From Catenulispora sp. MAP5-51 (GTDB lineage: Bacteria > Actinomycetota > Actinomycetes > Streptomycetales > Catenulisporaceae): a DNA stretch of 64,000 nucleotides. Below are positions 1 to 64,000 of the stretch, piece by piece (positions within the stretch are counted from its first letter, which is position 1; each line of letters starts with the position of its first letter). The stretch is taken from contig NZ_JBGCCH010000029.1 of assembly GCF_041261205.1 (NCBI RefSeq), positions 62,001 to 126,000 of the forward strand, read 5' to 3'. The notes under the pieces are model-generated. The model searched no databases and had not been told where the DNA came from. It saw only the letters and a program-made list of their open reading frames with translations. The translations under genes and the position numbers were made by a program.

Positions 1-91
1 CCAGTCCTCGCCGGCCGACGCCATGAAGGCGTACACCGAGACCCTGAAGGGCATCGTCGGCTCCGGCGACGTGGCGGCGGGCACCAGCTGA
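1..91 (+). CDS. Sugar ABC transporter substrate-binding protein, C-terminal end only
   Basis: The last 29 codons of a gene that begins before the window; the reading frame starts at base 2 and ends in TGA at 89-91. The residues visible (SPADAMKAYTETLKGIVG) look like the helical C-terminus of an extracellular solute-binding protein. The call rests mainly on context, because two MalF/MalG-type permease genes follow directly. The stop codon shares one base with the ATG of the next gene (TGATG), so the genes are very probably co-transcribed and translationally coupled. Confidence 0.6.
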   Translation, partial: QSSPADAMKAYTETLKGIVGSGDVAAGTS

Positions 92-1071
92 TGGAGCCCC
101 GCGCACAACTCGCCGGCAAAGATCTTGCCGGCGCAGACCTTGCCGGCGCAGATCTCGCGGGCGCGGCGGTGGGGCAGGCTCTGTCCCCCCGCCGCGCCCG
201 CCGGGCCCGCGCGGCCCGGGCGACCCGGCACCTCCCGCTGGCGCCGGCCCTGATCATGCTCTTCCTGTTCTTCCTCGGCCCGGTGCTGTGGAGCATCTAC
301 AGCTCGTTCACCAACGCCGCGCTCACCGGCGACGGCGCCCAGAACCCGCAGTGGGTCGGGCTGGACAACTTCCGCCGGCTGTTCTCCGATCCCAACGTCA
401 CCAACGGGATCTGGCTCACCGTGGTCTTCGTGCTGGGCTCGGCGGTGATCGGCCAGAACCTGCTGGGCCTGGCGATCGCGCTCCTGATGCGCGGCCGCGG
501 ACGCTGGGTGCGCGGGGTGGTCGGCGGGATCGTGGTGTCGGCGTGGGTGCTGCCGGAGGTCGTCAGCGCGATCATCTGGTACGCGTTCCTGGGCCAGAAC
601 GGGACCTTGAACCAGCTGATGAAGGCCGTCGGGATGAGCGGGCAGGACTGGCTCTACAGCAGTCCGATGCTCGCCGTCATCATCGCCAACGTCTGGCGCG
701 GCACCGCGTTCTCGATGCTGGTGTACAACGCGGCGCTGGACGACGTCCCGACCGATCTGCAGGAGGCGGCCGAGCTGGACGGCGCGACCGGCTGGCGCAA
801 GCTGTGGTCGGTGATCCTGCCGCTGATCCGGTCCTCCATCATGACCAACCTGATGCTGATCACCCTGCAGACGCTGTCGGTGTTCACGCTGATCTACGTC
901 ATGACCGCCGGCGGCCCCGGCTTCGCCAGCTCGACGCTGCCGGTGCTGATGTACCAGCAGGCCTTCAAGTTCTCCGAGGTCGGCTACGGCACCGCGATCT
1001 CGTTGCTGCTGCTGGTGATCGGCGCCGTGTTCTCGTTCGTGTACGTGCGCGTGCTGAAACCGGAGGCGTGA
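91..1071 (+). CDS. Carbohydrate ABC transporter permease, MalF/UgpA type
   Basis: A 326-residue inner-membrane permease that would form one half of the translocation channel for a sugar importer. It has about six hydrophobic segments and the EAA loop that contacts the ATPase (EAAELDGATGWRKLW near residue 228). The ATG overlaps the stop of the binding-protein gene by one base. The first 50 residues are a non-conserved cytoplasmic extension containing three copies of a five-residue repeat (ADLAG type) encoded by 15-nt direct repeats at 121-165, followed by an Arg/Ala-rich stretch before the first membrane segment. A later start inside this extension cannot be excluded. No ATPase gene is nearby, so it probably uses a shared MsiK-type ATPase encoded elsewhere, as is common in actinomycetes. 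Substrate unknown. Confidence 0.9.
   Translation: MEPRAQLAGKDLAGADLAGADLAGAAVGQALSPRRARRARAARATRHLPLAPALIMLFLFFLGPVLWSIYSSFTNAALTGDGAQNPQWVGLDNFRRLFSDPNVTNGIWLTVVFVLGSAVIGQNLLGLAIALLMRGRGRWVRGVVGGIVVSAWVLPEVVSAIIWYAFLGQNGTLNQLMKAVGMSGQDWLYSSPMLAVIIANVWRGTAFSMLVYNAALDDVPTDLQEAAELDGATGWRKLWSVILPLIRSSIMTNLMLITLQTLSVFTLIYVMTAGGPGFASSTLPVLMYQQAFKFSEVGYGTAISLLLLVIGAVFSFVYVRVLKPEA
121..165 (+). repeat. 15-nt tandem repeat, three copies, in the 5' end of the permease gene
   Basis: Units begin at 121, 136 and 151 and share the core GATCTTGCCGGCGCA with few changes. Each unit encodes D-L-A-G-A, so copy-number change keeps the reading frame. Confidence 0.85.
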
Positions 1072-1072
1072 G

Positions 1073-1909
1073 ATGGGGGTGGACACACCGCGCAGGCGCG
1101 CGGCCGGAGCGGTCTGCACCGGCATCCTGATACTCATCGCGGCGGCGTTCCTGGCGCCGCTGGTATGGCTGGTGCTGTCGTGTTTCGACGCCTCGGCGCA
1201 GACCTCCACACAGTTCCCGGACCATCCGAGCCTGGACAACTTCAAGGCCGTGATGAACACGGACCTGGCGTGGCGGCCGCTGTGGAACGGGCTGCTGCTG
1301 TGCGGCGGCTCGGCGCTGATCACCGTGGTGATCGCGACCCTGGCGGCGTACCCGCTGTCCCGGTACCAGACGCGCTTCCGCAAGCCGTTCCTGTACTCGG
1401 TGCTGTTCGCGACCGGCCTGCCGATCACCGCGATCATGGTCCCGGTCTACGGGCTGTTCGTGCGGCTCCAGCTGATCGACTCGATGCCGGCCACCGCGGT
1501 CTTCCTGGCGACCACCTCGCTGCCGTTCGCGATCTGGCTGATCAAGGGCTTCATCGACAACGTCCCGATCAGCCTGGAGGAGGCCTCGTGGGTGGACGGC
1601 GCGACCCCGATGGTGGCGCTGCGGCACATCGTGGTGCCGCTGATCGCGCCGGGCATGTCGGTGGTGCTGATCTTCACCTTCATCCAGGCCTGGGGCAACT
1701 TCTTCGTGCCCTTCATCCTGCTCCAGAGCCCTGAGAAGCTGCCCGCGTCGGTGACCGTGTTCACCTTCTTCGGGCAGTACGGGGCGGTGGCCTACGGCCA
1801 GCTGGCGGCGTACTCGGTGCTGTACTCGATGCCGGTCGTGGTGCTCTACCTGATCGTCTCGCGGGCGATGGGAGGCGCGTTCCGGTTCGCCGGCGCGGCG
1901 AAGGGGTGA
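1073..1909 (+). CDS. Carbohydrate ABC transporter permease, MalG/UgpE type
   Basis: The partner permease of the preceding MalF-like protein, 278 residues with six predicted membrane segments. The EAA loop is visible as EEASWVDGATPMVALRHIVVP around residue 166, with the usual Gly seven residues after the EAA core. It starts one base after the upstream stop, so the three genes form one operon. A ROK regulator gene lies convergently downstream and may regulate this importer, but this is only positional evidence. Confidence 0.9.
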   Translation: MGVDTPRRRAAGAVCTGILILIAAAFLAPLVWLVLSCFDASAQTSTQFPDHPSLDNFKAVMNTDLAWRPLWNGLLLCGGSALITVVIATLAAYPLSRYQTRFRKPFLYSVLFATGLPITAIMVPVYGLFVRLQLIDSMPATAVFLATTSLPFAIWLIKGFIDNVPISLEEASWVDGATPMVALRHIVVPLIAPGMSVVLIFTFIQAWGNFFVPFILLQSPEKLPASVTVFTFFGQYGAVAYGQLAAYSVLYSMPVVVLYLIVSRAMGGAFRFAGAAKG

Positions 1910-1967
1910 CGGATCCGCCCTTCGCCGTCACCGACGGCTAGGATCGGCACCTCAACGAGTTGTCGCC

Positions 1968-2270
1968 GTGCCCCGGCCTCGTCGGCCCGGGTCCTTCAGG
2001 GGAGTGAGCAGTACGGACCTCCCGGTCCCCGGACCCGACGAAGCCGGAGGCGAGCCAGACCCCGCCGCCGCGCCCTCGCGTGCCCGCCTGGCCGGCTACG
2101 GCTGGCTGCCGTGGGCCGGCGGCGCGGCGGTGGCGGCCGCGCAGGTGCTGATGGTCGTCCTCGGCTCCGGGTTGTGGCGCGCCGTCGGAGTGGCGGGGCT
2201 GGTTTTCGTGACGCTGGTGGGGATCGGGTTCGCGCTGTTCGGCAGCGAAGGCGAAGAGGACAAGCAGTAG
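1968..2270 (+). CDS. Small membrane protein of unknown function
   Basis: A 100-residue protein starting at a GTG; an alternative in-frame GTG lies at 2004 just after an AGGGGA motif. The N-terminal third is Pro/Ala-rich and acidic, followed by two hydrophobic segments (about residues 48-66 and 70-90) and an acidic tail ending in EGEEDKQ. A TAGGAT -10-like hexamer at 1939-1944 suggests its own promoter, separate from the ABC operon. Short two-helix proteins of this type are common beside actinobacterial regulators but no family could be named. Convergent with the ROK gene, with only 7 bases between stops. Confidence 0.6.
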   Translation: MPRPRRPGSFRGVSSTDLPVPGPDEAGGEPDPAAAPSRARLAGYGWLPWAGGAAVAAAQVLMVVLGSGLWRAVGVAGLVFVTLVGIGFALFGSEGEEDKQ

Positions 2271-2277
2271 CCCGCCC

Positions 2278-3471
2278 TCAGCCGGTGCGCTCCCGGATCA
2301 CCTGCTCGACCGCCACGGACGCCGCGACGGCCGCCGCCCCGGTCAGCACCGCGCTCTCCCCGAGCGCGGAGACCTCCAGCCGCGGCGGATACGGCAGCCG
2401 CTCCTGCAGACGCAGCGCGACGCGCTCCAATAAGAGATCGCCGTTCAGCCCGATCCCGCCGCCGAGGATGACCAGCTCCACATCCGCGACGGCCGCGAGC
2501 ACCCCTATGTAGGCGCTGATGCGGCGCGCCACCTCCTCGACGACCTCGGTGGCCCGCGCGTGGCCGGCCCGGGCGCGGTCGAAGATCAGCTCGGTCGTCA
2601 GCGGCGCGCCGGCGTCCGCGAGCTCGGCGGCGTGCGGCTCCGCGAACTCGACGATCGACGCGGCGCAGGGATCGTTCGCGGCGAACGCCTCGGTGTCGAA
2701 GGCGCTGTCCAGTTCGCCGGCCGCGCCGGAGTGGCCGCGGTGCAGGTGGCCGTGCAGGACCAGACCCGCGCCGACCCCGGTGCCCACCGACAGGAAGGCG
2801 AAGCTCTCGGCGGCGGCGCCGGTGCCGTGGGTGTTCTCGCCGAGCGCCGCGAGGTCGATGTCGTTCTCGACGGTGAAGGGGAAGCCCAGCGCCGCCTCCA
2901 GCTCCGTGGCGATCGCGAATCCGTTGAGGGCCGGGATGTTCAGCGCCTGCCAGACCCGGCCGGTGTGCCGGTCCACGACGCCCGGCACCCCGGCCACCGC
3001 GTGCCGGACCGTCGCCGGGTCCACGCCGGCCGCCTCGACCAGCTCGGCGGCCAGCCGCGCCGCCGCCGCGACCATGCGCGGGGCGTCCAGGCCGTGCACG
3101 TCCACGTCCCGGCGTGCCGCGATCACCGCGCCGGGCCCGGCCAGCACGCCGCGCAGCCGGTGCGCGCCGAGGTCCAGGGCCAGCGCGTGCACGCCGTCGG
3201 GCTTGGGGCCGAAGAACACCGCGCCGTGCGAGGGGTCGCGCGCGGAGTCGGGGGACTGCGTGACCAGACCGGTGGCCAGAAGTTCCTCCAGCAGCACCGA
3301 CACCGTCGGCTTCGAGATGCCGGTGAGCCGGGCGATCTCGGCGCGGGAGATCGGGTGGCCGCCCTCGATCACCGACCAGACGGTCCGGATGTTCATCTCC
3401 CGGAGCGTGGCCGCGGTGACACCGGAGGTCGGGCGCACAGCGCGGATGCTCATGGACGCGGGGATGGTCAT
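2278..3471 (-). CDS. ROK-family transcriptional regulator
   Basis: A 397-residue regulator: winged HTH at about residues 15-75 (recognition segment ISRAEIARLTGISKPTVSVLLEEL) followed by a ROK sugar-kinase-like domain. The phosphate-binding region is degenerate (LDLGAHRL where kinases have DxGxT), and the Cys-rich zinc motif CxCGxxGCxE of typical ROK proteins is absent, so it should be a sensor rather than a kinase. The chosen ATG at 3471 sits about 30 residues before the HTH; an upstream extension to 3537 is Pro-rich and looks non-coding. ROK regulators usually repress carbohydrate uptake genes, which fits the sugar ABC genes next door. Binding site not identified. Confidence 0.88.
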   Translation of the reverse strand: MTIPASMSIRAVRPTSGVTAATLREMNIRTVWSVIEGGHPISRAEIARLTGISKPTVSVLLEELLATGLVTQSPDSARDPSHGAVFFGPKPDGVHALALDLGAHRLRGVLAGPGAVIAARRDVDVHGLDAPRMVAAAARLAAELVEAAGVDPATVRHAVAGVPGVVDRHTGRVWQALNIPALNGFAIATELEAALGFPFTVENDIDLAALGENTHGTGAAAESFAFLSVGTGVGAGLVLHGHLHRGHSGAAGELDSAFDTEAFAANDPCAASIVEFAEPHAAELADAGAPLTTELIFDRARAGHARATEVVEEVARRISAYIGVLAAVADVELVILGGGIGLNGDLLLERVALRLQERLPYPPRLEVSALGESAVLTGAAAVAASVAVEQVIRERTG

Positions 3472-3619
3472 GAACGCAGAGTACGGCGAATGCCCGACGG
3501 GCGTTCGCGACGGCGGAGGCCAGGTGGGCATTGGCACGGTGTGAGGATGCGCGCGCTGTGCGTGAGAGCTCTGTGAGAAGCCCTGGCCCCCGCGCCGAAC
3601 AGGGGCTTCGCTGGAATAC

Positions 3620-3964
3620 GTGGCGGCAAGCGTCCCGATCCTGCCCAGCGCCGACCTCGAACGGACCCGCGCGTTCTACTGCTTCCTGGGCTTCACCGTC
3701 GTGGACGCCGCCGACGAATACCTTCGCCTGCGCTACGACGACGCGGAGGTCCACTTCTACCCGGCCCCCGACACCGACCCGGCCGAGAACCCCTCCGGGT
3801 GGTACCTGCGGGTCCAGGAGCCCGAGGAGCTCCGGGAGAAGTGGTCCCACGACGGGGTGGAGTGCCCGGAGGTGCCGGTCCCGGCCGTGTACGGCCCGAC
3901 CGTCTTCGCCGTCGCCGACCCGGACGGCGCGCTGCTGCGCGTGGGCCCGGCCGACCGGCTCTGA
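3620..3964 (+). CDS. VOC-superfamily (glyoxalase/bleomycin-resistance fold) protein
   Basis: A 114-residue single-domain protein starting at GTG. The opening ILPSADLERTRAFYCFLGF and the closing TVFAVADPDGALLRVG are typical of small VOC proteins that dimerise and bind metal or a hydrophobic ligand. It resembles the bleomycin-binding-protein subgroup, which sequesters rather than degrades its ligand, but the ligand cannot be told from sequence. It is transcribed divergently from the ROK regulator and converges on the zinc-ribbon gene. Confidence 0.8.
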   Translation: MAASVPILPSADLERTRAFYCFLGFTVVDAADEYLRLRYDDAEVHFYPAPDTDPAENPSGWYLRVQEPEELREKWSHDGVECPEVPVPAVYGPTVFAVADPDGALLRVGPADRL

Positions 3965-3974
3965 GGCGACCGGC

Positions 3975-3994
3975 GCTGAGGCAAGCGCTTCAGC
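3975..3994. terminator. Hairpin between convergent genes
   Basis: GCTGAGGC and GCTTCAGC pair around an AAGC loop (8 bp, one G-U). It lies after the VOC stop and overlaps the stop of the convergent zinc-ribbon gene, so it could act in both directions. No U-run follows. Confidence 0.45.
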
Positions 3995-4235
3995 CCTGCG
4001 GATACCCGCCGCCCGGCTTCCAGAACTCGATCGCGTCGTTCAGGAAAAGGTGCACATAGCCGCACCGCGCGCAGACCAGCCCGGTCGCGGACTGGTTGGA
4101 CCAGCCCAGGTTCATGAACTCCGCACCGGTGGTGTTCAGCTTCACTTCCCGGTCGAAGAACTGCTCGGACTGGCAGACCAGGCACCGGAACGGGATCCGG
4201 TTGATCGTGACCAATATCGCCGCGTTGCGTCCCAT
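3990..4235 (-). CDS. Small zinc-ribbon protein
   Basis: An 81-residue protein with two CxxC knuckles (CLVC near residue 18 and CARC near residue 55), the arrangement of a single zinc ribbon. A basic or hydrophobic segment precedes each knuckle and the C-terminus is Gly/Pro-rich. Small proteins of this type are usually annotated as DNA-binding or hypothetical in actinobacteria; binding of nucleic acid is an inference from the fold only. It is divergent from the sensor kinase gene, with 127 bases between starts. Confidence 0.7.
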   Translation of the reverse strand: MGRNAAILVTINRIPFRCLVCQSEQFFDREVKLNTTGAEFMNLGWSNQSATGLVCARCGYVHLFLNDAIEFWKPGGGYPQG

Positions 4236-4362
4236 GGTTCCCCCGCTTCACGCCAGAAGCACATGATCGCGCGTGATACCGCGCTCGCAATATGCTGCAC
4301 ACGATATCCCCGGGCACGTCGGCCCGGGGCGCGGCGGCGCGGCGAGGAGCCAGGGAGGACCG

Positions 4363-5535
4363 ATGCCGGACTTCGGACGCCAGTGGCGCGGGCTGGCCGC
4401 GGCGCTGGTCGTGCCCCCGCTCCTGACGGCCGTCCTGACGACCTTCAACGAGCGCCTCAACCTGAGCAGCCAGGTCCTCATCTACCTGGTCGCGCTCGTG
4501 GCGATCGCGCGGGTCTGCGGGATGGTGCCGGCGCTGGTCGCCGCGATCTGGGCGGCGATGCTGCTCGACTACTACTTCATCTCGCCGATCCACACCTTCC
4601 GCATCGCGGTGGCCAACGACGTGATCGCGTTCTTGGCCTTCCTCATCGTCGCGGTGACGGTGGCCTCGGTGGTCGAGTACTCCGGCAAACAGTTCCGCCG
4701 CGCCACCCGCGCCGCCGCCGAGGCCGCGCAGCTGGAGGCGGCCGACCGGATGCGCACCGCGCTGCTCAACGCGGTCTCGCACGACCTGCGGGCCCCGCTG
4801 GCGGCGGCCCTGGCCTCCGTGGACACGCTGCGCGATCCGCGCTTCGAGCTGTCCGAGGACGAGCGCGGCGAGCTGCTCGGCGCCGCGCACACCTCGCTGG
4901 GCCGGCTCTCGCGGCTGGTGGAGGACCTGCTGGACATGTCGCGGTTGCAGTCCGGGGCGCTGAAGCCGCGGCTGGAGGCGGTCTCGGTCGACGAGGTGAT
5001 CCCGCGCGCGCTGGACGACGTCCCGGCCGCGGCCGGCCGTGTCACCTACGCCGCGAGCCCCGGCGGCGTACCGCCGGCCCTGGCCGACGGCGCGCTGCTG
5101 GAGCGCGTGGTGGCCAACCTGGTCGGCAACGCCGCCAAGCACACCTCCTCGCGCATCGAGCTGACGGCGAGCGGGGTGCACGCCGGGTTCGGCACGGCCG
5201 TCTCCCGGAAGACAGGCGACACGGACGCCACGGACGCCACGGACGACACGGACGGCTCGAGCCGCGAGCCCGGCGACAAGGTGGAGATTCGCGTGATCGA
5301 CCACGGCCCCGGCATCCCGGCCACCGACCACGAACGCGTCTTCCGCCCCTTCCAGCGGCTCGGCGACCACGACAACACCGCCGGCGTCGGCCTCGGCCTG
5401 GCCCTGGCCCGCGGCCTGGTCGAGGCGATGGGCGGGGAACTGCGCCCCGAGGCCACCCCCGGCGGCGGACTGACCATGGTGGTGGCGGTGCCGGCCCGCG
5501 CGGCGGCCGGCCCGGCGAAGGAGGCTGTCCGGTGA
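4363..5535 (+). CDS. KdpD-like sensor histidine kinase, short form
   Basis: A 390-residue membrane kinase. The start is the ATG at 4363, which has GGGAGGA upstream; an open extension to 4273 has no ribosome site. Residues 10-105 form a four-helix DUF4118 sensor region as in KdpD, followed by HisKA with phospho-acceptor H140 (NAVSHDLRAPLAA) and a HATPase domain with N-box (VVANLVGNAAKHT), G1 (DHGPGIP) and G2 (GVGLGLALARG). The large N-terminal KdpD and UspA domains of classical KdpD are missing. An acidic Asp/Thr repeat (DATDATDDTDG) interrupts the ATPase domain. It overlaps the response-regulator gene by 4 bases. Likely senses potassium or osmotic state by homology. Confidence 0.88.
   Translation: MPDFGRQWRGLAAALVVPPLLTAVLTTFNERLNLSSQVLIYLVALVAIARVCGMVPALVAAIWAAMLLDYYFISPIHTFRIAVANDVIAFLAFLIVAVTVASVVEYSGKQFRRATRAAAEAAQLEAADRMRTALLNAVSHDLRAPLAAALASVDTLRDPRFELSEDERGELLGAAHTSLGRLSRLVEDLLDMSRLQSGALKPRLEAVSVDEVIPRALDDVPAAAGRVTYAASPGGVPPALADGALLERVVANLVGNAAKHTSSRIELTASGVHAGFGTAVSRKTGDTDATDATDDTDGSSREPGDKVEIRVIDHGPGIPATDHERVFRPFQRLGDHDNTAGVGLGLALARGLVEAMGGELRPEATPGGGLTMVVAVPARAAAGPAKEAVR
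5218..5255 (+). repeat. 9-nt tandem repeat inside the sensor kinase gene
   Basis: Copies of GACGCCACG with variants encode a D-A-T run placed in a surface loop between the N-box and G1 box. Confidence 0.7.
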
Positions 5536-6242
5536 AGCGCCTGCTGGTCGTGGACGACGAGGCCCAGCTGCTGCTGGCCGTGCGCATCAACCTGTCGGCG
5601 CGCGGCTACGACGTGGCGGTCGCCGCCGACGGCACCGCGGGCCTGGCCGCCGCCGCCCGCCGCCCCCCGGATCTGGTGGTCCTGGACCTGGGCCTGCCGG
5701 ACATGGACGGCGTCCGGGTCATCAACGGCCTGCGGGGCTGGACCACGGTGCCGATCCTGGTGCTCTCCGGCCGCACCGAGTCCTGGGACAAGGTGGAGGC
5801 GCTGGACGCCGGCGCCGACGACTTCGTCACCAAGCCCTTCGACATGGACGAGCTGGCCGCGCGGGTGCGGTCCCTGCTGCGGCGCTCGGAGCCGGAGAAC
5901 ACGACCGGGCCGGTGATCCAAGTCGGGCACCACCTGGTGGACCTCGCGGCGCGCACGGTGAAGCGCGCCCCCGGAGCGCCCGAGGACGTGCCGGAGGCGG
6001 TGCGCCTGACGCGCACCGAGTGGGCGGTCCTGGAAGTCCTGCTGCGCCATTCCGGCCGCCTGGTCTCCAGCAAGCAGCTGCTGGCCCACGTGTGGGGGAC
6101 CGAGCACGAACCCGAGGGCAGCTACCTGCGGTTCTACCTCGCGCGGCTGCGGCAGAAGCTGGAACCGGAGCCCTCAAGCCCGCGGCAGCTGCTGACCGAG
6201 CCGGGGATGGGCTATCGCTTCCAACCGTTGGAAACTCGTTAG
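5532..6242 (+). CDS. KdpE-like response regulator, OmpR/PhoB family
   Basis: A 236-residue protein with receiver domain (acidic pair DDE at 9-11, phospho-acceptor Asp in VLDLGLPDMDG, Lys in VTKPFD) and a C-terminal winged helix with the transactivation-loop and RYYLARLRQKLE-like recognition region. The GTG start overlaps the kinase stop by 4 bases (GTGA). The receiver and DNA-binding sequence resemble KdpE, but no kdpFABC genes are present here; the potassium permease that follows 100 bases downstream is the nearest plausible target. Confidence 0.9.
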   Translation: MKRLLVVDDEAQLLLAVRINLSARGYDVAVAADGTAGLAAAARRPPDLVVLDLGLPDMDGVRVINGLRGWTTVPILVLSGRTESWDKVEALDAGADDFVTKPFDMDELAARVRSLLRRSEPENTTGPVIQVGHHLVDLAARTVKRAPGAPEDVPEAVRLTRTEWAVLEVLLRHSGRLVSSKQLLAHVWGTEHEPEGSYLRFYLARLRQKLEPEPSSPRQLLTEPGMGYRFQPLETR

Positions 6243-6329
6243 GGGATCGTGGTCGCCGCGCATGTGCGGTGTGAGCAGCACGTGAGAAATAATCAGCCTG
6301 ACGCTAGTGATTTCCGGGTGCACCGGCCG

Positions 6330-6335
6330 TAGGCT
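6330..6335 (+). promoter_or_regulatory. Candidate -10 box for a leaderless transcript
   Basis: TAGGCT lies exactly 7 bases before the GTG at 6343, and no Shine-Dalgarno sequence precedes that GTG. This spacing would place the transcription start on the start codon. The -35 region is not recognisable. Confidence 0.45.
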
Positions 6336-6342
6336 CGCGATC

Positions 6343-8688
6343 GTGCCAAGTGCTCTGGGGATCGCAAAACGGGTCATGGTCGGCAGGCCGATGCATAGCG
6401 AACTGCTCGGCGAGACGTTGCTGCCAAAGAAGATCGCTCTGCCGGTGTTCGCCTCCGACGCTCTGTCGTCGGTCGCCTACGCCACCGAGGAGATCCTTCT
6501 GGTGCTCTCCGCCGGGGGACTGGCGTTGCTGCACTTCACGTGGTGGATCGCGGCGGCCGTCGGGCTGCTGATGCTCGTCGTGGTCGCCTCCTACAGGCAG
6601 AACGTGCACGCCTACCCGTCAGGAGGCGGCGACTACGAGGTCGCCACGACCAACCTGGGCCCGAAGGTCGGGCTCACGGTCGCCAGCGCCCTGATGGTCG
6701 ACTACATCCTCACCGTCGCGGTGTCGGTGTCCTCCGGCGTGGCCAACCTGGCCTCGGCCTTCCCGGCGCTCAACTCGCACGTGGTGCTGATCGCGGTGGT
6801 CGTGATCGCCGTGATCACGCTGCTGAACCTGCGCGGCGTCCGGGAGTCGGGCACGGCGTTCGCCATCCCCACGTACTGCTTCGTCGCCGCGGTCGGCATC
6901 ATGATCGTGACCGGGCTGGTCCGCGTGGTCTTCGGCCACGGCCTGCACGCCGAGAGCGAGCACTACACGATCACCAACGCCGGGCACTACAACGGCGTCC
7001 TGCTGGTCTTCCTGCTGCTGCGCGCCTTCGCCTCCGGCTGCACCGCGCTGACCGGCGTCGAGGCGATCAGCAACGGCGTCCCGGCGTTCAAGCCGCCGAA
7101 AAGCAAGAACGCCGCGACGACCCTGGCGCTGCTCGGCGGCATCGCGGTCGCGATGTTCGCCGGCGTCACCGCGCTGGCGCTGGCCGGCCACGTGCACGCC
7201 GCGGACGCGGCGAACCTGTCGGGCCTGCCGGCCGGTCAGCAGCCGCGCACGGTCATCGCGCAGGTCGCGCGGTCGGTGTTCGGCGGCTCCTCGCCGTTCT
7301 TCTTCATCCTGCAGTTCGTGACGGCCCTGATCCTGGTGCTGGCCGCGAACACGGCCTTCAACGGCTTCCCGGTCCTGGGCTCGATCCTGGCCAAGGACGG
7401 CTACCTGCCGCGCCAGCTGCACACCCGCGGCGACCGGCTCGCCTTCTCCAACGGCATCCTGCTGCTGGCCGGCTTCGCCACGCTGCTGGTGGTGGCGTTC
7501 AACGCCTCGCCGACCCGGCTGATCCAGCTGTACATCGTCGGCGTGTTCGTGTCCTTCGTCTGTTCGCAGACCGGCATGATCCGGCACTGGAACCGGCTGC
7601 TGCGGGACACCGCAGACCCGGTGGAGCGCCGCCGGATGATGCAGTCGCGCGTCATCAACGCCGTCGGCGCCGGCGTGACCGCCGCGGTGCTGGTGATCGT
7701 CCTGGTGACGAAGTTCGCCAAGGGCGCCTGGATCGTGGTCCTGGCGATGCCGATCATCTGGCTGATCATGCGTGCCATCAACCGGCACTACGCCGCGGTG
7801 GCCCAGGAGCTGACGCCCTCGGACGACGCGGTCTTCAGCCTGCCGGCCAACAACCACGCCATCGTCCTGGTCTCCAAGCTCCACCTGCCGACCCTGCGCG
7901 CGATCGGCTACGCCAGCGCCACCCGCCCCAGCAGCCTGGAGGCGGTCACGGTGAACCTGGACGACGCCGAGGTCGAGGCCCTCAAGGCGGAGTGGGAACG
8001 CCGCTCGATCCCGGTCCCGCTGACCGTGATCGCCTCGCCCTACCGGGAGATCACCCGCCCGATCATCGAGTACGTCAAGCGGGTCCGCACCGAGAACCCC
8101 GACGACGTGGTCACCGTCTACATCCCGCAGTACGTGCTCGGCCACTGGTGGGAGCAGGTACTGCACAACCAATCCGCGCTGCGCCTGAAGAGCCGGCTGC
8201 TGTTCCAGCGCCGCGTCGTGGTCGCGGCGGTGCCGTACCAGCTCCAGTCGGCGACGGCCCGCATCGAGGCGGCGAAGGCACAGAGCGCGTACCAGGGGAG
8301 CGCCATGACCAAGCCCAAGCCGCCGCGCCAGCGGACCCGCCTGCAGAACCTGACCCTGGAGAACGAGGAACTGGAGGCCGCCGAACTGTCGCAGGAGGTG
8401 AGCCCCTGCGGCGCCACGGCCATCGCCGACTGCCCGGACCGCGAACCGGTGGTCCTGGCCGGGACGCTGCGCACGGTGCGCCTGCGGCCGCGCGCCGGCG
8501 TGCCGGTCCTGGAGGCCGACCTCTGGGACGGCACCGGCTCGGTGACCGTCAGCTGGCTGGGCCGGCGGCAGATACCGGGCATCGCGCCGGGGCGGCGCAT
8601 CATGGTGCGCGGCCGGATCACGACGACCGGCGGGCAGCGCGCGGTGTACAACCCGATCTACGAGCTGCGGCCGGGACCGGCGGACTGA
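6343..8688 (+). CDS. KimA-like APC-superfamily potassium permease fused to an OB-fold domain
   Basis: A 781-residue protein. The first part (to about residue 600) is an APC permease with twelve predicted membrane helices; the start region (AKRVMVGRP ... ETLLPKKIALPVFASDALSSVAYATEE) is that of the KimA/YdaO group, high-affinity potassium importers in Bacillus, and has the usual cytoplasmic C-terminal region. The last about 127 residues form a different module: CGATAIADCPDRE ... TVRLRPRAGVPVLEADLWDGTGSVTVSWLGRRQIPGI, an OB-fold protein that in related actinomycetes is normally a separate gene. An ATG at 8305 with AGGGGAG 5 bases upstream is in frame exactly at the junction, so a free OB-fold protein may also be made. 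The GTG start was chosen because it matches the family's N-terminus. Potassium as substrate is inferred by family and by the Kdp-like pair upstream. Confidence 0.85.
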   Translation: MPSALGIAKRVMVGRPMHSELLGETLLPKKIALPVFASDALSSVAYATEEILLVLSAGGLALLHFTWWIAAAVGLLMLVVVASYRQNVHAYPSGGGDYEVATTNLGPKVGLTVASALMVDYILTVAVSVSSGVANLASAFPALNSHVVLIAVVVIAVITLLNLRGVRESGTAFAIPTYCFVAAVGIMIVTGLVRVVFGHGLHAESEHYTITNAGHYNGVLLVFLLLRAFASGCTALTGVEAISNGVPAFKPPKSKNAATTLALLGGIAVAMFAGVTALALAGHVHAADAANLSGLPAGQQPRTVIAQVARSVFGGSSPFFFILQFVTALILVLAANTAFNGFPVLGSILAKDGYLPRQLHTRGDRLAFSNGILLLAGFATLLVVAFNASPTRLIQLYIVGVFVSFVCSQTGMIRHWNRLLRDTADPVERRRMMQSRVINAVGAGVTAAVLVIVLVTKFAKGAWIVVLAMPIIWLIMRAINRHYAAVAQELTPSDDAVFSLPANNHAIVLVSKLHLPTLRAIGYASATRPSSLEAVTVNLDDAEVEALKAEWERRSIPVPLTVIASPYREITRPIIEYVKRVRTENPDDVVTVYIPQYVLGHWWEQVLHNQSALRLKSRLLFQRRVVVAAVPYQLQSATARIEAAKAQSAYQGSAMTKPKPPRQRTRLQNLTLENEELEAAELSQEVSPCGATAIADCPDREPVVLAGTLRTVRLRPRAGVPVLEADLWDGTGSVTVSWLGRRQIPGIAPGRRIMVRGRITTTGGQRAVYNPIYELRPGPAD

Positions 8689-8725
8689 TCGGGGCGCAGG
8701 CGGGCGCCGGCTGACCGGTCCGGTT

Positions 8726-8742
8726 GGCCGGATTGTCCGGCC
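8726..8742. terminator. Hairpin between convergent genes
   Basis: GGCCGGA and TCCGGCC form a perfect 7-bp stem with a TTG loop, 38 bases after the permease stop and before the end of the convergent regulator gene. Confidence 0.5.
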
Positions 8743-8793
8743 GGTGTTCCCACCTGCCCTCACCAGCGCCGTGTTTGCCGTGCCCGTGCGCGG

Positions 8794-9804
8794 TTATCCG
8801 GCACCACGTGTGGACTGATACAGAACCCTGCGAACGTCTCGCGTCCGGCGGACCAGCCCGGCTCGATGCAGGATCTGCAAGTGGTAGGACACGGTTGACG
8901 GGCTCAGCCGGAGTCGGCCCGCCACCTCGCCGGTCGTCGCCGGGTCCGCCACGGCGGCCAGGATCCGGGCGCGGGTCCGGCCGATGAGCTCGGCCGGGCG
9001 CGGCGGCGTGGGTGGTGCGCCCAGCGGCCGGTGCGCCACCGGGTACATGAACATCGCCGGGCGGCGCTGCGGGTACGGCCACGGCCCCGGCCGCCCGGGG
9101 TCGTAGCCGGGGATCGCGCAGCGCGGGACCGGGTCGATCACGTTCCACCCGCGGGTGATGAACACGCTCGGCAGGAACGTGATGGCCTGCTCCGGGACGT
9201 CCACGTCGAAGCGGCCGCGGACGCGCACCGCGCCCTCGCGCCAGTCCATCCGCGGGTCGAGGGACTCGATGGCCGCGGCGAAACCGTGCCTGCCGACGGT
9301 CTGCAGGCGTTCGCTCACGTCCGCCTCCAGGCGGGCCCTGATGCGCGGCCAGCGCGGCGCCAGCGCGTCGATCCAGACCTGTTCCAGCTCGGTGGCCAGC
9401 CGCTGGGCCGTCTCCTGCTCGTCGGCCTCGGTGAGCAGGCGCGGCAGTGTGCGGCCCACAGTGTTGGCGGGATTGCCGTGCGCGGCGACGGCCAGCTCGC
9501 CCGCGACGCGCCACGCAGGGGTGGTGGCGACCGCGTGGAGTTCCTCGATGGCCTGACTCTCGAAGCGGGCCAGCATCGGCGTCAGGAAGTCGGGGATGTA
9601 GTGGCCGGCATTGTCGTCGACCCGGACCAGCGCCGAGAGCAGGTCCAGGCGGCGGGTGGCGAACGTCTGCCGCAGCGGCGCGCGCAGGGCCGGCGCGAGC
9701 GTGCCGGTCGTCGCGGCTATCAGCATGTTGACCGTCTCCGCGACCGGGGACAAGGCGAACCGCGAGCGGGCCAGGCCGTCGGAGCCCAGCTGGATCCTGA
9801 TCAT
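8794..9804 (-). CDS. ArsR-type HTH regulator with large N-terminal domain
   Basis: A 336-residue protein. The C-terminal 75 residues are an ArsR-like winged helix (TRARILAAVADPATTGEVAGRLRLSPSTVSYHLQILHRAGLV). The N-terminal 240 residues are the uncharacterised actinobacterial domain often found on such regulators (DUF5937 type, named from memory), with no cysteine cluster for metal binding. The ATG at 9804 was chosen; the open frame upstream of it is Pro/Arg-rich and overlaps the divergent gene's start region. An inverted TTCGAA repeat sits next to the start codon, so it probably represses itself and the divergent hydrolase. Confidence 0.8.
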   Translation of the reverse strand: MIRIQLGSDGLARSRFALSPVAETVNMLIAATTGTLAPALRAPLRQTFATRRLDLLSALVRVDDNAGHYIPDFLTPMLARFESQAIEELHAVATTPAWRVAGELAVAAHGNPANTVGRTLPRLLTEADEQETAQRLATELEQVWIDALAPRWPRIRARLEADVSERLQTVGRHGFAAAIESLDPRMDWREGAVRVRGRFDVDVPEQAITFLPSVFITRGWNVIDPVPRCAIPGYDPGRPGPWPYPQRRPAMFMYPVAHRPLGAPPTPPRPAELIGRTRARILAAVADPATTGEVAGRLRLSPSTVSYHLQILHRAGLVRRTRDVRRVLYQSTRGAG

Positions 9805-9805
9805 C

Positions 9806-9821
9806 TTCGAACCCGTTCGAA
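9806..9821. promoter_or_regulatory. Candidate operator, TTCGAA inverted repeat
   Basis: TTCGAA-CCCG-TTCGAA lies in the 83-base gap between the divergent ArsR-type regulator and the hydrolase, two bases upstream of the regulator start. The arms are each self-palindromic and spaced about one helical turn apart. Confidence 0.5.
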
Positions 9822-9887
9822 TTCGTGGACTCGGCCGGTGCCGCCCCCGTTCCCTGGAGGACGAGACGGCGCGTACGGGAGGTTGCG

Positions 9888-11309
9888 ATGGGGCGGAAGC
9901 GCGGGGTCGCCGGCTGGGCGGCGGTGGCGTTGGCTGTGGCGGCCTGCGGGTCGGCGGCGCAGGCACAGGCCCAGGCACAGGTGCAGGCACAGGCGCCGCC
10001 GGGCGGCACGATGTCGGGAACGCTGCACGGCGTGCCGTACGTCGTCGACGTCCCGGCCGGGTGGAACGGAACCGTCCTGCTGTGGAACCACCCCTACGAC
10101 CCGAGCGTGACCGCGCCACAGGACGCCGACGCCGGCAACCCCGAGGTGAAGACCTGGCTGCTGGCCCACGGCTACGCGCTGGCCGGCATCCAGTACCCGA
10201 ACGTGGCCTTCCCCACGCCCGGCGCGATCGGCGACGACCTGGCGCTGCTCTCCTGGTTCCGCACCCACGTCGGACGCCCGAGCACCACGCTGACCTGGGG
10301 CATGTCGCTCGGCGGCCAGCTGACGGCGGCGCTGGCCGAGCGTGCGGCCCCGGCCTTCGACGGCGCGCTGCCGATGTGCGGGGAGACAGCGGGTCCGGGT
10401 CCTGATTTCAACGCCCTGCTCGATGCCGCGTACACGCTGAATACCTTGGTATGGCCCGCGAATCCGGTGCAGATAACGCACATTTCCTCTCCGGCGGCCA
10501 ACCAGGCGACGGCCTTGGCGCAGCTGTCGGCCGCATGGCAGTCCGCGGACCCGCGAACCCAGGCCCGGCTGGCGCTGGCGGCGTCCCTGGCTGACATCCC
10601 CGGCTGGGCCGACTCGCTGGCGCCGGAGCCCACGGCGCTGGGCGACCGGATCGACGCGGCGGTCGCGTATCTGTACTACGAGGTGCCCGAATTCCTGTGG
10701 GGGACCGGGCGTTCGGACACTGAGGCCCTGCTCGGCGGGAACCCCTCCTGGAACATCGGCGTCGACTACCGCGCGGAGTCGGCGGACTCGGCGTCACGCG
10801 ACCTGGTGGAGCAGGCCTACGCGCGCGCCGGGGGATCGGCGGCCCTGGACGCCGACCTCGCCGCCTTGGACTCCGGACGGCGGGTCGCACCCGACGTCGG
10901 CGCCGCGGCCAAGCTGGCGGTACAGGGGAGCATCACGGGGATGGTGGGGATTCCGGTGCTGACCCTGCACGACACCGGCGACGGCATCGCGCCGGTCGGG
11001 AACGAGCGCAGCTATGCGGACGCGGTCGCGCGGGCCGGGCGCTCGCCGCTGCTGCGGCAGGAGTTCGTGGCGCGTGCGAACCACTGCTTCTTCACCGGAT
11101 CGGAGGAGATCACCGCGTTGCAGACGCTGACTGCGCGGGTGCGGACCGGAGCGTGGCCGACGACGTCGGCGGCGGCGCTGAACGCCTCCGCGAGTACGTT
11201 CGGGCCGGAGTACCAGCAGATGGCGAGCTACTTCTCGCCGGGCCCGGCGACGGTGACGCCGGCGTTCGTCGACACGCGGCCGCTGCCGTTCGTCCGCGCT
11301 GTTCCGTAG
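9888..11309 (+). CDS. Secreted alpha/beta-hydrolase, probable lipoprotein
   Basis: A 473-residue exported protein. ATG at 9888 has GGGAGG 5 bases upstream. The N-terminus MGRKRGVAGWAAVALAVAAC has a basic head, a hydrophobic core and a lipobox-like VAAC, followed by a Gln/Ala repeat (QAQAQAQVQAQA). The hydrolase fold shows an oxyanion-type WNHPYD segment, a nucleophile elbow GMSLGG near residue 145, and a late Asp/His pair (LHDTGDGIAPV and ANHCFFTG) that could complete the triad. Substrate unknown; similar proteins are annotated as alpha/beta hydrolases or DUF6351-like. Divergent from and probably controlled by the adjacent ArsR-type regulator. Confidence 0.8.
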   Translation: MGRKRGVAGWAAVALAVAACGSAAQAQAQAQVQAQAPPGGTMSGTLHGVPYVVDVPAGWNGTVLLWNHPYDPSVTAPQDADAGNPEVKTWLLAHGYALAGIQYPNVAFPTPGAIGDDLALLSWFRTHVGRPSTTLTWGMSLGGQLTAALAERAAPAFDGALPMCGETAGPGPDFNALLDAAYTLNTLVWPANPVQITHISSPAANQATALAQLSAAWQSADPRTQARLALAASLADIPGWADSLAPEPTALGDRIDAAVAYLYYEVPEFLWGTGRSDTEALLGGNPSWNIGVDYRAESADSASRDLVEQAYARAGGSAALDADLAALDSGRRVAPDVGAAAKLAVQGSITGMVGIPVLTLHDTGDGIAPVGNERSYADAVARAGRSPLLRQEFVARANHCFFTGSEEITALQTLTARVRTGAWPTTSAAALNASASTFGPEYQQMASYFSPGPATVTPAFVDTRPLPFVRAVP

Positions 11310-11490
11310 TCAATGTGTTGAAATGGGACGTCGAGGCGGCTTTGCCTGGTGTGCGGGGGCACACGGCACGGTCCGCCCGGTTCCGGGGCGGCGTGGCGCC
11401 CTTCAAGGGCGGCAGTGCGGTCGGTGCGGTTGCGGATGGTGGACCCGACGCCGCGCCGGTCGCGCTGCCGTGGCTGCGTTATTGCCTGCG

Positions 11491-12114
11491 TTATTTGGAA
11501 CCATCCGCCGCCTGGGCCACCACGAGGGTGTCGATGGCCGGCTGCGGGGCGCGGTCGGTCTGCCGGTGGACGCGCTCGGCGCGGGCGATCTTCAGATCGC
11601 TGAAGTGCTCCAGGGCGCCGGTGACGCGCTCGGGCGTGTAAAGGATCGCAGGGTCCTGCGGGCCGCCCACGCCGTCGGCGATGTTGGTGACGTCGTGGCC
11701 GACGACGACCAGCGTGCCGCCGGGCGCCAGCGCCTTCGCGGCGTCGCGGAGGACGGCGGCCAAGGGTTCGGCGTCGAGGTGCAGGTAGGCGATCACGACG
11801 GCGTCGTAGGCGCCGTCCGGGGGCCGGTGGTCCAGCACGTCGGCGAGGACCCACTCGACGTCCAGGCCGTGCTCGGCGGCCTGGGCCCGGCCGCGCGCCA
11901 GGGCGTTCTCGGCGAAGTCGACGGCGGTGGCGTGCCAGCCCAGGCCCGCGAGCCACAGCGCGTTGCGTCCCTCCCCGGCGGCCAGGTCCAGCGCCCGGCC
12001 GGCGGGCAGCGGGCCGAGGACCTCGGCCACGAAGCGGTTCGGAGCCCAGCCCCACACGGACTGGGACTGGTCGTAGTACCGCTCCCACGTGCCGCGGTCC
12101 TCGGCGGCGGTCAT
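11491..12114 (-). CDS. Class I SAM-dependent methyltransferase
   Basis: A 207-residue methyltransferase with motif I ALDLAAGEGRNALWLA, an acidic motif II loop (ATAVDFAENAL) and motif IV YDAVVIAYLHL. This pattern matches the small-molecule methyltransferase group that includes tellurite/thiopurine-type enzymes (TehB-like), but the acceptor cannot be told. Its ATG shares one base with the stop of the thioredoxin gene (TGATG), so the two proteins are made together. A redox or thiol-related substrate is suggested by that pairing only. Confidence 0.85.
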   Translation of the reverse strand: MTAAEDRGTWERYYDQSQSVWGWAPNRFVAEVLGPLPAGRALDLAAGEGRNALWLAGLGWHATAVDFAENALARGRAQAAEHGLDVEWVLADVLDHRPPDGAYDAVVIAYLHLDAEPLAAVLRDAAKALAPGGTLVVVGHDVTNIADGVGGPQDPAILYTPERVTGALEHFSDLKIARAERVHRQTDRAPQPAIDTLVVAQAADGSK

Positions 12115-12533
12115 CAGACGGCGGCGCTCTCGGCGTCGGCGCTCTCGGCGGCAGCGCCGGCGTCCGCACCCTCGGCGGCCCGCTCGGCCAGGGCCTTGCG
12201 CACCTCGTCCATGTCCAGGGCGCGGGCCTGGGCGATCAGGTCCTCCAGCGCCGACTCCGGCAGCGCGCCGGGGTGCTGGTAGAGGGTGACGCCGTCGCGC
12301 ACGATCATCAGCGTCGGGATCGAGCGGATGTCGAACGCCATCGCCAGCTCCTGCTCGGCCTCGGTGTCGACCTTGGCGAAGACGATGTCCTCGTGCTTGT
12401 CGGCGGCCTTCTTGTACACCGGCGCGAACGACCGACACGGCCCGCACCACTCGGCCCAGAAGTCCACGACCTTGATGCCTTCGCCCTCGATCGTCTCGGT
12501 GAAGGTGTCCTTGGTCAGTTCCACGACGGCCAC
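12114..12533 (-). CDS. trxA: Thioredoxin
   Basis: A 139-residue thioredoxin with active site WCGPC in VDFWAEWCGPCRSFAPV and the cis-Pro in RSIPTLMI. The GTG at 12533 has GGAGG 8 bases upstream; longer frames to 12650 have none. The normal 108-residue fold is followed by an Ala/Glu-rich tail of about 20 residues (AEGADAGAAAESADAESAAV), not part of the canonical fold. Co-translated with the downstream methyltransferase. Confidence 0.92.
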   Translation of the reverse strand: MAVVELTKDTFTETIEGEGIKVVDFWAEWCGPCRSFAPVYKKAADKHEDIVFAKVDTEAEQELAMAFDIRSIPTLMIVRDGVTLYQHPGALPESALEDLIAQARALDMDEVRKALAERAAEGADAGAAAESADAESAAV

Positions 12534-12662
12534 AGCCGTGCCTCCTCGCTGCTCGACGGGGTCTCGGTCGGATACCCCGCAGGGTATAACCGGAGGGGGT
12601 CGGGGAGTATTCCGGCGCGCCGCCGTCGCCGGAAGCGCCACGTCCGCCACAGTGAAAACGCC

Positions 12663-12697
12663 GAGCCGCGGACTCCCGAGGTGGGAATCCGCGGCTC
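12663..12697 (-). terminator. Strong hairpin terminator of the GH63/GH42 operon
   Basis: Fifteen-base arms starting GAGCCGCGGA pair with one mismatch around a GAGGT loop, 15 bases after the stop of the glucosidase gene. Confidence 0.75.
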
Positions 12698-12711
12698 GAC
12701 GACCGGACCGT

Positions 12712-17793
<5,082 letters not shown>

Positions 17794-17797
<4 letters not shown>

Positions 17798-18756
17798 CCC
17801 CGCCTCCTTTCCGACCTGGCCGTGCTCGCGGCGCGGTCCGACTGCCCGAAGAACCTGAACTGGAGCACCGACAACACACCGATGATCAGCACCACGGCCC
17901 AGGCGATGGCGGAGGCGTAGCTGAAGTCCATCTGGTCGAAGCCGACCTTGTAGAGGTAGAGGACCGGCGTCATGGTGGCGTTGTCCGGGCCGCCCTTGGT
18001 CAGGACGAAGTTCTCATCGAACAGCTGGAGCGTGCCGATGGTCGAGGTGATGGAGCAGAACAGGATCACCGGCCGCAGCTGCGGTATCACGATCTTGCGG
18101 AACGTGGTCACGGCGCCCGCGCCGTCGATCGCGGCGGCCTCGTACTGCTCCTTGGGGATGGCTTGCAGCCCGGCGAGCAGGATCACCGCGTTGTAGCCGG
18201 TCCAGCGCCAGGTGATGGTGCCGATCAGCGCCACCCGCGCCCACACCGGGTTGTTCAGCCAGTCCACCGGGCTCACCCCGAACCAGCCGAGGGCCTGGTT
18301 GACCATGCCGCCGTCGGTCTTGAGCAGGACCCGGAAGACGACGGCGTAGGCGACCAGCATCGTGACCGAGGGCAGGAAGAAGGCGATGCGCCAGGTCCCC
18401 TTGAAGCGCAGCCAGGACTGGTTCAGCACGCAGGCCAGGACCAGCGCCAGCCCGATCATCAGCGGGACCTGGAAGACCAGGAGCAGGCCGGTGTTCCACA
18501 GCGACTTCCAGAAGACCGGGTCGTGCAGCATGCGGCGGTACTGGGCCAGGCCGGCCCACGTCTGAACGCCGCCGTCGTCGCTGGTGAAGCTCTGATAGAG
18601 GCTGGCGCCGAGGGGATAGGCGAAGAAGAAGACGAACAGGGCTGCTGCCGGGCCGGCGAAGGCCCAGTGGACGATCCGGAAGTGGGGAACTCCCCACTTG
18701 GTTGCGGGCTCGGTCGGCGAGCGGCGGCGCTGTGGTGCGGCTGTGGCGGTGGCCAT
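17794..18756 (-). CDS. Carbohydrate ABC transporter permease, MalF type
   Basis: A 320-residue membrane protein with a basic cytoplasmic N-terminus and six hydrophobic segments; EAA loop visible as EAAAIDGAGAVTTFRKIVIP near residue 222. It starts 4 bases after the binding-protein stop and overlaps the MalG-type gene by 4 bases. Confidence 0.93.
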
Positions 18757-18760
18757 GGTG

Positions 18761-20095
18761 CTACTGCGCGATCTGCCGGCCGGTCGCGGAGGCGATCTGC
18801 TGCGCGGCCGAGTCCAGTGCCGACTTCGGGTCCTTGCCGCCCTGCAGCACCGAGTTCGTGGCGTCGGTGACCAGGTCGCCGGCCTTGGAGTAGTCGCCGG
18901 TGTACTCCACCGGGGCGATGTCCTTGGCCAGATCGGCGAAGGTCTTGAAGGTGGTCTGGCCGCCGTAGTAGTCCTGGGGGCCGGTGATGTAGGGGTCTGA
19001 GAGGGCCGGCTCGAAGGCGGGGAAGATGCCTTCGTTCTTCAGCATCGAGACCTGGTTGTCGGCGTTCGCCAGACAGAACTGGATGAAGGCCCAGGCCGTC
19101 GCCGAGTTCTTGCTCTGCGCCGAGATGTTCAGCAGCGAGCCGCCGTTGTTGGAGGTACGCACGCCGCCGGAAGCGAAGGCCGGCAGCGGTATCGCGCCGA
19201 ACTTGCCCTTCAGCTCGGGCATCTCGTCGGTGAGGGTGCCGGACCACCAGACCGCGGTCGGGGTGGTGGCGACCTTGCCGTCCTTGGTGGCCGCGACCAG
19301 CGCGTCCCAGCCCTTCTCGTAGTCGACCAGGCCCTTGTCGCTGAGCTCCTTCAGGACGCCCATCGCCGTGAGGGCCGCCGGGGTGTCCACCGCGATCTTG
19401 CCGTCGACGAAGTAGCCCTGGCCCTCCTGCTGGAGCATCATCGGGAACGTGCTGTCCCCGGTGGGGTCCATCACCAGCAGCTTCTTGCCGGTCTTGGCCT
19501 TGATCCGGACACCGGCCGCGACGTAGTCGTCCCACGTCCGGATCGACGACGGGTCGACGCCCGCCTGCTGGAAGATGTCGATCCGGTAGAAGACGCCGCA
19601 GGGCCCGATGTCCCACGGGAGCGCGTACACCTTGCCGGCGGTGTCCGTGCCGGTGGCCCAGGCGGCGGCGTTGAACTGGGACTTCAGCGGGCCCGCCAGG
19701 GTGCTGAGGTCGTAGAAGCCGCCGGGGAAGGTGCCGATGTAGCTCTGCATCTTCGGTCCTTCGACCTGGAGGACGTCCGGGAGCCCGGCGCCCGACTTCA
19801 GCCCGACGGTGATCTTGTCGTAGGCGTTGTCGTAGCCGATGTCGACCACGTTCACCTTCACACCCGGGTGCTGCTGCTCGAAGGCCGGTGCCAGGCGCTT
19901 GAGGGCCTTGGCCGCCACGTCCCAGGACCAGACCGTGACGCTCCCGCCGACCTGGGCCTGCGCCCCGGTCTTGACCGTCGGCGCGGGCGTCTTCTTCCCG
20001 CCGCCGGTCGCGCATCCGCCGGTCACCGCGACCGCGAGGGCCCCGACGCCCGCTCGCAGCACCGAACGCCGACTTGTCCGCATTGACATTGACAC
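18761..20095 (-). CDS. Extracellular sugar-binding lipoprotein of an ABC importer
   Basis: A 444-residue solute-binding protein (cluster 1, MalE/UgpB type). The N-terminus combines a twin-arginine-like TSRRSVLRAG with a lipobox VTGGC, so it is exported and lipid-anchored. The mature part begins SVTVWSWDVAAKALKRLAPAFEQQHPGVKVNVV, typical of oligosaccharide-binding proteins. The GTG at 20095 has GGGAGGG 5 bases upstream; an ATG at 20089 is also possible. It is the first gene of the leftward operon and lies next to a 14-bp palindrome. Confidence 0.92.
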   Translation of the reverse strand: MSMSMRTSRRSVLRAGVGALAVAVTGGCATGGGKKTPAPTVKTGAQAQVGGSVTVWSWDVAAKALKRLAPAFEQQHPGVKVNVVDIGYDNAYDKITVGLKSGAGLPDVLQVEGPKMQSYIGTFPGGFYDLSTLAGPLKSQFNAAAWATGTDTAGKVYALPWDIGPCGVFYRIDIFQQAGVDPSSIRTWDDYVAAGVRIKAKTGKKLLVMDPTGDSTFPMMLQQEGQGYFVDGKIAVDTPAALTAMGVLKELSDKGLVDYEKGWDALVAATKDGKVATTPTAVWWSGTLTDEMPELKGKFGAIPLPAFASGGVRTSNNGGSLLNISAQSKNSATAWAFIQFCLANADNQVSMLKNEGIFPAFEPALSDPYITGPQDYYGGQTTFKTFADLAKDIAPVEYTGDYSKAGDLVTDATNSVLQGGKDPKSALDSAAQQIASATGRQIAQ

Positions 20096-20122
20096 CGTGC
20101 CCTCCCTTGCCGCAATACTGAA

Positions 20123-20136
20123 TGCTGTATACAGCA
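20123..20136. promoter_or_regulatory. Candidate GntR-type operator TGCTGTATACAGCA
   Basis: A perfect 14-bp palindrome in the gap between the divergent sugar-ABC and gcvP operons, with a related half-site (CACTGTATG) just to its right. The TGTATACA core resembles sites bound by GntR-family proteins, and a GntR gene ends the gcvP operon at 25139. It could overlap the promoter of either operon. Confidence 0.55.
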
Positions 20137-20181
20137 CACTGTATGACGGCCATCCGTCAAGAGGTAAGAGCGAGGCAACCT

Positions 20182-21522
20182 GTGGGCCACCCGTACATCC
20201 CCAACAGCGACCCCGAGATCAGAGCCCGGATGCTGGCGGCGATCGGCGCGTCGAGTGTCGAGGAGTTCTACGCCGACATCCCCGACGCGATCCGGCTGCA
20301 CCGCCCCCTGGACCTGCCGGCGCCGCTGCGCTCGGAAGCCGAACTGGTCCGGCACATGGACCGTCTGCTGTCCCGCAACAAGCCGGCCGAGCTCAGCTTC
20401 CTGGGCGCCGGCTGCTACCGGCACCACGTGCCGGCGGTGGTGGAGGAGGTCGGCAACCGCAGCGAGTTCCTGACCGCCTATGCCGGCGAGCCGTACGAGG
20501 ACCACGGCCGCTTCCAGGCGCTGTGGGAGTACCAGTCGCTGATGGGCGAACTGCTGGAGCTGGACGTCGTCAACGTCCCGACCTACGACGGCTTCCAGGC
20601 GGCGGGCACCGCGCTGCGCATGGCCGGCCGCGCCACCGGCCGCCGGCGGCTGCTGGTCGTCGGACCGGTCGACCCGGACAAGCTGTCGAAGATCGAGGAC
20701 TTCGTCCGCCCCGACCACGACGTCGAGGTCCTGGACGGCACCCACGACGGCTGGCAGGCCGCCGACCTGGTGGTCGGCGCCGACGTCGCCGCCGTCTACA
20801 TCGAGGCCCCGAACTACCACGGGGTGCTGGATCCCGCGCTGCCGCTGCTCTCCGAGCGGGCGCACGCGGTCGGCGCGCTGTTCGTGGTCGGCTGCAACCC
20901 GATCTCGCTGGGCGTGGTGGCCTCCCCGGCGTCCTACGGCGCGGACATCGTCTGCGGCGACATCCAGCCGCTGGGCATCCGCATGAGCTTCGGGGGCGGC
21001 GCCGCCGGGTTCATCGCCACGCGGGACGAGCAGCGCCTGGTGCGGGAGTTCCCCTCGCGGCTGTTCGGCGTGGTGCCGACGGTGGTCGAGGGCGAGTACG
21101 GGTTCGGCGACGTGTACTACGACCGGACGTCGTTCGCGTTACGGGAACAGGGCAAGGAGTGGGTCGGGACCGCGGCCGCCCTGAACGGGATCATGGCCGG
21201 CGTCTACCTCGCGTTGATGGGACCGCGCGGGATGCGGGAGATCGGGGAGACGATCCTCGCGCTGACGGCCTACGCCCAGGAACGGCTGGCGGCGGTGCCG
21301 TCCGTCTCGGCGCCGAATGCCGCGTCGGTGTCGTTCGCCGACTTCGTGGTCCGCTTCACCGGGTCGCGTACCGCGTCCGAGATCAACGCCCTGCTTCTGG
21401 AGCAGGGCATCCAGGGCGGCAAGGTGCTGTCCGAGACCGACGCGCTGTTCTGCGTGACCGAGATCCACACGCGCGAGGACATCGACCGCCTCGCCGCCGT
21501 TCTTGAGGAGATCGCCAAGTGA
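20182..21522 (+). CDS. gcvPA: Glycine dehydrogenase (decarboxylating) subunit 1
   Basis: A 446-residue protein matching the N-terminal half of split glycine decarboxylase (P-protein): HPYIPNSDPEIRARML start, SFLGAGCYRHHVPAVV, and the EFLTAYAGEPYEDHGRFQALWEYQ region near residue 95 (shown here in parts), which is diagnostic. This half does not carry the PLP lysine. The GTG at 20182 was chosen because GCGAGG lies 7 bases upstream and the family starts at this point; an ATG at 20143 lacks a ribosome site. The stop overlaps the gcvPB start by 4 bases. Together the halves would decarboxylate glycine onto lipoyl-GcvH, but gcvH and gcvT are not nearby. Confidence 0.93.
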   Translation: MGHPYIPNSDPEIRARMLAAIGASSVEEFYADIPDAIRLHRPLDLPAPLRSEAELVRHMDRLLSRNKPAELSFLGAGCYRHHVPAVVEEVGNRSEFLTAYAGEPYEDHGRFQALWEYQSLMGELLELDVVNVPTYDGFQAAGTALRMAGRATGRRRLLVVGPVDPDKLSKIEDFVRPDHDVEVLDGTHDGWQAADLVVGADVAAVYIEAPNYHGVLDPALPLLSERAHAVGALFVVGCNPISLGVVASPASYGADIVCGDIQPLGIRMSFGGGAAGFIATRDEQRLVREFPSRLFGVVPTVVEGEYGFGDVYYDRTSFALREQGKEWVGTAAALNGIMAGVYLALMGPRGMREIGETILALTAYAQERLAAVPSVSAPNAASVSFADFVVRFTGSRTASEINALLLEQGIQGGKVLSETDALFCVTEIHTREDIDRLAAVLEEIAK

Positions 21523-23090
21523 GCGCGCTGTCGCCGCACACCCCTGTTTCGCCCGCCGACGCGCGGATCGCGCCCAAGCCGCGGCCGCGGCGGTTCCACC
21601 AGGCCCGGTGGGACGAGCCGCTGATCTTCGAGCTGGACAGCCCGGGGGAGCGGGGGGTCGAGGTGCCCCGCACGGACCTTCCGGTGCCGGCGTTGCCCCC
21701 GGGGCTCGCGCGGACCGCCGCGCCGGCGCTGCCGGAGATGTCGCAGCCGCACGTGCTGCGGCACTACATGCGCCTCTCGCAGGAGACGCTGGGCGTCGAC
21801 CTGAACGTCGACATCGGGCAGGGCACGTGCACGATGAAGTACAGCCCGAAGGTGAACGACTCCTTCGTCCGGGACCCGCGCATCGCCGAACTGCATCCGT
21901 TGCAGGACGAGGGAACGGTGCAGGGCGTGCTGGAGATCCTGTACCGGCTCGAAGGGCTGCTGAAGGAGATATCCGGGATGGACCGGGTGTCGTTGCAGCC
22001 CGGGTCCGGGTCCTCGGCGATCTACGCGAACGTGTCGATGATCCGGGCATACCACGCCTCGCGCGGCGAGGACGGTGTGCGGGACGAGATCATCACGACC
22101 CAGTTCTCGCACCCCACCAACGCGGCGGCGCCGAAGACCGCCGGGTACAAGGTGATCACCCTGATGCCGGACGCCGACGGGTACCCCGACATCGAGGCGC
22201 TGCGGGCCGCTGTCGGGCCGCGCACGGCCGCGCTGCTGATCACGAACCCCGAGGACACGGGCATCTTCAACCCGCGGATCGAGGAGTTCGTGCGGCTGGT
22301 GCACGGCGTCGGCGGCCTGTGCTGCTACGACCAGGCCAACGCGAACGGGATCCTGGGCATCACCCGGGCCCGGGACGCCGGGTTCGACCTGTGCCACTTC
22401 AACCTGCACAAGACGTTCTCGACCCCGCACATGTGCGGCGGCCCGGCGGCGGGTGCGTCCGCGGTGACCTCGGCCCTGGCCCCCTTCCTGCCGCGGCCCA
22501 CGATCGAGTTCGACGGGACCCGCTACCGGCTCGACGACGACCGGCCGGAGTCGATCGGCAAGATCCGGCCGTACTACGGCGTGGTGCCGAACCTGGTGCG
22601 GGCCTACGCGTGGATCATGGCCCTCGGCGGCGAGGGCCTGCGGGCGGTCGCCGAGACCTCGGTGCTGAACAACAACTACCTGATCGCGAAGGTGCTGGAG
22701 ATCGAAGGGGTGTCGCTGCCGTACGCGCGCGGCCGGCGGCGGGTCGAGCAGGCGCGGTACAGCTGGGAGAAGCTGAACGCGGATACCGGGGTCCACTCCG
22801 AGCAGATCGGCTACCGGGTGTCGGACTTCGGCACGCACTACTGGACGAGCCACCACCCCTACCTCGTACCGGAGCCGATGACGCTGGAGCCGACGGAGTC
22901 GTACTCGCAGGCGGACCTGGACGAGTACGCGGCGATCCTGGCGGAGGTGGCGCGCGAGGCTTATGAGAACCCTGAGGTGGTGCGGACCGCACCGCACAAC
23001 GGGCCGATCCACCAGATGCGGGACGCGTCGCTGGAGGATCCGGGGACGTGGGCCGTGACGTGGCGGGCTTATCAGCGGAAGCTCGGGTGA
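21519..23090 (+). CDS. gcvPB: Glycine dehydrogenase (decarboxylating) subunit 2
   Basis: A 523-residue PLP-dependent half of split P-protein. The PLP lysine is in FNLHKTFSTPHMCGGPA near residue 300, after the CCYDQANANGI strand. MSQPHVLRHYMRLSQ and TMKYSPKVND are also characteristic. The GTG start overlaps gcvPA by 4 bases. An N-terminal extension of about 30 residues (Pro/Arg-rich) precedes the conserved start. All key residues seem intact, so the enzyme should be active, either as a second glycine cleavage P-protein or on another small amino acid. Confidence 0.93.
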   Translation: MSALSPHTPVSPADARIAPKPRPRRFHQARWDEPLIFELDSPGERGVEVPRTDLPVPALPPGLARTAAPALPEMSQPHVLRHYMRLSQETLGVDLNVDIGQGTCTMKYSPKVNDSFVRDPRIAELHPLQDEGTVQGVLEILYRLEGLLKEISGMDRVSLQPGSGSSAIYANVSMIRAYHASRGEDGVRDEIITTQFSHPTNAAAPKTAGYKVITLMPDADGYPDIEALRAAVGPRTAALLITNPEDTGIFNPRIEEFVRLVHGVGGLCCYDQANANGILGITRARDAGFDLCHFNLHKTFSTPHMCGGPAAGASAVTSALAPFLPRPTIEFDGTRYRLDDDRPESIGKIRPYYGVVPNLVRAYAWIMALGGEGLRAVAETSVLNNNYLIAKVLEIEGVSLPYARGRRRVEQARYSWEKLNADTGVHSEQIGYRVSDFGTHYWTSHHPYLVPEPMTLEPTESYSQADLDEYAAILAEVAREAYENPEVVRTAPHNGPIHQMRDASLEDPGTWAVTWRAYQRKLG

Positions 23091-23170
23091 GCGGCGTGCT
23101 GACCGACGCCGCCCCGGTCGCCGACTTCCGGGTCGGCGTTGCGAACTATCAATCGGGACCGGGCTCGTGA
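23087..23170 (+). CDS. 27-codon open frame bridging gcvPB and the AcoX-like gene
   Basis: A GTG at 23087 overlaps the gcvPB stop (GTGA), and its TGA at 23168-23170 overlaps the GTG start of the next gene (GTGA again). The frame therefore joins two genes with the same 4-base coupling seen elsewhere in this operon. It encodes VSGVLTDAAPVADFRVGVAN and 7 more residues, with no recognised family. It could be a coupling peptide that keeps ribosomes on the message, or what is left of a longer gene after an in-frame deletion. Confidence 0.4.
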   Translation: MSGVLTDAAPVADFRVGVANYQSGPGS

Positions 23171-24282
23171 GAGTCGGGCTCGTGGTGAACCCGGTCGCCG
23201 GTGTCGGCGGCCGGGTCGGCCTCAAGGGCAGCGACGGCGCGGAGGTCCAGGCTCGGGCTTTCGCGTTGGGCGCGGTGCCCCGGGCTGCGGAGCGTGCCGC
23301 TGTGGCGCTGGCCGAGTTGGCTGCGCGGCGGCCGGATGTCGCTGTGCTGACCGTTGCCGGGGCGATGGGCGAGGAAGCGGCGCGTGCTGCGGGGTTGGCG
23401 CCGGAGGTGGTTTTCGCCGCCGGTGAGCCGACCTCGGCCGCGGACACCGTCGCGGCGGCCCGGGCTTTGGCGTCGCGGGTCGATCTGCTGCTGTTCGCCG
23501 GCGGCGACGGGACGGCGCGCGACGTCTTGGAGGCGGTCGGCGATGCGGTGCCGGTGCTCGGGATCCCGACCGGGGTGAAGATGCACTCGGCGGTGTTCGC
23601 CGTGAATCCTCGGGCGGCCGGCGAGGTGGCCGCGATCGCGACGCGGGTGCGCGATGCCGAGGTCGTCGATCGGGTGGACGGTTCGCCGCGGTTGTTCGGC
23701 TACCTGCGTGTGCCCGATGTCCCGGCCCGCGTTCAGCAGCGCAAGATCGGTGGTTCGAGTGTCACGCCCGATGCGGTCTCCGGGATCGCCACCGAGCTTC
23801 GTGCGCTGCTGAGTCCCGGCGATCTGCTTGTCCTCGGTCCCGGGACGACCACCCGCGCGGTCGCCGCCGTCTGGGGCCTGGAGGTTCCGGTGCTCGGCGT
23901 GAACGTCATCGAGGGGGACGAGATTGTCGCCTCCGATGTCGGCGCGGACCGGCTTCTCGACCTCGTCTCCGGCCGGCCGGCGCACATCGCGCTGACCCCC
24001 ATCGGCGGGCAGGGGTTCCTGCTCGGGCGGGGCAATCAGCAGCTCTCGCCCGAGGTGCTGCGGGCGGTGGGGCTGGAGCGGCTGCACGTGGTGGCGACCG
24101 AGGCGAAGGTCGTGGCGCTCGGCGGGCGCCCGCTGCTCGTCGACACCGGCGACGATGTGCTTGACCAGGCGTTCCCCCGGTATGTGCGGGTCATCACGGG
24201 GTGGCGCCGTACGATCCTTTATCCCCTGAGCAATCCTCTGAGCAATCCCCTGAGCTGTTCCCTGAGTGAAAGGCAGTCATGA
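23167..24282 (+). CDS. ATP-NAD kinase family protein, AcoX-like
   Basis: A 371-residue protein of the COG3199/AcoX type. It opens with a Rossmann-like VGLVVNPVAGVGG, carries the kinase GGDGT motif at 112-116 (LLFAGGDGTARDV) and GIPTGVKMHS, which binds nucleotide in NAD-kinase relatives. The C-terminal end has a short repeat (LSNPLSNPLSCSLS). Family members occur in acetoin and diol catabolic clusters, but their reaction is not settled. Its GTG overlaps the small frame upstream and its stop overlaps the SDR start by 4 bases. Confidence 0.82.
   Translation: MRVGLVVNPVAGVGGRVGLKGSDGAEVQARAFALGAVPRAAERAAVALAELAARRPDVAVLTVAGAMGEEAARAAGLAPEVVFAAGEPTSAADTVAAARALASRVDLLLFAGGDGTARDVLEAVGDAVPVLGIPTGVKMHSAVFAVNPRAAGEVAAIATRVRDAEVVDRVDGSPRLFGYLRVPDVPARVQQRKIGGSSVTPDAVSGIATELRALLSPGDLLVLGPGTTTRAVAAVWGLEVPVLGVNVIEGDEIVASDVGADRLLDLVSGRPAHIALTPIGGQGFLLGRGNQQLSPEVLRAVGLERLHVVATEAKVVALGGRPLLVDTGDDVLDQAFPRYVRVITGWRRTILYPLSNPLSNPLSCSLSERQS
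24226..24261 (+). repeat. 12-nt tandem repeat at the 3' end of the AcoX-like gene
   Basis: Three units of CTGAGCAATCCC type, each coding four residues (L-S-N-P), form the last codons before the stop. Confidence 0.8.
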
Positions 24283-25028
24283 TGATCGACCTGACCGGCA
24301 AGAGCGCGATCGTGACCGGCGGGGCGTCGGGCATCGGGCGGGCCACCGCCGCGGTGCTCGCCGAACTCGGCGCGGGTGTTGTGGTCGCGGACCTCGATGC
24401 CGAGCGCGGGGAGGAGGCGGCGAAGGAGGTCGGGGGTGTGTTCGTGCGCTGCGATGTGTCGCGGGCGGCGGACTGCGATGCCGTCGTCGAGGCCGCGGTC
24501 GCCGCGTACGGGGGTGTCGACGTGCTCTTCAACAACGCCGGGATCATCCGGCGCTCGACCGTGCTGGACATCGCCGAGGACGACTGGGACCTGGTGATGG
24601 CGGTCAACGTGAAGTCGATCCTGCTGATGAGCCGGCGGGTGGTGCCGCTGATGGCGGCGGCCGGGGGCGGGAGCATCGTCAACACCGGGTCGGGGTGGGG
24701 GATCAAGGGCGGGGCGAGCGCGATCTCGTACTGCGCGTCGAAGGGTGCCGTGGTGAACATGACGCGGGCCATGGCCATCGACCACGGGCCGCAGAACATC
24801 CGGGTGAACTGCGTCTGCCCGGGGGACACGGCCACCGGGATGCTGGCCGACGAGGCGCGCCAGTTGGGGGAGGCGGTCGACACGTTCTACGCCGACGCCG
24901 CCGACCGACCGCTGGGGCGGATCGGGCAGCCGCGGGACATCGCGCAGATGGTGGCGTTCCTGGCCTCGGAGGCGGCGGCGTTCGTGAGCGGCGCGGTGAT
25001 CCCGGTCGACGGCGCCGGGACGGCCTGA
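24279..25028 (+). CDS. Short-chain dehydrogenase/reductase (SDR)
   Basis: A 249-residue classical SDR: cofactor motif TGGASGIG at 14-21, NNAG near 88, catalytic Ser in NTGSGWG, and YCASK active site near 155. The Asp after the second strand (VADLDAER) favours NAD(H) over NADP(H). The C-terminal SGAVIPVDGAGTA is typical. It is translationally coupled to the AcoX-like gene (ATGA overlap). It would oxidise or reduce an alcohol/ketone intermediate of the pathway; the substrate is unknown. Confidence 0.9.
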   Translation: MMIDLTGKSAIVTGGASGIGRATAAVLAELGAGVVVADLDAERGEEAAKEVGGVFVRCDVSRAADCDAVVEAAVAAYGGVDVLFNNAGIIRRSTVLDIAEDDWDLVMAVNVKSILLMSRRVVPLMAAAGGGSIVNTGSGWGIKGGASAISYCASKGAVVNMTRAMAIDHGPQNIRVNCVCPGDTATGMLADEARQLGEAVDTFYADAADRPLGRIGQPRDIAQMVAFLASEAAAFVSGAVIPVDGAGTA

Positions 25029-25138
25029 GGCGGCGGCGCGGCGCCGACTTGAGCGCTTGACCAGGGTGCCGGTGCCGAAAACCGGCCGGAGTGCGGAACA
25101 ATGTGAACGACGGGCTGTGCAGGAGAGGTGACATCGGG

Positions 25139-25780
25139 ATGGCGATCGAGCGGCGGCCGCTCCGCGAGCAGATCAAGGACGTGCTCCTGGAACGCCTGGG
25201 CCGGGGCGAGTTCGACCCGGACCAGCCCATCAACGAGGTGCACCTGGCCGCCGACCTCGGCGTCAGCCGCACCCCGCTGCGCGAGGCCCTGATCGGCCTG
25301 GAGCGCGAGGGCATCATCATCAGCGAGCGCGGCAAGGGCTTCCGCTTCGCCCCGATGAGCCCCCAGGAGTTCCGCGACCTGACCACCATCATCGCCACCC
25401 TGGAATCCCTGGCCCTGGAACTCTCACCCCCCGAGCACCTGAAGCAGATCGCCCCCCGCCTCCTGGAGGAGGCGCACGCCTTCTCGGCGCCCCAGGCCGA
25501 ACTCGGCGTGATCGAGCGCTACGACGACGAGTGGCACGACCAACTCCTCTCCGGCTGCGGCAACGACCGACTGATGGACCTGATCACCACCCTGAAGCTG
25601 ACGATGCACCGCTACGAGCGCGTCGTGGTCGGCGACCGCCAGGTCCTCGAGCGCTCGGCGGCGGAGCACGAGAAGATCGCGGAGTGCCTGGCCGGCGGCG
25701 ACGTGGCGGGCGCGGTGGCGGCTTTGAAGGCCAACTGGGAGAGCGGGATGCACCGGATTTTGGAGAAGCTGGGGAGTTAG
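25139..25780 (+). CDS. GntR-family regulator, FCD-type ligand domain
   Basis: A 213-residue regulator. N-terminal winged helix (LREQIKDVLLERLGRGEF; LGVSRTPLREALIGLEREGII) and an all-helical C-terminal ligand domain of FadR/FCD type with His residues in DEWHDQL and EHEKI that would coordinate metal. ATG at 25139 has AGGAGAGG upstream. It follows the SDR gene after 110 bases, so it may have its own promoter. It is the best candidate to bind the TGTATACA palindrome between the gcvP and sugar operons. Confidence 0.88.
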   Translation: MAIERRPLREQIKDVLLERLGRGEFDPDQPINEVHLAADLGVSRTPLREALIGLEREGIIISERGKGFRFAPMSPQEFRDLTTIIATLESLALELSPPEHLKQIAPRLLEEAHAFSAPQAELGVIERYDDEWHDQLLSGCGNDRLMDLITTLKLTMHRYERVVVGDRQVLERSAAEHEKIAECLAGGDVAGAVAALKANWESGMHRILEKLGS

Positions 25781-25800
25781 GCGCGGCGGGGCACGGATGG

Positions 25801-25863
25801 GGCGGTCGGCGGGTCGGCGGTCGGCAGTCGGCGTTCGCCGGTCGGCAGGTCGGCGGGCCGGCG
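25801..25863. repeat. GGTCGGC-rich low-complexity spacer
   Basis: About eight copies of a 7-9-nt GGTCGGC/AGTCGGC unit fill the gap between the GntR gene and the next gene. No gene or terminator is evident. Confidence 0.6.
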
Positions 25864-25864
25864 C

Positions 25865-26314
25865 CTAGGCGGCCCGATCGAGGCGGGCGCGAGCCGCGTT
25901 CCTGATGCGGCGGGTTCGCCCCTGGCCTGCGAGGACTGTCAGCGCGCGGTGGGATCCGGCGTGCTCGGCGGTTCGGAGTTGAAGCCAGTTCGAGGCTTCG
26001 CCCAGATCCGCTGTGCTCCAGGGGCGCCCGGCGTCGATGTCCGCGAACAGTGACCATTCGCGCAGCCGGCGCTCGAGCGGCTCGCGTCCGTGGATCGCCG
26101 TGGCGACCTGCCGGGACCAGGCGGTGAAAGCCGCGCCGCTACCCATCTGTGCCGCCCTGAGGTCCAGGTGGCGCAGGATCGCGGAATCGGCCATGACCTG
26201 GTCGGGATCGCCCAGCACCGCGCTGATCACGGAGCACTCGTCGGGGCCGCCCGCCTGCGACAGAGCCTCCAGGTAGCCGCGGTAGCGGGCGTGCTCGGCC
26301 GGTTCGGGAGTCAT
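25865..26314 (-). CDS. Conserved hypothetical protein
   Basis: A 149-residue helical protein without signal peptide or membrane segment. It is rich in Arg and Ala with several Trp residues (FTAWSRQV, REWSLFAD, GRPWSTADL, NWLQLRT). The C-terminus is basic (RTRRIRNAARARLDRAA). The codon pattern (high third-position GC) supports coding. No family was recognised. It is divergent from the PopR-like regulator. Confidence 0.6.
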   Translation of the reverse strand: MTPEPAEHARYRGYLEALSQAGGPDECSVISAVLGDPDQVMADSAILRHLDLRAAQMGSGAAFTAWSRQVATAIHGREPLERRLREWSLFADIDAGRPWSTADLGEASNWLQLRTAEHAGSHRALTVLAGQGRTRRIRNAARARLDRAA

Positions 26315-26407
26315 GCGCGCATCCTGAACTCACCCGTTCTGTGCAGCGGTGTCTGCTGAGAGCAGACAAGCGGGACTCCGCTCGCCTGGGATCCGTACGC
26401 TCGAAGT

Positions 26408-26950
26408 ATGACCGAGCCTCTGAGACTGCACGTGATCCAAGGCGGCCGCACCGATCAGCCGGCAAAGCGCGCTCAGCCGCGGAAGCCCGAGCAGCCGGCT
26501 AAGCCCGAGCAGTCGGCAAAGCCCGAGCAGCCCGCGAAGCCGGAGCCGCTGTGGCGCGAGGTGCTGGGCGAGCAGTTGCGTGAGCTGCGGCGGCAGCATC
26601 GGGAGAGCCTGGCCGAGACGGCCGGCCGGGCCGGGATCTCGCCGCAGTACCTCTCGGAGGTGGAACGCGGGCTCAAGGAACCGTCGAGCGAGATGATCGC
26701 GGCGGTCGCCGGCGCGCTCGGGACGACGCTCGGCGGGCTCGCCGAGTCGGTGGCCTTCGATCTGCGGGCGCGGCGGGAAGCGGCGCTGGTGGCGACGCGG
26801 CAGGCCTGGGTGGCGCGGCGGGATCTGGCTGCACATCAGGATCTGGCTGCACATCAGGATCTGGCGGCGCGGCAGGATCTGGCTGTGCGGCGGACGTCGG
26901 CGACGCGCCGCTCGGCGGGCGGGCCGGTGATGCTGGCGCTGGCTGCCTGA
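26408..26950 (+). CDS. XRE-family regulator, PopR/ClgR-like
   Basis: A 180-residue protein with a central XRE HTH (residues 55-115; LRRQHRESLAETAGRAGISPQYLSEVERG, shown in part) as in ClgR and PopR, activators of clp genes in Streptomyces. It lies next to a clpP pair. The last residues are MLALAA; in PopR and ClgR two C-terminal alanines are needed for degradation by ClpP (established for the family), so the same feedback is likely here. The N-terminal arm holds a Lys-Pro-Glu-Gln repeat and the C-terminal arm a DLAAHQ repeat, both encoded by 18-nt tandem repeats. Confidence 0.82.
   Translation: MTEPLRLHVIQGGRTDQPAKRAQPRKPEQPAKPEQSAKPEQPAKPEPLWREVLGEQLRELRRQHRESLAETAGRAGISPQYLSEVERGLKEPSSEMIAAVAGALGTTLGGLAESVAFDLRARREAALVATRQAWVARRDLAAHQDLAAHQDLAARQDLAVRRTSATRRSAGGPVMLALAA
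26481..26892 (+). repeat. Two sets of 18-nt tandem repeats in the PopR-like gene
   Basis: Set one (about 26481-26547) repeats AAGCCCGAGCAGCCGGCT three times and encodes K-P-E-Q-P-A. Set two (26822-26893) repeats GATCTGGCTGCACATCAG four times and encodes D-L-A-A-H-Q. Both flank the HTH and keep the frame. Confidence 0.85.
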
Positions 26951-26969
26951 GCCGGCTGTTTCAGCCGGC
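26951..26969 (+). terminator. Hairpin directly after the PopR-like stop codon
   Basis: GCCGGCTG and CAGCCGGC pair perfectly around a TTT loop, starting at the base after the stop codon. A second hairpin (CCGGACT/AGTCCGG) follows. Confidence 0.55.
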
Positions 26970-27107
26970 GTCGGCGGCGTGGCCTGGAGCGAGGCCGGAC
27001 TGGTTTCTGGCACGCAGTCCGGCCGGCGACGAAGCTCGCGCTGCTCCCGAGGGCGCCCGGCGCGCTGCTTCCGAGACCCCGCCCGCTGCTCCTGAGGCCC
27101 CAGCGCC

Positions 27108-27713
27108 CTACTCCCGAGGCCCCAGCACATGGTCGGCGAGCCCGTACTCCACCGCTGCGGCGGCTGTGAAGACGCGGTCGCGGTCGGTGTCGTGGCGGAG
27201 GCGTTCGGCGGTCTGGCCGGTGTGGCGGGTCAGGATCGTCTCGAGTTCGGCGCGCATGCGGACCAGTTCGTCGGCCTGGATGATCAGGTCGGGGATGGCG
27301 CCTTGGCCGCGGGCGGCTGGTTGGTGCAGGACCACGCGGGCGTGGGGGAGGACTGAGCGCAGGCCCGGGGTGCCGGCGGCGAGGAGGACCGCGCCGACGG
27401 CGATTGCCTGGCCGACGCAGGTGGTGCGGATCGGGGCCTTGATGTGCTGCATGGTGTCGTAGACCGCGAGCATCGAGGTGAGGTCGCCGCCTTCGCAGTT
27501 CACGTAGAGGCTGATCTCGCGGTCGGGGCCGTCGGATTCCAGGTGCAGGAGTTGGGCGATGAGGGCGTTGGCCACGCCGGCGTCGATGGCCGTGCCCAGG
27601 TAGATGATGCGCTCGGTGAGCAGGTGCGAGTAGATGTCGGTGACGCGCTCGCCGCCGGGACGCTGGGTGGTCACGTAGGGGATGGTGTAGTTCATGGTGG
27701 CCGCCGTGTTCAT
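27108..27713 (-). CDS. ClpP-like subunit with catalytic Ser replaced by Ala
   Basis: A 201-residue ClpP-fold protein. Where active ClpP has the nucleophile in GQAASxxA, this protein has GQAIAVGA (A105). His (LPHARVVLH, H130) and Asp (RHDTDRD, D175) of the triad remain. The oxyanion loop is also altered: CEGGD instead of SPGGS. It should not cleave peptides by itself but can still form rings with the neighbouring ClpP, like ClpR or other non-catalytic Clp subunits. The ATG overlaps the stop of the active clpP by 4 bases, giving equal expression. The base sequence GGCCAGGCAATCGCC was read on the minus strand to confirm the change. Confidence 0.88.
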   Translation of the reverse strand: MNTAATMNYTIPYVTTQRPGGERVTDIYSHLLTERIIYLGTAIDAGVANALIAQLLHLESDGPDREISLYVNCEGGDLTSMLAVYDTMQHIKAPIRTTCVGQAIAVGAVLLAAGTPGLRSVLPHARVVLHQPAARGQGAIPDLIIQADELVRMRAELETILTRHTGQTAERLRHDTDRDRVFTAAAAVEYGLADHVLGPRE

Positions 27714-28315
27714 GCCGAGATCCCGATCCGCCGGCGTTCGGGCACGACCTGTCCGAACGAGTCCACGATGTGGTCGATGAAGCCGTAGTCCTTCGCCTGC
27801 TGGGCGGTGAACCAGCGGTCGTGCAGGGAGTCCTCGAAGATCCGGTCGTAGGGCTGGGCGGTGTCCGCGGCGATCAGGCCGAGCACGGTGTTCACCATGT
27901 GCCGCAGGTCGTCGGCCTGCACCTCGACGTCCACCGCCGTGCCCCCGATGCCGGCCGAGCCCTGGTGCATCAGGATCCTGGCATGCGGCAGGGCGAAGCG
28001 GCGGCCGTGCGTGCCGGCCGAGAGCAGGAACTGGCCGGCGCTGCACGCCAGCCCCAGCGCCAGCGTCGAGACCTCGCACGGCACCAGGCGCATCACGTCG
28101 CGGATGGCCAGCATCGCCGGGACCGAGCCGCCGGGGGAGTGGATCCACAGCGAGATCCCGGCCTCCGGGTCCTCGGTGGCCAGGGACAGCAGCTGGGTGG
28201 CCAGCAGCGTCCCGTTGTCGTCGTCGAGCACGCCGTCCAGGACCAGGATCCGCCGGCTGAACAGCTGCTCACGGGTGCGCCAACTGAAGTGGGGCGTCTT
28301 TTCTTCTTCTGCCAT
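27710..28315 (-). CDS. clpP: ATP-dependent Clp protease proteolytic subunit
   Basis: A 201-residue ClpP with all three catalytic residues: S92 (LACSAGQFLL), H117 (LPHARILMHQ) and D162 (FEDSLHDRWFT), and the SPGGS oxyanion loop. The ATG at 28315 follows GGAGG closely; a GTG 21 bases upstream is possible. No long propeptide is evident. It is first in a two-gene operon with the Ser-to-Ala subunit and lies convergent with a PopR-like activator. The pair resembles the clpP3-clpP4 arrangement of Streptomyces. Confidence 0.92.
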   Translation of the reverse strand: MAEEEKTPHFSWRTREQLFSRRILVLDGVLDDDNGTLLATQLLSLATEDPEAGISLWIHSPGGSVPAMLAIRDVMRLVPCEVSTLALGLACSAGQFLLSAGTHGRRFALPHARILMHQGSAGIGGTAVDVEVQADDLRHMVNTVLGLIAADTAQPYDRIFEDSLHDRWFTAQQAKDYGFIDHIVDSFGQVVPERRRIGISA

Positions 28316-28323
28316 GCCTCCAC

Positions 28324-28335
28324 CGTGCCCCGGCA
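28324..28335. promoter_or_regulatory. Candidate PopR-type operator upstream of clpP
   Basis: GTGCC-CC-GGCAC is a perfect 12-bp palindrome in the region just before clpP. The PopR site reported for Streptomyces is, from memory, TCTGCC-N3-GGCAGA, with the same TGCC/GGCA core but a 3-base spacer. The match is suggestive only. Confidence 0.3.
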
Positions 28336-28359
28336 CAGGAGGGCAAGGAACGCCGCGCT

Positions 28360-28383
28360 GCTGTGGGCGGATCAGCCCACAGC
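28360..28383 (-). terminator. Terminator of the nrdAB operon
   Basis: GCTGTGGGC and GCCCACAGC form a perfect 9-bp stem with a GGATCA loop, four bases after the stop of the BtuF-like gene, separating it from clpP. Confidence 0.65.
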
Positions 28384-28386
28384 GGA

Positions 28387-29115
28387 TCAGCTGACAGCAG
28401 CGGCGAGCTGGCGGAGCAGTACGCGGGGGGCCTCGACGAGCGAGGGCCCGTACCAGGTGAGATGCCGGCCGGAGACCAGGGCGGACGGCAGTCCCGGGAA
28501 CGCTTCGGGGCCGTCAGCGGCGCTGAACGCATACGGCTCATCGGGCAGCACGACAAGCTCGGCGCCGCCGGCCAACAGATCGGGCAGTGGGATCTTCGGG
28601 TAGCGCTCGGGATGGTCGGCATAGATGTTCCGCACACCGAGCCGCGCCAGCACGTCACCGGCGAACGTGTCGCGCCCCAGCACCATCCAAGGCCGCCGCC
28701 AGATGGGGACGAACGATGGGACAGGCGGTGGCGTCGGCCCCAGCTCCGTCGCCACCGCCCACGCGGCCTCCGCCTCGTCCAGCCACCGCGGCCGGGCGAG
28801 CCCACATCCATCGGTCAGCATCCGATCCAGCTCGCCGAATGCCTCGTCGAGCGTCCGGATCCGGGTCAGCAGAACCGCGATCCCGGCCTCGCGCAACGCA
28901 GCGAGATCGACCTCCCGGTTCTCCTCCTCGTTCGCCACCACCAGATCCGGGGCCAGCGCGATGATCCGCTCGACATCAGGGTTCTTCGTCCCGCCGATCC
29001 GCTCGACATCCAGCTCGGCCGGATGCGTGCACCACGCCGTCGCCCCGACCAGTAGCCCCGGCGCCGTCGTCGCGATCGCCTCGGTCAACGACGGCACCAG
29101 GGACACCACGCGCAT
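28387..29115 (-). CDS. Cytoplasmic BtuF-like metal/corrinoid-binding protein
   Basis: A 242-residue protein of the periplasmic-binding-protein fold joined by a long helix (helical backbone metal receptor; BtuF/FecB type): VVSLVPSLTEAI start, GGTKNPDVERIIALAPDLVVANEEEN, and a C-terminal AELVVLPDEPYAF segment. Unlike true BtuF it has no signal peptide or lipobox, so it should stay in the cytoplasm. It starts 17 bases after nrdB and is therefore under the cobalamin riboswitch. A role in sensing or holding cobalamin or iron for ribonucleotide reduction is an inference. Confidence 0.8.
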   Translation of the reverse strand: MRVVSLVPSLTEAIATTAPGLLVGATAWCTHPAELDVERIGGTKNPDVERIIALAPDLVVANEEENREVDLAALREAGIAVLLTRIRTLDEAFGELDRMLTDGCGLARPRWLDEAEAAWAVATELGPTPPPVPSFVPIWRRPWMVLGRDTFAGDVLARLGVRNIYADHPERYPKIPLPDLLAGGAELVVLPDEPYAFSAADGPEAFPGLPSALVSGRHLTWYGPSLVEAPRVLLRQLAAAVS

Positions 29116-29132
29116 CAGGGAGCCTTCCGGGA

Positions 29133-30128
29133 TCAGAAGTCGTCGTCGAACGAGACGCTACCGCCGACCGCCACCTGGTAGGCCGAGACCCGCCGCTCGA
29201 AGAAGTTCGACAGCTCCTGCACGTCCTGCAGCTCCATGAACCCCAGCGGGTTCGCGGTCCCGTACACCGCCTCCAGCCCGAGCTGCTCCAGCCGGCGGTC
29301 GGCGACGTGCTCCAGGTAGGCCCGCATGTCCGCCACCGGCAGGCCCGGCACCCCCGCGCCGAGCAGGTCCTGGGCGAACTGCGTCTCGCACTCCACGGCC
29401 TCGGCGAGCATCTCGCGCACCTGGCGCGCCATCTCGTCGTCGAACAGGTCCGGCTCCTCGGCGCGCACCGTCTCCACGACGTCGAAGGCGAAGGCCATGT
29501 GCATCGACTCGTCGCGGAACACCCAGTTGGTGCCGGAGGCCAGGCCGTGCAGCAGGCCCCGGGAGCGCAGGAAGTACACGTAGGCGAAGGCCCCGTAGAA
29601 GAACAGCCCTTCGATGCACGCCGCGAAGCAGATCAGGTTCAGCAGGAACGCCCGGCGGTCGTCCCGCGTCTCCAGGCGTTTCACGTCGCCGAGGGAGTCG
29701 ATCCAGCGGAAGCAGAACTCTGCCTTGCGCCGGATCGAGGGGATGTTCTCCACGGCCGCGAAGGCCGCCGTGCGCTCGTCCTCGTCGGGCACGTAGGTGT
29801 CGAGCAGGTTCAGGTAGAACTGGACGTGCACGGCCTCCTCGAACAGCTGCCGCGACAGGTACAGCCGGCCCTCGGGGCTGTTGACGTGCTGGTACAGGTT
29901 CAGCACGAGGTTGTTCGCCACGATCGTGTCACCGGTGGCGAAGAAGGCGACCAGCCGGGAGACCAGGTGCCGCTCGGCCGGCGAGAGCCGGTCCAGGTCG
30001 GTGAGGTCGCTGTGCAGGTCCACCTCCTCCACGGTCCAGGTGTTCTTGATCGCGTCGCGGTAGCGGTCGAAGAAGTGCGGGTAGCGCATGGGGCGCAGGG
30101 TCAGGTCCAGACCCGGGTCGAGCAGCAT
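29133..30128 (-). CDS. nrdB: Class Ia ribonucleotide reductase, beta subunit
   Basis: A 331-residue R2 protein. Di-iron ligands are visible: D67 (FATGDTIV), E98 and H101 (EEAVH), then Glu in CIEGLFF and Glu/His in RDESMHMAF. The radical tyrosine Y105 lies at the expected seven residues after E98 (EAVHVQFY), so it is the Tyr-radical kind. The C-terminal tail (SVSFDDDF) would dock into NrdA. It follows nrdA after 30 bases. It makes dNDPs with NrdA when oxygen is present. Confidence 0.95.
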   Translation of the reverse strand: MLLDPGLDLTLRPMRYPHFFDRYRDAIKNTWTVEEVDLHSDLTDLDRLSPAERHLVSRLVAFFATGDTIVANNLVLNLYQHVNSPEGRLYLSRQLFEEAVHVQFYLNLLDTYVPDEDERTAAFAAVENIPSIRRKAEFCFRWIDSLGDVKRLETRDDRRAFLLNLICFAACIEGLFFYGAFAYVYFLRSRGLLHGLASGTNWVFRDESMHMAFAFDVVETVRAEEPDLFDDEMARQVREMLAEAVECETQFAQDLLGAGVPGLPVADMRAYLEHVADRRLEQLGLEAVYGTANPLGFMELQDVQELSNFFERRVSAYQVAVGGSVSFDDDF

Positions 30129-30158
30129 GAGAGCGGATTCCTTAGGTGGGGTCTGGCT

Positions 30159-32528
30159 TTACTGGCAGGCTTCGCAGGCTTCGGGGTTCTCCAGCGAGCA
30201 GGCGATGGCCGCGTCGTCGGCGATCACCGCGACCGCCTCCTCCGTGGTCACGGCCACCGTCGCCTGCTGGATGCGCGTCGCCGGCCGCGAGCGCAGGTAG
30301 TACGTCGACTTCAGCCCGGCCTTCCACGCGTACATGTACATCGAGGACAGCTTCCCGATCGTCGGCGCGGCCAGGAACAGGTTCAGCGACTGCGACTGGT
30401 CGACGAACGGCCCGCGCGCGGCGGCCAGGTCGATCAGCGCCTTCTGCGGCAGCTCCCACGCCGTCCGGTACAGGGCCCTGATCTCCGCCGGCAGCGCCTC
30501 GACGCCCTGCACCGACCCCTCGGCGCGCTTGATCGTCTCGCGCACCGCCGGGGTCCACAGCCCCAGCGCCTTCAGCTCGCCGACCAGCGCGCTGTTGATC
30601 TGCAGGAACTCGCCCGAGAGCGTCTCGCGCTTGAACAGGTTCGACACCTGCGGCTCGATGCACTCGTAGCAGCCGGCGATGGAGGCGATGGTCGCGGTCG
30701 GGGCGATCGCCACCAGCAGCGAGTTGCGCAGGCCGGTGGCCGCGATCCGGCCGCGGACCTCGGACCAGCGCGTGGCGAGTTCCGGGGAGGTGGCGACGTT
30801 CCACAGGTCGGGCTGGAGCGCGCCGCGGGCCGCGCGGGTGTCCGCGAACGCCGGGTGCGCGCCGAACTCCTCGGCCAGCCCGGCCGAGGTCTCCAGCGCC
30901 GTCAGGTAGATCTCCTCGGAGATCCGGGTCGACAGCTCCCGCGCCTTGGGGTCGTCGAACGGCAGCCGCAGGGCGAAGAACGCGTCCTGCAGCCCCATCA
31001 GGCCCAGCCCGACCGGACGCCAGCGCGGGTTCGACGCCGCGGTCTGCTCGCTCGGGTAGTAGTTGATGTCGACGACGCGGTCCAGGAAGACGACGGCGGT
31101 GCGGACCGTGGCGCGCAGCCGGTCCCAGTCGACCGCGTCCCGGGACGGCGTCAGGTGCGCGGCCAGGTTGATCGAGCCCAGGTTGCAGACCGCGGTCTCG
31201 GCGTCGGAGGAGACCTCGATGATCTCCGTGCACAGATTCGACAGGTGCACGGTGTTCCCGGGAACGCCGGTCTGGTTGCACAGGTTGTTGGAGGCGTCCT
31301 TGAACGTCATCCAGCCGTTGCCGGTCTGCGCGAGCGTGCGCATCATCTTCCCGTACAGCTCGCGCGCCGAGACCTGGCGGGCGTAGCGGCCCTCGGCCTC
31401 GGCCTCGCGGTACGCCGCGTCGAACTCCGCGCCCCACAGGTCCGGCAGCTCCGGCACCTGATCCGGGTCCATCAGGGACCAGACGCCGTCGGCCTCGACC
31501 CGCCGCATGAACTCGTCCGGGATCCAGTTGGCCAGGTTCAGGTTGTGGGTGCGGCGCGCGTCCTCGCCGGTGTTGTCCCGCAGCTGCAGGAACTCCTCGA
31601 TGTCCGGGTGCCACGGCTCCAGGTACACACACGCCGCGCCCTTGCGCCGGCCGCCCTGGTTGACCGCCGCGACCGAGGAGTCCAGCGTGCGCAGGAAGGG
31701 CACGATGCCGTTGGAACGGCCGTTGGTGCTGCGGATCAGCGCGCCGCGCGAGCGGACGCGGGAGAAGCCGATGCCGATGCCGCCGGCGAACTTCGACAGC
31801 CGCGCGACCTGGTGGTAGCGGTCGTAGATGGAGTCCAGCTCGTCGCGCGGGCTGTCCACGAGGTAGCACGACGACATCTGGGTGTGCCGGGTGCCGGAGT
31901 TGAACAGCGTGGGGGAGCTGGGCAGGTAGGCCAGCGAGGACATCAGGCGGTAGAAGCCGATCGCCTCCTGCGGGTCCTGCGACAGCCCGGCGGCCACGCG
32001 CAGCAGGAAGTGCTGCGGCGTCTCGATGACGCGCCGGGTCACCGGGTGGCGCAGCAGGTAGCGGTCGTAGACGGTGCGCAGCCCGAAGTACTCGAACCGG
32101 AGGTCGCCGTCGGGGTCGATCGCCGCGCCGAACTCCGCCGCCGAGGCGGCGACCAGGTCCGCGGTCACGTCGCCGATCAGGCCCTCCCGATGCCCGACGG
32201 CGATGGACGCGCTGAAGGAGGTCGCGCCCTGGCCCGCGGCCTCGGCGGCGACGACCTCAGCGAGCAGGCGCGCGGCCAGCTTCGAGTACTGCGGCTCCTC
32301 GCCGATCAGCTCGGCGGCGCTCTGGACCGCGAGGTCGGCGATCTGCTCGGCGGTCGCGGCCGGCGGCAGGCCCGCGACGGTCTTGCGGGCGACGCGGCTC
32401 GGGTCGACGTCGGGCAGGTCGGCGGACCAGACGGTGATCCGCTGTTCCAGAGCGTGCTCGGTTTCCTCGACCTGATCGGCCTCAGCAACCTGCGCACCAG
32501 CCGTGGCCTGCTCCAGGGTGACCGTCAC
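30159..32528 (-). CDS. nrdA: Class Ia ribonucleotide reductase, alpha subunit
   Basis: A 789-residue R1 protein. Active-site radical Cys and Glu are in NLCTEI, redox partners in SSCYLVD and AVCNLGSINL, the radical-transfer tyrosines in STYYLRSRP, and the C-terminal regenerating pair in CEAC at the very end. The N-terminal part (residues 30-100) resembles a shortened ATP-cone. GTG start with GAGGAGAAGG upstream. A cobalamin riboswitch and an NrdR-like box precede it, as known for nrdAB of Streptomyces, where the B12-dependent class II enzyme is the alternative. Confidence 0.95.
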   Translation of the reverse strand: MTVTLEQATAGAQVAEADQVEETEHALEQRITVWSADLPDVDPSRVARKTVAGLPPAATAEQIADLAVQSAAELIGEEPQYSKLAARLLAEVVAAEAAGQGATSFSASIAVGHREGLIGDVTADLVAASAAEFGAAIDPDGDLRFEYFGLRTVYDRYLLRHPVTRRVIETPQHFLLRVAAGLSQDPQEAIGFYRLMSSLAYLPSSPTLFNSGTRHTQMSSCYLVDSPRDELDSIYDRYHQVARLSKFAGGIGIGFSRVRSRGALIRSTNGRSNGIVPFLRTLDSSVAAVNQGGRRKGAACVYLEPWHPDIEEFLQLRDNTGEDARRTHNLNLANWIPDEFMRRVEADGVWSLMDPDQVPELPDLWGAEFDAAYREAEAEGRYARQVSARELYGKMMRTLAQTGNGWMTFKDASNNLCNQTGVPGNTVHLSNLCTEIIEVSSDAETAVCNLGSINLAAHLTPSRDAVDWDRLRATVRTAVVFLDRVVDINYYPSEQTAASNPRWRPVGLGLMGLQDAFFALRLPFDDPKARELSTRISEEIYLTALETSAGLAEEFGAHPAFADTRAARGALQPDLWNVATSPELATRWSEVRGRIAATGLRNSLLVAIAPTATIASIAGCYECIEPQVSNLFKRETLSGEFLQINSALVGELKALGLWTPAVRETIKRAEGSVQGVEALPAEIRALYRTAWELPQKALIDLAAARGPFVDQSQSLNLFLAAPTIGKLSSMYMYAWKAGLKSTYYLRSRPATRIQQATVAVTTEEAVAVIADDAAIACSLENPEACEACQ

Positions 32529-32643
32529 AACCTTCTCCTCGCCAGTCGTAGGTCCGGTCCGGACCGATGGCGAGCAGACACCGGAAGGCGCGCTGAAGTC
32601 GCGACGCGTTCCGCCGTCAGCCGTCCCACGCGGCGTCGGACCA

Positions 32644-32668
32644 GCCGTGCCCCACGTCCGGGCACGGC
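32644..32668 (-). promoter_or_regulatory. Hairpin after the riboswitch, candidate expression platform
   Basis: GCCGTGCCC and GGGCACGGC form a 9-bp perfect stem with a 7-base loop directly after the riboswitch P1 helix. It lacks a U-run and lies about 115 bases before the start codon. It may switch with the aptamer to block elongation. Confidence 0.5.
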
Positions 32669-32669
32669 A

Positions 32670-32854
32670 CCGCTGGCAGGTCTTCGGACTCGCGGGCGTT
32701 CCCGGGGACGCGAAAAGCGCTCCGGGACCCTACTGGCCGTCACTTCCCAGGCCCGCCCGAAGGCGTTCGGTGGCCCAGTGTGCACGACGGCGGTCGTTCC
32801 CACTCACCGCTGCGGGGCAGTCCCGGTTTCGCACCGGGTTCCCTCTTGCCTCGG
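32670..32854 (-). promoter_or_regulatory. Cobalamin (adenosylcobalamin) riboswitch upstream of nrdA
   Basis: Read on the minus strand, the leader holds the conserved series of the cobalamin aptamer: GAGGGAACCCGGTGCGAAACC, GGGACTGCCCCGCAGCGGTG, GTGGGAACGACCGCCG, CACTGGG, CTGGGAAGTGACGGCCAGTA and the B12 box GTCCGAAGACCTGCC. The ends (CCGAGGC and GCCAGCGG) can pair as P1. It should turn off nrdAB when cobalamin is plentiful, leaving the B12-dependent enzyme to work, as shown for the Streptomyces nrdABS operon. Confidence 0.92.
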
Positions 32855-32896
32855 CCGTCGCCCTGTCGGGGGAGGCGGCCGAACCAGCTGCGTCGG

Positions 32897-32912
32897 ACAC
32901 CATATCTTGTGG
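32897..32912. promoter_or_regulatory. NrdR-box-like site
   Basis: ACACCATATCTTGTGG fits the 16-bp NrdR consensus (acaCwAtATaTwGtgt) in most positions. It lies just upstream of the riboswitch, where the nrdA promoter should be. NrdR boxes are usually paired; no good second copy was found at the expected distance. Confidence 0.5.
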
Positions 32913-32989
32913 CGGGCCGGAATCTCCAATCAACATGCTGTATGTCAGAGGGCTTCTGCAAGATTCAGTCCACAATGCAAGGATGGAGC

Positions 32990-33550
32990 ATGGCCAAGTT
33001 GATCTATTCGGCGATCGCCTCGCTCGACGGGTACGTGGAGGACGCCGGCGGCGCGTTCGAGTGGGCCGCGCCCGACGAACAGGTGCACATGTTCGTCAAC
33101 GACCTCGAACGTTACGTCGGCACGTACCTCTACGGCCGCCGGATGTACGAGACGATGCGCTACTGGGAGACCGAGGGCGCGAGTCTCGGCGGATCCCCTG
33201 TGGCCCGGGACTATGCGGGGATCTGGCGGGCGGCTGAGAAGATCGTCTACTCGCGGACGCTCGAATCCGTGTCGACCGCTCAGACACGGCTGGAGCGGGA
33301 GTTCGACGCCGACGCCGTCCGGCGGCTCAAAGAGGCCTCGCCCTCGGACCTGACCATCGGCGGTGCCGAGCTGGCCGGCCAGGCGATCGCCGCGGGCCTG
33401 GTGGACGAGATCCAGCTGCTGCTGAACCCGATCCTGGTGGGCGGCGGCAAGCCCGCCCTGCCCCAGGATGTGCGCGTGTCGCTGGAACTGGTGGACGAGC
33501 GCCGCTTCGCCGGCGGCGTCGTGTTCCTGCGCTACGCCGTCGTGGGCTGA
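32990..33550 (+). CDS. Dihydrofolate reductase family protein (RibD C-terminal fold)
   Basis: A 186-residue single-domain protein: MAKLIYSAIASLDGYVEDAGG, the LYGRRMYETMRYWE helix, IWRAAEKIVYSRTL, and LTIGGAELAGQAIAAGLVDEI, a pattern of the RibD_C/DHFR-like group found as many copies in actinomycetes. NADPH is the likely cofactor; the substrate is unknown. ATG at 32990 was taken (ATG 15 bases upstream is also possible). It is divergent from nrdA and ends directly at the convergent PPOX gene. Confidence 0.85.
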   Translation: MAKLIYSAIASLDGYVEDAGGAFEWAAPDEQVHMFVNDLERYVGTYLYGRRMYETMRYWETEGASLGGSPVARDYAGIWRAAEKIVYSRTLESVSTAQTRLEREFDADAVRRLKEASPSDLTIGGAELAGQAIAAGLVDEIQLLLNPILVGGGKPALPQDVRVSLELVDERRFAGGVVFLRYAVVG

Positions 33551-33940
33551 CTACTGGAAGGTCGCGTGCGCCGGCCGCAGGTAGATCCGCACGCGGGCCG
33601 GCGCGTCGCCCACCGGGCCGTCCATCGGCAGCGCGTAGCGGTCGGCCAGGACGGCGAAGAACTCGCCCTCCGGGTCCGGCTCGATGCGCTCCACGGTGCC
33701 GCGCAGCTCCAGGTAGCGGTACGGCGCCTCGGGGTCGTTGATCGAGACCGCGGCGCTCGGGCGCTCGCTGAGCTCGCGGTACTTCGCGCGCTTGGTCGAG
33801 GTGGTGAAGGACAGGAACTCGCCGTCCCACAGGAACCACATGGGGTTCACGTGCGGGGTGCCGTCGGCGCGGATGGTCGCCAGGTGGCAGAAGACCGGGC
33901 GCTCGAGCAGGTCGGCGTGGGAATCGGGGATGACGGACAT
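33551..33940 (-). CDS. PPOX-class flavin/F420-dependent protein
   Basis: A 129-residue split-barrel protein of the pyridoxamine-phosphate-oxidase-like class: VFCHLATIRADGTPHVNPMWF and FLSFTTSTKRAKYREL, typical of F420- or FMN-binding members in actinobacteria, which act as small reductases. Its stop adjoins the stop of the convergent gene with no space for a terminator. A C-terminal RPAHATFQ replaces the usual pyridoxal-phosphate contacts. Confidence 0.85.
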   Translation of the reverse strand: MSVIPDSHADLLERPVFCHLATIRADGTPHVNPMWFLWDGEFLSFTTSTKRAKYRELSERPSAAVSINDPEAPYRYLELRGTVERIEPDPEGEFFAVLADRYALPMDGPVGDAPARVRIYLRPAHATFQ

Positions 33941-33998
33941 GCCTCTACTCCAACGCGGTGTGCGGGAACGGGCAAGGAGAGAGTCGGACTTGCTGCGA

Positions 33999-34655
33999 TC
34001 ACGAATCGTGATCGCCGGGGGCTGCGATGCCCGTGCGCATCACGGCCCACCACTCGGCGACCCGGTCGGCGACGTCGGCGTGGCCCGCCAGGATGCCGGA
34101 CACGTGCTGGACGCCCTGGAAGCCGGCGATCGAGGCCCGGGCCAGGGCCGCGGGATCGGCGCCGGGGCGCAGTTCGCCCTGTTCGGCGGCGGTGTGGAAG
34201 AGCCCTGTCGCGGTGGCGATCCAGTCCACGAAGGGCAGGGGCACCGGCTCGGCGATCTGCGAGCGCTCGGCCTGCAGGCGGACGGTCGCGCGGACGACGG
34301 GGTCCTCGCGGATCTGCGCCGCCACCCGGGCGAAGATCTCGCCGAGCAGGTCCAGCACGCGGTCGTTGCCCGGCCGGGCTTCGGCGATCACCGCGGGCCA
34401 CTGCTCGTAGCACTCGCGCAGGATCGCCACGACCAGACTCGCCTTGGCCGGGAAGTGGAACGCCAGCGCCCCCTTGGTGACTCCGGCACGCGCGGCGATC
34501 TCGCTGGTGGTGGCCGCCGCGTAGCCGACCTCTGCGAAGCACTCCGCCGCGGCCAGCACGATGGCACGGCGCGTGCGGCGGGCCCGCTCCTGCGTCGGCT
34601 CGGCGGGCGAGCGGTGGTCGGCCCGGGAGCGGGGGTCGGCCGGCGGCGGCGTCAT
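33999..34655 (-). CDS. TetR-family regulator, gamma-butyrolactone-receptor-like (ScbR/ArpA type)
   Basis: A 218-residue repressor. The HTH (RRAIVLAAAECFAEVGYAAATTSEIAARAGVTKGALAFHFPAK, quoted in pieces elsewhere) is close to ScbR/ArpA receptors, and the C-terminal part (DWIATATGLFHTAAEQGELRPG, IAGFQGVQHVSG) follows the same pattern with the Trp often found in the ligand pocket. ATG at 34655 begins 4 bases after the oxidoreductase stop. A 24-bp ARE-like operator lies upstream of that operon, so autoregulation is likely. No butyrolactone synthase gene (afsA) is in the window; the ligand may be a different small molecule. Confidence 0.82.
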   Translation of the reverse strand: MTPPPADPRSRADHRSPAEPTQERARRTRRAIVLAAAECFAEVGYAAATTSEIAARAGVTKGALAFHFPAKASLVVAILRECYEQWPAVIAEARPGNDRVLDLLGEIFARVAAQIREDPVVRATVRLQAERSQIAEPVPLPFVDWIATATGLFHTAAEQGELRPGADPAALARASIAGFQGVQHVSGILAGHADVADRVAEWWAVMRTGIAAPGDHDS

Positions 34656-34659
34656 GCGT

Positions 34660-35634
34660 TCAGCCCTGGACCGCGACGACGGTCTTGCCCGGGCTGCGGT
34701 TCTCGGCCTGCGCGACGTGCGCCTCGATCGCCTCGTCCCAGCCGATGACGCGCGGCGCCGGGATGGCCAGCCCCTCGGCGGTGAGCGCGAAGACCCCTGC
34801 GATGAGGGCGCCGACCGCGGCGGCGTCGCCCCGGGCCCGGTTGATGATGCTGAAGCCGGCCGTGGTCCAGTTGTTGCGGCGGAGCTCGGCCAGGGTGGGG
34901 GCGTCCGGGTCGGGCTGGCCGGCGGCGGCGCCGTAGCTGACCAGCCGGCCGCCGGGGGCCAGCAGGCCCGGCATCGCGGCGGACACGTCGCCGCCGATGG
35001 ACTCCAGGACCACGTCGAAGGGGGCGTCGTCGGCGGCCTTGCGGGCGTTGGCGGCGAAGTCGGCGTCGCGGATCGCCGGCCGGTAGGCGGCGGCCAGGGA
35101 GCCGGCCGAGCGCGCGCTCGTGCCGCCGACCAGGGCCCGCGGCTGCCGCAGCGCCAGGACCGCGGCCAGTGCGTCGCCCACACCGCCGCCCGCGCCGGTG
35201 ACCAGGATCCGGTCCTCGGCGGCGACGTGCGCGGCCCGCGCCAGGCCGACCGCGGTGGCCCAGGTGAGCGGGACGGTGGTGGCGGCCTCCAGGGCCAGGC
35301 CGTCCGGCACCCGCGCGGCCAGCCCGGCCTCGGCGACCACGGTCTCGGCCAGGCCGCCGCCGTCCACGGTGAACGCCACGACGGTGTCCCCGACCGCGAA
35401 CCCGCTCACGCCCTCCCCGAGCGCGGCCACCTCGCCGCCGACCTCCATGCCCGGCACGAACGGCCAGCTGCCGGCGTACCCCGGCGCCCCGCGCCGGGCC
35501 AGCACGTCCACGAAGTTCAGACCGGCGAAGCGCACGGAGATCGCGAGCTGCCCGGCGCCCGGAGCCGGCGCGGCGATGTCGACCTCTGCGACGTTCTCCG
35601 GGCCGCCGGGCGCGCTGAACTGGATGGCCTTCAT
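34660..35634 (-). CDS. Quinone-oxidoreductase-like medium-chain dehydrogenase
   Basis: A 324-residue NADP(H)-dependent oxidoreductase of the zinc-independent QOR group: MKAIQFSAPGGPENV, PGMEVGGEVAALGEGV, and the Rossmann motif GAGGGVG near residue 150. No structural zinc cysteines are present. Such enzymes reduce quinones or enones and protect against reactive carbonyls. ATG at 35634. Together with the downstream ScbR-like regulator it forms an operon behind an ARE-like operator. Confidence 0.9.
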   Translation of the reverse strand: MKAIQFSAPGGPENVAEVDIAAPAPGAGQLAISVRFAGLNFVDVLARRGAPGYAGSWPFVPGMEVGGEVAALGEGVSGFAVGDTVVAFTVDGGGLAETVVAEAGLAARVPDGLALEAATTVPLTWATAVGLARAAHVAAEDRILVTGAGGGVGDALAAVLALRQPRALVGGTSARSAGSLAAAYRPAIRDADFAANARKAADDAPFDVVLESIGGDVSAAMPGLLAPGGRLVSYGAAAGQPDPDAPTLAELRRNNWTTAGFSIINRARGDAAAVGALIAGVFALTAEGLAIPAPRVIGWDEAIEAHVAQAENRSPGKTVVAVQG

Positions 35635-35681
35635 GGTGGGTCCCCTCCCGTGTCGGTGCCGCGGCAGCTGCCGCTTCAAGA

Positions 35682-35705
35682 AAAATACCGGCTGGCCGGT
35701 TTCTT
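35682..35705. promoter_or_regulatory. ARE-like operator of the ScbR-type regulator
   Basis: AAAATACCGGC-TG-GCCGGTTTCTT: 11-base arms pair at 9 positions, 48 bases before the oxidoreductase start. AT-rich ends and ACCGGC/GCCGGT core match the autoregulatory elements bound by gamma-butyrolactone receptors. Confidence 0.65.
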
Positions 35706-35785
35706 GTCGACCATGGCAATACCTGAGAGGGGTGACCGCCGGGCTGATCTCGGAGATGACCTCAGAGACGACCTCGGAGGCGACC

Positions 35786-36616
35786 TCAGCGGAAGGCTGC
35801 CGCGTTCCGCTCGGCCCACACCCCGAACGCCGCCGCCGGCCGGCCGAGCACCCGCTCGACGTCCGGGCTGACCTGCTGCTCCTCGGCCGTCGGCGCGCCG
35901 AGGATGGCCAGCGTCCCCTCGACCACCGCCGGCGGCATGAACTGCGTCATCTGGGCCTTCGCCTCCTCGCGCGACATCTCGACGAACGTCACCGGCGCGC
36001 CGATCGCCTCGGCGATGGCCGCCGCGCGCTGGCGCGGTGTGGTCGGCGCGGGGCCGGTGAGGACGTATGTGGCGCCGGTGTGGCCGTCCTCGGTGAGCAC
36101 CGCGGCGGCCACCGCGGCCACGTCGTCCGGGTCCACGAACGGCAGCCCGACCTCGGCGAACGGGGCCGGGGCGATGCGCTGGGCGCGGATCGGCTCGGCC
36201 CAGGCGAAGGCGTTGGAGTCCAGGCCGCCCGAGCGCAGGATCGTGTAGTCGAGTCCTGAGGCGGCGACGGCCTGTTCGAAGCGCTCGGCGTGCTCGTAGG
36301 CGCCGCCGGGGCGGGTGCCGACGCCCTGCGAGGAGACCAGCACCACCCGGCCGACACCGGCGGCCCGGGCCTGGGCCAGCACGCCGGCCGGGTCGTCGCC
36401 CGCGACCAGCAGGAACAGGGCCTTCGCGCCCTGCAGCGCGTCCTTCAGTTCGGCCGGTGTGCCGAGGTCGGCGGCGACGGCGCGGACGCCGGCCGGGACG
36501 TCGGCGCCGGCATCCTGGATGTGCCGCGAAACGGCGGTCACCGGGTGTCCGGCGGCGGCCAGCGTCCGGACCAGGGTCCGGCCGACGTTCCCGGTGGCAC
36601 CTGTCACAACGATCAT
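35786..36616 (-). CDS. NmrA-like atypical SDR (NAD(P)-binding)
   Basis: A 276-residue protein starting MIVVTGATGNVG with TGATGNVG cofactor site, then VLVSSQGVG and a substrate region lacking YxxxK. This is the NmrA/QOR2-like group which either reduces quinones or senses redox through NADP. ATG at 36616. It is divergent from a TetR gene with two inverted AGTTAG repeats between them, so it is probably the target of that regulator. Confidence 0.88.
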   Translation of the reverse strand: MIVVTGATGNVGRTLVRTLAAAGHPVTAVSRHIQDAGADVPAGVRAVAADLGTPAELKDALQGAKALFLLVAGDDPAGVLAQARAAGVGRVVLVSSQGVGTRPGGAYEHAERFEQAVAASGLDYTILRSGGLDSNAFAWAEPIRAQRIAPAPFAEVGLPFVDPDDVAAVAAAVLTEDGHTGATYVLTGPAPTTPRQRAAAIAEAIGAPVTFVEMSREEAKAQMTQFMPPAVVEGTLAILGAPTAEEQQVSPDVERVLGRPAAAFGVWAERNAAAFR

Positions 36617-36682
36617 TCTCTGTCTCCAATGCAGCAGCTCAGACCGTGTTCCACGGAATGAGTCAGTGGTGAGTCGGTTGTG

Positions 36683-36698
36683 AGTTAGTTGGCTAACT
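36683..36698. promoter_or_regulatory. TetR operator candidate 1
   Basis: AGTTAG-TTGG-CTAACT is a perfect inverted repeat in the gap between the NmrA-like gene and the TetR gene. Confidence 0.6.
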
Positions 36699-36738
36699 GA
36701 GTTGAACGCTAGCCGATCCCGGCGCGGATTGTCTATCC

Positions 36739-36754
36739 TCAGTTAGGTGACTGA
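36739..36754. promoter_or_regulatory. TetR operator candidate 2
   Basis: TCAGTTAGGTGACTGA carries the same AGTTAG half and overlaps the GTG start codon of the TetR gene, which fits autorepression. Confidence 0.5.
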
Positions 36755-37331
36755 CTCAGAGCCGCGGAAGACGGCCTCCCGGGGCGGCAAGCGCGAGCGG
36801 CTGGCGTCCGCGGCCGCCGAGGTGTTCCACCAGCAGGGCGTCGAGCGCACCACGCTCAACGACATCGCGCAGGCCGCCGACGTCCCGCTGGGGAACGTCT
36901 ACTACTACTTCAAGACCAAGGACCAGCTGATCGAGGCCGCGCTCGGCGCGCACCGCGGCCGGCTGGCCGACCTCACCGCGCAGCTCGACCAGCTGCCCGA
37001 CCCCGCCGCGCGGCTCAAGGCCCTGATCGCCGGGTGGGTGGAGCAGCGCGAGGTCGCGGCCCGCTACGGCTGCCCCTTCGGCACCCTGGCCGCCGAGCTC
37101 GACAAGCGCGAGGACGGCCTGGACCAGACCGCCGCCGGCGTGCTGCGCGCGCTGATCGACTGGGCCGAGGAGCAGTTCGTCCAGCTCGGCCGGGCCGACG
37201 CGCACGATCTGGCCGTCGAACTCGTCGCGGCCTATCAGGGCATGTCGATGCTGGCCAACGCGCTGCGCGACCCCGAGGTGATGGCGACGCAGGGCCGCCG
37301 TCTCGCAGGCTGGATCGACACGCTCGCCTGA
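36747..37331 (+). CDS. TetR-family regulator
   Basis: A 194-residue repressor: HTH at residues 17-60 (ASAAAEVFHQQGVERTTLND, DVPLGNVYYYFKTKDQLI) of the AcrR/YxaF group and a C-terminal TetR_C-like helical domain (RYGCPFGTLAAEL with a Cys that could sense electrophiles). The GTG start lies in the operator. Its target is most likely the divergent NmrA-like oxidoreductase. Confidence 0.9.
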   Translation: MTDSEPRKTASRGGKRERLASAAAEVFHQQGVERTTLNDIAQAADVPLGNVYYYFKTKDQLIEAALGAHRGRLADLTAQLDQLPDPAARLKALIAGWVEQREVAARYGCPFGTLAAELDKREDGLDQTAAGVLRALIDWAEEQFVQLGRADAHDLAVELVAAYQGMSMLANALRDPEVMATQGRRLAGWIDTLA

Positions 37332-37393
37332 TCGGGTCCCGGCGGGAGAAGATCGGATGTTCCATTCCCCTCGCGCACCGGAAGGCAAGACCT

Positions 37394-38017
37394 GTGTTCT
37401 TCAAGGACGGCCAGCACATCCTTCTCATCGGCGACAGCATCACCGACTGCGGGCGCCGCGAGGAGCACGCCCCCTACGGCGGCGGATATGTCAGCCTGCT
37501 GCGGGCGTTCACCACCGCCCGGCACCCGGACGCCCGCCTGACCTGGACCAACCGCGGCATCAGCGGGAACACCGTCCGCCACATGGCCGGCCGCTGGGAG
37601 GACGACGCGCTGGCGCCGCGTCCGGACTGGCTGTCGGTGATGATCGGGATCAACGACGTCTGGCGCGCCTTCGACGGCCACCCGGAGAACGCCGTCCCGC
37701 TGGACGAATACATCCAGACTCTGCGCACGCTGCTGCGCCAGGCGGTCGAGGAGACCGGCTGCCGCCTGATCCTGGCCGACCCCTACATCATCGAGCCCGA
37801 TCCCACCGAGCCGCAGCGGGCCGCCAGCGACACGTTCGTGACCGCCGTCGCGGGCCTGGCCGAGGAGTTCGACGCGGTGCACATCCCCACGCAGCGGGTC
37901 TTCGACGCGGCGCTGAAGACCACGGGGTCCAAGGACTGGGCGAACGACCGCATCCACCCGAACCTGGCCGGCCACGCGCTGATCGCCGACGCCTTCATGA
38001 AGGCGCTGGAGATCTGA
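37394..38017 (+). CDS. SGNH/GDSL hydrolase
   Basis: A 207-residue esterase-like protein without signal peptide. Block I GDSITD (Ser nucleophile), block II GISGNTV (Gly), block III GINDVW (Asn) and block V DRIHPN (Asp-His) are all present. It resembles carbohydrate esterases and rhamnogalacturonan acetylesterase-like enzymes; the natural ester is unknown. GTG at 37394 has GAAGG upstream; an open frame running upstream is the shadow of the TetR gene. Confidence 0.9.
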   Translation: MFFKDGQHILLIGDSITDCGRREEHAPYGGGYVSLLRAFTTARHPDARLTWTNRGISGNTVRHMAGRWEDDALAPRPDWLSVMIGINDVWRAFDGHPENAVPLDEYIQTLRTLLRQAVEETGCRLILADPYIIEPDPTEPQRAASDTFVTAVAGLAEEFDAVHIPTQRVFDAALKTTGSKDWANDRIHPNLAGHALIADAFMKALEI

Positions 38018-38086
38018 CAAACCGAGGACCCGGCGGCGCGGGGCCAAATAACCGCTCATCGGGAGCCATCGGGATGAAATGGTCCC

Positions 38087-39772
38087 ATGGCGAGTGCGAA
38101 CCTTGATGACCCCGGTGTGTCGCGGCGCCGACTGCTGACCTCTTTCGGCACCGCGACGCTGGTGAGCGCGGCAGGCGTCCGGCCGGCGAGCGCGGACTCG
38201 GTGCCCGGGCCCAGGCAGGCGCAGGATGTGCCGGTGCCGATCGCGACCGGACTGGACTACGCCTGGGCCCCGTATCCCTCCGTCGGCGCGATGATCGCCG
38301 CCGGCTATACGTTCGCGATCCGCTACCTGAGCTACAGCCCCGCGAAGAACCTCACCGCCGACGAGGCCCGGGCGCTCGCCACGGGGGGCATCGCCGTGGT
38401 CTGCAACTGGGAGGCGACGGCTGACGGTCCGCGCCAGGGCTTCGGGCAGGGGGCTGAGGACGCCGCCGAGGCACAGCGGCAGGCGGCGGCGTGCGGGATG
38501 CCGGAGGACCGGCCGATCTACTTCAGCGTGGACTGGGATGTGCAGGCCGGGGACATTGACGCGGTCACCGCGTACTTCGACGGCGTCGCCTCGGTCATCG
38601 GCCTGGCGCGTACCGGCGCCTACAGCAGCTACGACGCACTCGGCTGGCTGCTGGCCTCCGACCGGATCCGGTGGGCCTGGCAGTCGTGCTCGACCGCGTA
38701 CTCCGAGGGCCGCAACCGCCAGCCGTATCCCGGCATCCAGCTGTGGCAGAACCGGACGCCGTTCACCTTCGACGGCGCCGACGTGGACGGCGACCAGGCC
38801 CTGGCCCCGGACTTCGGCCAGTGGGGCGCCGGGGCGTTCGTCTACCAGGCCGGGAGCGGGGGCCGGATCGCCGGCGGCGTGCACAGCGACGGCCGGGTCG
38901 AGCTGTTCGCGGTGACGCCGGCCGGCGGGATCGCGAACCGGTGCGAGCCGGCTCCGAACGCCCCGTGGACCGGCTGGGGCGACTTCAGCCCGGCGAAGGG
39001 GTTCGGGTTCGCCGCGCTCACGAGCTCGGTGGCGACCGGTCGGCACGCCGACGGCCGGCTGGAGGTCTTCGCCGTGATGAGCGACGGCTCGGTGCAGAAC
39101 CGCTTCGAGATCACGGCGAACGGCGCGTGGTCGGGCTGGAACCTGTTCGCGCCGTCCCAGACCGCCAGGGCACTGACCGTCGGGGTGCACGCCGACGGGC
39201 GTTTGGAGCTGTTCGCGGTGACCCCGGCCGGAGCCGTGTCGAGCAGGCGCGAGACGGCGCTGAACGGTCCGTGGTCGGGCTGGAACGAGTTCGGGACGCA
39301 GGGCGTCACGGACACCTTGAGCACCGCCGGGCACGCCGACGGCCGCATGGCGGTGTTCGCGGTGATGAGCGACGGCTCGATGCGGAGCCGGTCCGAGACG
39401 GTGCCGAACGGCCCGTGGTCCGAGTGGGACGTCTACGGCCCGACCGGTGGTGCGAACGGGTACGGGATCCCGGGCACCGTCACGGCTGCCGCGCACCAGG
39501 ACGGCCGGGTGGAGGTCTTCGCAGTCACGCCGGCCGGCGCGATCCGGAACCGGTTCGAGACCGCGCCCGGCGCCGCGTGGTCGGGGTGGGGCGAGGGGTT
39601 CGGCCCGGCCGGGCCGGTCACCGCTGCCTGCGCGACGCGGCATGCCGACGGCCGTATGGAGGTCTTCGCGGTGCTGGCCGACGGGTCGGTGCGGAACCGG
39701 TCCGAGGCCGCGGCGAACGGGCCCTGGTCCGAGTGGGGCGGGTTCGCCCGGGCGGGGACGGTGAAGCCGTGA
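38087..39772 (+). CDS. Tat-exported DUF1906 (Rv2525c-like) protein with six lectin-like repeats
   Basis: A 561-residue secreted protein. A twin-arginine signal (SRRRLLTSFGTATLVSAAGV) leads to residues about 50-255, a DUF1906 glycoside-hydrolase-like barrel (GLDYAWAPYPSVGAMIAAGY, IYFSVDWDVQAGDID, GAYSSYDALGWL), the domain of M. tuberculosis Rv2525c thought to act on the cell wall. Then follow six repeats of about 48 residues with the pattern H-x-DGR-x-EVFAV ... NGPWSGW, a PLL/tectonin-like beta-propeller that would bind glycans. Odd-numbered repeats read TPAG and even ones MSDGS/LADGS, so the unit was duplicated in pairs. It probably attaches to or cuts envelope polysaccharide. Confidence 0.85.
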   Translation: MASANLDDPGVSRRRLLTSFGTATLVSAAGVRPASADSVPGPRQAQDVPVPIATGLDYAWAPYPSVGAMIAAGYTFAIRYLSYSPAKNLTADEARALATGGIAVVCNWEATADGPRQGFGQGAEDAAEAQRQAAACGMPEDRPIYFSVDWDVQAGDIDAVTAYFDGVASVIGLARTGAYSSYDALGWLLASDRIRWAWQSCSTAYSEGRNRQPYPGIQLWQNRTPFTFDGADVDGDQALAPDFGQWGAGAFVYQAGSGGRIAGGVHSDGRVELFAVTPAGGIANRCEPAPNAPWTGWGDFSPAKGFGFAALTSSVATGRHADGRLEVFAVMSDGSVQNRFEITANGAWSGWNLFAPSQTARALTVGVHADGRLELFAVTPAGAVSSRRETALNGPWSGWNEFGTQGVTDTLSTAGHADGRMAVFAVMSDGSMRSRSETVPNGPWSEWDVYGPTGGANGYGIPGTVTAAAHQDGRVEVFAVTPAGAIRNRFETAPGAAWSGWGEGFGPAGPVTAACATRHADGRMEVFAVLADGSVRNRSEAAANGPWSEWGGFARAGTVKP

Positions 39773-39830
39773 GCCACGGTGTGAAGCCCTGAGCTACGGT
39801 GTGAAGCCCTGAGTCAGGGTGTGAAGCCCC
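39771..39830. repeat. 20-nt tandem repeat, three copies
   Basis: Units of GAGCTACGGTGTGAAGCCCT begin at 39771, 39791 and 39811, directly after (and including) the stop of the lectin gene. They derive from the last codons of that gene (ACGGTGAAGCCG). Confidence 0.85.
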
Positions 39831-39833
39831 GAG

Positions 39834-40649
39834 TCACATCGTCGCCAGGTCGAAGACCAGCGCCGCGGCGATGGCGAGTCCGTAGGCGGACGCTGCCAGC
39901 TTGACCGTCCGCGTGCGCTTCGCCTCCGGCCAGCTCGTCAGGGTCAGCGCCCAGGCCAGCGTGGGGAGGACCAGGACGCCGTGCAGGCTGATGCCGTGCA
40001 CCAGCTTGAGGAAGCCGAGGTCGTGGTAGGCCTGCTGCTGGTGCCCGGTCTTGGCCTCGGAGGTGCCGCGGGCGATCATGGCCGCGCCGGAGAGCAGCCC
40101 GATCATCAGCGTCGCGAACCCGGCGCGCAGCGCCAGGCGCATGGACGGCGCCTGGTCCGGGTCGCCGCGGAAGGCCGCGAACGCCAGCCGGCCCAGCACG
40201 ACGACCAGGATCCCGCCGCCGACGGCCAGGGTCATCGACACCCCGGTGTTGAAGGAGCCTTGCATGTCGATGTGCGACGGGACGTGGCGCCAGGCCTGGA
40301 GGGTGATGCCGCCGACCTCGACGAAGCAGTCGGCGGCGAAGACGCCCAGGGCCAGGGTGCGGGTGCGCTCGGAGAGCTTGAGGGAGGAGGCGACCCAGGC
40401 GACGGCGATGAGCGTGAGGCCGAAGGACAGGCCGAAGGTGGTCGGCTTGCGCCAGGAGACCGGTCCCTCCCACGGTCCGCCGCGGACGAAGAACACGGCG
40501 AAGTGGAACGCGCCGGAGGCGATGAGGACCAGGCCGAGGACGTAGCAGACCTGCTCGACGCGTCGGCCGCGCGTCCAGATCTCGCGCACCGCCACCGACC
40601 ACGATGGCGGCACAGGACGCAGTGGGGCGGCGGATGTCGCGGCGGTCAC
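39834..40649 (-). CDS. Membrane protein of unknown function
   Basis: A 271-residue protein with seven to eight hydrophobic segments. It has conserved-looking polar motifs in the membrane region (GAFHFAVFFVRGGPWEGPVSWRKPTTFGLSFG; HGISLHGVLVLP) with several His residues that may bind metal or haem. No transporter family was recognised. The N-terminal 30 residues are cytoplasmic. Divergent from the secreted protein at 40951. Confidence 0.7.
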   Translation of the reverse strand: MTAATSAAPLRPVPPSWSVAVREIWTRGRRVEQVCYVLGLVLIASGAFHFAVFFVRGGPWEGPVSWRKPTTFGLSFGLTLIAVAWVASSLKLSERTRTLALGVFAADCFVEVGGITLQAWRHVPSHIDMQGSFNTGVSMTLAVGGGILVVVLGRLAFAAFRGDPDQAPSMRLALRAGFATLMIGLLSGAAMIARGTSEAKTGHQQQAYHDLGFLKLVHGISLHGVLVLPTLAWALTLTSWPEAKRTRTVKLAASAYGLAIAAALVFDLATM

Positions 40650-40950
40650 GGTGGCTCCTGGAGGGACGGCGGCTGGGGCACCTTCATCCTCGGCACCGGC
40701 GGCAGCGCTGCCATCCGACGGGGAGCGACACCGTGACTACGCCGGCGGGAGTACGGCGGAGCCGGTGTCGCGGTCGCGGCGGCGAATGCGCGGGCGAACA
40801 AGGTCGCGGTAGCCGATGCGTGGCCGCGCCTGTTGCGCCAAGGGGGCTGATGTTCGTGCGTCGCCCGCGTGGCGCATTGCTCGAATACGACGTGGCTTTG
40901 CGATGATTTCCACGAATGGTCCAATTATTCGTGAAAGGCGTGAAATCACC
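40650..40950. other. Divergent intergenic region
   Basis: This 301-base gap holds the promoters of the membrane protein (left) and the secreted protein (right). The only clear element is an inverted repeat CACGAAT-N9-ATTCGTG at 40911-40933, just ahead of the right-hand start. The rest is GC-rich with no conserved frame. Confidence 0.6.
40911..40933. promoter_or_regulatory. Inverted repeat CACGAAT-N9-ATTCGTG
   Basis: Perfect 7-base arms 18 bases upstream of the ATG at 40951; possible operator or leader hairpin in an AT-richer stretch. Confidence 0.45.
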
Positions 40951-41637
40951 ATGCATCTCCGAATCGGGCTGCGCGCCCTCGGTATGACCGCCGCGCTCCT
41001 GGGCACCGCGCTGGGCGTCGTCGCGCCTTCGCAGGCCGCCAACGCGTCCCCTCAGGCGGAGGCGTATGTCGTCTCCGCCGATGCCCTCGCCGGGCTGGTC
41101 AAGGTGGACCCGACGCCGGACTCGAAGTTCCCGCCCGGCGGCACCCAGACCGTGGTGGGGCTGAACGTCGGTTCCATCGCCACCGACGCCGCGCTCACCG
41201 CCACCACCGGCGGCGACGCCAAGGCCGGCACCGCCTCCGCGTCGGCGACCGGGGATCGCCTGACGCTGAACGTGCCGCTGGTCGGCACGCTGGTCGTCAC
41301 CGGGGTCAAGGCGACCTGCGACGCCCCGGCCGCGCCGGGCGCCGCCACCGGCGACGGGATCATCGCCACCGCGGTGTTCACCCCGGTGGCGCCGGCACCG
41401 CCGCTGCCGCCGCTGCCCCCGGTGACGATCACCATCACGCCCGGGAAGAACCAGGCGGTGACCGTGCAGGGGCTGGGCGCGATCGTGTTCAACAAGCAGA
41501 GCACGGACAAGGACGGCAACCTGACCGTCGAGGCGGCGGACGTCACGCTGGCCGGCGGGCAGGAGGTCGTGCTCGGGTACGCGATGTGCGGCGGCGCGGC
41601 GCCGAGCTCGAACGCGCCGATGCGGCACACGCGCTGA
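40951..41637 (+). CDS. Secreted choice-of-anchor-P-like protein
   Basis: A 228-residue exported protein. The signal peptide MHLRIGLRALGMTAALLGTA is followed by a cut near ANASPQA. The mature protein is Thr/Ala/Gly-rich beta structure with two Cys (TCDAPAA and YAMCGG) and a Pro spacer (PAPPLPPLPPV). The pattern AEAYVVSADALAGLVKVDPTP and VQGLGAIVFNKQSTD resembles the choice-of-anchor P proteins of actinomycetes, whose role is unknown but which are often spore- or surface-associated. No LPXTG or membrane anchor is seen. Confidence 0.72.
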   Translation: MHLRIGLRALGMTAALLGTALGVVAPSQAANASPQAEAYVVSADALAGLVKVDPTPDSKFPPGGTQTVVGLNVGSIATDAALTATTGGDAKAGTASASATGDRLTLNVPLVGTLVVTGVKATCDAPAAPGAATGDGIIATAVFTPVAPAPPLPPLPPVTITITPGKNQAVTVQGLGAIVFNKQSTDKDGNLTVEAADVTLAGGQEVVLGYAMCGGAAPSSNAPMRHTR

Positions 41638-41692
41638 GATGCGCTGAGGTGCATTGAGGTGTGCTGAGGTGCGCTGACGTGTTGTGAGGGTC
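41633..41692. repeat. 10-nt degenerate tandem repeat GCTGAGGTGC
   Basis: Six copies with some changes begin within the last codon and stop of the secreted protein gene and run into the intergenic region. Confidence 0.75.
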
Positions 41693-41707
41693 GCTGGGGA
41701 GCGCTGC

Positions 41708-41742
41708 GGGTCCCGGTTCAGGTCACTGGGCCGGGACCCTTT
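41708..41742 (+). terminator. Rho-independent-type terminator
   Basis: GGGTCCCGG and CCGGGACCC pair perfectly over a 14-base loop and are followed by TTT, about 70 bases after the secreted protein gene. Confidence 0.65.
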
Positions 41743-41753
41743 GCTGTCTGCTC

Positions 41754-41798
41754 AAGCTCATTGGTCCAGCTCATTGGCCCAGCTCATTGGTCCAGCGG
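41754..41798. repeat. 13-nt tandem repeat at the 3' end of the HTH-membrane gene
   Basis: CTGGACCAATGAG (minus strand) occurs three times with one change; the first copy contains the last codons and stop of the gene. The unit is not a multiple of three, so gain or loss would change what lies behind the stop codon. Confidence 0.75.
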
Positions 41799-43019
41799 GG
41801 TGGGGCTCCACTTCGAGCCGTCGTAGAAGTAGGCCGGCTTCCCCTCCAGCCCGATGGTGCGGAACGGCTTGCCGTGGTCGTCGACGGTCAGCGTGCCCTG
41901 CTCGTCGCCGCAGCTCCAGACCAGCACCAGGTCCCAGTCGATCTCCTGGTTCGCGGAGTGGGCGTCGACGTCGAGCACCTGCGAGTCGCTGCCGGAGACC
42001 TGGAACGGGAAGTCGGCCAGCCCCACGTTGTCCCCCGAGGTCTGCCCGGCGACCGCCTTGATCTTCGGCGCGGCGGCGTCCAGATCGATGGCGAACGACG
42101 CCGGATCCAACCCGCCCCCGCAGCCCGAGCCCATGGTGTAGCCGTAGCCGCCCTTCGGAGCCGGCTTCGCGCCGACGATGTGGACGTACAGCGTGTGCAG
42201 CACCACCGGAGGACGCCCCGGCGTGCCCTGCGCGGTGAGCTGAAGCCGCAGGCGGGCGCCGGGCACCGCGCCGAGGGGCTGTGCCCAGAGGCCGACGTCC
42301 GGCAGGCCCGGCGGCGGCGGGACCCTGGACGGCGGCTGGGAAGCGTAGAACCACTGGCCGCACTCGGTGTCCCAGTTGTCGGCGAGGACGTTGACGGTGA
42401 CCGGGGGCGGGGTCGGCGCCGCGGCGGAGGATGTGGCGGAAGCGGCGGAGCCGGGGGAGTCGGGAGAGTTGGGGGAGGCGCCTGCCGGGGCGCTGCCTGC
42501 GGAGCGGGTCGGGGTGCCGGAGTCGCGGGTCGCGTAGATGGCGAGCGGGACCAGGACGGCGGCCGCGGCGAGTCCGGCGAGAGTGGGCTTCAGCCAGCGG
42601 GAGGTGCGACGGGCGGGGGCGTCGCTGGGACGCGGGCTGATGATGACGGGCTTCTCGGGATCGGCGGCGAGATCTTCTCCGGAGCTGCTGGACGCGCTCG
42701 GAACCGATTCACTTAGAGCCGGTTCGCTAAGAGTTGAATCCGCCTCCCCCGCCCGCCCCGCCGCGGTCTCGGCGCGCCGCTCGGCGTCGGCGAGCAGCCA
42801 CAGCCGGTGCAGGGCCAGTACCTCCTCGGGCGTGGCTCCGCAGGCGCGGGCGAAGCGTTCGGCGGGGGCGAATTCGGCGGGGACCGTTGTGCCGTTGCAG
42901 TAGCGGTGCAGGGTGGAGGTGCTCGTGTGGAGGCGTTGGGCCAGGGCTCCGTAGCTGCGGCCCGAGCGGTCCTTCAGGTCGCGCAGGCGTGCCGCGAACG
43001 CGTCCGTGTGCCTGGCCAC
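41784..43019 (-). CDS. Membrane-anchored HTH protein with extracytoplasmic domain
   Basis: A 411-residue protein in three parts: an N-terminal XRE-like HTH (residues 8-60; LKDRSGRSYGALAQRLHTSTSTLHRYCNG) of the kind seen in actinobacterial regulators, a Ser/Glu-rich linker, one transmembrane segment near residue 150 (WLKPTLAGLAAAAVLVPLAIYA), then a Ser/Pro linker and a 230-residue outside domain with Cys pairs (DTECGQWFY, GSGCGGG, WSCGDEQG). The last part resembles beta-rich domains of unknown role. GTG at 43019 has GGGAGGACC upstream. It could act as a one-component sensor linking outside signals to DNA. Confidence 0.78.
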   Translation of the reverse strand: MARHTDAFAARLRDLKDRSGRSYGALAQRLHTSTSTLHRYCNGTTVPAEFAPAERFARACGATPEEVLALHRLWLLADAERRAETAAGRAGEADSTLSEPALSESVPSASSSSGEDLAADPEKPVIISPRPSDAPARRTSRWLKPTLAGLAAAAVLVPLAIYATRDSGTPTRSAGSAPAGASPNSPDSPGSAASATSSAAAPTPPPVTVNVLADNWDTECGQWFYASQPPSRVPPPPGLPDVGLWAQPLGAVPGARLRLQLTAQGTPGRPPVVLHTLYVHIVGAKPAPKGGYGYTMGSGCGGGLDPASFAIDLDAAAPKIKAVAGQTSGDNVGLADFPFQVSGSDSQVLDVDAHSANQEIDWDLVLVWSCGDEQGTLTVDDHGKPFRTIGLEGKPAYFYDGSKWSPTPLDQ

Positions 43020-43154
43020 GCTGGTCCTCCCCGTTCCGTGCCGCCGTTCCAGGAACGGGTGATGTCGCAGCTCAGGGTACCTGGAATCGTTCCAGCGTCC
43101 CGCATCGGCGTTGAGGGGTGGTGCGTGGGACGGGGTGCCCGGCACGGTGGCGTC

Positions 43155-43883
43155 ATGTCCAAGAACAAGATCACGCTCTCGTCCGCCGCCGTCGCGCTGT
43201 GTGTGCTTTCGCTGAGTGCGTGCCAGTCGTCGAAGCCTGCCGCGTCGGGGGCCGGTCCGGACGCCGGGAGTGCGACCTCCGCGACCTCCGCGGCTGCCAC
43301 CAGTACCACCGCCTCGGCCACGACCGGCGCGAAGTCCCCGAGCACCGCCAAGAGCGCCACCAGCGCCACCAGCGCCAGCAGCACTACCAGCGCCCCGGCC
43401 GCCGCGCACGACGACGACAGCTACGCCTTCGCCCACCGCTGCGACAGCTCCCAGGTGACGCTCCAGGTCACCCGCATGAGCGACGTCCCGACCCGCCGCC
43501 TCATCACGGTCCGCAATACCGGCGCCACCTCCTGCGGCTTGAGCTACTTCCCGCTGGTCGACCTCGGCGACTCCAAGTCCGCCGACCGCAGCGCCGACCT
43601 CAAGCCGCTGATCCCCGGCGGCCTCGGCGGTCCGCCGGCCTATGTGCTCCACGCGGGCAAGACCGCCTACGCCGTCCTGGACCTCAACCCCGGCGGCTCC
43701 GGGTCCGGCCCGGCCACCACGCTGGACGAGATCAACGTCCTGGCCTCGGACTCCCTGCCGAACGCGGCCACCAAGAACTTCCCGCTCGGCGGCGGCTCGG
43801 TCGGCAAGCCGAAGCTGGGGCTCTACGAGGCCGCCGTCGCCGACGCGGTCGCCTCGATGCAGGGCGCCAACACGCCGCAGTAG
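43155..43883 (+). CDS. Lipoprotein with DUF4232-like domain
   Basis: A 242-residue lipoprotein: signal and lipobox LSLSAC at 16-21, a long Ser/Thr/Ala linker, then a DUF4232-type domain (HRCDSSQVTLQVTRM, RLITVRNTGATSCGLSYFPLVDLGD) with a likely disulfide. Such proteins are common on the surface of Streptomyces; no role is known. ATG at 43155 was chosen because it begins the signal peptide. It is divergent from the HTH-membrane gene and ends at a strong bidirectional hairpin. Confidence 0.8.
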   Translation: MSKNKITLSSAAVALCVLSLSACQSSKPAASGAGPDAGSATSATSAAATSTTASATTGAKSPSTAKSATSATSASSTTSAPAAAHDDDSYAFAHRCDSSQVTLQVTRMSDVPTRRLITVRNTGATSCGLSYFPLVDLGDSKSADRSADLKPLIPGGLGGPPAYVLHAGKTAYAVLDLNPGGSGSGPATTLDEINVLASDSLPNAATKNFPLGGGSVGKPKLGLYEAAVADAVASMQGANTPQ

Positions 43884-43910
43884 GCGGGGAGGCGGGGGAG
43901 CGGGGGGACG

Positions 43911-43953
43911 AGCGCGGGGCCCGGCTCTGCAGGGGTGAGCCGGGCCCCGCGCT
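43911..43953. terminator. Bidirectional 17-bp terminator hairpin
   Basis: AGCGCGGGGCCCGGCTC and its exact complement flank a 9-base loop between two convergent genes. No mismatches. Confidence 0.8.
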
Positions 43954-43995
43954 CAGCAGGCTCAGCCAACTTGGGGGTGGATGAATGCGACCGGC

Positions 43996-45435
43996 CTACT
44001 GCTGCGGCGCCCACATCTCATTCGGCCCGCCGTTGCACGGCCACGCCGTGACGTTCGCCCCGGCCTTGATCGGCACCGGCCCCGCGGCGTCCAGGCACAG
44101 CCCGGTGTTGGCCACCGGCGACACCGTCCCGTTGGCGTTCCACACCCAGTCCTGATTCGGCCCGCCGTGACAGCTCCACGCCGAGACCTGGGCCCCGTTC
44201 GAGACCTTGCCGTTCGGCGCGGCCGCGTCCAGGCACAGGCTCGCGTCGGCCACGGAGTGGATCGTCCCGTCGGCGTGGATCTGCCACGCCTGGTTCGGGC
44301 TCCCCTGGCAGTTCCCGGCGGAGACCTTGGCGCCCGAGTGCAGGCCGCCGTCGGCCGCCGCGTTCAGGCACAGCGACATCGACACCAGGGCGGTCGGATT
44401 CGAGACCGTCGAGGCGGGCGTCGGGGTGGTCGGGGTCGGACTCGGGGTGGGGCTCGGCGTGCTGGTGGTCGCCGATGGCGTGGCCGAGGTGGCCGAAGCC
44501 GCGGCGGCGGGCGTGGTGGGGACGGACGCCGCCGACGGCACCCCCGGCACCGTCGAGCTGCTGGTGTCCGTCCGGTGCCACGGCCTGGTCACGCCGAGCG
44601 TCACCCCGGCGACGACCACGACCGCCGCGAACGCGCCGCCGATGAGCAGCGCCCTCCGGTTGGCCTGCGGATAGCCGTCGTACGCCGCGTAGCCGGACGC
44701 GCTGTAATCCGCGGACGCGGCAGAACCAGACGCGGCAGACGCGGCAGAAGCAGACACGCGCGGCGAGGCCGGACCAGCCGGACCGGCCGGAGCAGCAGCA
44801 CCGACCGGACCAACCGGACCAGCCGGACCAGCCGCACCGACCGTCGGCACCAACGCAGTGGGCGTCGGCCCCGCCGCCACCCGCGGCAGCACCGAAGTCT
44901 CCGCCGCATCAGCGGCCGGCACCTGCGGCAGCGTCCTGGTCTCGGTGGCGTCCGGCGAAGGCGGCGCCGTCGCCTCCCTGAGCAGCGCCAACGCTCCGGC
45001 CGCGTCGGGCCGCTCCCTCGGGTCCTGCCGCGTCAGCGCGTCGATGACCGGGGCGAGCGCTCCGGCACGCCGCATCGCCGGCAGCGGCTCCGCCGGATGC
45101 GGCGCGTAGCCCTCCACCGCCTCGAACAGCGCCATCCCGAGGGCGAACAGGTCGTTCGCCGGCGTGGCGCCGGGCGCGACGCGGTCCCCGACCAGCAGCG
45201 CGTTCCCGTCGTCGGTCAGCAGGATGGTGTGCGGGCTGATGTACCCGTGCACCGCGCCGGAGGCCAGCGTGTTGAGGATCCCGCGGGCGATCAGCGCCAC
45301 GCGGCTCGGGTCCAGCGGGATGACCGCCTGCTGCGCGATCCCCGTCCCCGGGTCGTGCAGGACGTCGTGCAGCGGGCGTCCGCGCACCTGGCGCCCAGTG
45401 CTCTGGTAACCGGGACTGGACCCACTGGCGTCCAT
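43996..45435 (-). CDS. N-lobe-less pseudokinase with membrane segment and ricin-type lectin domain
   Basis: A 479-residue membrane protein. Residues 40-155 match the C-lobe of a Ser/Thr kinase, but the N-lobe (P-loop and Lys) is gone, the catalytic loop reads HGYISPHTIL instead of HRDLKPxNIL, and DFG is replaced by VGD; the APE/DxW-x-G region persists as ATPANDLFALGMALFEAVEG. It should not phosphorylate. A Pro/Ala linker, one membrane helix near residue 265 (LLIGGAFAAVVVVAGVTLGV) and a Thr/Pro stalk lead to a ricin B-type trefoil (three repeats with LCLNAAA, LCLDAAAP, LCLDAAGP and QxW-like NQAWQ, NQDWVW, NEMWAPQ). The frame starts at 45435; only 165 bases separate it from the divergent MltG gene, so no missing exon is hidden. 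Confidence 0.83.
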   Translation of the reverse strand: MDASGSSPGYQSTGRQVRGRPLHDVLHDPGTGIAQQAVIPLDPSRVALIARGILNTLASGAVHGYISPHTILLTDDGNALLVGDRVAPGATPANDLFALGMALFEAVEGYAPHPAEPLPAMRRAGALAPVIDALTRQDPRERPDAAGALALLREATAPPSPDATETRTLPQVPAADAAETSVLPRVAAGPTPTALVPTVGAAGPAGPVGPVGAAAPAGPAGPASPRVSASAASAASGSAASADYSASGYAAYDGYPQANRRALLIGGAFAAVVVVAGVTLGVTRPWHRTDTSSSTVPGVPSAASVPTTPAAAASATSATPSATTSTPSPTPSPTPTTPTPASTVSNPTALVSMSLCLNAAADGGLHSGAKVSAGNCQGSPNQAWQIHADGTIHSVADASLCLDAAAPNGKVSNGAQVSAWSCHGGPNQDWVWNANGTVSPVANTGLCLDAAGPVPIKAGANVTAWPCNGGPNEMWAPQQ

Positions 45436-45599
45436 GGAAGCTCGACACCCCCGCTAGATGGTCGGAATGGAACAGGATACTGACTCCGGCTCTGCTCGTT
45501 ACGCCACCCGTGTGATCCCCATCCGGCTCTGTGAACCTGCGCCGGGGCGCCGAGCCCGCGATGATTCCTGAGAGTAAGCGATCGATCATCGGGAGCGAC

Positions 45600-46772
45600 G
45601 TGGTGGGAAACTCGGACGCCGGGAAGACGGGCACCGGCTGTGCCGTGCCCGACGAGGACGACTACGAGGACCCGCCGCCGACGCGCCGCGACCGGCTGCG
45701 GTCCTGGGGGCCGCTGCTGGTGCCGGTGGTGGTGTTCGGGGGCATCGCGGCCTTCGTGTTCGCCGGCATCGCCGGCCTGGCCGACACCTCGCACGCCCCG
45801 GACTACTCGGCGAGCAGCTGCTCCCCGAGCGACCCGCACAAGGTCCTGGTGGAGGTCCAGACCGGGGCGACCGGCAAGGACATCGGCGACGCCCTGTTCA
45901 ACGCCGGCGTCGTGCGCAGCACGCAGGCCTTCGTCGACGCCGCCGGGCACAACCAGTCGGCGCGCGACATCAGCACCGGCACGTACCTCGTCTGCCCGAA
46001 GATCAGTGCCGCGACCGCGATCACCGAGCTGCTGAAGTCCTCCAACCTGTCCCCGGACTCGCTGGTCGAGGTCCGGCCCGGCGACTACAGCTGGGAGACG
46101 GTGCGGCAGCTGGCCAAGAAGCGGGAGTGGAGCCTGGACGACCTGCGGCAGCTCATCGACACCAACCAGATCGGCCTGCCGGCCTGGTCCAAGAGCGCTG
46201 ACGGCCACTGGACCGCCGAGGGCATGCTGGAGCCCGGCCGCTACACCCTCACCAGCAGCGACACCCCGCAGGGCGTGCTGACCGCGATGGTCAAGGCCCG
46301 GGTCGCCGAGCTGACGGCCCTCGGGCTGCCGGAAAAGGCCGGCGCGCTCAAGTGCGCCCCGGCGCGGGCCTGCACCCCCGAGGAGGCCCTGACCATCGCC
46401 TCGCTGGCCGAGGCCGAGGTCACCAAGGCCACCCCGGACGGCCGCGAGGTCTCCGAGGCGGTCCAGAACCGGCTGGGCCGGGGCGACTTCGTCGGCGTGG
46501 ACGCGACCACCAAGTACTGGCTGAGCCTGCAGGCCGGCAAGCGGGTCACGGTGACCGCCAAGGAGGTCTCCGACCCGACCGACCCCTACGCCACCGGCGG
46601 CCACAAGGGTCTGCCGCCGACCCCGGTCAGCATCCCCTCCAAGGACATGATCGCGGCGGTCCTCACCCCGGCGACAGAGCGTTGGTACTACTGGTGCGCC
46701 AGCGGGGACGGCACGAAGTTCTTCAAGGAATCCGAGAAGACCCAGTTCGAGCAGACATGTCTGTCCCACTGA
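45600..46772 (+). CDS. mltG: MltG/YceG-like endolytic murein transglycosylase
   Basis: A 390-residue membrane protein. GTG at 45600 (GGGAG upstream; ATG at 45561 possible), acidic cytoplasmic head with a single helix near residue 40 (GPLLVPVVVFGGIAAFVFAGIAGL), a LysM-like module, then the YceG catalytic part. The catalytic Glu is in IASLAEAEV near residue 268, where family members have ASIVEKE; the KGLPPTPVSIPSKDMIAAVL segment matches the conserved LPPGPI motif region. It would cut nascent glycan strands and set their length. Some residues differ from the standard motif, so lower activity is possible. Confidence 0.82.
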   Translation: MVGNSDAGKTGTGCAVPDEDDYEDPPPTRRDRLRSWGPLLVPVVVFGGIAAFVFAGIAGLADTSHAPDYSASSCSPSDPHKVLVEVQTGATGKDIGDALFNAGVVRSTQAFVDAAGHNQSARDISTGTYLVCPKISAATAITELLKSSNLSPDSLVEVRPGDYSWETVRQLAKKREWSLDDLRQLIDTNQIGLPAWSKSADGHWTAEGMLEPGRYTLTSSDTPQGVLTAMVKARVAELTALGLPEKAGALKCAPARACTPEEALTIASLAEAEVTKATPDGREVSEAVQNRLGRGDFVGVDATTKYWLSLQAGKRVTVTAKEVSDPTDPYATGGHKGLPPTPVSIPSKDMIAAVLTPATERWYYWCASGDGTKFFKESEKTQFEQTCLSH

Positions 46773-46788
46773 GCGAGGTGAGGTGACG

Positions 46789-48408
46789 ATGGAGAAGGCA
46801 GATACAGATACAGATACAGATACAGACACGGACGCAGGTCAGGCCCGGGCCGTCGCCGCGGGCTACGCCTTCGACGGCCCGACCCTGGACCTCGGCGCGC
46901 TGATGGTCGACGGCGCGCCCGATCCGAGTGTCCAGATCCGCATCCCGCTGGGCATGCTGACCCGGCACGGCCTGGTCGCCGGGGCCACCGGCACCGGCAA
47001 GACCAAGACCCTGCAGGGCATCGCCGAACAGCTCTCGGCAGCCGGGGTGCCGGTGTTCCTGGCCGACATGAAGGGCGACCTGTCGGGGATGGCCGCGCCC
47101 GGGCAGGGCGGCGAGAAGCTGACCGCGCGGACGCGGGCGCTGGGCCAGCAGTGGTCTGCGAAGGCCTTCCCGTGCGAGTTCTACACCCTCGGCGGCGAGG
47201 GGACCGGCGTCCCGGTCCGGGCGACGGTCTCCGCGTTCGGGCCGACGATGCTGGCCAAGGTGCTCGGGCTGAACGCCACCCAGGAGTCGTCCCTGGGTCT
47301 GGTCTTCCACTTCGCCGACACCAAGGGCTGGCTGCTGCTGGACCTGAAGGACCTGCGCAGCGTGCTGCTCTACCTGACCGGCGACGAGGGCAAGGCCGAG
47401 CTGAAGGCGATCGGCGGGCTGTCGCCGCAGACCGTCGGGGTCATCCTGCGCGAGCTGACGGCCTTCGAGGCCAAGGGCGCCGAGCCGTTCTTCGGCGAGA
47501 CCGAGTTCAACGCGCTGGACCTGATCCGGAGCACGCCGGACGGCCGCGGCATCGTGTCGCTGCTGGAGCTGCCCGGGGTGGCCAGCCGGCCGGAGCTGTT
47601 CTCGACGTTCCTGATGTGGCTGGTCGCCGAGCTGTTCGAGCGGCTGCCGGAGGTCGGGGACGTGGACCGGCCCAAGCTCGTGTTCTTCTTCGACGAGGCG
47701 CACCTGCTGTTCACCGGCGCCTCCAAGTCCTTCGTCTCGGCGATCACGCAGGCGGTGCGGCTGATCCGGTCCAAGGGCGTCGGGATCTTCTTCGTCACGC
47801 AGACGCCGAAGGACGTGCCCGGCGACGTGCTGGCGCAGCTAGGCAACCGGGTGCAGCACGCGCTGCGCGCCTACACCCCCGATGACGCGAAGGCACTGAA
47901 GGCGACGGTGTCGACGTTCCCGAAGTCGCCGTACGACCTCAGCGAGGTGCTGCAGAACCTCGGCATCGGCGAGGCCGTGGTGACCGTGCTGTCCGAGAAC
48001 GGGGCGCCGACGCCGGTGGCCTGGACCCGGCTGCGGGCCCCGGAATCGCTGATGGCCGAGGCGGAGCCGGCGGTGGTGCAGGGGATCGTGAACGCCTCGC
48101 CGCTGCTGGCGACCTACGGTCCGGCGATCGACCGGGAGTCGGCCTACGAGGTCCTGGCCGCCCGCGAGTTGGAGGCGCAGACGGCCGCCGAGGACGCCGC
48201 CGCCGCCAAGGCCGCCGAGGACGACGCGAAGCGGCAGCAGGCCGAAGTGGCGAAGGCCGAGCGCGAATCCCGGGGCCGCGCGAGCCCCGCCAAGGCCCCG
48301 CCCAACCTCATCGACCAGGCCTTGGGCTCGGCCACGATGAAGCGGGCGGTCAACACTGCTGTTCGGGAGATCACTCGTAGTATTTTCGGTACGCGCAAAC
48401 GGGGGTAG
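46789..48408 (+). CDS. HerA-like ATPase (DUF853 family)
   Basis: A 539-residue ATPase. Walker A GATGTGKT near residue 65, Walker B LVFFFDEAHLLF near 300, and the DUF853 C-terminal part (PKDVPGDVLAQLGNRVQHALRAYTPDD). HerA-type enzymes pump or unwind DNA; DUF853 proteins of this kind are widespread with unproven function. The N-terminal 15 residues are a Thr-Asp repeat encoded by hexanucleotide GATACA (46801-46824), and the C-terminus is a charged Ala/Lys/Glu coiled coil. The ATG follows GAGGTGAGG; the GTG two codons earlier is possible. It starts 16 bases after the MltG stop. Confidence 0.85.
   Translation: MEKADTDTDTDTDTDAGQARAVAAGYAFDGPTLDLGALMVDGAPDPSVQIRIPLGMLTRHGLVAGATGTGKTKTLQGIAEQLSAAGVPVFLADMKGDLSGMAAPGQGGEKLTARTRALGQQWSAKAFPCEFYTLGGEGTGVPVRATVSAFGPTMLAKVLGLNATQESSLGLVFHFADTKGWLLLDLKDLRSVLLYLTGDEGKAELKAIGGLSPQTVGVILRELTAFEAKGAEPFFGETEFNALDLIRSTPDGRGIVSLLELPGVASRPELFSTFLMWLVAELFERLPEVGDVDRPKLVFFFDEAHLLFTGASKSFVSAITQAVRLIRSKGVGIFFVTQTPKDVPGDVLAQLGNRVQHALRAYTPDDAKALKATVSTFPKSPYDLSEVLQNLGIGEAVVTVLSENGAPTPVAWTRLRAPESLMAEAEPAVVQGIVNASPLLATYGPAIDRESAYEVLAARELEAQTAAEDAAAAKAAEDDAKRQQAEVAKAERESRGRASPAKAPPNLIDQALGSATMKRAVNTAVREITRSIFGTRKRG
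46801..46824 (+). repeat. GATACA hexanucleotide microsatellite
   Basis: Four perfect copies, extended by degenerate GACACG/GACGCA units, code a (Asp-Thr) run at the start of the HerA-like protein. Confidence 0.9.
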
Positions 48409-48415
48409 CGGGGCG

Positions 48416-48447
48416 CGGCCCCGGCGTTTGTGTGGGCGCCGGGGCCG
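48416..48447. terminator. Terminator between convergent genes
   Basis: CGGCCCCGGCG and CGCCGGGGCCG make an 11-bp stem over a TTTGTGTGGG loop, 8 bases after the HerA-like stop and 9 bases before the MFS stop. Confidence 0.7.
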
Positions 48448-48455
48448 TTCGCCTC

Positions 48456-49694
48456 TCAGATCTCACCCGCTGTGGGGGTCAGCACCTTGCCGGGCTTGCC
48501 GGGCTGCTCGTTCGCGGGCAGCTCGGCAGTGGCCTGCTCGGCGGTGGGCTGCGCGCCGCGCTCCAGCGCGGCCGACCACAGGGCCAGGAGCAGCGCGGAG
48601 CCGGCGAGCGCCGCCCCGACCCAGTTCGGCGCGGTGTACCCGAAACCGGCGGAGATCACGACGCTGCCGAGCCAGGCCGACAGCGCGTTGCCCAGGTTGA
48701 AGGCGCCGATGTTGACGGCCGAGGCCAGCGTCGGGGCGCCGTGCGCCTGGTCCAGCACCCGCTTCTGCAGCGGCGGGACGGTCGCGAAGCCCAGCGCCCC
48801 GATCAGCAGGATGGTGAGCGCGGCCAGGATCTTGTCGTGCGCGGTGACCGTGAACAGCGCCAGCACCACGGCCAGGCCGCCGAGCGCGGTGAACAGCATC
48901 GGCATCAGCTTGCGGTCCGCGTACCGGCCGCCGACCAGGTTCCCCAGGAACATGCCGATGCCGAACAGCACCAGCAGCCAGGTCACGGCGCCGTCGGAGT
49001 AGCCGGCGACCTTGGTCGTCATCGGCGCGATGTAGGTGATCGCGGCGAACACCCCGCCGAAGCCGAGCACGGTCATCGCCATGGCCAGCACGACCTGCGT
49101 GTTGCGGAAGGCGGCGAGTTCGCGCCGCAGGTGCGCGCCCTGCGGCCGGGGCAGCGGCGGGACCAGCTTGGCGATGCCGAGCAGTCCGGCCACGCCGAGC
49201 GCGGCCACGATGGCGAACGTCACGCGCCACCCGACAGCCTGCCCGACGAAGGTGCCCAGCGGCACGCCGACGATGTTGGCCACGGTCAGCCCGGTGAACA
49301 TGGCGGCTATCGCCCCGGCCTTCTTCTCCGGCGCGACCAGTTCGGCGGCGACCACCGAGCCGATCCCGAAGAAGGCGCCGTGCGCCAGCGCGGTCACGAT
49401 GCGCCCGACGAGCATCACGCCGAAGGACGGCGCCGCCGCCGAGAGCAGGTTGCCGAGCACGAAAAGGCCCATGAGCAGCATGAGCATGGTCTTGCGGCCG
49501 AGCTTGGTGCCCAGCGCGGTCATCACCGGGGCGCCGGCGACCACGCCGAGGGCGTAGCCGGTGACCAGCAGCCCGGCCGAGGGGATCGAGACGCCGTAGT
49601 CCCCGGCGATCTCCGGCAGCAGCCCCATCGGCACGAACTCGGTGGTGCCGATGCCGAAGGCCCCGATGGCCAGGGCGAGGAGCGCGAGAGGCAT
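48456..49694 (-). CDS. MFS drug/sugar-efflux transporter, AraJ/Cmx-like
   Basis: A 412-residue transporter with twelve predicted helices, motif A variants (GTKLGRKTM; GGRYADRKL), and the opening ALLALAIGAFGIGTTEFVPMGLLP typical of the DHA1 AraJ/chloramphenicol-efflux subgroup. The C-terminal tail is hydrophilic with Glu/Pro. Divergent from a MarR gene with a TTGCA array between, which suggests induction by its substrate through MarR. The exact substrate is not deducible. Confidence 0.88.
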   Translation of the reverse strand: MPLALLALAIGAFGIGTTEFVPMGLLPEIAGDYGVSIPSAGLLVTGYALGVVAGAPVMTALGTKLGRKTMLMLLMGLFVLGNLLSAAAPSFGVMLVGRIVTALAHGAFFGIGSVVAAELVAPEKKAGAIAAMFTGLTVANIVGVPLGTFVGQAVGWRVTFAIVAALGVAGLLGIAKLVPPLPRPQGAHLRRELAAFRNTQVVLAMAMTVLGFGGVFAAITYIAPMTTKVAGYSDGAVTWLLVLFGIGMFLGNLVGGRYADRKLMPMLFTALGGLAVVLALFTVTAHDKILAALTILLIGALGFATVPPLQKRVLDQAHGAPTLASAVNIGAFNLGNALSAWLGSVVISAGFGYTAPNWVGAALAGSALLLALWSAALERGAQPTAEQATAELPANEQPGKPGKVLTPTAGEI

Positions 49695-49764
49695 GAGTGG
49701 CCCTCCAGGGGCGTCGAGCGGGCGGTTGAGCGTTGTTCGAGCGGCTTACGGGCTCCTACAATAA

Positions 49765-49831
49765 TTGCAAGCGCATGTACTTGCAAACGCAACGCTTGCA
49801 AACACAACGATTGCACGCGCGGTATATTGCA
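49765..49831. promoter_or_regulatory. Array of five TTGCA direct repeats
   Basis: TTGCA begins at 49765, 49781, 49796, 49811 and 49827, three of these as TTGCAA. Spacing is 15-16 bases, i.e. one and a half helical turns. The array fills the gap between MFS and MarR genes and is AT-richer than its surroundings; probably the MarR binding region or a multi-copy site. Confidence 0.6.
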
Positions 49832-49871
49832 TGGTGAGACCGGGTCCCCGGCCGGAAGGAGAACCGCAGCC

Positions 49872-50339
49872 ATGACCGCCGCCACGGACACCACCTCGAT
49901 CGGACTGGCCCACGGCTGGTACGCGCTCTCACTCCTGCACGGACGCATCGAGACCCACATCGAGCGGGCCCTGCAGGCCGGCCACGACCTGAGCGCCCGC
50001 GAGTACTCCCTGCTGGACGTCCTGAGCGACCAGCACGACGGCGACGGCGGCCACCTGCGGATGACCCAGGTCGCCGAGGCGGTCGTGCTCAGCCAGAGCG
50101 CGACGACCAGGCTGGTCACCCGCCTGGAGGACCGCGGCCTGCTGGAGCGCTACCTGTGCCCCACCGACCGGCGCGGGATCTACACCAACGTCACCGGCGC
50201 CGGACTCGCGCTGCTGGCCGAGGCGCGCCCCACGCACGACACCGCGCTGCGCGAGGCGCTGGACGCCGCCGGGGCCGATGCGCGGCTGGCGCCGCTGGTG
50301 GAGACCGTGGAGCGGATCAACCAGACGTCGGCGGAGTGA
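49872..50339 (+). CDS. MarR-family regulator
   Basis: A 155-residue protein with the MarR wing (MTQVAEAVVLSQSATTRLVTRLEDRGLLERYLCPTDRRGI region at residues 65-105, shown partially) and helical dimer arms. ATG at 49872 was chosen because GGAGAACC lies ahead. Its likely target is the divergent MFS gene. It may bind phenolic or cationic ligands like other MarR members. Confidence 0.88.
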   Translation: MTAATDTTSIGLAHGWYALSLLHGRIETHIERALQAGHDLSAREYSLLDVLSDQHDGDGGHLRMTQVAEAVVLSQSATTRLVTRLEDRGLLERYLCPTDRRGIYTNVTGAGLALLAEARPTHDTALREALDAAGADARLAPLVETVERINQTSAE

Positions 50340-50379
50340 GGTCCCTGACGGCTTCACTCGTTGGCCGGCTGGTAGTCGC

Positions 50380-50865
50380 TCACTGATTCGCCCGGACATC
50401 GCGCGCGAACCGGAACGCGACCACCGCCCCGGCGAACTCCACCGCGCACCCGATCGTCACCGCCGCCCGCAGCCCGTGCACGAAGTGCGGTCCGCTCGCC
50501 GCTCCGCCCGACGCGATGGCCATGACCGTCCCCTGCACCGCGACGCCCAGCGTGGCGCCGAACATCCGCGCCAGGTTGGCGATGCCCGAGGCCAGTCCGG
50601 CCAGTTCCGGGGCCACCGCCGACACCGCGACCCCGACCACCGGTCCGGTGTTCAGGGCGAGCCCGACGCCGATGACGGTGAACGCGATCTCCAGGACCAG
50701 CAGGTTCGCGTCGGCGCCGGCGATCGCGAAGATCAGGACGCCCGTTCCCATCGCGGCCATGCCGGCGGTCATCGGCAGGCGCGGGCCGTGGCGCGTGACC
50801 AGGCGTCCGGTCAGCGGCGACAGGGCCGTGGCGGCCACGGCAGCCCGAAGGCCAAGCTGCCCAAG
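50380..50865 (-). pseudogene. MFS transporter remnant (DHA2 type, C-terminal half)
   Basis: The frame ending at 50380 codes about 150 residues that look like the last four helices of a 14-helix exporter: LSPLTGRLVTRHGPRLPMTAG, IFAIAGADANLLVLEIAFTVIGVGLALNTGP, and ELAGLASGIANLARMFGATLGVAVQGTVMA. The first 300 residues of such proteins are missing; upstream of about 50865 the same frame is Arg-rich antisense of another gene. No start codon with ribosome site precedes the conserved part. It is a truncated gene. Confidence 0.75.
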
Positions 50866-51039
50866 CTGGGGCAGAAGGAGGCGTCGGCCTCGACGTGGAT
50901 CGAGGGCACCGCCGAGACGCTCGCGGTGCTGGCCGTGACGGCGGGCGGCTACCGCTTCTCCGGCAAGCTCGCCCGGCGCCGGATCGCGCAGGCGCTTCCG
51001 ACTGAGGTGACGGCGACGGCACTTCCCGCAGAAGCCTGA
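50843..51039 (+). pseudogene. Gene fragment, C-terminal 65 codons of an unknown protein
   Basis: From about 50843 the plus strand codes a protein-like sequence (AKLPKLGQKEASAS, WIEGTAETLAVLAVTAGGYR, then a basic LARRRIAQALP) ending in TGA at 51037. It has normal codon use and is followed 35 bases later by a perfect 19-bp terminator hairpin, as expected for a real gene end. Its 5' part is lost at the point where the MFS remnant on the other strand also breaks off. No family was recognised. Confidence 0.5.
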
Positions 51040-51074
51040 CCCCTGGCATCGGATCGCCCCGCCGAAGCGTGCAA

Positions 51075-51118
51075 CCGAACCGCCGGCTCGGGAGTGTCTT
51101 CCCGAGCCGGCGGTTCGG
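51075..51118 (+). terminator. 19-bp perfect terminator hairpin
   Basis: CCGAACCGCCGGCTCGGGA and its complement enclose a six-base loop, after the plus-strand fragment and before the sigma factor gene. Confidence 0.8.
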
Positions 51119-51146
51119 AAGCCGGACTGACGGAGCGAGGGGTGCC

Positions 51147-51701
51147 GTGGCCGAAGAAGCTGATTCGACCGATTTCGCAGGGTTCTACACAGCGTCGGCG
51201 ACACGTGTCGTGGGGTACCTCTACGTGGTGCTGGGCAGCCTCGCCGAAGCCGAGGACGCGGCGCAGGAGGCGTACACCCGGGCCTGGCTGCGCTGGTCCC
51301 GGGTCCGGGGTTACGACGATCCCGAGGCCTGGGTCCGCACGGTCGGTTTCCGCGTCGCCATGAGCGCCTGGCGCAAGACGCGCAACCGGCTCAGTGCGCA
51401 CCGCACGAGCGGCGGCTCCAGCGTGCACGTCCCGGACCTGTCGCCGGACCGCCTCGTCGTGGTCGACGCGCTGCGCCGGATCCCGGCCGAGCAGCGGCGC
51501 GCCCTGGTCCTGTTCCACATGCTGGGCCTGACGGTGACCGAGATCTCCGACGAGACCGGCGCGCCGGTCGGGACCGTCAAGGCGCGGCTGTCGCGCGGAC
51601 GCAAAGCGCTCGCGCCGTACGTATCAGAGTTCGCCGACGACGAGGACGACAACCAACAGTCGACAGGCTTCGCCAAGAAGGGAATGGTCTCCGGTGCCTG
51701 A
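51147..51701 (+). CDS. ECF sigma factor (SigE-like, sigma-70 family)
   Basis: A 184-residue extracytoplasmic-function sigma factor with region 2 (AEAEDAAQEAYTRAWLRWSRVRGYDDPEAWVRTVGFRVAMS area, residues 30-75, paraphrased from its motif) and region 4 (LPAEQRRALVLFHMLGLTVTEIS, GTVKARLSRGRKAL). GTG at 51147 has GGAGCGAGGGG before it. The stop overlaps the start of the next gene by 8 bases, so its partner membrane protein is translated from the same mRNA. It likely controls a small envelope or stress regulon. Confidence 0.9.
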   Translation: MAEEADSTDFAGFYTASATRVVGYLYVVLGSLAEAEDAAQEAYTRAWLRWSRVRGYDDPEAWVRTVGFRVAMSAWRKTRNRLSAHRTSGGSSVHVPDLSPDRLVVVDALRRIPAEQRRALVLFHMLGLTVTEISDETGAPVGTVKARLSRGRKALAPYVSEFADDEDDNQQSTGFAKKGMVSGA

Positions 51702-53115
51702 GAACTTCGCCTCCCTGCTCGAAGCCCTGAATGATCAGGGCCGTGCGCTGGCCAAGCCGGCGCCCGCGGCCGCGATCGAGACCCGGGGCCGGTCCCGGCG
51801 CCGCAAGCACCGGTTCACCGCCGCCGGCTCGGCCGTCGCGGTCTGCGCGCTGGCCGCCGGGGTCGCGCTGAGCGCGGGCGGCGCCGCGAGGCACCCGGCT
51901 CCGACCATGCCGGCCCCGACACCGCCGTCCGCGCCCACCTCGGCATCGGCATCAGCGTCGGCGCCGGCGTCGCACACGGCCACGACCACGGCGAACCGCA
52001 CCGGCGTGGCCGCCTTCCTGCAGAGTTCCGAGCTTCCGCAGCCGGCGCTCTTCCAGTGGAACGCGGGCGAGGCGCACCTCGGCACCGGGGCCGGCGGCAC
52101 CCTGCCTGCCACCTGTGGCTTCGACCCGACATTGAAGAACATGCAGAAGGTCCATTCACAGCAGCAGGACGAAAGGGACTACACCTCCGTCGCCGACGAG
52201 TCGAGCTCAACGGAGACCATCTATCACTACGGCTCGGCGGCCGCGGCCCGCGCGGACTACGACCTCCTCAAGCCGAACCCGGCCACCTGCTCCAGCGCGC
52301 ACGTCACCGCCACGATCACCGACGGCGCCGCCTGGCAGGACGCCGCCTCGGGGACGACGTCCCTGCACAAGATGATCGTCTTGTCCGGCAGCGACATCGC
52401 CTACTGGTTCTACGACTACGAGAACAGCGCCAAGCCCTACGACACCTCCGACGACCAGGCCGCGCTCCAGCGCATGGCCGACCGCCTCGGCGGCCGGGCC
52501 GTCGTGCCGGACCCGGTCGCGGCCCCGCCCGCGGGCACGCTTCCGGCCTCGGCCTGGCTGGACCCCTCGCAGATCCCGTTCGGCACCGCCGACCGGTCGC
52601 ACGGCTGGGTCCCGTTCGGCGGCCAGCAGGAGGCCCCTTCGGGCCAGAAACCGGCGAACCTCTGCGCGGCCATCCAGGACGGCGAGGATCTCGTCACCCA
52701 GGACGGCGCCGACGTCCTGACCCGCAGCTATCACGGAAGCCCGTCGACCACGCCGGTCTACCCGGGGTCGAACTACCTGTATTCCGGTGCGGACGAGCAC
52801 ATCGTGTCGTTCCCGGGCGGTGCGGGGCAGGCGCAGGCGGCGTTCGCCTCGGCCCGGGTGGTCACCATGCTGCACGGCTGCCAGTTCAAGGACGGCTCCG
52901 GCGAGCAGACCAGGCGCACGATCACGGTCGGCGCCGAGACCGACACCGGGTTCTCGCTGCTGGCCACGGACACGCCGGGGCCGAGCTATGAGCACCTGTA
53001 CTGCGTGATCAAGGGCTCGCACGTGGCCTGGATGGTGATCGGCTTCGAGCAGGGCGACACCTCGACGGGCGGCGACGCCGCGATCCTGGCGACCATGGCG
53101 GCGCGGTTGCCGTAG
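51694..53115 (+). CDS. Membrane partner of the ECF sigma factor with large outer domain
   Basis: A 473-residue protein: a short cytoplasmic head (1-40) rich in Arg near the membrane, one membrane helix (FTAAGSAVAVCALAAGVALSAG), a Pro/Ser/Thr linker, then two repeats of a 170-residue outer domain (first with CGFDPTLKN ... TCSSAHV, second with LCAAIQDGE ... MLHGCQF). The head is too short for a standard ZAS anti-sigma motif (no HxxxCxxC), so it may regulate its sigma partner in another way. Translation is coupled by an 8-base overlap. Similar pairs in Streptomyces are poorly studied. Confidence 0.75.
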   Translation: MPENFASLLEALNDQGRALAKPAPAAAIETRGRSRRRKHRFTAAGSAVAVCALAAGVALSAGGAARHPAPTMPAPTPPSAPTSASASASAPASHTATTTANRTGVAAFLQSSELPQPALFQWNAGEAHLGTGAGGTLPATCGFDPTLKNMQKVHSQQQDERDYTSVADESSSTETIYHYGSAAAARADYDLLKPNPATCSSAHVTATITDGAAWQDAASGTTSLHKMIVLSGSDIAYWFYDYENSAKPYDTSDDQAALQRMADRLGGRAVVPDPVAAPPAGTLPASAWLDPSQIPFGTADRSHGWVPFGGQQEAPSGQKPANLCAAIQDGEDLVTQDGADVLTRSYHGSPSTTPVYPGSNYLYSGADEHIVSFPGGAGQAQAAFASARVVTMLHGCQFKDGSGEQTRRTITVGAETDTGFSLLATDTPGPSYEHLYCVIKGSHVAWMVIGFEQGDTSTGGDAAILATMAARLP

Positions 53116-53135
53116 CGCGGCGGGCCGACACGCCG

Positions 53136-53170
53136 AGCCGGCGCCGGGACGTGGGATCCCGGCGCCGGTT
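53136..53170 (+). terminator. Terminator hairpin after the sigma operon
   Basis: Twelve-base arms CCGGCGCCGGGA/TCCCGGCGCCGG, extendable to 14, around a 7-base loop, 20 bases after the stop. Confidence 0.7.
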
Positions 53171-53232
53171 CAGCGTCTTGGCTGCTTGTTCAGCGTCTCA
53201 GCGTCTTAGCGGCTCAGCGGCTCAGCGCGTCA
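53170..53232. repeat. Degenerate CAGCGTCTCAG-type repeats
   Basis: Six or more 8-11-base copies of CAGCGTCT/CAGCGGCT occupy the gap before the NUDIX-like gene end. They do not have the regular spacers of a CRISPR array. Confidence 0.65.
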
Positions 53233-53766
53233 GCTCAGGCACCCGACATGCGCCAGCGCCTGCCGCAGAAGCGTCCCCTGCCCGCCGTGCATGTCCTGCA
53301 GCACGCTGTCCGAACTCGCCTCCTGCGGCGTGAGCCACACCAGGTCGAGCGCGTCCTGCCGGGGCGAGCAGTCGCCGTTCACCGGCACCACGTACGCCAG
53401 CGCCACCGCGTGCTGCCGCGGGTCGTGGTACGGCGTGACGCCCGCGGTGGGGAAGTACTCGGCCACGGTGAAGGGCTGCAGGGACGCCGGCACGTTCGGC
53501 AGCGCGACCGGCCCGAGGTCCTTCTCCAGGTGGCGCAGCAGGGCGTCGCGCAGCCGCTCGTGGTGCAGCACGCGCCCGGAGACCAGGCTGCGGGTGATCT
53601 CCCCGTCGGGGGAGATGCGCAGGAGCAGCCCGACGCTGGTCACCTCGCCGGCGGCGTCGACGCGCACCGGCACCGCCTGGACGTAGACGATCGGCAGGTG
53701 GGCGCGGATCTGCTCCAGCTCGCCCGGGGCGAACCAGCCCGGGGTCGTCTCGATCATTTCGGACAT
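53230..53766 (-). CDS. NUDIX-fold hydrolase-like protein (DUF4916)
   Basis: A 178-residue cytoplasmic protein with a NUDIX-like arrangement: SGRVLHHERLRDALLRHLEKDLG stands at the position of the Nudix box, but the canonical GX5EX7REUXEEXGU is not complete. ALAYVVPVNGDCSPRQDALDLVWLTPQEA follows, as in the DUF4916 family of actinobacteria. Catalysis is therefore uncertain. Convergent with the sigma operon. Confidence 0.78.
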   Translation of the reverse strand: MSEMIETTPGWFAPGELEQIRAHLPIVYVQAVPVRVDAAGEVTSVGLLLRISPDGEITRSLVSGRVLHHERLRDALLRHLEKDLGPVALPNVPASLQPFTVAEYFPTAGVTPYHDPRQHAVALAYVVPVNGDCSPRQDALDLVWLTPQEASSDSVLQDMHGGQGTLLRQALAHVGCLS

Positions 53767-53876
53767 TCGTTGATCGTACTAGCGCCGGGGCTCGGCGGGT
53801 CCATCCCTGTTCACGATCCGAGCCCGGCTTCGGCCGGGAAAGCGCCGATTGCGCCGAATGTCGGATGGCGGCGCGC

Positions 53877-54149
53877 CTACTTCGACGGCACGAAAAGGCG
53901 GATCACTGTTGCGCCGCTGGTGGTGAATGCCTTGTCGAAGCCGGTGAGGACCACCTCGACGACCGGGGCCAAGGGCGCCAGCACTCCGAGGAGAAGTTCG
54001 CCGACGATGCCGGGGTTGTCTGGCGAGGCGGTGGTCGAGGGGCGGATCGCCGCGTGTGCTCGGGGTGTGGCGGCCGCGCCGACCGGGCCGGCGACGGCGC
54101 CGAAGGTCAGGGCGGTGAGGAGGGCGACGATCCGCACCATTCTGATCAT
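53877..54149 (-). CDS. Small secreted protein of unknown function
   Basis: A 90-residue protein with a clear signal peptide (MIRMVRIVALLTALTFGAVAGPVGAAA) and a mature part of about 60 residues containing a hydrophobic stretch (IVGELLLGVLAPLAPVVEVVLTGFDKAF). Coding bias is weaker than in neighbours. No family recognised. The 110 bases to its right and left contain no other gene. Confidence 0.55.
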   Translation of the reverse strand: MIRMVRIVALLTALTFGAVAGPVGAAATPRAHAAIRPSTTASPDNPGIVGELLLGVLAPLAPVVEVVLTGFDKAFTTSGATVIRLFVPSK

Positions 54150-54189
54150 GTTCTAGTCGTACGCCGCTCCAGGTCGTGCGGCATCGCGG

Positions 54190-54300
54190 GCTGGTCCGTT
54201 AGAGCCGGACACCGTGCCGGACAGCGCCGGACACAGCCCCGGACACCGCGTCAGGGGCCGTGTCAGGCCGGTGTCAGGGGCGCGTCAGGCCCGCTGGCGA
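54190..54300. repeat. Two runs of degenerate 10-12-nt repeats upstream of the ABC exporter
   Basis: First run: GCCGGACACCGT-like units (about four). Second run: GTGTCAGGGGC-like units (about four). They lie between the small secreted gene and the exporter ATPase gene and could carry the promoter. Confidence 0.55.
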
Positions 54301-54310
54301 TGGTTGAGCC

Positions 54311-55342
54311 ATGGAAAACGCAGGAAGCGCAGAGAACGCAGCGATCGCAGTCAGCGGACTGCACAAGACGTACGGCGACAAGGTCGTCCTCGACGGCATC
54401 GGCTTCGAGGTCGCCCCGGGATCGGTCTTCTCGATGCTCGGCCCGAACGGCGCCGGCAAGACGACCACGGTGAACATTCTGACGACCCTGATGAAGGCGG
54501 ACGCCGGAACCGTGCGGGTGGCGGGCTACGACGTCGCCACCCACACCAAGCAGGTGCGCTCGGCGATCGGCGTGACCGGGCAGTTCGCCGCGGTCGACGA
54601 ACTGCTGACCGGCCGGGAGAACCTGCGGATGATGGCCGACCTGAAGCGCGTCCGACCCGCCGGCGAGCTGGTCTCGCAGCTCCTGGAGCGCTTCGAGCTC
54701 ACCGAGGCCGCGGACAAGCTGGCCTCGACCTTCTCCGGCGGCATGCGCCGCAAGCTCGACCTGGCCATGACGCTGGTCGGCAGCCCGAGCATCATCTTCC
54801 TCGACGAGCCGACCACCGGGCTGGACCCGCGCAGCCGGCGCACCATGTGGGAGATCGTGCGCGAGCTGGTCGCCGAGGGCACCACGATCTTCCTGACCAC
54901 CCAGTACCTGGACGAGGCCGACCAGCTGGCCGATCAGATAGCGGTGCTCGACGGCGGCCGCATCGTCGCGCAGGGCACCGCCGAGGAGCTCAAGCGCCAG
55001 ATCCCCGGCACCCATGTGCGCCTGAAGTTCGCCACCGCCGCCGAGCTCGACAGCGCGGCGCGGATCCTGGACGGCGCCACGCGCGACGAGTCCGAACTGT
55101 CCCTGCGCGTGCCCAGCGACGGCACCTCGCGCTCCCTGCGGGCCCTGCTGGGCCGGCTCGACGAGCACTCGATCGACTCCGAGGAGTTCTCGGTGCACAC
55201 GCCGGACCTCGACGACGTCTTCCTGGCCCTGACCGGCCACGCCACCACCGATTCCGCAGCTAACACCGATTCCGCAGCCAACACCGATTCCGCAGCCAAC
55301 ACCGTCACGACCGTCACGACCGCCACCACCGAGGGGAACTAA
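54311..55342 (+). CDS. ABC exporter ATPase, DrrA type
   Basis: A 343-residue ATPase: Walker A GPNGAGKTTT near residue 42, Q-loop TGQFAAVDELLTG, signature FSGGMRRKLDLA, Walker B IIFLDEPTTGLD, and H-loop as TTQYLDEAD. This is the DrrA (daunorubicin-resistance) group, which exports drugs or lipids with a partner permease. The C-terminus holds three TDSAAN repeats from 18-nt tandem repeats and a Thr-rich tail. It starts a two-gene operon; the downstream AfsR-type regulator gene converges on it. Confidence 0.93.
   Translation: MENAGSAENAAIAVSGLHKTYGDKVVLDGIGFEVAPGSVFSMLGPNGAGKTTTVNILTTLMKADAGTVRVAGYDVATHTKQVRSAIGVTGQFAAVDELLTGRENLRMMADLKRVRPAGELVSQLLERFELTEAADKLASTFSGGMRRKLDLAMTLVGSPSIIFLDEPTTGLDPRSRRTMWEIVRELVAEGTTIFLTTQYLDEADQLADQIAVLDGGRIVAQGTAEELKRQIPGTHVRLKFATAAELDSAARILDGATRDESELSLRVPSDGTSRSLRALLGRLDEHSIDSEEFSVHTPDLDDVFLALTGHATTDSAANTDSAANTDSAANTVTTVTTATTEGN
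55247..55300 (+). repeat. 18-nt tandem repeat at the 3' end of the DrrA-like gene
   Basis: ACCGATTCCGCAGCCAAC occurs three times with one base change, encoding T-D-S-A-A-N. Confidence 0.9.
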
Positions 55343-55344
55343 TC

Positions 55345-56109
55345 ATGAGCAGCATCTCCACCGCGTTCGGCGACTCCGCGATCATGCTCCGCCGCAACTT
55401 CCGCCACACCGTCCGCAACCCGGTCACCGTCTTCAACGCGATCCTGTTCCCGATCGTCATGATGCTGATGTTCGTGTACGTCTTCGGCGGCGCGTTCAAG
55501 GTCCCCGGCAGCTACGTGGACTACGCGGTGCCCGGCCTGATCGTCATGGCCATCACCTACGGCCTGGGACCGACCGCGGCTTCCGTGAACGACGACCTGA
55601 CCAAGGGCATCATCAACCGGTTCAAGACCATGGACGTCTCCCGGGGCGCGGTCCTCACCGGCCACGTGGTCGCCACCACCTTCCGGGCGGTGATCGCCGT
55701 CGCGGCCATCATCGGCGTCGGCTTCGCGATGGGCTTCCGGTCCCACGGCAGCGCGCTGGGCTGGCTCGCCGCGATCGGGCTGGTGCTGCTGCTGGCCTTC
55801 GCGACCAGCTGGCTCACCGTGGCCATGGGCCTGTCCGCCAAGTCGGTGGAGTCCGCCGGGCTGGCCACCGTGCCGCTGATCATGCTGCCCTTCCTGAGCA
55901 GCGCGTTCGTCCCGGCCGCCACCATGAAGACCGGGATCAGGCAGTTCGCCGAGTACCAGCCCTTCACCCCGATCATCGAGACCCTGCGCGGGCTGCTGTC
56001 CGGCGGCCACGTCTCGACCAGCCACACCGTGCAGGCGCTGGCCTGGTGCGTCGGGTTCACCCTGATCGGCTACCTGTGGGCGGTGTCGACCTTCAAGAAG
56101 CGAGCGTGA
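55345..56109 (+). CDS. ABC exporter permease, DrrB type
   Basis: A 254-residue six-helix ABC-2 permease: ILFPIVMMLMFVYVFGGAF, VPGLIVMAITYGLGPTAASVNDD, DLTKGIINRFKTMDVSRGAVLTGHVVA region and LPLIMLPFLSSAFVPA segment. It starts 2 bases after the ATPase gene and would form the exporter with it. Its 3' end overlaps the 3' end of the convergent regulator by 17 bases. Confidence 0.92.
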   Translation: MSSISTAFGDSAIMLRRNFRHTVRNPVTVFNAILFPIVMMLMFVYVFGGAFKVPGSYVDYAVPGLIVMAITYGLGPTAASVNDDLTKGIINRFKTMDVSRGAVLTGHVVATTFRAVIAVAAIIGVGFAMGFRSHGSALGWLAAIGLVLLLAFATSWLTVAMGLSAKSVESAGLATVPLIMLPFLSSAFVPAATMKTGIRQFAEYQPFTPIIETLRGLLSGGHVSTSHTVQALAWCVGFTLIGYLWAVSTFKKRA

Positions 56110-59100
56110 CGCTGGTGAGCTCGGCCGGGTCGGCCCGCGTCCCCTCCAGAACCGCCTCGGCGAACCTCGTGTCGCCGAGGCGGTTCCGTGCTTCGGCCTC
56201 GATGTGCGCCACGTCGGGATGCGCGCTGTCCGGCAGTCCGCGCAGGGCCGCGGCCGCGCCGAGCAGCCGCGCCGCCTGCTCGGGCTGGTCGCGGCGCAGC
56301 GCCAGGTCCGCCAGCCCGACCACCGCCATGGCGGTCAGCAGAGGGAGCCCCACCTCGTTCGCCGCCGCCAGCGCCGCCGCGCCGTGCGCCCGGGCCTCGT
56401 CCAGGTCGTCGGTGACCCGGGCGAGCAGGTCCAGCCGCAGCGCGCGGTAGTGCGTCTGCTCCGACTCCGCGCCGAGCAGGGACGTGGCCGCCTCGATCTG
56501 GCGCCGGGCCTCGGCCGGGTCGCCGGCCCAGCGGGCCAGGTCCACCTTCGCCAGGGCCAGCTCGGCCAGCGCGCCGGGCCAGGTCACGCGCTGCGCGCTC
56601 CGCTCGCCGTCGGCGATCGCGGCCGCGGCGGCGTCCCGGTCCCCGGCCATCCAGAGCATCAGGGCCTGCCGGGCCCGCATCCGGATGACCTCCTCGGGGG
56701 CGCCGACCTCGGCGATGACCGCGACCGCCTCCGCATAGAGCGTGGCCGCCCTGGCGAACTCGCCGCGCACGGCGATCCGGTCGGCCAGCTCGGTCAGGCC
56801 CAGGGAGATCCCGAACCGCTCGCCGAGCGCGCGGAACTCCCGCAGCGCCGTCTCCAGATGCTCGTCCGCGTCGAGCCCGCCGTGGCCGTACATGACCCGG
56901 ATCTTCCCGGTCTGGAGCCGGGCCAGCGCGCGCACCCAGGGATCGTCGTCGTCCAGCTGCGGCTCGAACGCCGACAGCGCCTCGGCCGGGTCCTGGAGCA
57001 TGCGCTCCAGCGGCTCGACGAGCGCCATCCCGGGGTGCTTGCGGGTCCCGGGCTCGACCTGGCGGCCGGCCTCGTAGGCCTTGTGGATCCACTCCTCGGC
57101 GGAGTGCTCGTCACCCCGGCCGGAGGTCACGAACATCACGATCATCGCGGAGACCAGGGCCCGGACCTCGGCCGAGGTCCGGCCGGGCATCGCGGCGGCG
57201 GCGGTCAGCAGCTCCAGGCCCTCGGTCCGGTACCCGGCCAGCCACCAGTACCAGCCGCAGGCGGCCCCGAGGCGCATCGCCGGCTGCGCGTCGCCGGCCG
57301 CGAGCGCGCCGCGCATCGCGGCGGCGATGTTGTCGTGCTCGGTCTGGAGCACCGCGAGCCACGCCACCTGTTCGCGCAGCCGCAGGCGGGGCTCGGCGGT
57401 CTCGGCCAGCAGGGTGAAGAAGTCCAGGTGGGCCAGGCGCGCCGATTCGGCCTCGCCGGCTTCGGCGAGCCGCTGCGCGGCGTACTCCCGGATCGTGCCG
57501 CTCATGCGGAAGCGCGAAGTGTCGCTTTCCATATCGTCCGCCACCAGCAGCGACTTCTCGGTCAGCGTGGTCAGGTGCTCCAGGACGAAGTCCGGCTCGA
57601 TCTCCTCGCCGGCGCAGACGTGCTCGGCCGCTTCCAGGCCGGCCCCGCCGGCGAACACCGAGAGCCTGCGCAGCACTCTGCGTTCGTCGTCGGACAGCAG
57701 CTCCCAGCTCCAGTCGACCACCGCGCGCAGCGTCCGGTGCCGGGGCAGCGCGATCCGGCTGCCGCCGGTGAGCAGCCGGAACCGGTCGTCCAGGCGGCCG
57801 GCCAGCTGGTCCACCGACATGGTCCGCAGCCGGGCCGCGGCCAGCTCGATGGCCAGCGGCATGCCGTCCAGCGCCCGGCAGATCCGGGCCATCGTCGCGA
57901 GCTGCTGCGCGTCCACGGTCAGGTCCCGGCGCACGGCCTGGGCCCGGTCCCGCAGCAGCTGGACGGCCGGGGAGGCCTCGATCTCCTCAGGCGTCGCGTC
58001 CTGGGCCGGCAGCTCCAGCGGCGTCACCGGCCACAGCACCTCGCCGGTGATGCCGAGCGGTTCGCGGCTGGTGGCCAGGATCCGCAGCCCCCGGCACTCG
58101 CCGAGGACCCGGTGCGCGAACAGCGCCGCCGACTCGATGACGTGCTCGCAGTTGTCCAGGACGATCAGGGCCCGCCGTTCGCGCATCGCCGCGATGAAGC
58201 GCTCCGTCGGCCCGGCGCTGGGGTTCTCGCCGTGCAGGGTGTCGCGCAGGCCCAGCCCGGACAGCGCGGCCTGGGCCACGTCGCCGTCGGGGCCGATCGC
58301 CGCGAGCTCCACCAGCCAGGCGCCGTCCGGCAGTCCGCCGAGCGCCGCGCGCGCGGTCTCCACGGCCAGCCGGGTCTTCCCGGCGCCGCCCGGGCCGATG
58401 ACCGTGGCCAGCCGGTTCCCCTCGACCAGGTCGCGGACCGCGGCCACCTCGGATTCCCGGCCGACGAAGCTGGTCAGCTCCGAGCGCAGGTTGGTCTTGC
58501 GGTTCTCCTCCCGGCGGCCGCCGAGTTCGCCGCGCAGCAGGGAGACGTGCAGCGCCGACAGCTCCGGCGAGGGGTCGGCGCCGAGCTCGTCGGCCAGCGC
58601 CTCCCTCGTGCGCTGATACACCTGGAGCGCCTCGTTGTCGCGGCCGGCGGCGTTGAGCGCGCGCATCAGGGCCGAGGCCAGCCGCTCCCGGGTGGGATGC
58701 GCGGCGGCCAGGTCGGTCAGCTCGGTCACCAGGTCGGAGCCGCGTCCGAGGGCGAGTTCGGCGTCGAAGCGATCCTCGCCGGCGCTCAGGCGCAGCCCTT
58801 CCAGCCGGACCACGACGGCCTCGAACGCGCCGCTTTCCTGCAGGCCCACGTCCTGCATCGCCTCGCCCCGCCAGAGCGCGAACGCCTCGCGCAGCAGCCG
58901 GGCCCGCTCGGAGACGTCCTGGCCGGCCGCCTGGCTCGCGGTCACCAGGCGCTCGAAGCGCACGGCGTCCACCGAGTCGGGGTCGACGGCCAGGCGGTAG
59001 CCGTCGCTGAGCCCTTCGATCGCCGTGTCCGGCAGGGCCTTGCGCAGCCGGGAGACCAGCCGCTGCAAGGCGTTGGCGGCGTCGGCCGGCGGGTTCTCGC

Positions 59101-59254
59101 CCCAGATCCAGTCCACCAGCGAGGCCTTGGGCACCACCTGGTTCGGCCGGAGCGCGAGTGCGATCAGCACTCCGCGCAGCCGCGCGCCGGGCACGTCGGC
59201 CAGGCCGCCGGCCTCGGTGCGAACCTCCAAAGGCCCCAGCATCGCGATCTGCAC
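56093..59254 (-). CDS. Large SARP/AfsR-type transcriptional regulator with NB-ARC ATPase
   Basis: A 1053-residue regulator. Residues 1-95: winged-helix OmpR-like DNA-binding domain (MQIAMLGPLEVRTEAGG, ALQRLVSRLRKALPD). Residues 96-245: BTAD domain. Residues 265-620: NB-ARC-like AAA domain with Walker A GPGGAGKTR and Walker B LIVLDNCEHVI. Residues 630-1053: TPR-like helical repeats. These are the parts of AfsR. Such proteins switch on secondary-metabolite or other clusters when ATP/ligand loads the NB-ARC domain. No biosynthetic genes are visible beside it; the DrrAB exporter is the nearest possible target. Overlaps DrrB 3' end by 17 bases. Confidence 0.92.
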   Translation of the reverse strand: MQIAMLGPLEVRTEAGGLADVPGARLRGVLIALALRPNQVVPKASLVDWIWGENPPADAANALQRLVSRLRKALPDTAIEGLSDGYRLAVDPDSVDAVRFERLVTASQAAGQDVSERARLLREAFALWRGEAMQDVGLQESGAFEAVVVRLEGLRLSAGEDRFDAELALGRGSDLVTELTDLAAAHPTRERLASALMRALNAAGRDNEALQVYQRTREALADELGADPSPELSALHVSLLRGELGGRREENRKTNLRSELTSFVGRESEVAAVRDLVEGNRLATVIGPGGAGKTRLAVETARAALGGLPDGAWLVELAAIGPDGDVAQAALSGLGLRDTLHGENPSAGPTERFIAAMRERRALIVLDNCEHVIESAALFAHRVLGECRGLRILATSREPLGITGEVLWPVTPLELPAQDATPEEIEASPAVQLLRDRAQAVRRDLTVDAQQLATMARICRALDGMPLAIELAAARLRTMSVDQLAGRLDDRFRLLTGGSRIALPRHRTLRAVVDWSWELLSDDERRVLRRLSVFAGGAGLEAAEHVCAGEEIEPDFVLEHLTTLTEKSLLVADDMESDTSRFRMSGTIREYAAQRLAEAGEAESARLAHLDFFTLLAETAEPRLRLREQVAWLAVLQTEHDNIAAAMRGALAAGDAQPAMRLGAACGWYWWLAGYRTEGLELLTAAAAMPGRTSAEVRALVSAMIVMFVTSGRGDEHSAEEWIHKAYEAGRQVEPGTRKHPGMALVEPLERMLQDPAEALSAFEPQLDDDDPWVRALARLQTGKIRVMYGHGGLDADEHLETALREFRALGERFGISLGLTELADRIAVRGEFARAATLYAEAVAVIAEVGAPEEVIRMRARQALMLWMAGDRDAAAAAIADGERSAQRVTWPGALAELALAKVDLARWAGDPAEARRQIEAATSLLGAESEQTHYRALRLDLLARVTDDLDEARAHGAAALAAANEVGLPLLTAMAVVGLADLALRRDQPEQAARLLGAAAALRGLPDSAHPDVAHIEAEARNRLGDTRFAEAVLEGTRADPAELTSVTLAS

Positions 59255-59306
59255 GCGCCGATCCTGTCACGTGCGGCCGGTGTGGGCATCCAGTCGCTGT
59301 GCGTGG

Positions 59307-60272
59307 TCAGCTCACCGTCCCGGCGGCTCCGTCGGCGGGCTTATGCCCGACCGCGCCGGCCAGCGCCGCCCGGGCCAGATCGCGCAGCCAGGCGTGCGCG
59401 AGATCGGTGTCATAGCGCTGATGCCAGGACAGGTAGACGGCCACCGGAGGCAGATCGAGCGGCAGCGGGAGCGCGATCAGGCCGAGGCCGGCGATCGCGT
59501 GGCGCGTGGTGGCCTCCGGGGCGGTGACCACGAGGTCGGAGTCCCGGACGAATTCCAGCGCGGCGGCCTCGGAGGGTGCGGTCGCCACGACGCGCCGGGC
59601 CAGGCCGAGCCCGGCGAGCCTCTCGTCCAGGCCTCCACTGAAGTTGCCCCGGCGCGAGACGGCGACGTGGTCGGCCGCGGCGTACCGCTGCGCGCTCGGC
59701 GCTTCGCCGCGGGCCAGCGGATGATCCGGCCGCACCACGACCACCTGCGCGGTCTCGGCCACCTTCTCGGCGCGGACGTCCGCGGCGGTCGGCGGGTTCG
59801 CGTTGGCTTCGAGGTCCACCTCGCCGCGCCGCAGCCCCGGGGCGTCGCCGCTGGATTCGGCGACGAACCGCAACCGCACCGCCGGCGCCTGCTCGCGCAC
59901 GGCCGCCAGCAGCGCGGCGCCGCCGAACGCGACGAGCGAGTCGTGCCAGCGCAGCGTGAAGGTGCGCTCCAGGGTGGCCAGATCCAGCTCGCGGCTCGGC
60001 GCCAGCACCCCCTGGACCTGCTGCAGCAGCGCGTGCACCTGCTCGCGGACGGCGAGCGCGTACGGCGTCGGCGTCATCGACCGGCCGGTGCGCACCAGGA
60101 TCTGGTCGCCGGTGGTCTTGCGGATACGGCCCAGGCTCCGGCTCATCGCGGGCGCGGTGACGTGCAGGCGGTCGGCCGCTCCGGCCACGCTGCCCTCCTC
60201 GAGCAGGGCGTCGAGGGCGGCGAGCAGGTTCAGGTCCAGCTGCATGGGATTCATCTTAGGAGCGGCTGACAT
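59307..60272 (-). CDS. LysR-family regulator
   Basis: A 321-residue LTTR: N-terminal HTH (LDLNLLAALDALLEEGSVAGAADRLHVTAPAMSRSLGRIR) and periplasmic-binding-like effector domain (DLVVTAPEATTRHAIAGLGLIALPLPLDLPPVAVYLSWHQRYD). The start at 60272 or MNP six residues inside is uncertain. LysR genes generally regulate a divergent gene; here the neighbour to the right is a MarR gene on the same strand, so no target can be assigned. Confidence 0.87.
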   Translation of the reverse strand: MSAAPKMNPMQLDLNLLAALDALLEEGSVAGAADRLHVTAPAMSRSLGRIRKTTGDQILVRTGRSMTPTPYALAVREQVHALLQQVQGVLAPSRELDLATLERTFTLRWHDSLVAFGGAALLAAVREQAPAVRLRFVAESSGDAPGLRRGEVDLEANANPPTAADVRAEKVAETAQVVVVRPDHPLARGEAPSAQRYAAADHVAVSRRGNFSGGLDERLAGLGLARRVVATAPSEAAALEFVRDSDLVVTAPEATTRHAIAGLGLIALPLPLDLPPVAVYLSWHQRYDTDLAHAWLRDLARAALAGAVGHKPADGAAGTVS

Positions 60273-60307
60273 GCGCTCGACGTCAACGATGAGCGCTCCC
60301 GCAACGC

Positions 60308-60796
60308 CTACCCGACCGGCACCCCCACCCGGGCCTCCTCCAACGCCCGCCGCAGCTCGCCGAGCGCCGCCCCGACCGCGTCGACGCGCTCGGGGCCGAG
60401 GGTCGCGGTGATCAGTTCCTCCAGGTGCCCGTGGAACGTCTGCTCCGCCTCCGCGACCAGCGCGGCGCCGCGGTCCGTGAGGCTGATCAGCGACGAGCGG
60501 CGGTCGGCGGGGTTCGGCAGCCGCGTGACCCAGCCGGCCGCCTCGTGCCGGTCCACGCCCTTGCTGGCCGCGCCGATGCCGATGGCGAAGGCGGTGGCGA
60601 GGTCGGCGACGCGGGCCTTCGGGTGGTCGCGCAGGAAGCGGAGCATCTCGAACTGCGAGGCGACGATGCCGTGCTCGGCGCGGAGCCGGTCGGTGACCGC
60701 GTTGTATATCCGGGTCTCGCAGCGCACCAGGTCGTCGAAGAACGCCGGGAGGTTGGAGAAGCCCGAGCGGCCGCCGGTTGCCGAAGTAGATGCCAC
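60308..60796 (-). CDS. MarR-family regulator
   Basis: A 162-residue regulator with the MarR winged helix (VADLATAFAIGIGAASKGVDRHEAAGWVTRLPNPADRRSSL, residues about 50-90). GTG at 60796 was preferred over ATG 60817, because the latter lies inside the divergent promoter and operator. The promoter of the divergent esterase lies between the genes with a palindrome where MarR would bind. Confidence 0.87.
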   Translation of the reverse strand: MASTSATGGRSGFSNLPAFFDDLVRCETRIYNAVTDRLRAEHGIVASQFEMLRFLRDHPKARVADLATAFAIGIGAASKGVDRHEAAGWVTRLPNPADRRSSLISLTDRGAALVAEAEQTFHGHLEELITATLGPERVDAVGAALGELRRALEEARVGVPVG

Positions 60797-60806
60797 GGCA
60801 TATATT
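60778..60806 (+). promoter_or_regulatory. Promoter of the alpha/beta-hydrolase gene
   Basis: TTGCCG (60778-60783) and TATATT (60801-60806) with a 17-base spacer are a good sigma-70 match in this GC-rich DNA. Confidence 0.6.
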
Positions 60807-60812
60807 TTCTCA

Positions 60813-60830
60813 TACATGCCTGGGCATGTA
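60813..60830. promoter_or_regulatory. MarR operator TACATGCC-TG-GGCATGTA
   Basis: A perfect 18-bp palindrome starting 7 bases after the -10 box of the hydrolase promoter; a second half copy (TGGGCATGTA) lies 15 bases further at 60836-60845. Its place at the transcription start suits repression. Confidence 0.65.
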
Positions 60831-60873
60831 CTTCCTGGGCATGTACATGGTGACGATTTCGAGGAGACCCCCG

Positions 60874-61812
60874 ATGACCTGGGCACAACGCCGCGACCTG
60901 GACACGATGCTGCGCAAGGAGACGAACGGCTTCACACCCCTGCCCGTGGAGCGGATGCGGGCCGGCTTCGCCGCGATGATGGCGGGTTTCCCGGTCCCGG
61001 CCGGCGTCCGCCGCACCCCGACCGAGCTGGCCGGACGTCCCGCGATCCGGGTCGAGCCGGAAGGCCCGGCGCGTCCGGGGACGATCCTGTACTTCCACGG
61101 CGGATCCTTCGCGCTCGGCTCGCCGGAGACCGGCATGGTGAACACCGCCAACCTGGTCCGGCGGACCGGGATCCCGGCGATCTCGCTCGACTACCGCCTG
61201 GCCCCCGAACACCCGTTCCCGGCCGCCATCGAGGACTGCCTCGCCGCCTACCGCAGCTTGTTGGACGCCGATGCCGATGCCGATGCCGATGCCGGTACGG
61301 ACCCGGCCCCGATCGCCTTCGCCGGCGACTCGGCCGGCGGCGGCCTGGCCGTGACCACCAGCCTGGCCGCCCGCGACGCCGGGCTGCCGCTGCCCGCGGC
61401 GCTCGTGGCGTTCTCCCCGGGCCTGGACCAGACGCGCACCGGCTCCTCGATGACAGCCAAGCAGGGCCGGGACCCCTACTTCACCCCGGAGGGCATGGCC
61501 TACACCGGCGCGATGTACCTGGCCGGGCAGGATCCCGCGCAGCCGCTGCTCTCCCCGGCGGTCCACGGCGACCTGGCCGGCCTGCCGCCGGTCCTGATCC
61601 AGGTCGGGACGAACGAACTGCTGCTCGACGACGCTGTGCGCTTCGCGGCGCGGGCCACCGCGGCGGAGGTCGACGTCATCCTCGACATCACCGCCGGGGT
61701 CCCGCACGTGTTCCAGGCCTTCGGCGACGCCCTGGACGAGGCGGGTCAGGCCCTTGACCGCGCGGCGTTGTTCCTCGCGCAGCACCTCGGGCCGGCGGCG
61801 CCGGTGCGGTGA
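60874..61812 (+). CDS. Alpha/beta-hydrolase fold-3 esterase (HSL family)
   Basis: A 312-residue enzyme of the hormone-sensitive-lipase family: oxyanion HGGSF, nucleophile GDSAGGG, Asp and His in VGTNELLLDD and GVPHVFQAFGDA. It is cytoplasmic and would cleave short acyl esters, lactones or carbamate-type drugs. The insert DADADADADAG from GCCGAT repeats (61264-61293) lies before the nucleophile strand. ATG 60874 has GAGGAGA upstream. Control by the divergent MarR protein is likely. Confidence 0.9.
   Translation: MTWAQRRDLDTMLRKETNGFTPLPVERMRAGFAAMMAGFPVPAGVRRTPTELAGRPAIRVEPEGPARPGTILYFHGGSFALGSPETGMVNTANLVRRTGIPAISLDYRLAPEHPFPAAIEDCLAAYRSLLDADADADADAGTDPAPIAFAGDSAGGGLAVTTSLAARDAGLPLPAALVAFSPGLDQTRTGSSMTAKQGRDPYFTPEGMAYTGAMYLAGQDPAQPLLSPAVHGDLAGLPPVLIQVGTNELLLDDAVRFAARATAAEVDVILDITAGVPHVFQAFGDALDEAGQALDRAALFLAQHLGPAAPVR
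61264..61293 (+). repeat. GATGCC hexanucleotide microsatellite
   Basis: Five successive copies of GACGCC/GATGCC encode a (Asp-Ala) run in the esterase. Confidence 0.85.
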
Positions 61813-62058
61813 TCGCGACCCGTTCGGAGTATCCGATTGTGTGACCTGCGCACGGCGGTGGAAGCGCTCACGTAACGGTTCACGATTGCGCGCCCGCCGT
61901 ACGGAGGCTCACCATGCCGCGAAATACCGAAAGGACTTTGTCAAAGAAGCCAGCGTGCGCGCCCAGTCCCTCTTAGGCGGACTACCCCGATGCGCCGACG
62001 CGGATTAAGACCCCATTGCGACCCGCAGATTACCGAGAGTCTGGCGCCGAAGCCGGGA
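61813..62058. other. Intergenic stretch before the YfhO-like gene
   Basis: 245 bases of lower GC content that contain the 20-codon frame and no strong hairpin. No tRNA or regulator site was recognised. Confidence 0.5.
61914..61976 (+). CDS. 20-codon small frame with strong ribosome site
   Basis: ATG at 61914 is preceded by GGAGG with 7-base spacing, a better ribosome site than the large gene behind it has. The frame MPRNTERTLSKKPACAPSPS ends in TAG. It could be a leader peptide for the YfhO-like gene, a small secreted or basic peptide, or chance. It lies in lower-GC DNA than the surroundings. Confidence 0.35.
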   Translation: MPRNTERTLSKKPACAPSPS

Positions 62059-64000
62059 ATGGATTTAACTACTCCTCAGATTTCCTGGCTACGGTCCCTC
62101 GCATCGCCGTCGCCGCATCAGCGACGCACCTCTCAGCAACGGATCGGCATGACGGGAATTCGTGAGTCCAGGGCCGGCAAGCCCATCGTCGCGGCGGCTG
62201 TCACCGTGACGCAGCCGAGCGCGTTCGAGGGACCTCGCGATGGCGGTAACGGTGGGGGCGGCGGTGCGCGGGTCGCGGCGGGGCGGTGGACCGTACGCTG
62301 GCGCGCCCGGGCCTGGAAGCGCCGGCCGCGTGCGCTGACGATCGTGGCGGTGATCGGCGTCCTGCTGTTCTCGCTGTGGGGCATCGGCGGCCCGCTGTTC
62401 GGCACCTCCACGCTGACCCCCACCGACGAGATGGTCACCAACGGGCCGTGGGTGAGCACCGGCTTCGCCGGGACCGTGCCCTCCAACACCTACCTGGACG
62501 ACATCTACACCTCCGAGCTGCCCAGCGAGATGCTGTTCAAGCAGCAGCTCAGCCACGGCAACGTGGCGCAGTGGAACCCCTACGGCGCGGCCGGCAGCGC
62601 GCTCGGCGCCATCCCGGACTACGCGTTCTACTCGCCGCTGACCCTCCCGTTCTACGTGATGCCGAGCTGGCTCGCCCCGGCGTACGAACGGCTGCTGGAG
62701 ATCGTGTGCTCGGTCGGCGGGACTTTCTTGTTCCTGCGCCGGGTCTCGCTCTCGCGGCCGGCCGCGCTATTGGGCGGAATCACCTTCGCCGGCAGCGGTT
62801 TCATGGTCGCGTGGCTGGGCTTCCCGCAGACGCGCGTGGCCGCCTTCATCCCGGCGCTGTTCTGGACGGTCGAGCGCTTCGTCCAGAAGCGCCGGCCCCG
62901 GGACGCGGCGCTGGCGGCGCTGCCGGTGGCGGCGCTGTTCCTCGGCGGCTTCCCGTCGGTCGCCGGATACGCGCTGCTGACCTCCGTCGCCTACGCCCTG
63001 GTCCGGCTGGCCGGCGAGCACCGCTCGGAGCTGCGGCGGGTGGTGCGGCCGGTGCTCTATCTCGGCGCCGGGATGACCGCGGGCATCGGGTTGGCGCTGT
63101 TCCAGCTGTTGCCCTTCCTGCGCTTCTTCGGGACGTGGCTGATCGAGGGCCGGAGCCAGTCGGCGGCGGCCACCCTCCCGGTGTCCAGCGCGCTGACGAT
63201 GGTCGCGCCGTGGTCGCTCGGGACGGTCGACGAGCACGATCCGGTCCAGTTCGTGCTGAAGACCAACATGGTCGAGGCCGTCGCCTACCTCGGGGCGGCG
63301 GCTGTCGTGCTGGTGGTGGTGGCCATCGCGATGCCGCGCCGGGGCCGCGGGCTGATGCCCACCGGCACGTGGGTGTTCTTCATGGCGGCCACCGTGGCGT
63401 GGATCGAGCTGATCTACATCGGCGGGCCTCCGCTGGAGCTGTTCCAGAAGCTGCCGGGTCTGAAGACGCTGTTCGAGCAGAACTTCATAGGCAGAGCCAG
63501 AAGCATCCTGGGGTTCCTGCTCGCGGTGCTGGTCGCGGTCGGCTTCGAGGTGCTGGTCCGGAGCCGGTCGCAGGAACCCGCGACGGCTGCGGCGGCGGCC
63601 CTGTCGAAGCTGTCGAAGCCGTCGAAGCCCCGGCGCCTAGCGGCGGTGCTGACGGCGCGGCGGGCCTGGCCCAAGCGGCGGCTGTGGACCGCGGCGGTCG
63701 TGGCCGTCTTCACTGCGTTCGCGGTGGTCATGGTGGTCTACGGCCACAGCACGGTCCGCTACTCCGCCGGCACGTCCGGGCAGGACGTCGGCAAGGCGGT
63801 GGACCTGTACTGGAGCCAGATCCGCAGCGCGGGCGTCATCGTCGTGATCGCCGTGGCCTGCGTGATCGCGCTGGGCGTGGCCGGCCGCCAGGCGTTCGCC
63901 GGCCGGCGGGAGGCCTCGGTGCTGCGCTTCGGCGCCGCTGCCACGCTGATCGTGATGACCGCCGTTCAGGGCGCGCAGTTCATGGACGGCTACTACCCGA
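62059..64000 (+). CDS. YfhO-like integral membrane protein (partial, runs off the window)
   Basis: At least 647 codons, open to the end of the window. After a 70-residue basic, Gly-rich cytoplasmic head the first membrane helix (ALTIVAVIGVLLFSLWGIGG) appears, followed by an outside region (NTYLDDIYTSELPSEMLF, NVAQWNPYGAAGSALG) and at least nine more helices (ALLGGITFAGSGFMVAWLGFP, LFLGGFPSVAGYALLTSVAYA and others). The pattern matches YfhO-type proteins, a GT-C-like group linked to surface-glycan decoration in other bacteria. Two starts are possible: ATG 62059, whose third codon is TTA (rare in these genomes), and ATG 62149. Confidence 0.75.
   Translation, partial: MDLTTPQISWLRSLASPSPHQRRTSQQRIGMTGIRESRAGKPIVAAAVTVTQPSAFEGPRDGGNGGGGGARVAAGRWTVRWRARAWKRRPRALTIVAVIGVLLFSLWGIGGPLFGTSTLTPTDEMVTNGPWVSTGFAGTVPSNTYLDDIYTSELPSEMLFKQQLSHGNVAQWNPYGAAGSALGAIPDYAFYSPLTLPFYVMPSWLAPAYERLLEIVCSVGGTFLFLRRVSLSRPAALLGGITFAGSGFMVAWLGFPQTRVAAFIPALFWTVERFVQKRRPRDAALAALPVAALFLGGFPSVAGYALLTSVAYALVRLAGEHRSELRRVVRPVLYLGAGMTAGIGLALFQLLPFLRFFGTWLIEGRSQSAAATLPVSSALTMVAPWSLGTVDEHDPVQFVLKTNMVEAVAYLGAAAVVLVVVAIAMPRRGRGLMPTGTWVFFMAATVAWIELIYIGGPPLELFQKLPGLKTLFEQNFIGRARSILGFLLAVLVAVGFEVLVRSRSQEPATAAAAALSKLSKPSKPRRLAAVLTARRAWPKRRLWTAAVVAVFTAFAVVMVVYGHSTVRYSAGTSGQDVGKAVDLYWSQIRSAGVIVVIAVACVIALGVAGRQAFAGRREASVLRFGAAATLIVMTAVQGAQFMDGYYP

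Follow-up and report, generated by a model that had tools for sequence, protein, structure and literature searches.

Introduction

Clp protease subunits without a working active site are textbook components of plastids and cyanobacteria. ClpR of these lineages is a ClpP-fold subunit with no working triad that stands beside a catalytic partner; by description it has no catalytic triad, and it shares its ring with ClpP3 in alternation (PMC4673316). Listeria monocytogenes likewise has a two-ClpP core with one naturally altered triad: its ClpP1 has an asparagine for the catalytic aspartate and becomes active when paired (PMC9765437). In Mycobacterium and Streptomyces, a two-gene operon encodes ClpP1 and ClpP2. 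In Streptomyces hawaiiensis, ClpP1 is responsible for all proteolysis, and the ATPase docks on ClpP2; activity is undiminished with ClpP2 S131A and abolished with ClpP1 S113A (PMC9765437).

Streptomyces also carries a second pair, clpP3clpP4. According to PMC9765437, the S. lividans pair is expressed only on failure of ClpP1P2, PopR being degraded by ClpP1P2, and work cited there indicates that viability requires at least one of clpP1clpP2 and clpP3clpP4. The S. lividans PopR site is given as TCTGCC-3N-GGCGAATCTGCC-3N-GGCAGA in PMC9775585.

The clpP3-clpP4 pair of Catenulispora

The 64 kb stretch of DNA analyzed here (the window), from the soil actinomycete Catenulispora, contains a bicistronic pair of clpP genes (Table 1). 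clpP3 comes first, and its stop codon shares an ATGA with the start codon of clpP4; the ATG at 28315 is the preferred start of clpP3, with a GTG at 28336 also possible. Both proteins match the Pfam profile PF00574 (E 4e-52 for ClpP3, 5e-65 for ClpP4), and ClpP3 is nearest by sequence to mycobacterial ClpP1. A genome-wide count separates this pair from the housekeeping clpP1clpP2: the 10.9 Mb draft genome holds four clpP genes, as two pairs on different contigs, and the housekeeping pair adjoins a ClpX-type gene and has both triads intact. No dedicated ATPase gene adjoins clpP3-clpP4; the five ClpB_D2-small matches in the genome all lie on other contigs, one of them next to the housekeeping pair.

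Table 1. Features of the clpP3-clpP4 locus, in window positions
Feature	Position	Strand	Details
popR-like HTH activator gene	26408..26950	+	convergent with clpP4; protein ends ...MLALAA, an ssrA-like degron
clpP4, non-catalytic ClpP subunit, 201 aa	27108..27713	-	ATG at 27713, stop codon 27110-27108; seen in the sequence, conserved in genus and relatives
clpP3, catalytic ClpP subunit	27710..28336	-	Ser-His-Asp intact: Ser in GLACS, His in MHQG, Asp in SLHD
Three degenerate PopR-type boxes, CTGCY-N3-RGCAG	28358..28400	-	15-bp period; at -85 (28400-28388), -70 (28385-28373) and -55 (28370-28358) from the clpP3 ATG; 1-2 mismatches each

The Ser-His-Asp triad of the window ClpP4 is incomplete, reading A105-H130-D179. 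Alignment to solved ClpPs places Ala105, within the motif G101-Q-A-I-A105-V-G, in the catalytic serine column and finds no alternative serine in catalytic register, while H130 (in VVLHQP) and D179 (in DTDRDR) are retained. The loop C73-E-G-G-D77 is also altered, with NCEGGD in place of the usual ClpP NSPGGx (Pro to Glu, Ser to Asp). C73 was rejected as a stand-in nucleophile; Mycolicibacterium has a serine there, but the column is not catalytic.

Both the alanine, encoded by GCC or GCG, and the CEGGD loop are present in ClpP4 of every one of the ten genomes that represent the genus; the alanine recurs in about 90 further pairs, nearly all of the roughly 100 related ones. Across the pairs compared, clpP4 has a dN/dS of about 0.04-0.21 (Nei-Gojobori; dS is near saturation for distant pairs), similar to that of clpP3. 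A missing catalytic residue could mean that clpP4 is degenerating as a pseudogene or that a base was miscalled. The first is refuted by this conservation, an intact frame and a dN/dS far below 1, and the second is excluded because the alanine codon is common to all ten genomes, leaving this reading with practically no probability. The window clpP4 encodes a conserved protein under purifying selection and does not reflect a private change. The original prediction, of an intact clpP whose stop overlaps the start of a second clpP with GQAIA, an alanine as nucleophile, His and Asp remaining and the oxyanion loop changed to CEGGD, holds on each point; neither a sequencing error at the GCC codon nor another serine in the active position accounts for the change.

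A predicted ClpP4 model (mean pLDDT 80.6, residues 1-27 poorly predicted) confirms the ClpP fold and carries no information on rings. Its nearest structure is M. tuberculosis ClpP2 (TM 0.81-0.82, 54% identity in the fold match), and ClpP2-type chains of S. hawaiiensis are only slightly more distant. On a tree that included no ClpR, window ClpP4 groups with actinobacterial ClpP2/ClpP4 sequences. It scores 160.9 bits against NCBIfam NF009204, which we take to be the ClpR model, where the cut-off is 263. Window ClpP4 would be ClpR-like in effect, though apparently not by descent, and the functional parallel to ClpR drawn originally is supported in that a silent subunit stands beside an intact partner. 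Unlike in ClpR, only the serine is gone, and a separate ring would be expected. Unlike Listeria ClpP1, a subunit with an alanine nucleophile should not become active by pairing. The pair also has a likeness to the ClpP1P2 operons, ClpP4 resembling ClpP2 and ClpP3 resembling ClpP1, but in every genome checked the triads of ClpP1 and ClpP2 are both complete.

A PopR-like regulator gene and PopR-type boxes

The PopR-like protein matches the ClgR model with an E value of 2e-14, but falls below the model cut-off. A tandem peptide repeat (DLAAHQDLAAHQDLAARQDLAV) precedes its LALAA tail (26810-26900), a region in which its relatives are shorter. A popR-like homologue is present in 172 of 197 clpP3-clpP4 loci, some of them redundant, and is convergent with clpP4 in all 172; 141 of these homologues have the LAA tail and most others end in xAA. 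Several of the 25 loci without the gene end early, but six Kribbella loci do not: no popR-like gene was detected within ~3 kb of pairs L091, L093, L094, L096, L110 and L113. PopR-like boxes are still present upstream of clpP3 in L094 and L110.

One-mismatch sites of the box motif number 48 in the window, so lone near-matches are common by chance, and the argument for the boxes therefore rests on a register common to sister genomes. At the same 15-bp spacing, one box is exact in the sisters L011 and L013, and both are exact in Nocardia L043; positions in the window's clade are typically -70 and -55. Across the loci, YTGCY-N3-RGCAR occurs at 4.5 per kb upstream of clpP3 versus 0.05 elsewhere, an enrichment of about 90-fold. 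The S. lividans PopR site has the same 15-bp spacing as the window boxes. In addition, the window boxes make up a perfect inverted repeat, GCTGTGGGC-N6-GCCCACAGC (28361-28384), which lies just past the upstream gene and could double as a terminator.

Because a convergent, LAA-ended regulator and boxes spaced at 15 bp accompany it, the window pair is assigned as the clpP3-clpP4 of a PopR-type backup operon, and this predicted system is found well beyond Streptomyces. The ClpP3/P4-type identity originally proposed is borne out by the regulator gene and the boxes. The PopR-controlled operon of Streptomyces has the same gene order and a convergent popR ending in LAA, is likewise second to a housekeeping clpP1clpP2, and has its clpP3 preceded by two CTGCC-N3-GGCAG-type boxes at a spacing of 15 bp, comparable to that in the window. 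However, Streptomyces ClpP4 keeps the serine, has a glycine for the catalytic histidine and has a normal SPGGS loop, whereas the pair in the window comes from a different clade, marked by Ala and CEGGD in ClpP4 and by LHD in ClpP3.

Catalytic state of ClpP4 across actinobacteria

A class-wide set and a scan of genome contigs yielded 176 distinct actinobacterial clpP3-clpP4 pairs. ClpP3 has an intact triad in all 176 and ClpP4 in 33, proportions that describe a sample weighted towards Nocardia and relatives of the query and do not equal frequencies in nature. ClpP4 reads AHD in 94 pairs and has the Streptomyces-type triad in others (SGD in 18, SGE in 1); the rest are GHD (8), GHE (2), WHT/WHD (4), SHN/SHS/SHH (6), EHH/EHN (4), and SAE, GND, ADD, SDD, AQD and AHE once each. 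Serine is replaced by Ala, Gly, Trp or Glu and histidine by Gly, Ala, Gln or Asp, and the aspartate is also lost. As controls, the housekeeping subunits of 30 matched genomes are intact in 28/28 cases for ClpP1 and 30/30 for ClpP2. Whether a non-catalytic subunit occurs in actinomycete ClpP3/P4 pairs had been left as a question; among the pairs sampled it is the rule. The suggested comparison with Streptomyces gives a different picture there, as ClpP4 is broken elsewhere, with the catalytic histidine changed to glycine in all Streptomyces examined.

Members of the CEGGD clade have Ala as nucleophile residue in 93 sequences, Gly in 6 and Ser in 5. The catalytic His persists in 102/104 and the Asp in 104/104 despite the loss of serine, and for this reason the two residues probably keep a structural role. 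The five serine-bearing members (Kribbella L091, L093 and L094, Nocardia jejuensis L088 and Microbacterium halotolerans L118) all use TCG and retain the CEGGD/CDGGD loop; they are apparent dead-to-alive reversals or cases of neutral toggling, and silence would therefore not be strictly required. Kribbella has both Ala (K. antiqua) and Ser (K. rubisoli) at this position, with codons one base apart. The ring-ring contact motif of ClpP3 in the window's clade reads LHD (rarely LRD) where others have DRD, and HSPGGS replaces NSPGGS, changes that coincide with the acidic loop of ClpP4.

Repeated loss and probable horizontal transfer

On the concatenated ClpP3+ClpP4 tree, the fewest switches between intact and broken ClpP4 number 10 (26 for the full state), and a ClpP3-only tree, which is immune to bias from ClpP4 sites, gives 11 (again 26); shuffled labels need 22-26 switches versus the 10-11 observed. 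Many forks are weakly supported, and the counts of losses and switches depend on these trees. Because intact ClpP4 sequences are basal when the tree is rooted with housekeeping ClpP1, the switches can be read as about seven ClpP4 losses and three serine regains. Histidine was lost in the Streptomyces group and in L175, and aspartate in L199 and in family f21 with L198, where some members later changed Ser to Glu; the other three losses belong to the GHD, WHD/AQD and CEGGD clades. The three Ala-to-Ser regains all lie inside the CEGGD clade. The acidic CEGGD loop has a single origin on the tree, with the clade that holds the window pair.

In the tree, the pair of the window is nested within Nocardia (support 100*), and a second genus from the family of the window organism (G013) carries a Streptomyces-like pair with His to Ala and Asp to Glu. 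Both observations speak against vertical orthology with the Streptomyces pair, and because of them Catenulispora probably received clpP3-clpP4 from a Nocardia-like donor.

Proposed function and alternative explanations

From sequence we infer the ring composition, docking, activity, benefit of silence and regulation in the window species. The explanation that we prefer, at a probability of about 0.75, is that ClpP4 makes up a pseudoprotease ring on which the ATPase docks and which holds ClpP3, with ClpP3 doing all the cutting in a PopR-switched backup core. ClpP4 retains its fold, the axial-loop sequence at its N-terminus and, for the most part, a surface like that of ClpP2, but lacks a nucleophile. 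It would most likely assemble into a single heptameric ring; this ring would recruit ClpX/ClpC, keep the ClpP3 ring stacked on it active and extended, and shape the chamber. All seven working active sites would come from ClpP3. When housekeeping ClpP1P2 fails, the LAA-tailed activator would no longer be degraded and would bind the boxes and turn on the operon. A silent docking ClpP4 with an active ClpP3 ring is suggested because S. hawaiiensis ClpP2 docks the ATPase and yet has a dispensable active site; by this analogy, the state engineered in that ClpP2 is the one that evolution would have fixed in window ClpP4. That a core with a broken ClpP4 would work is suggested by S. lividans, as the pair with a histidine-less Streptomyces ClpP4 can keep cells viable in place of ClpP1P2. 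The pattern of loss, repeated in ClpP4 and absent from ClpP3, suggests machines with one cutting and one non-cutting ring. Assigning the docking ring from hydrophobic-pocket residues is not decisive: the position of E. coli F82 is His in window ClpP4 and Leu in ClpP3, and because these residues are not clean, which ring docks is uncertain.

Judged by homology to ClpP1P2 of Mycobacterium and Streptomyces, an all-ClpP3 ring on an all-ClpP4 ring is likelier than an alternating one, and so than the mixed ring originally suggested. Mixed heptamers would also be compatible with silent subunits and a coupled operon; these would be heptamers in which ClpP3 and ClpP4 alternate and every ring has live and silent sites, as in cyanobacterial rings of three ClpP3 and four ClpR (PMC4673316). 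This arrangement is unlikely, since both genes are closest to subunits that form separate homoheptameric rings (PMC4673316) and the sequences hold no evidence for alternation. Even less probable is a ClpP4 that serves not as a docking ring but as a dominant inhibitory or regulatory subunit, dampening ClpP3 or poisoning ClpP1P2; another extra ClpP of S. hawaiiensis, ClpP-ADEP, does disrupt ADEP-activated ClpP1 complexes (PMC12607617), but the S. lividans pair, whose ClpP4 lacks the histidine, sustains essential proteolysis according to work cited in PMC9765437.

The cause of serine loss is a separate matter, and a reading by relaxed constraint alone, to which we give slightly less than an even chance, is compatible with the pseudoprotease ring. 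Dispensable docking-ring sites would decay neutrally in a rarely expressed backup pair, and silence would bring no advantage. The harmless S131A change in S. hawaiiensis ClpP2 (PMC9765437), the different residues affected in each lineage and the single base between Ala and Ser within Kribbella are all consistent with such decay. However, serine loss is nearly fixed in the CEGGD clade while His and Asp persist, the rest of ClpP4 is under strong purifying selection, and housekeeping ClpP2 stays intact (30/30) although its serine is equally dispensable in vitro. Selection for silencing, by repeated conversion through Ser, His or Asp into machines with one active ring and altered product size or substrate choice, followed by an Ala-to-Ser return in a few lineages, is a more tentative and somewhat doubtful proposal. 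If true, the nucleophile would have returned by a single codon change in three Kribbella species, N. jejuensis and M. halotolerans. Restoring the ClpR active site in cyanobacteria made the core no faster (PMC4673316), a result that leaves room for both drift and selection.

Significance and related paralogues

In the literature searched, to which the original clpP3/clpP4 papers (Viala 2000; Bellier 2004) did not belong, we found no report of a non-catalytic actinobacterial ClpP4, no discussion of the catalytic state of Streptomyces ClpP4 and no biochemistry on any ClpP3P4 pair; the histidine loss in Streptomyces may have been remarked on earlier. Dead ClpP-fold subunits are already known from ClpR, and it is the repeated, paralogue-specific loss that looks new. 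Clp is a drug target in Actinobacteria, and inhibitors of the catalytic serine are predicted to act on the backup core only through ClpP3. Streptomyces ClpP4 is probably inactive as well. Natural pairs of differing state make the role of a silent ClpP ring directly testable.

In several Streptomyces genomes, ClpP5-type paralogues also include members with broken triads (L216, L217, L220, L221, L223, L224 and L225), which read AHD, SQT, SQL, SSD, PRG and GRD, alongside intact ones (L214, L215, L218 and L222).
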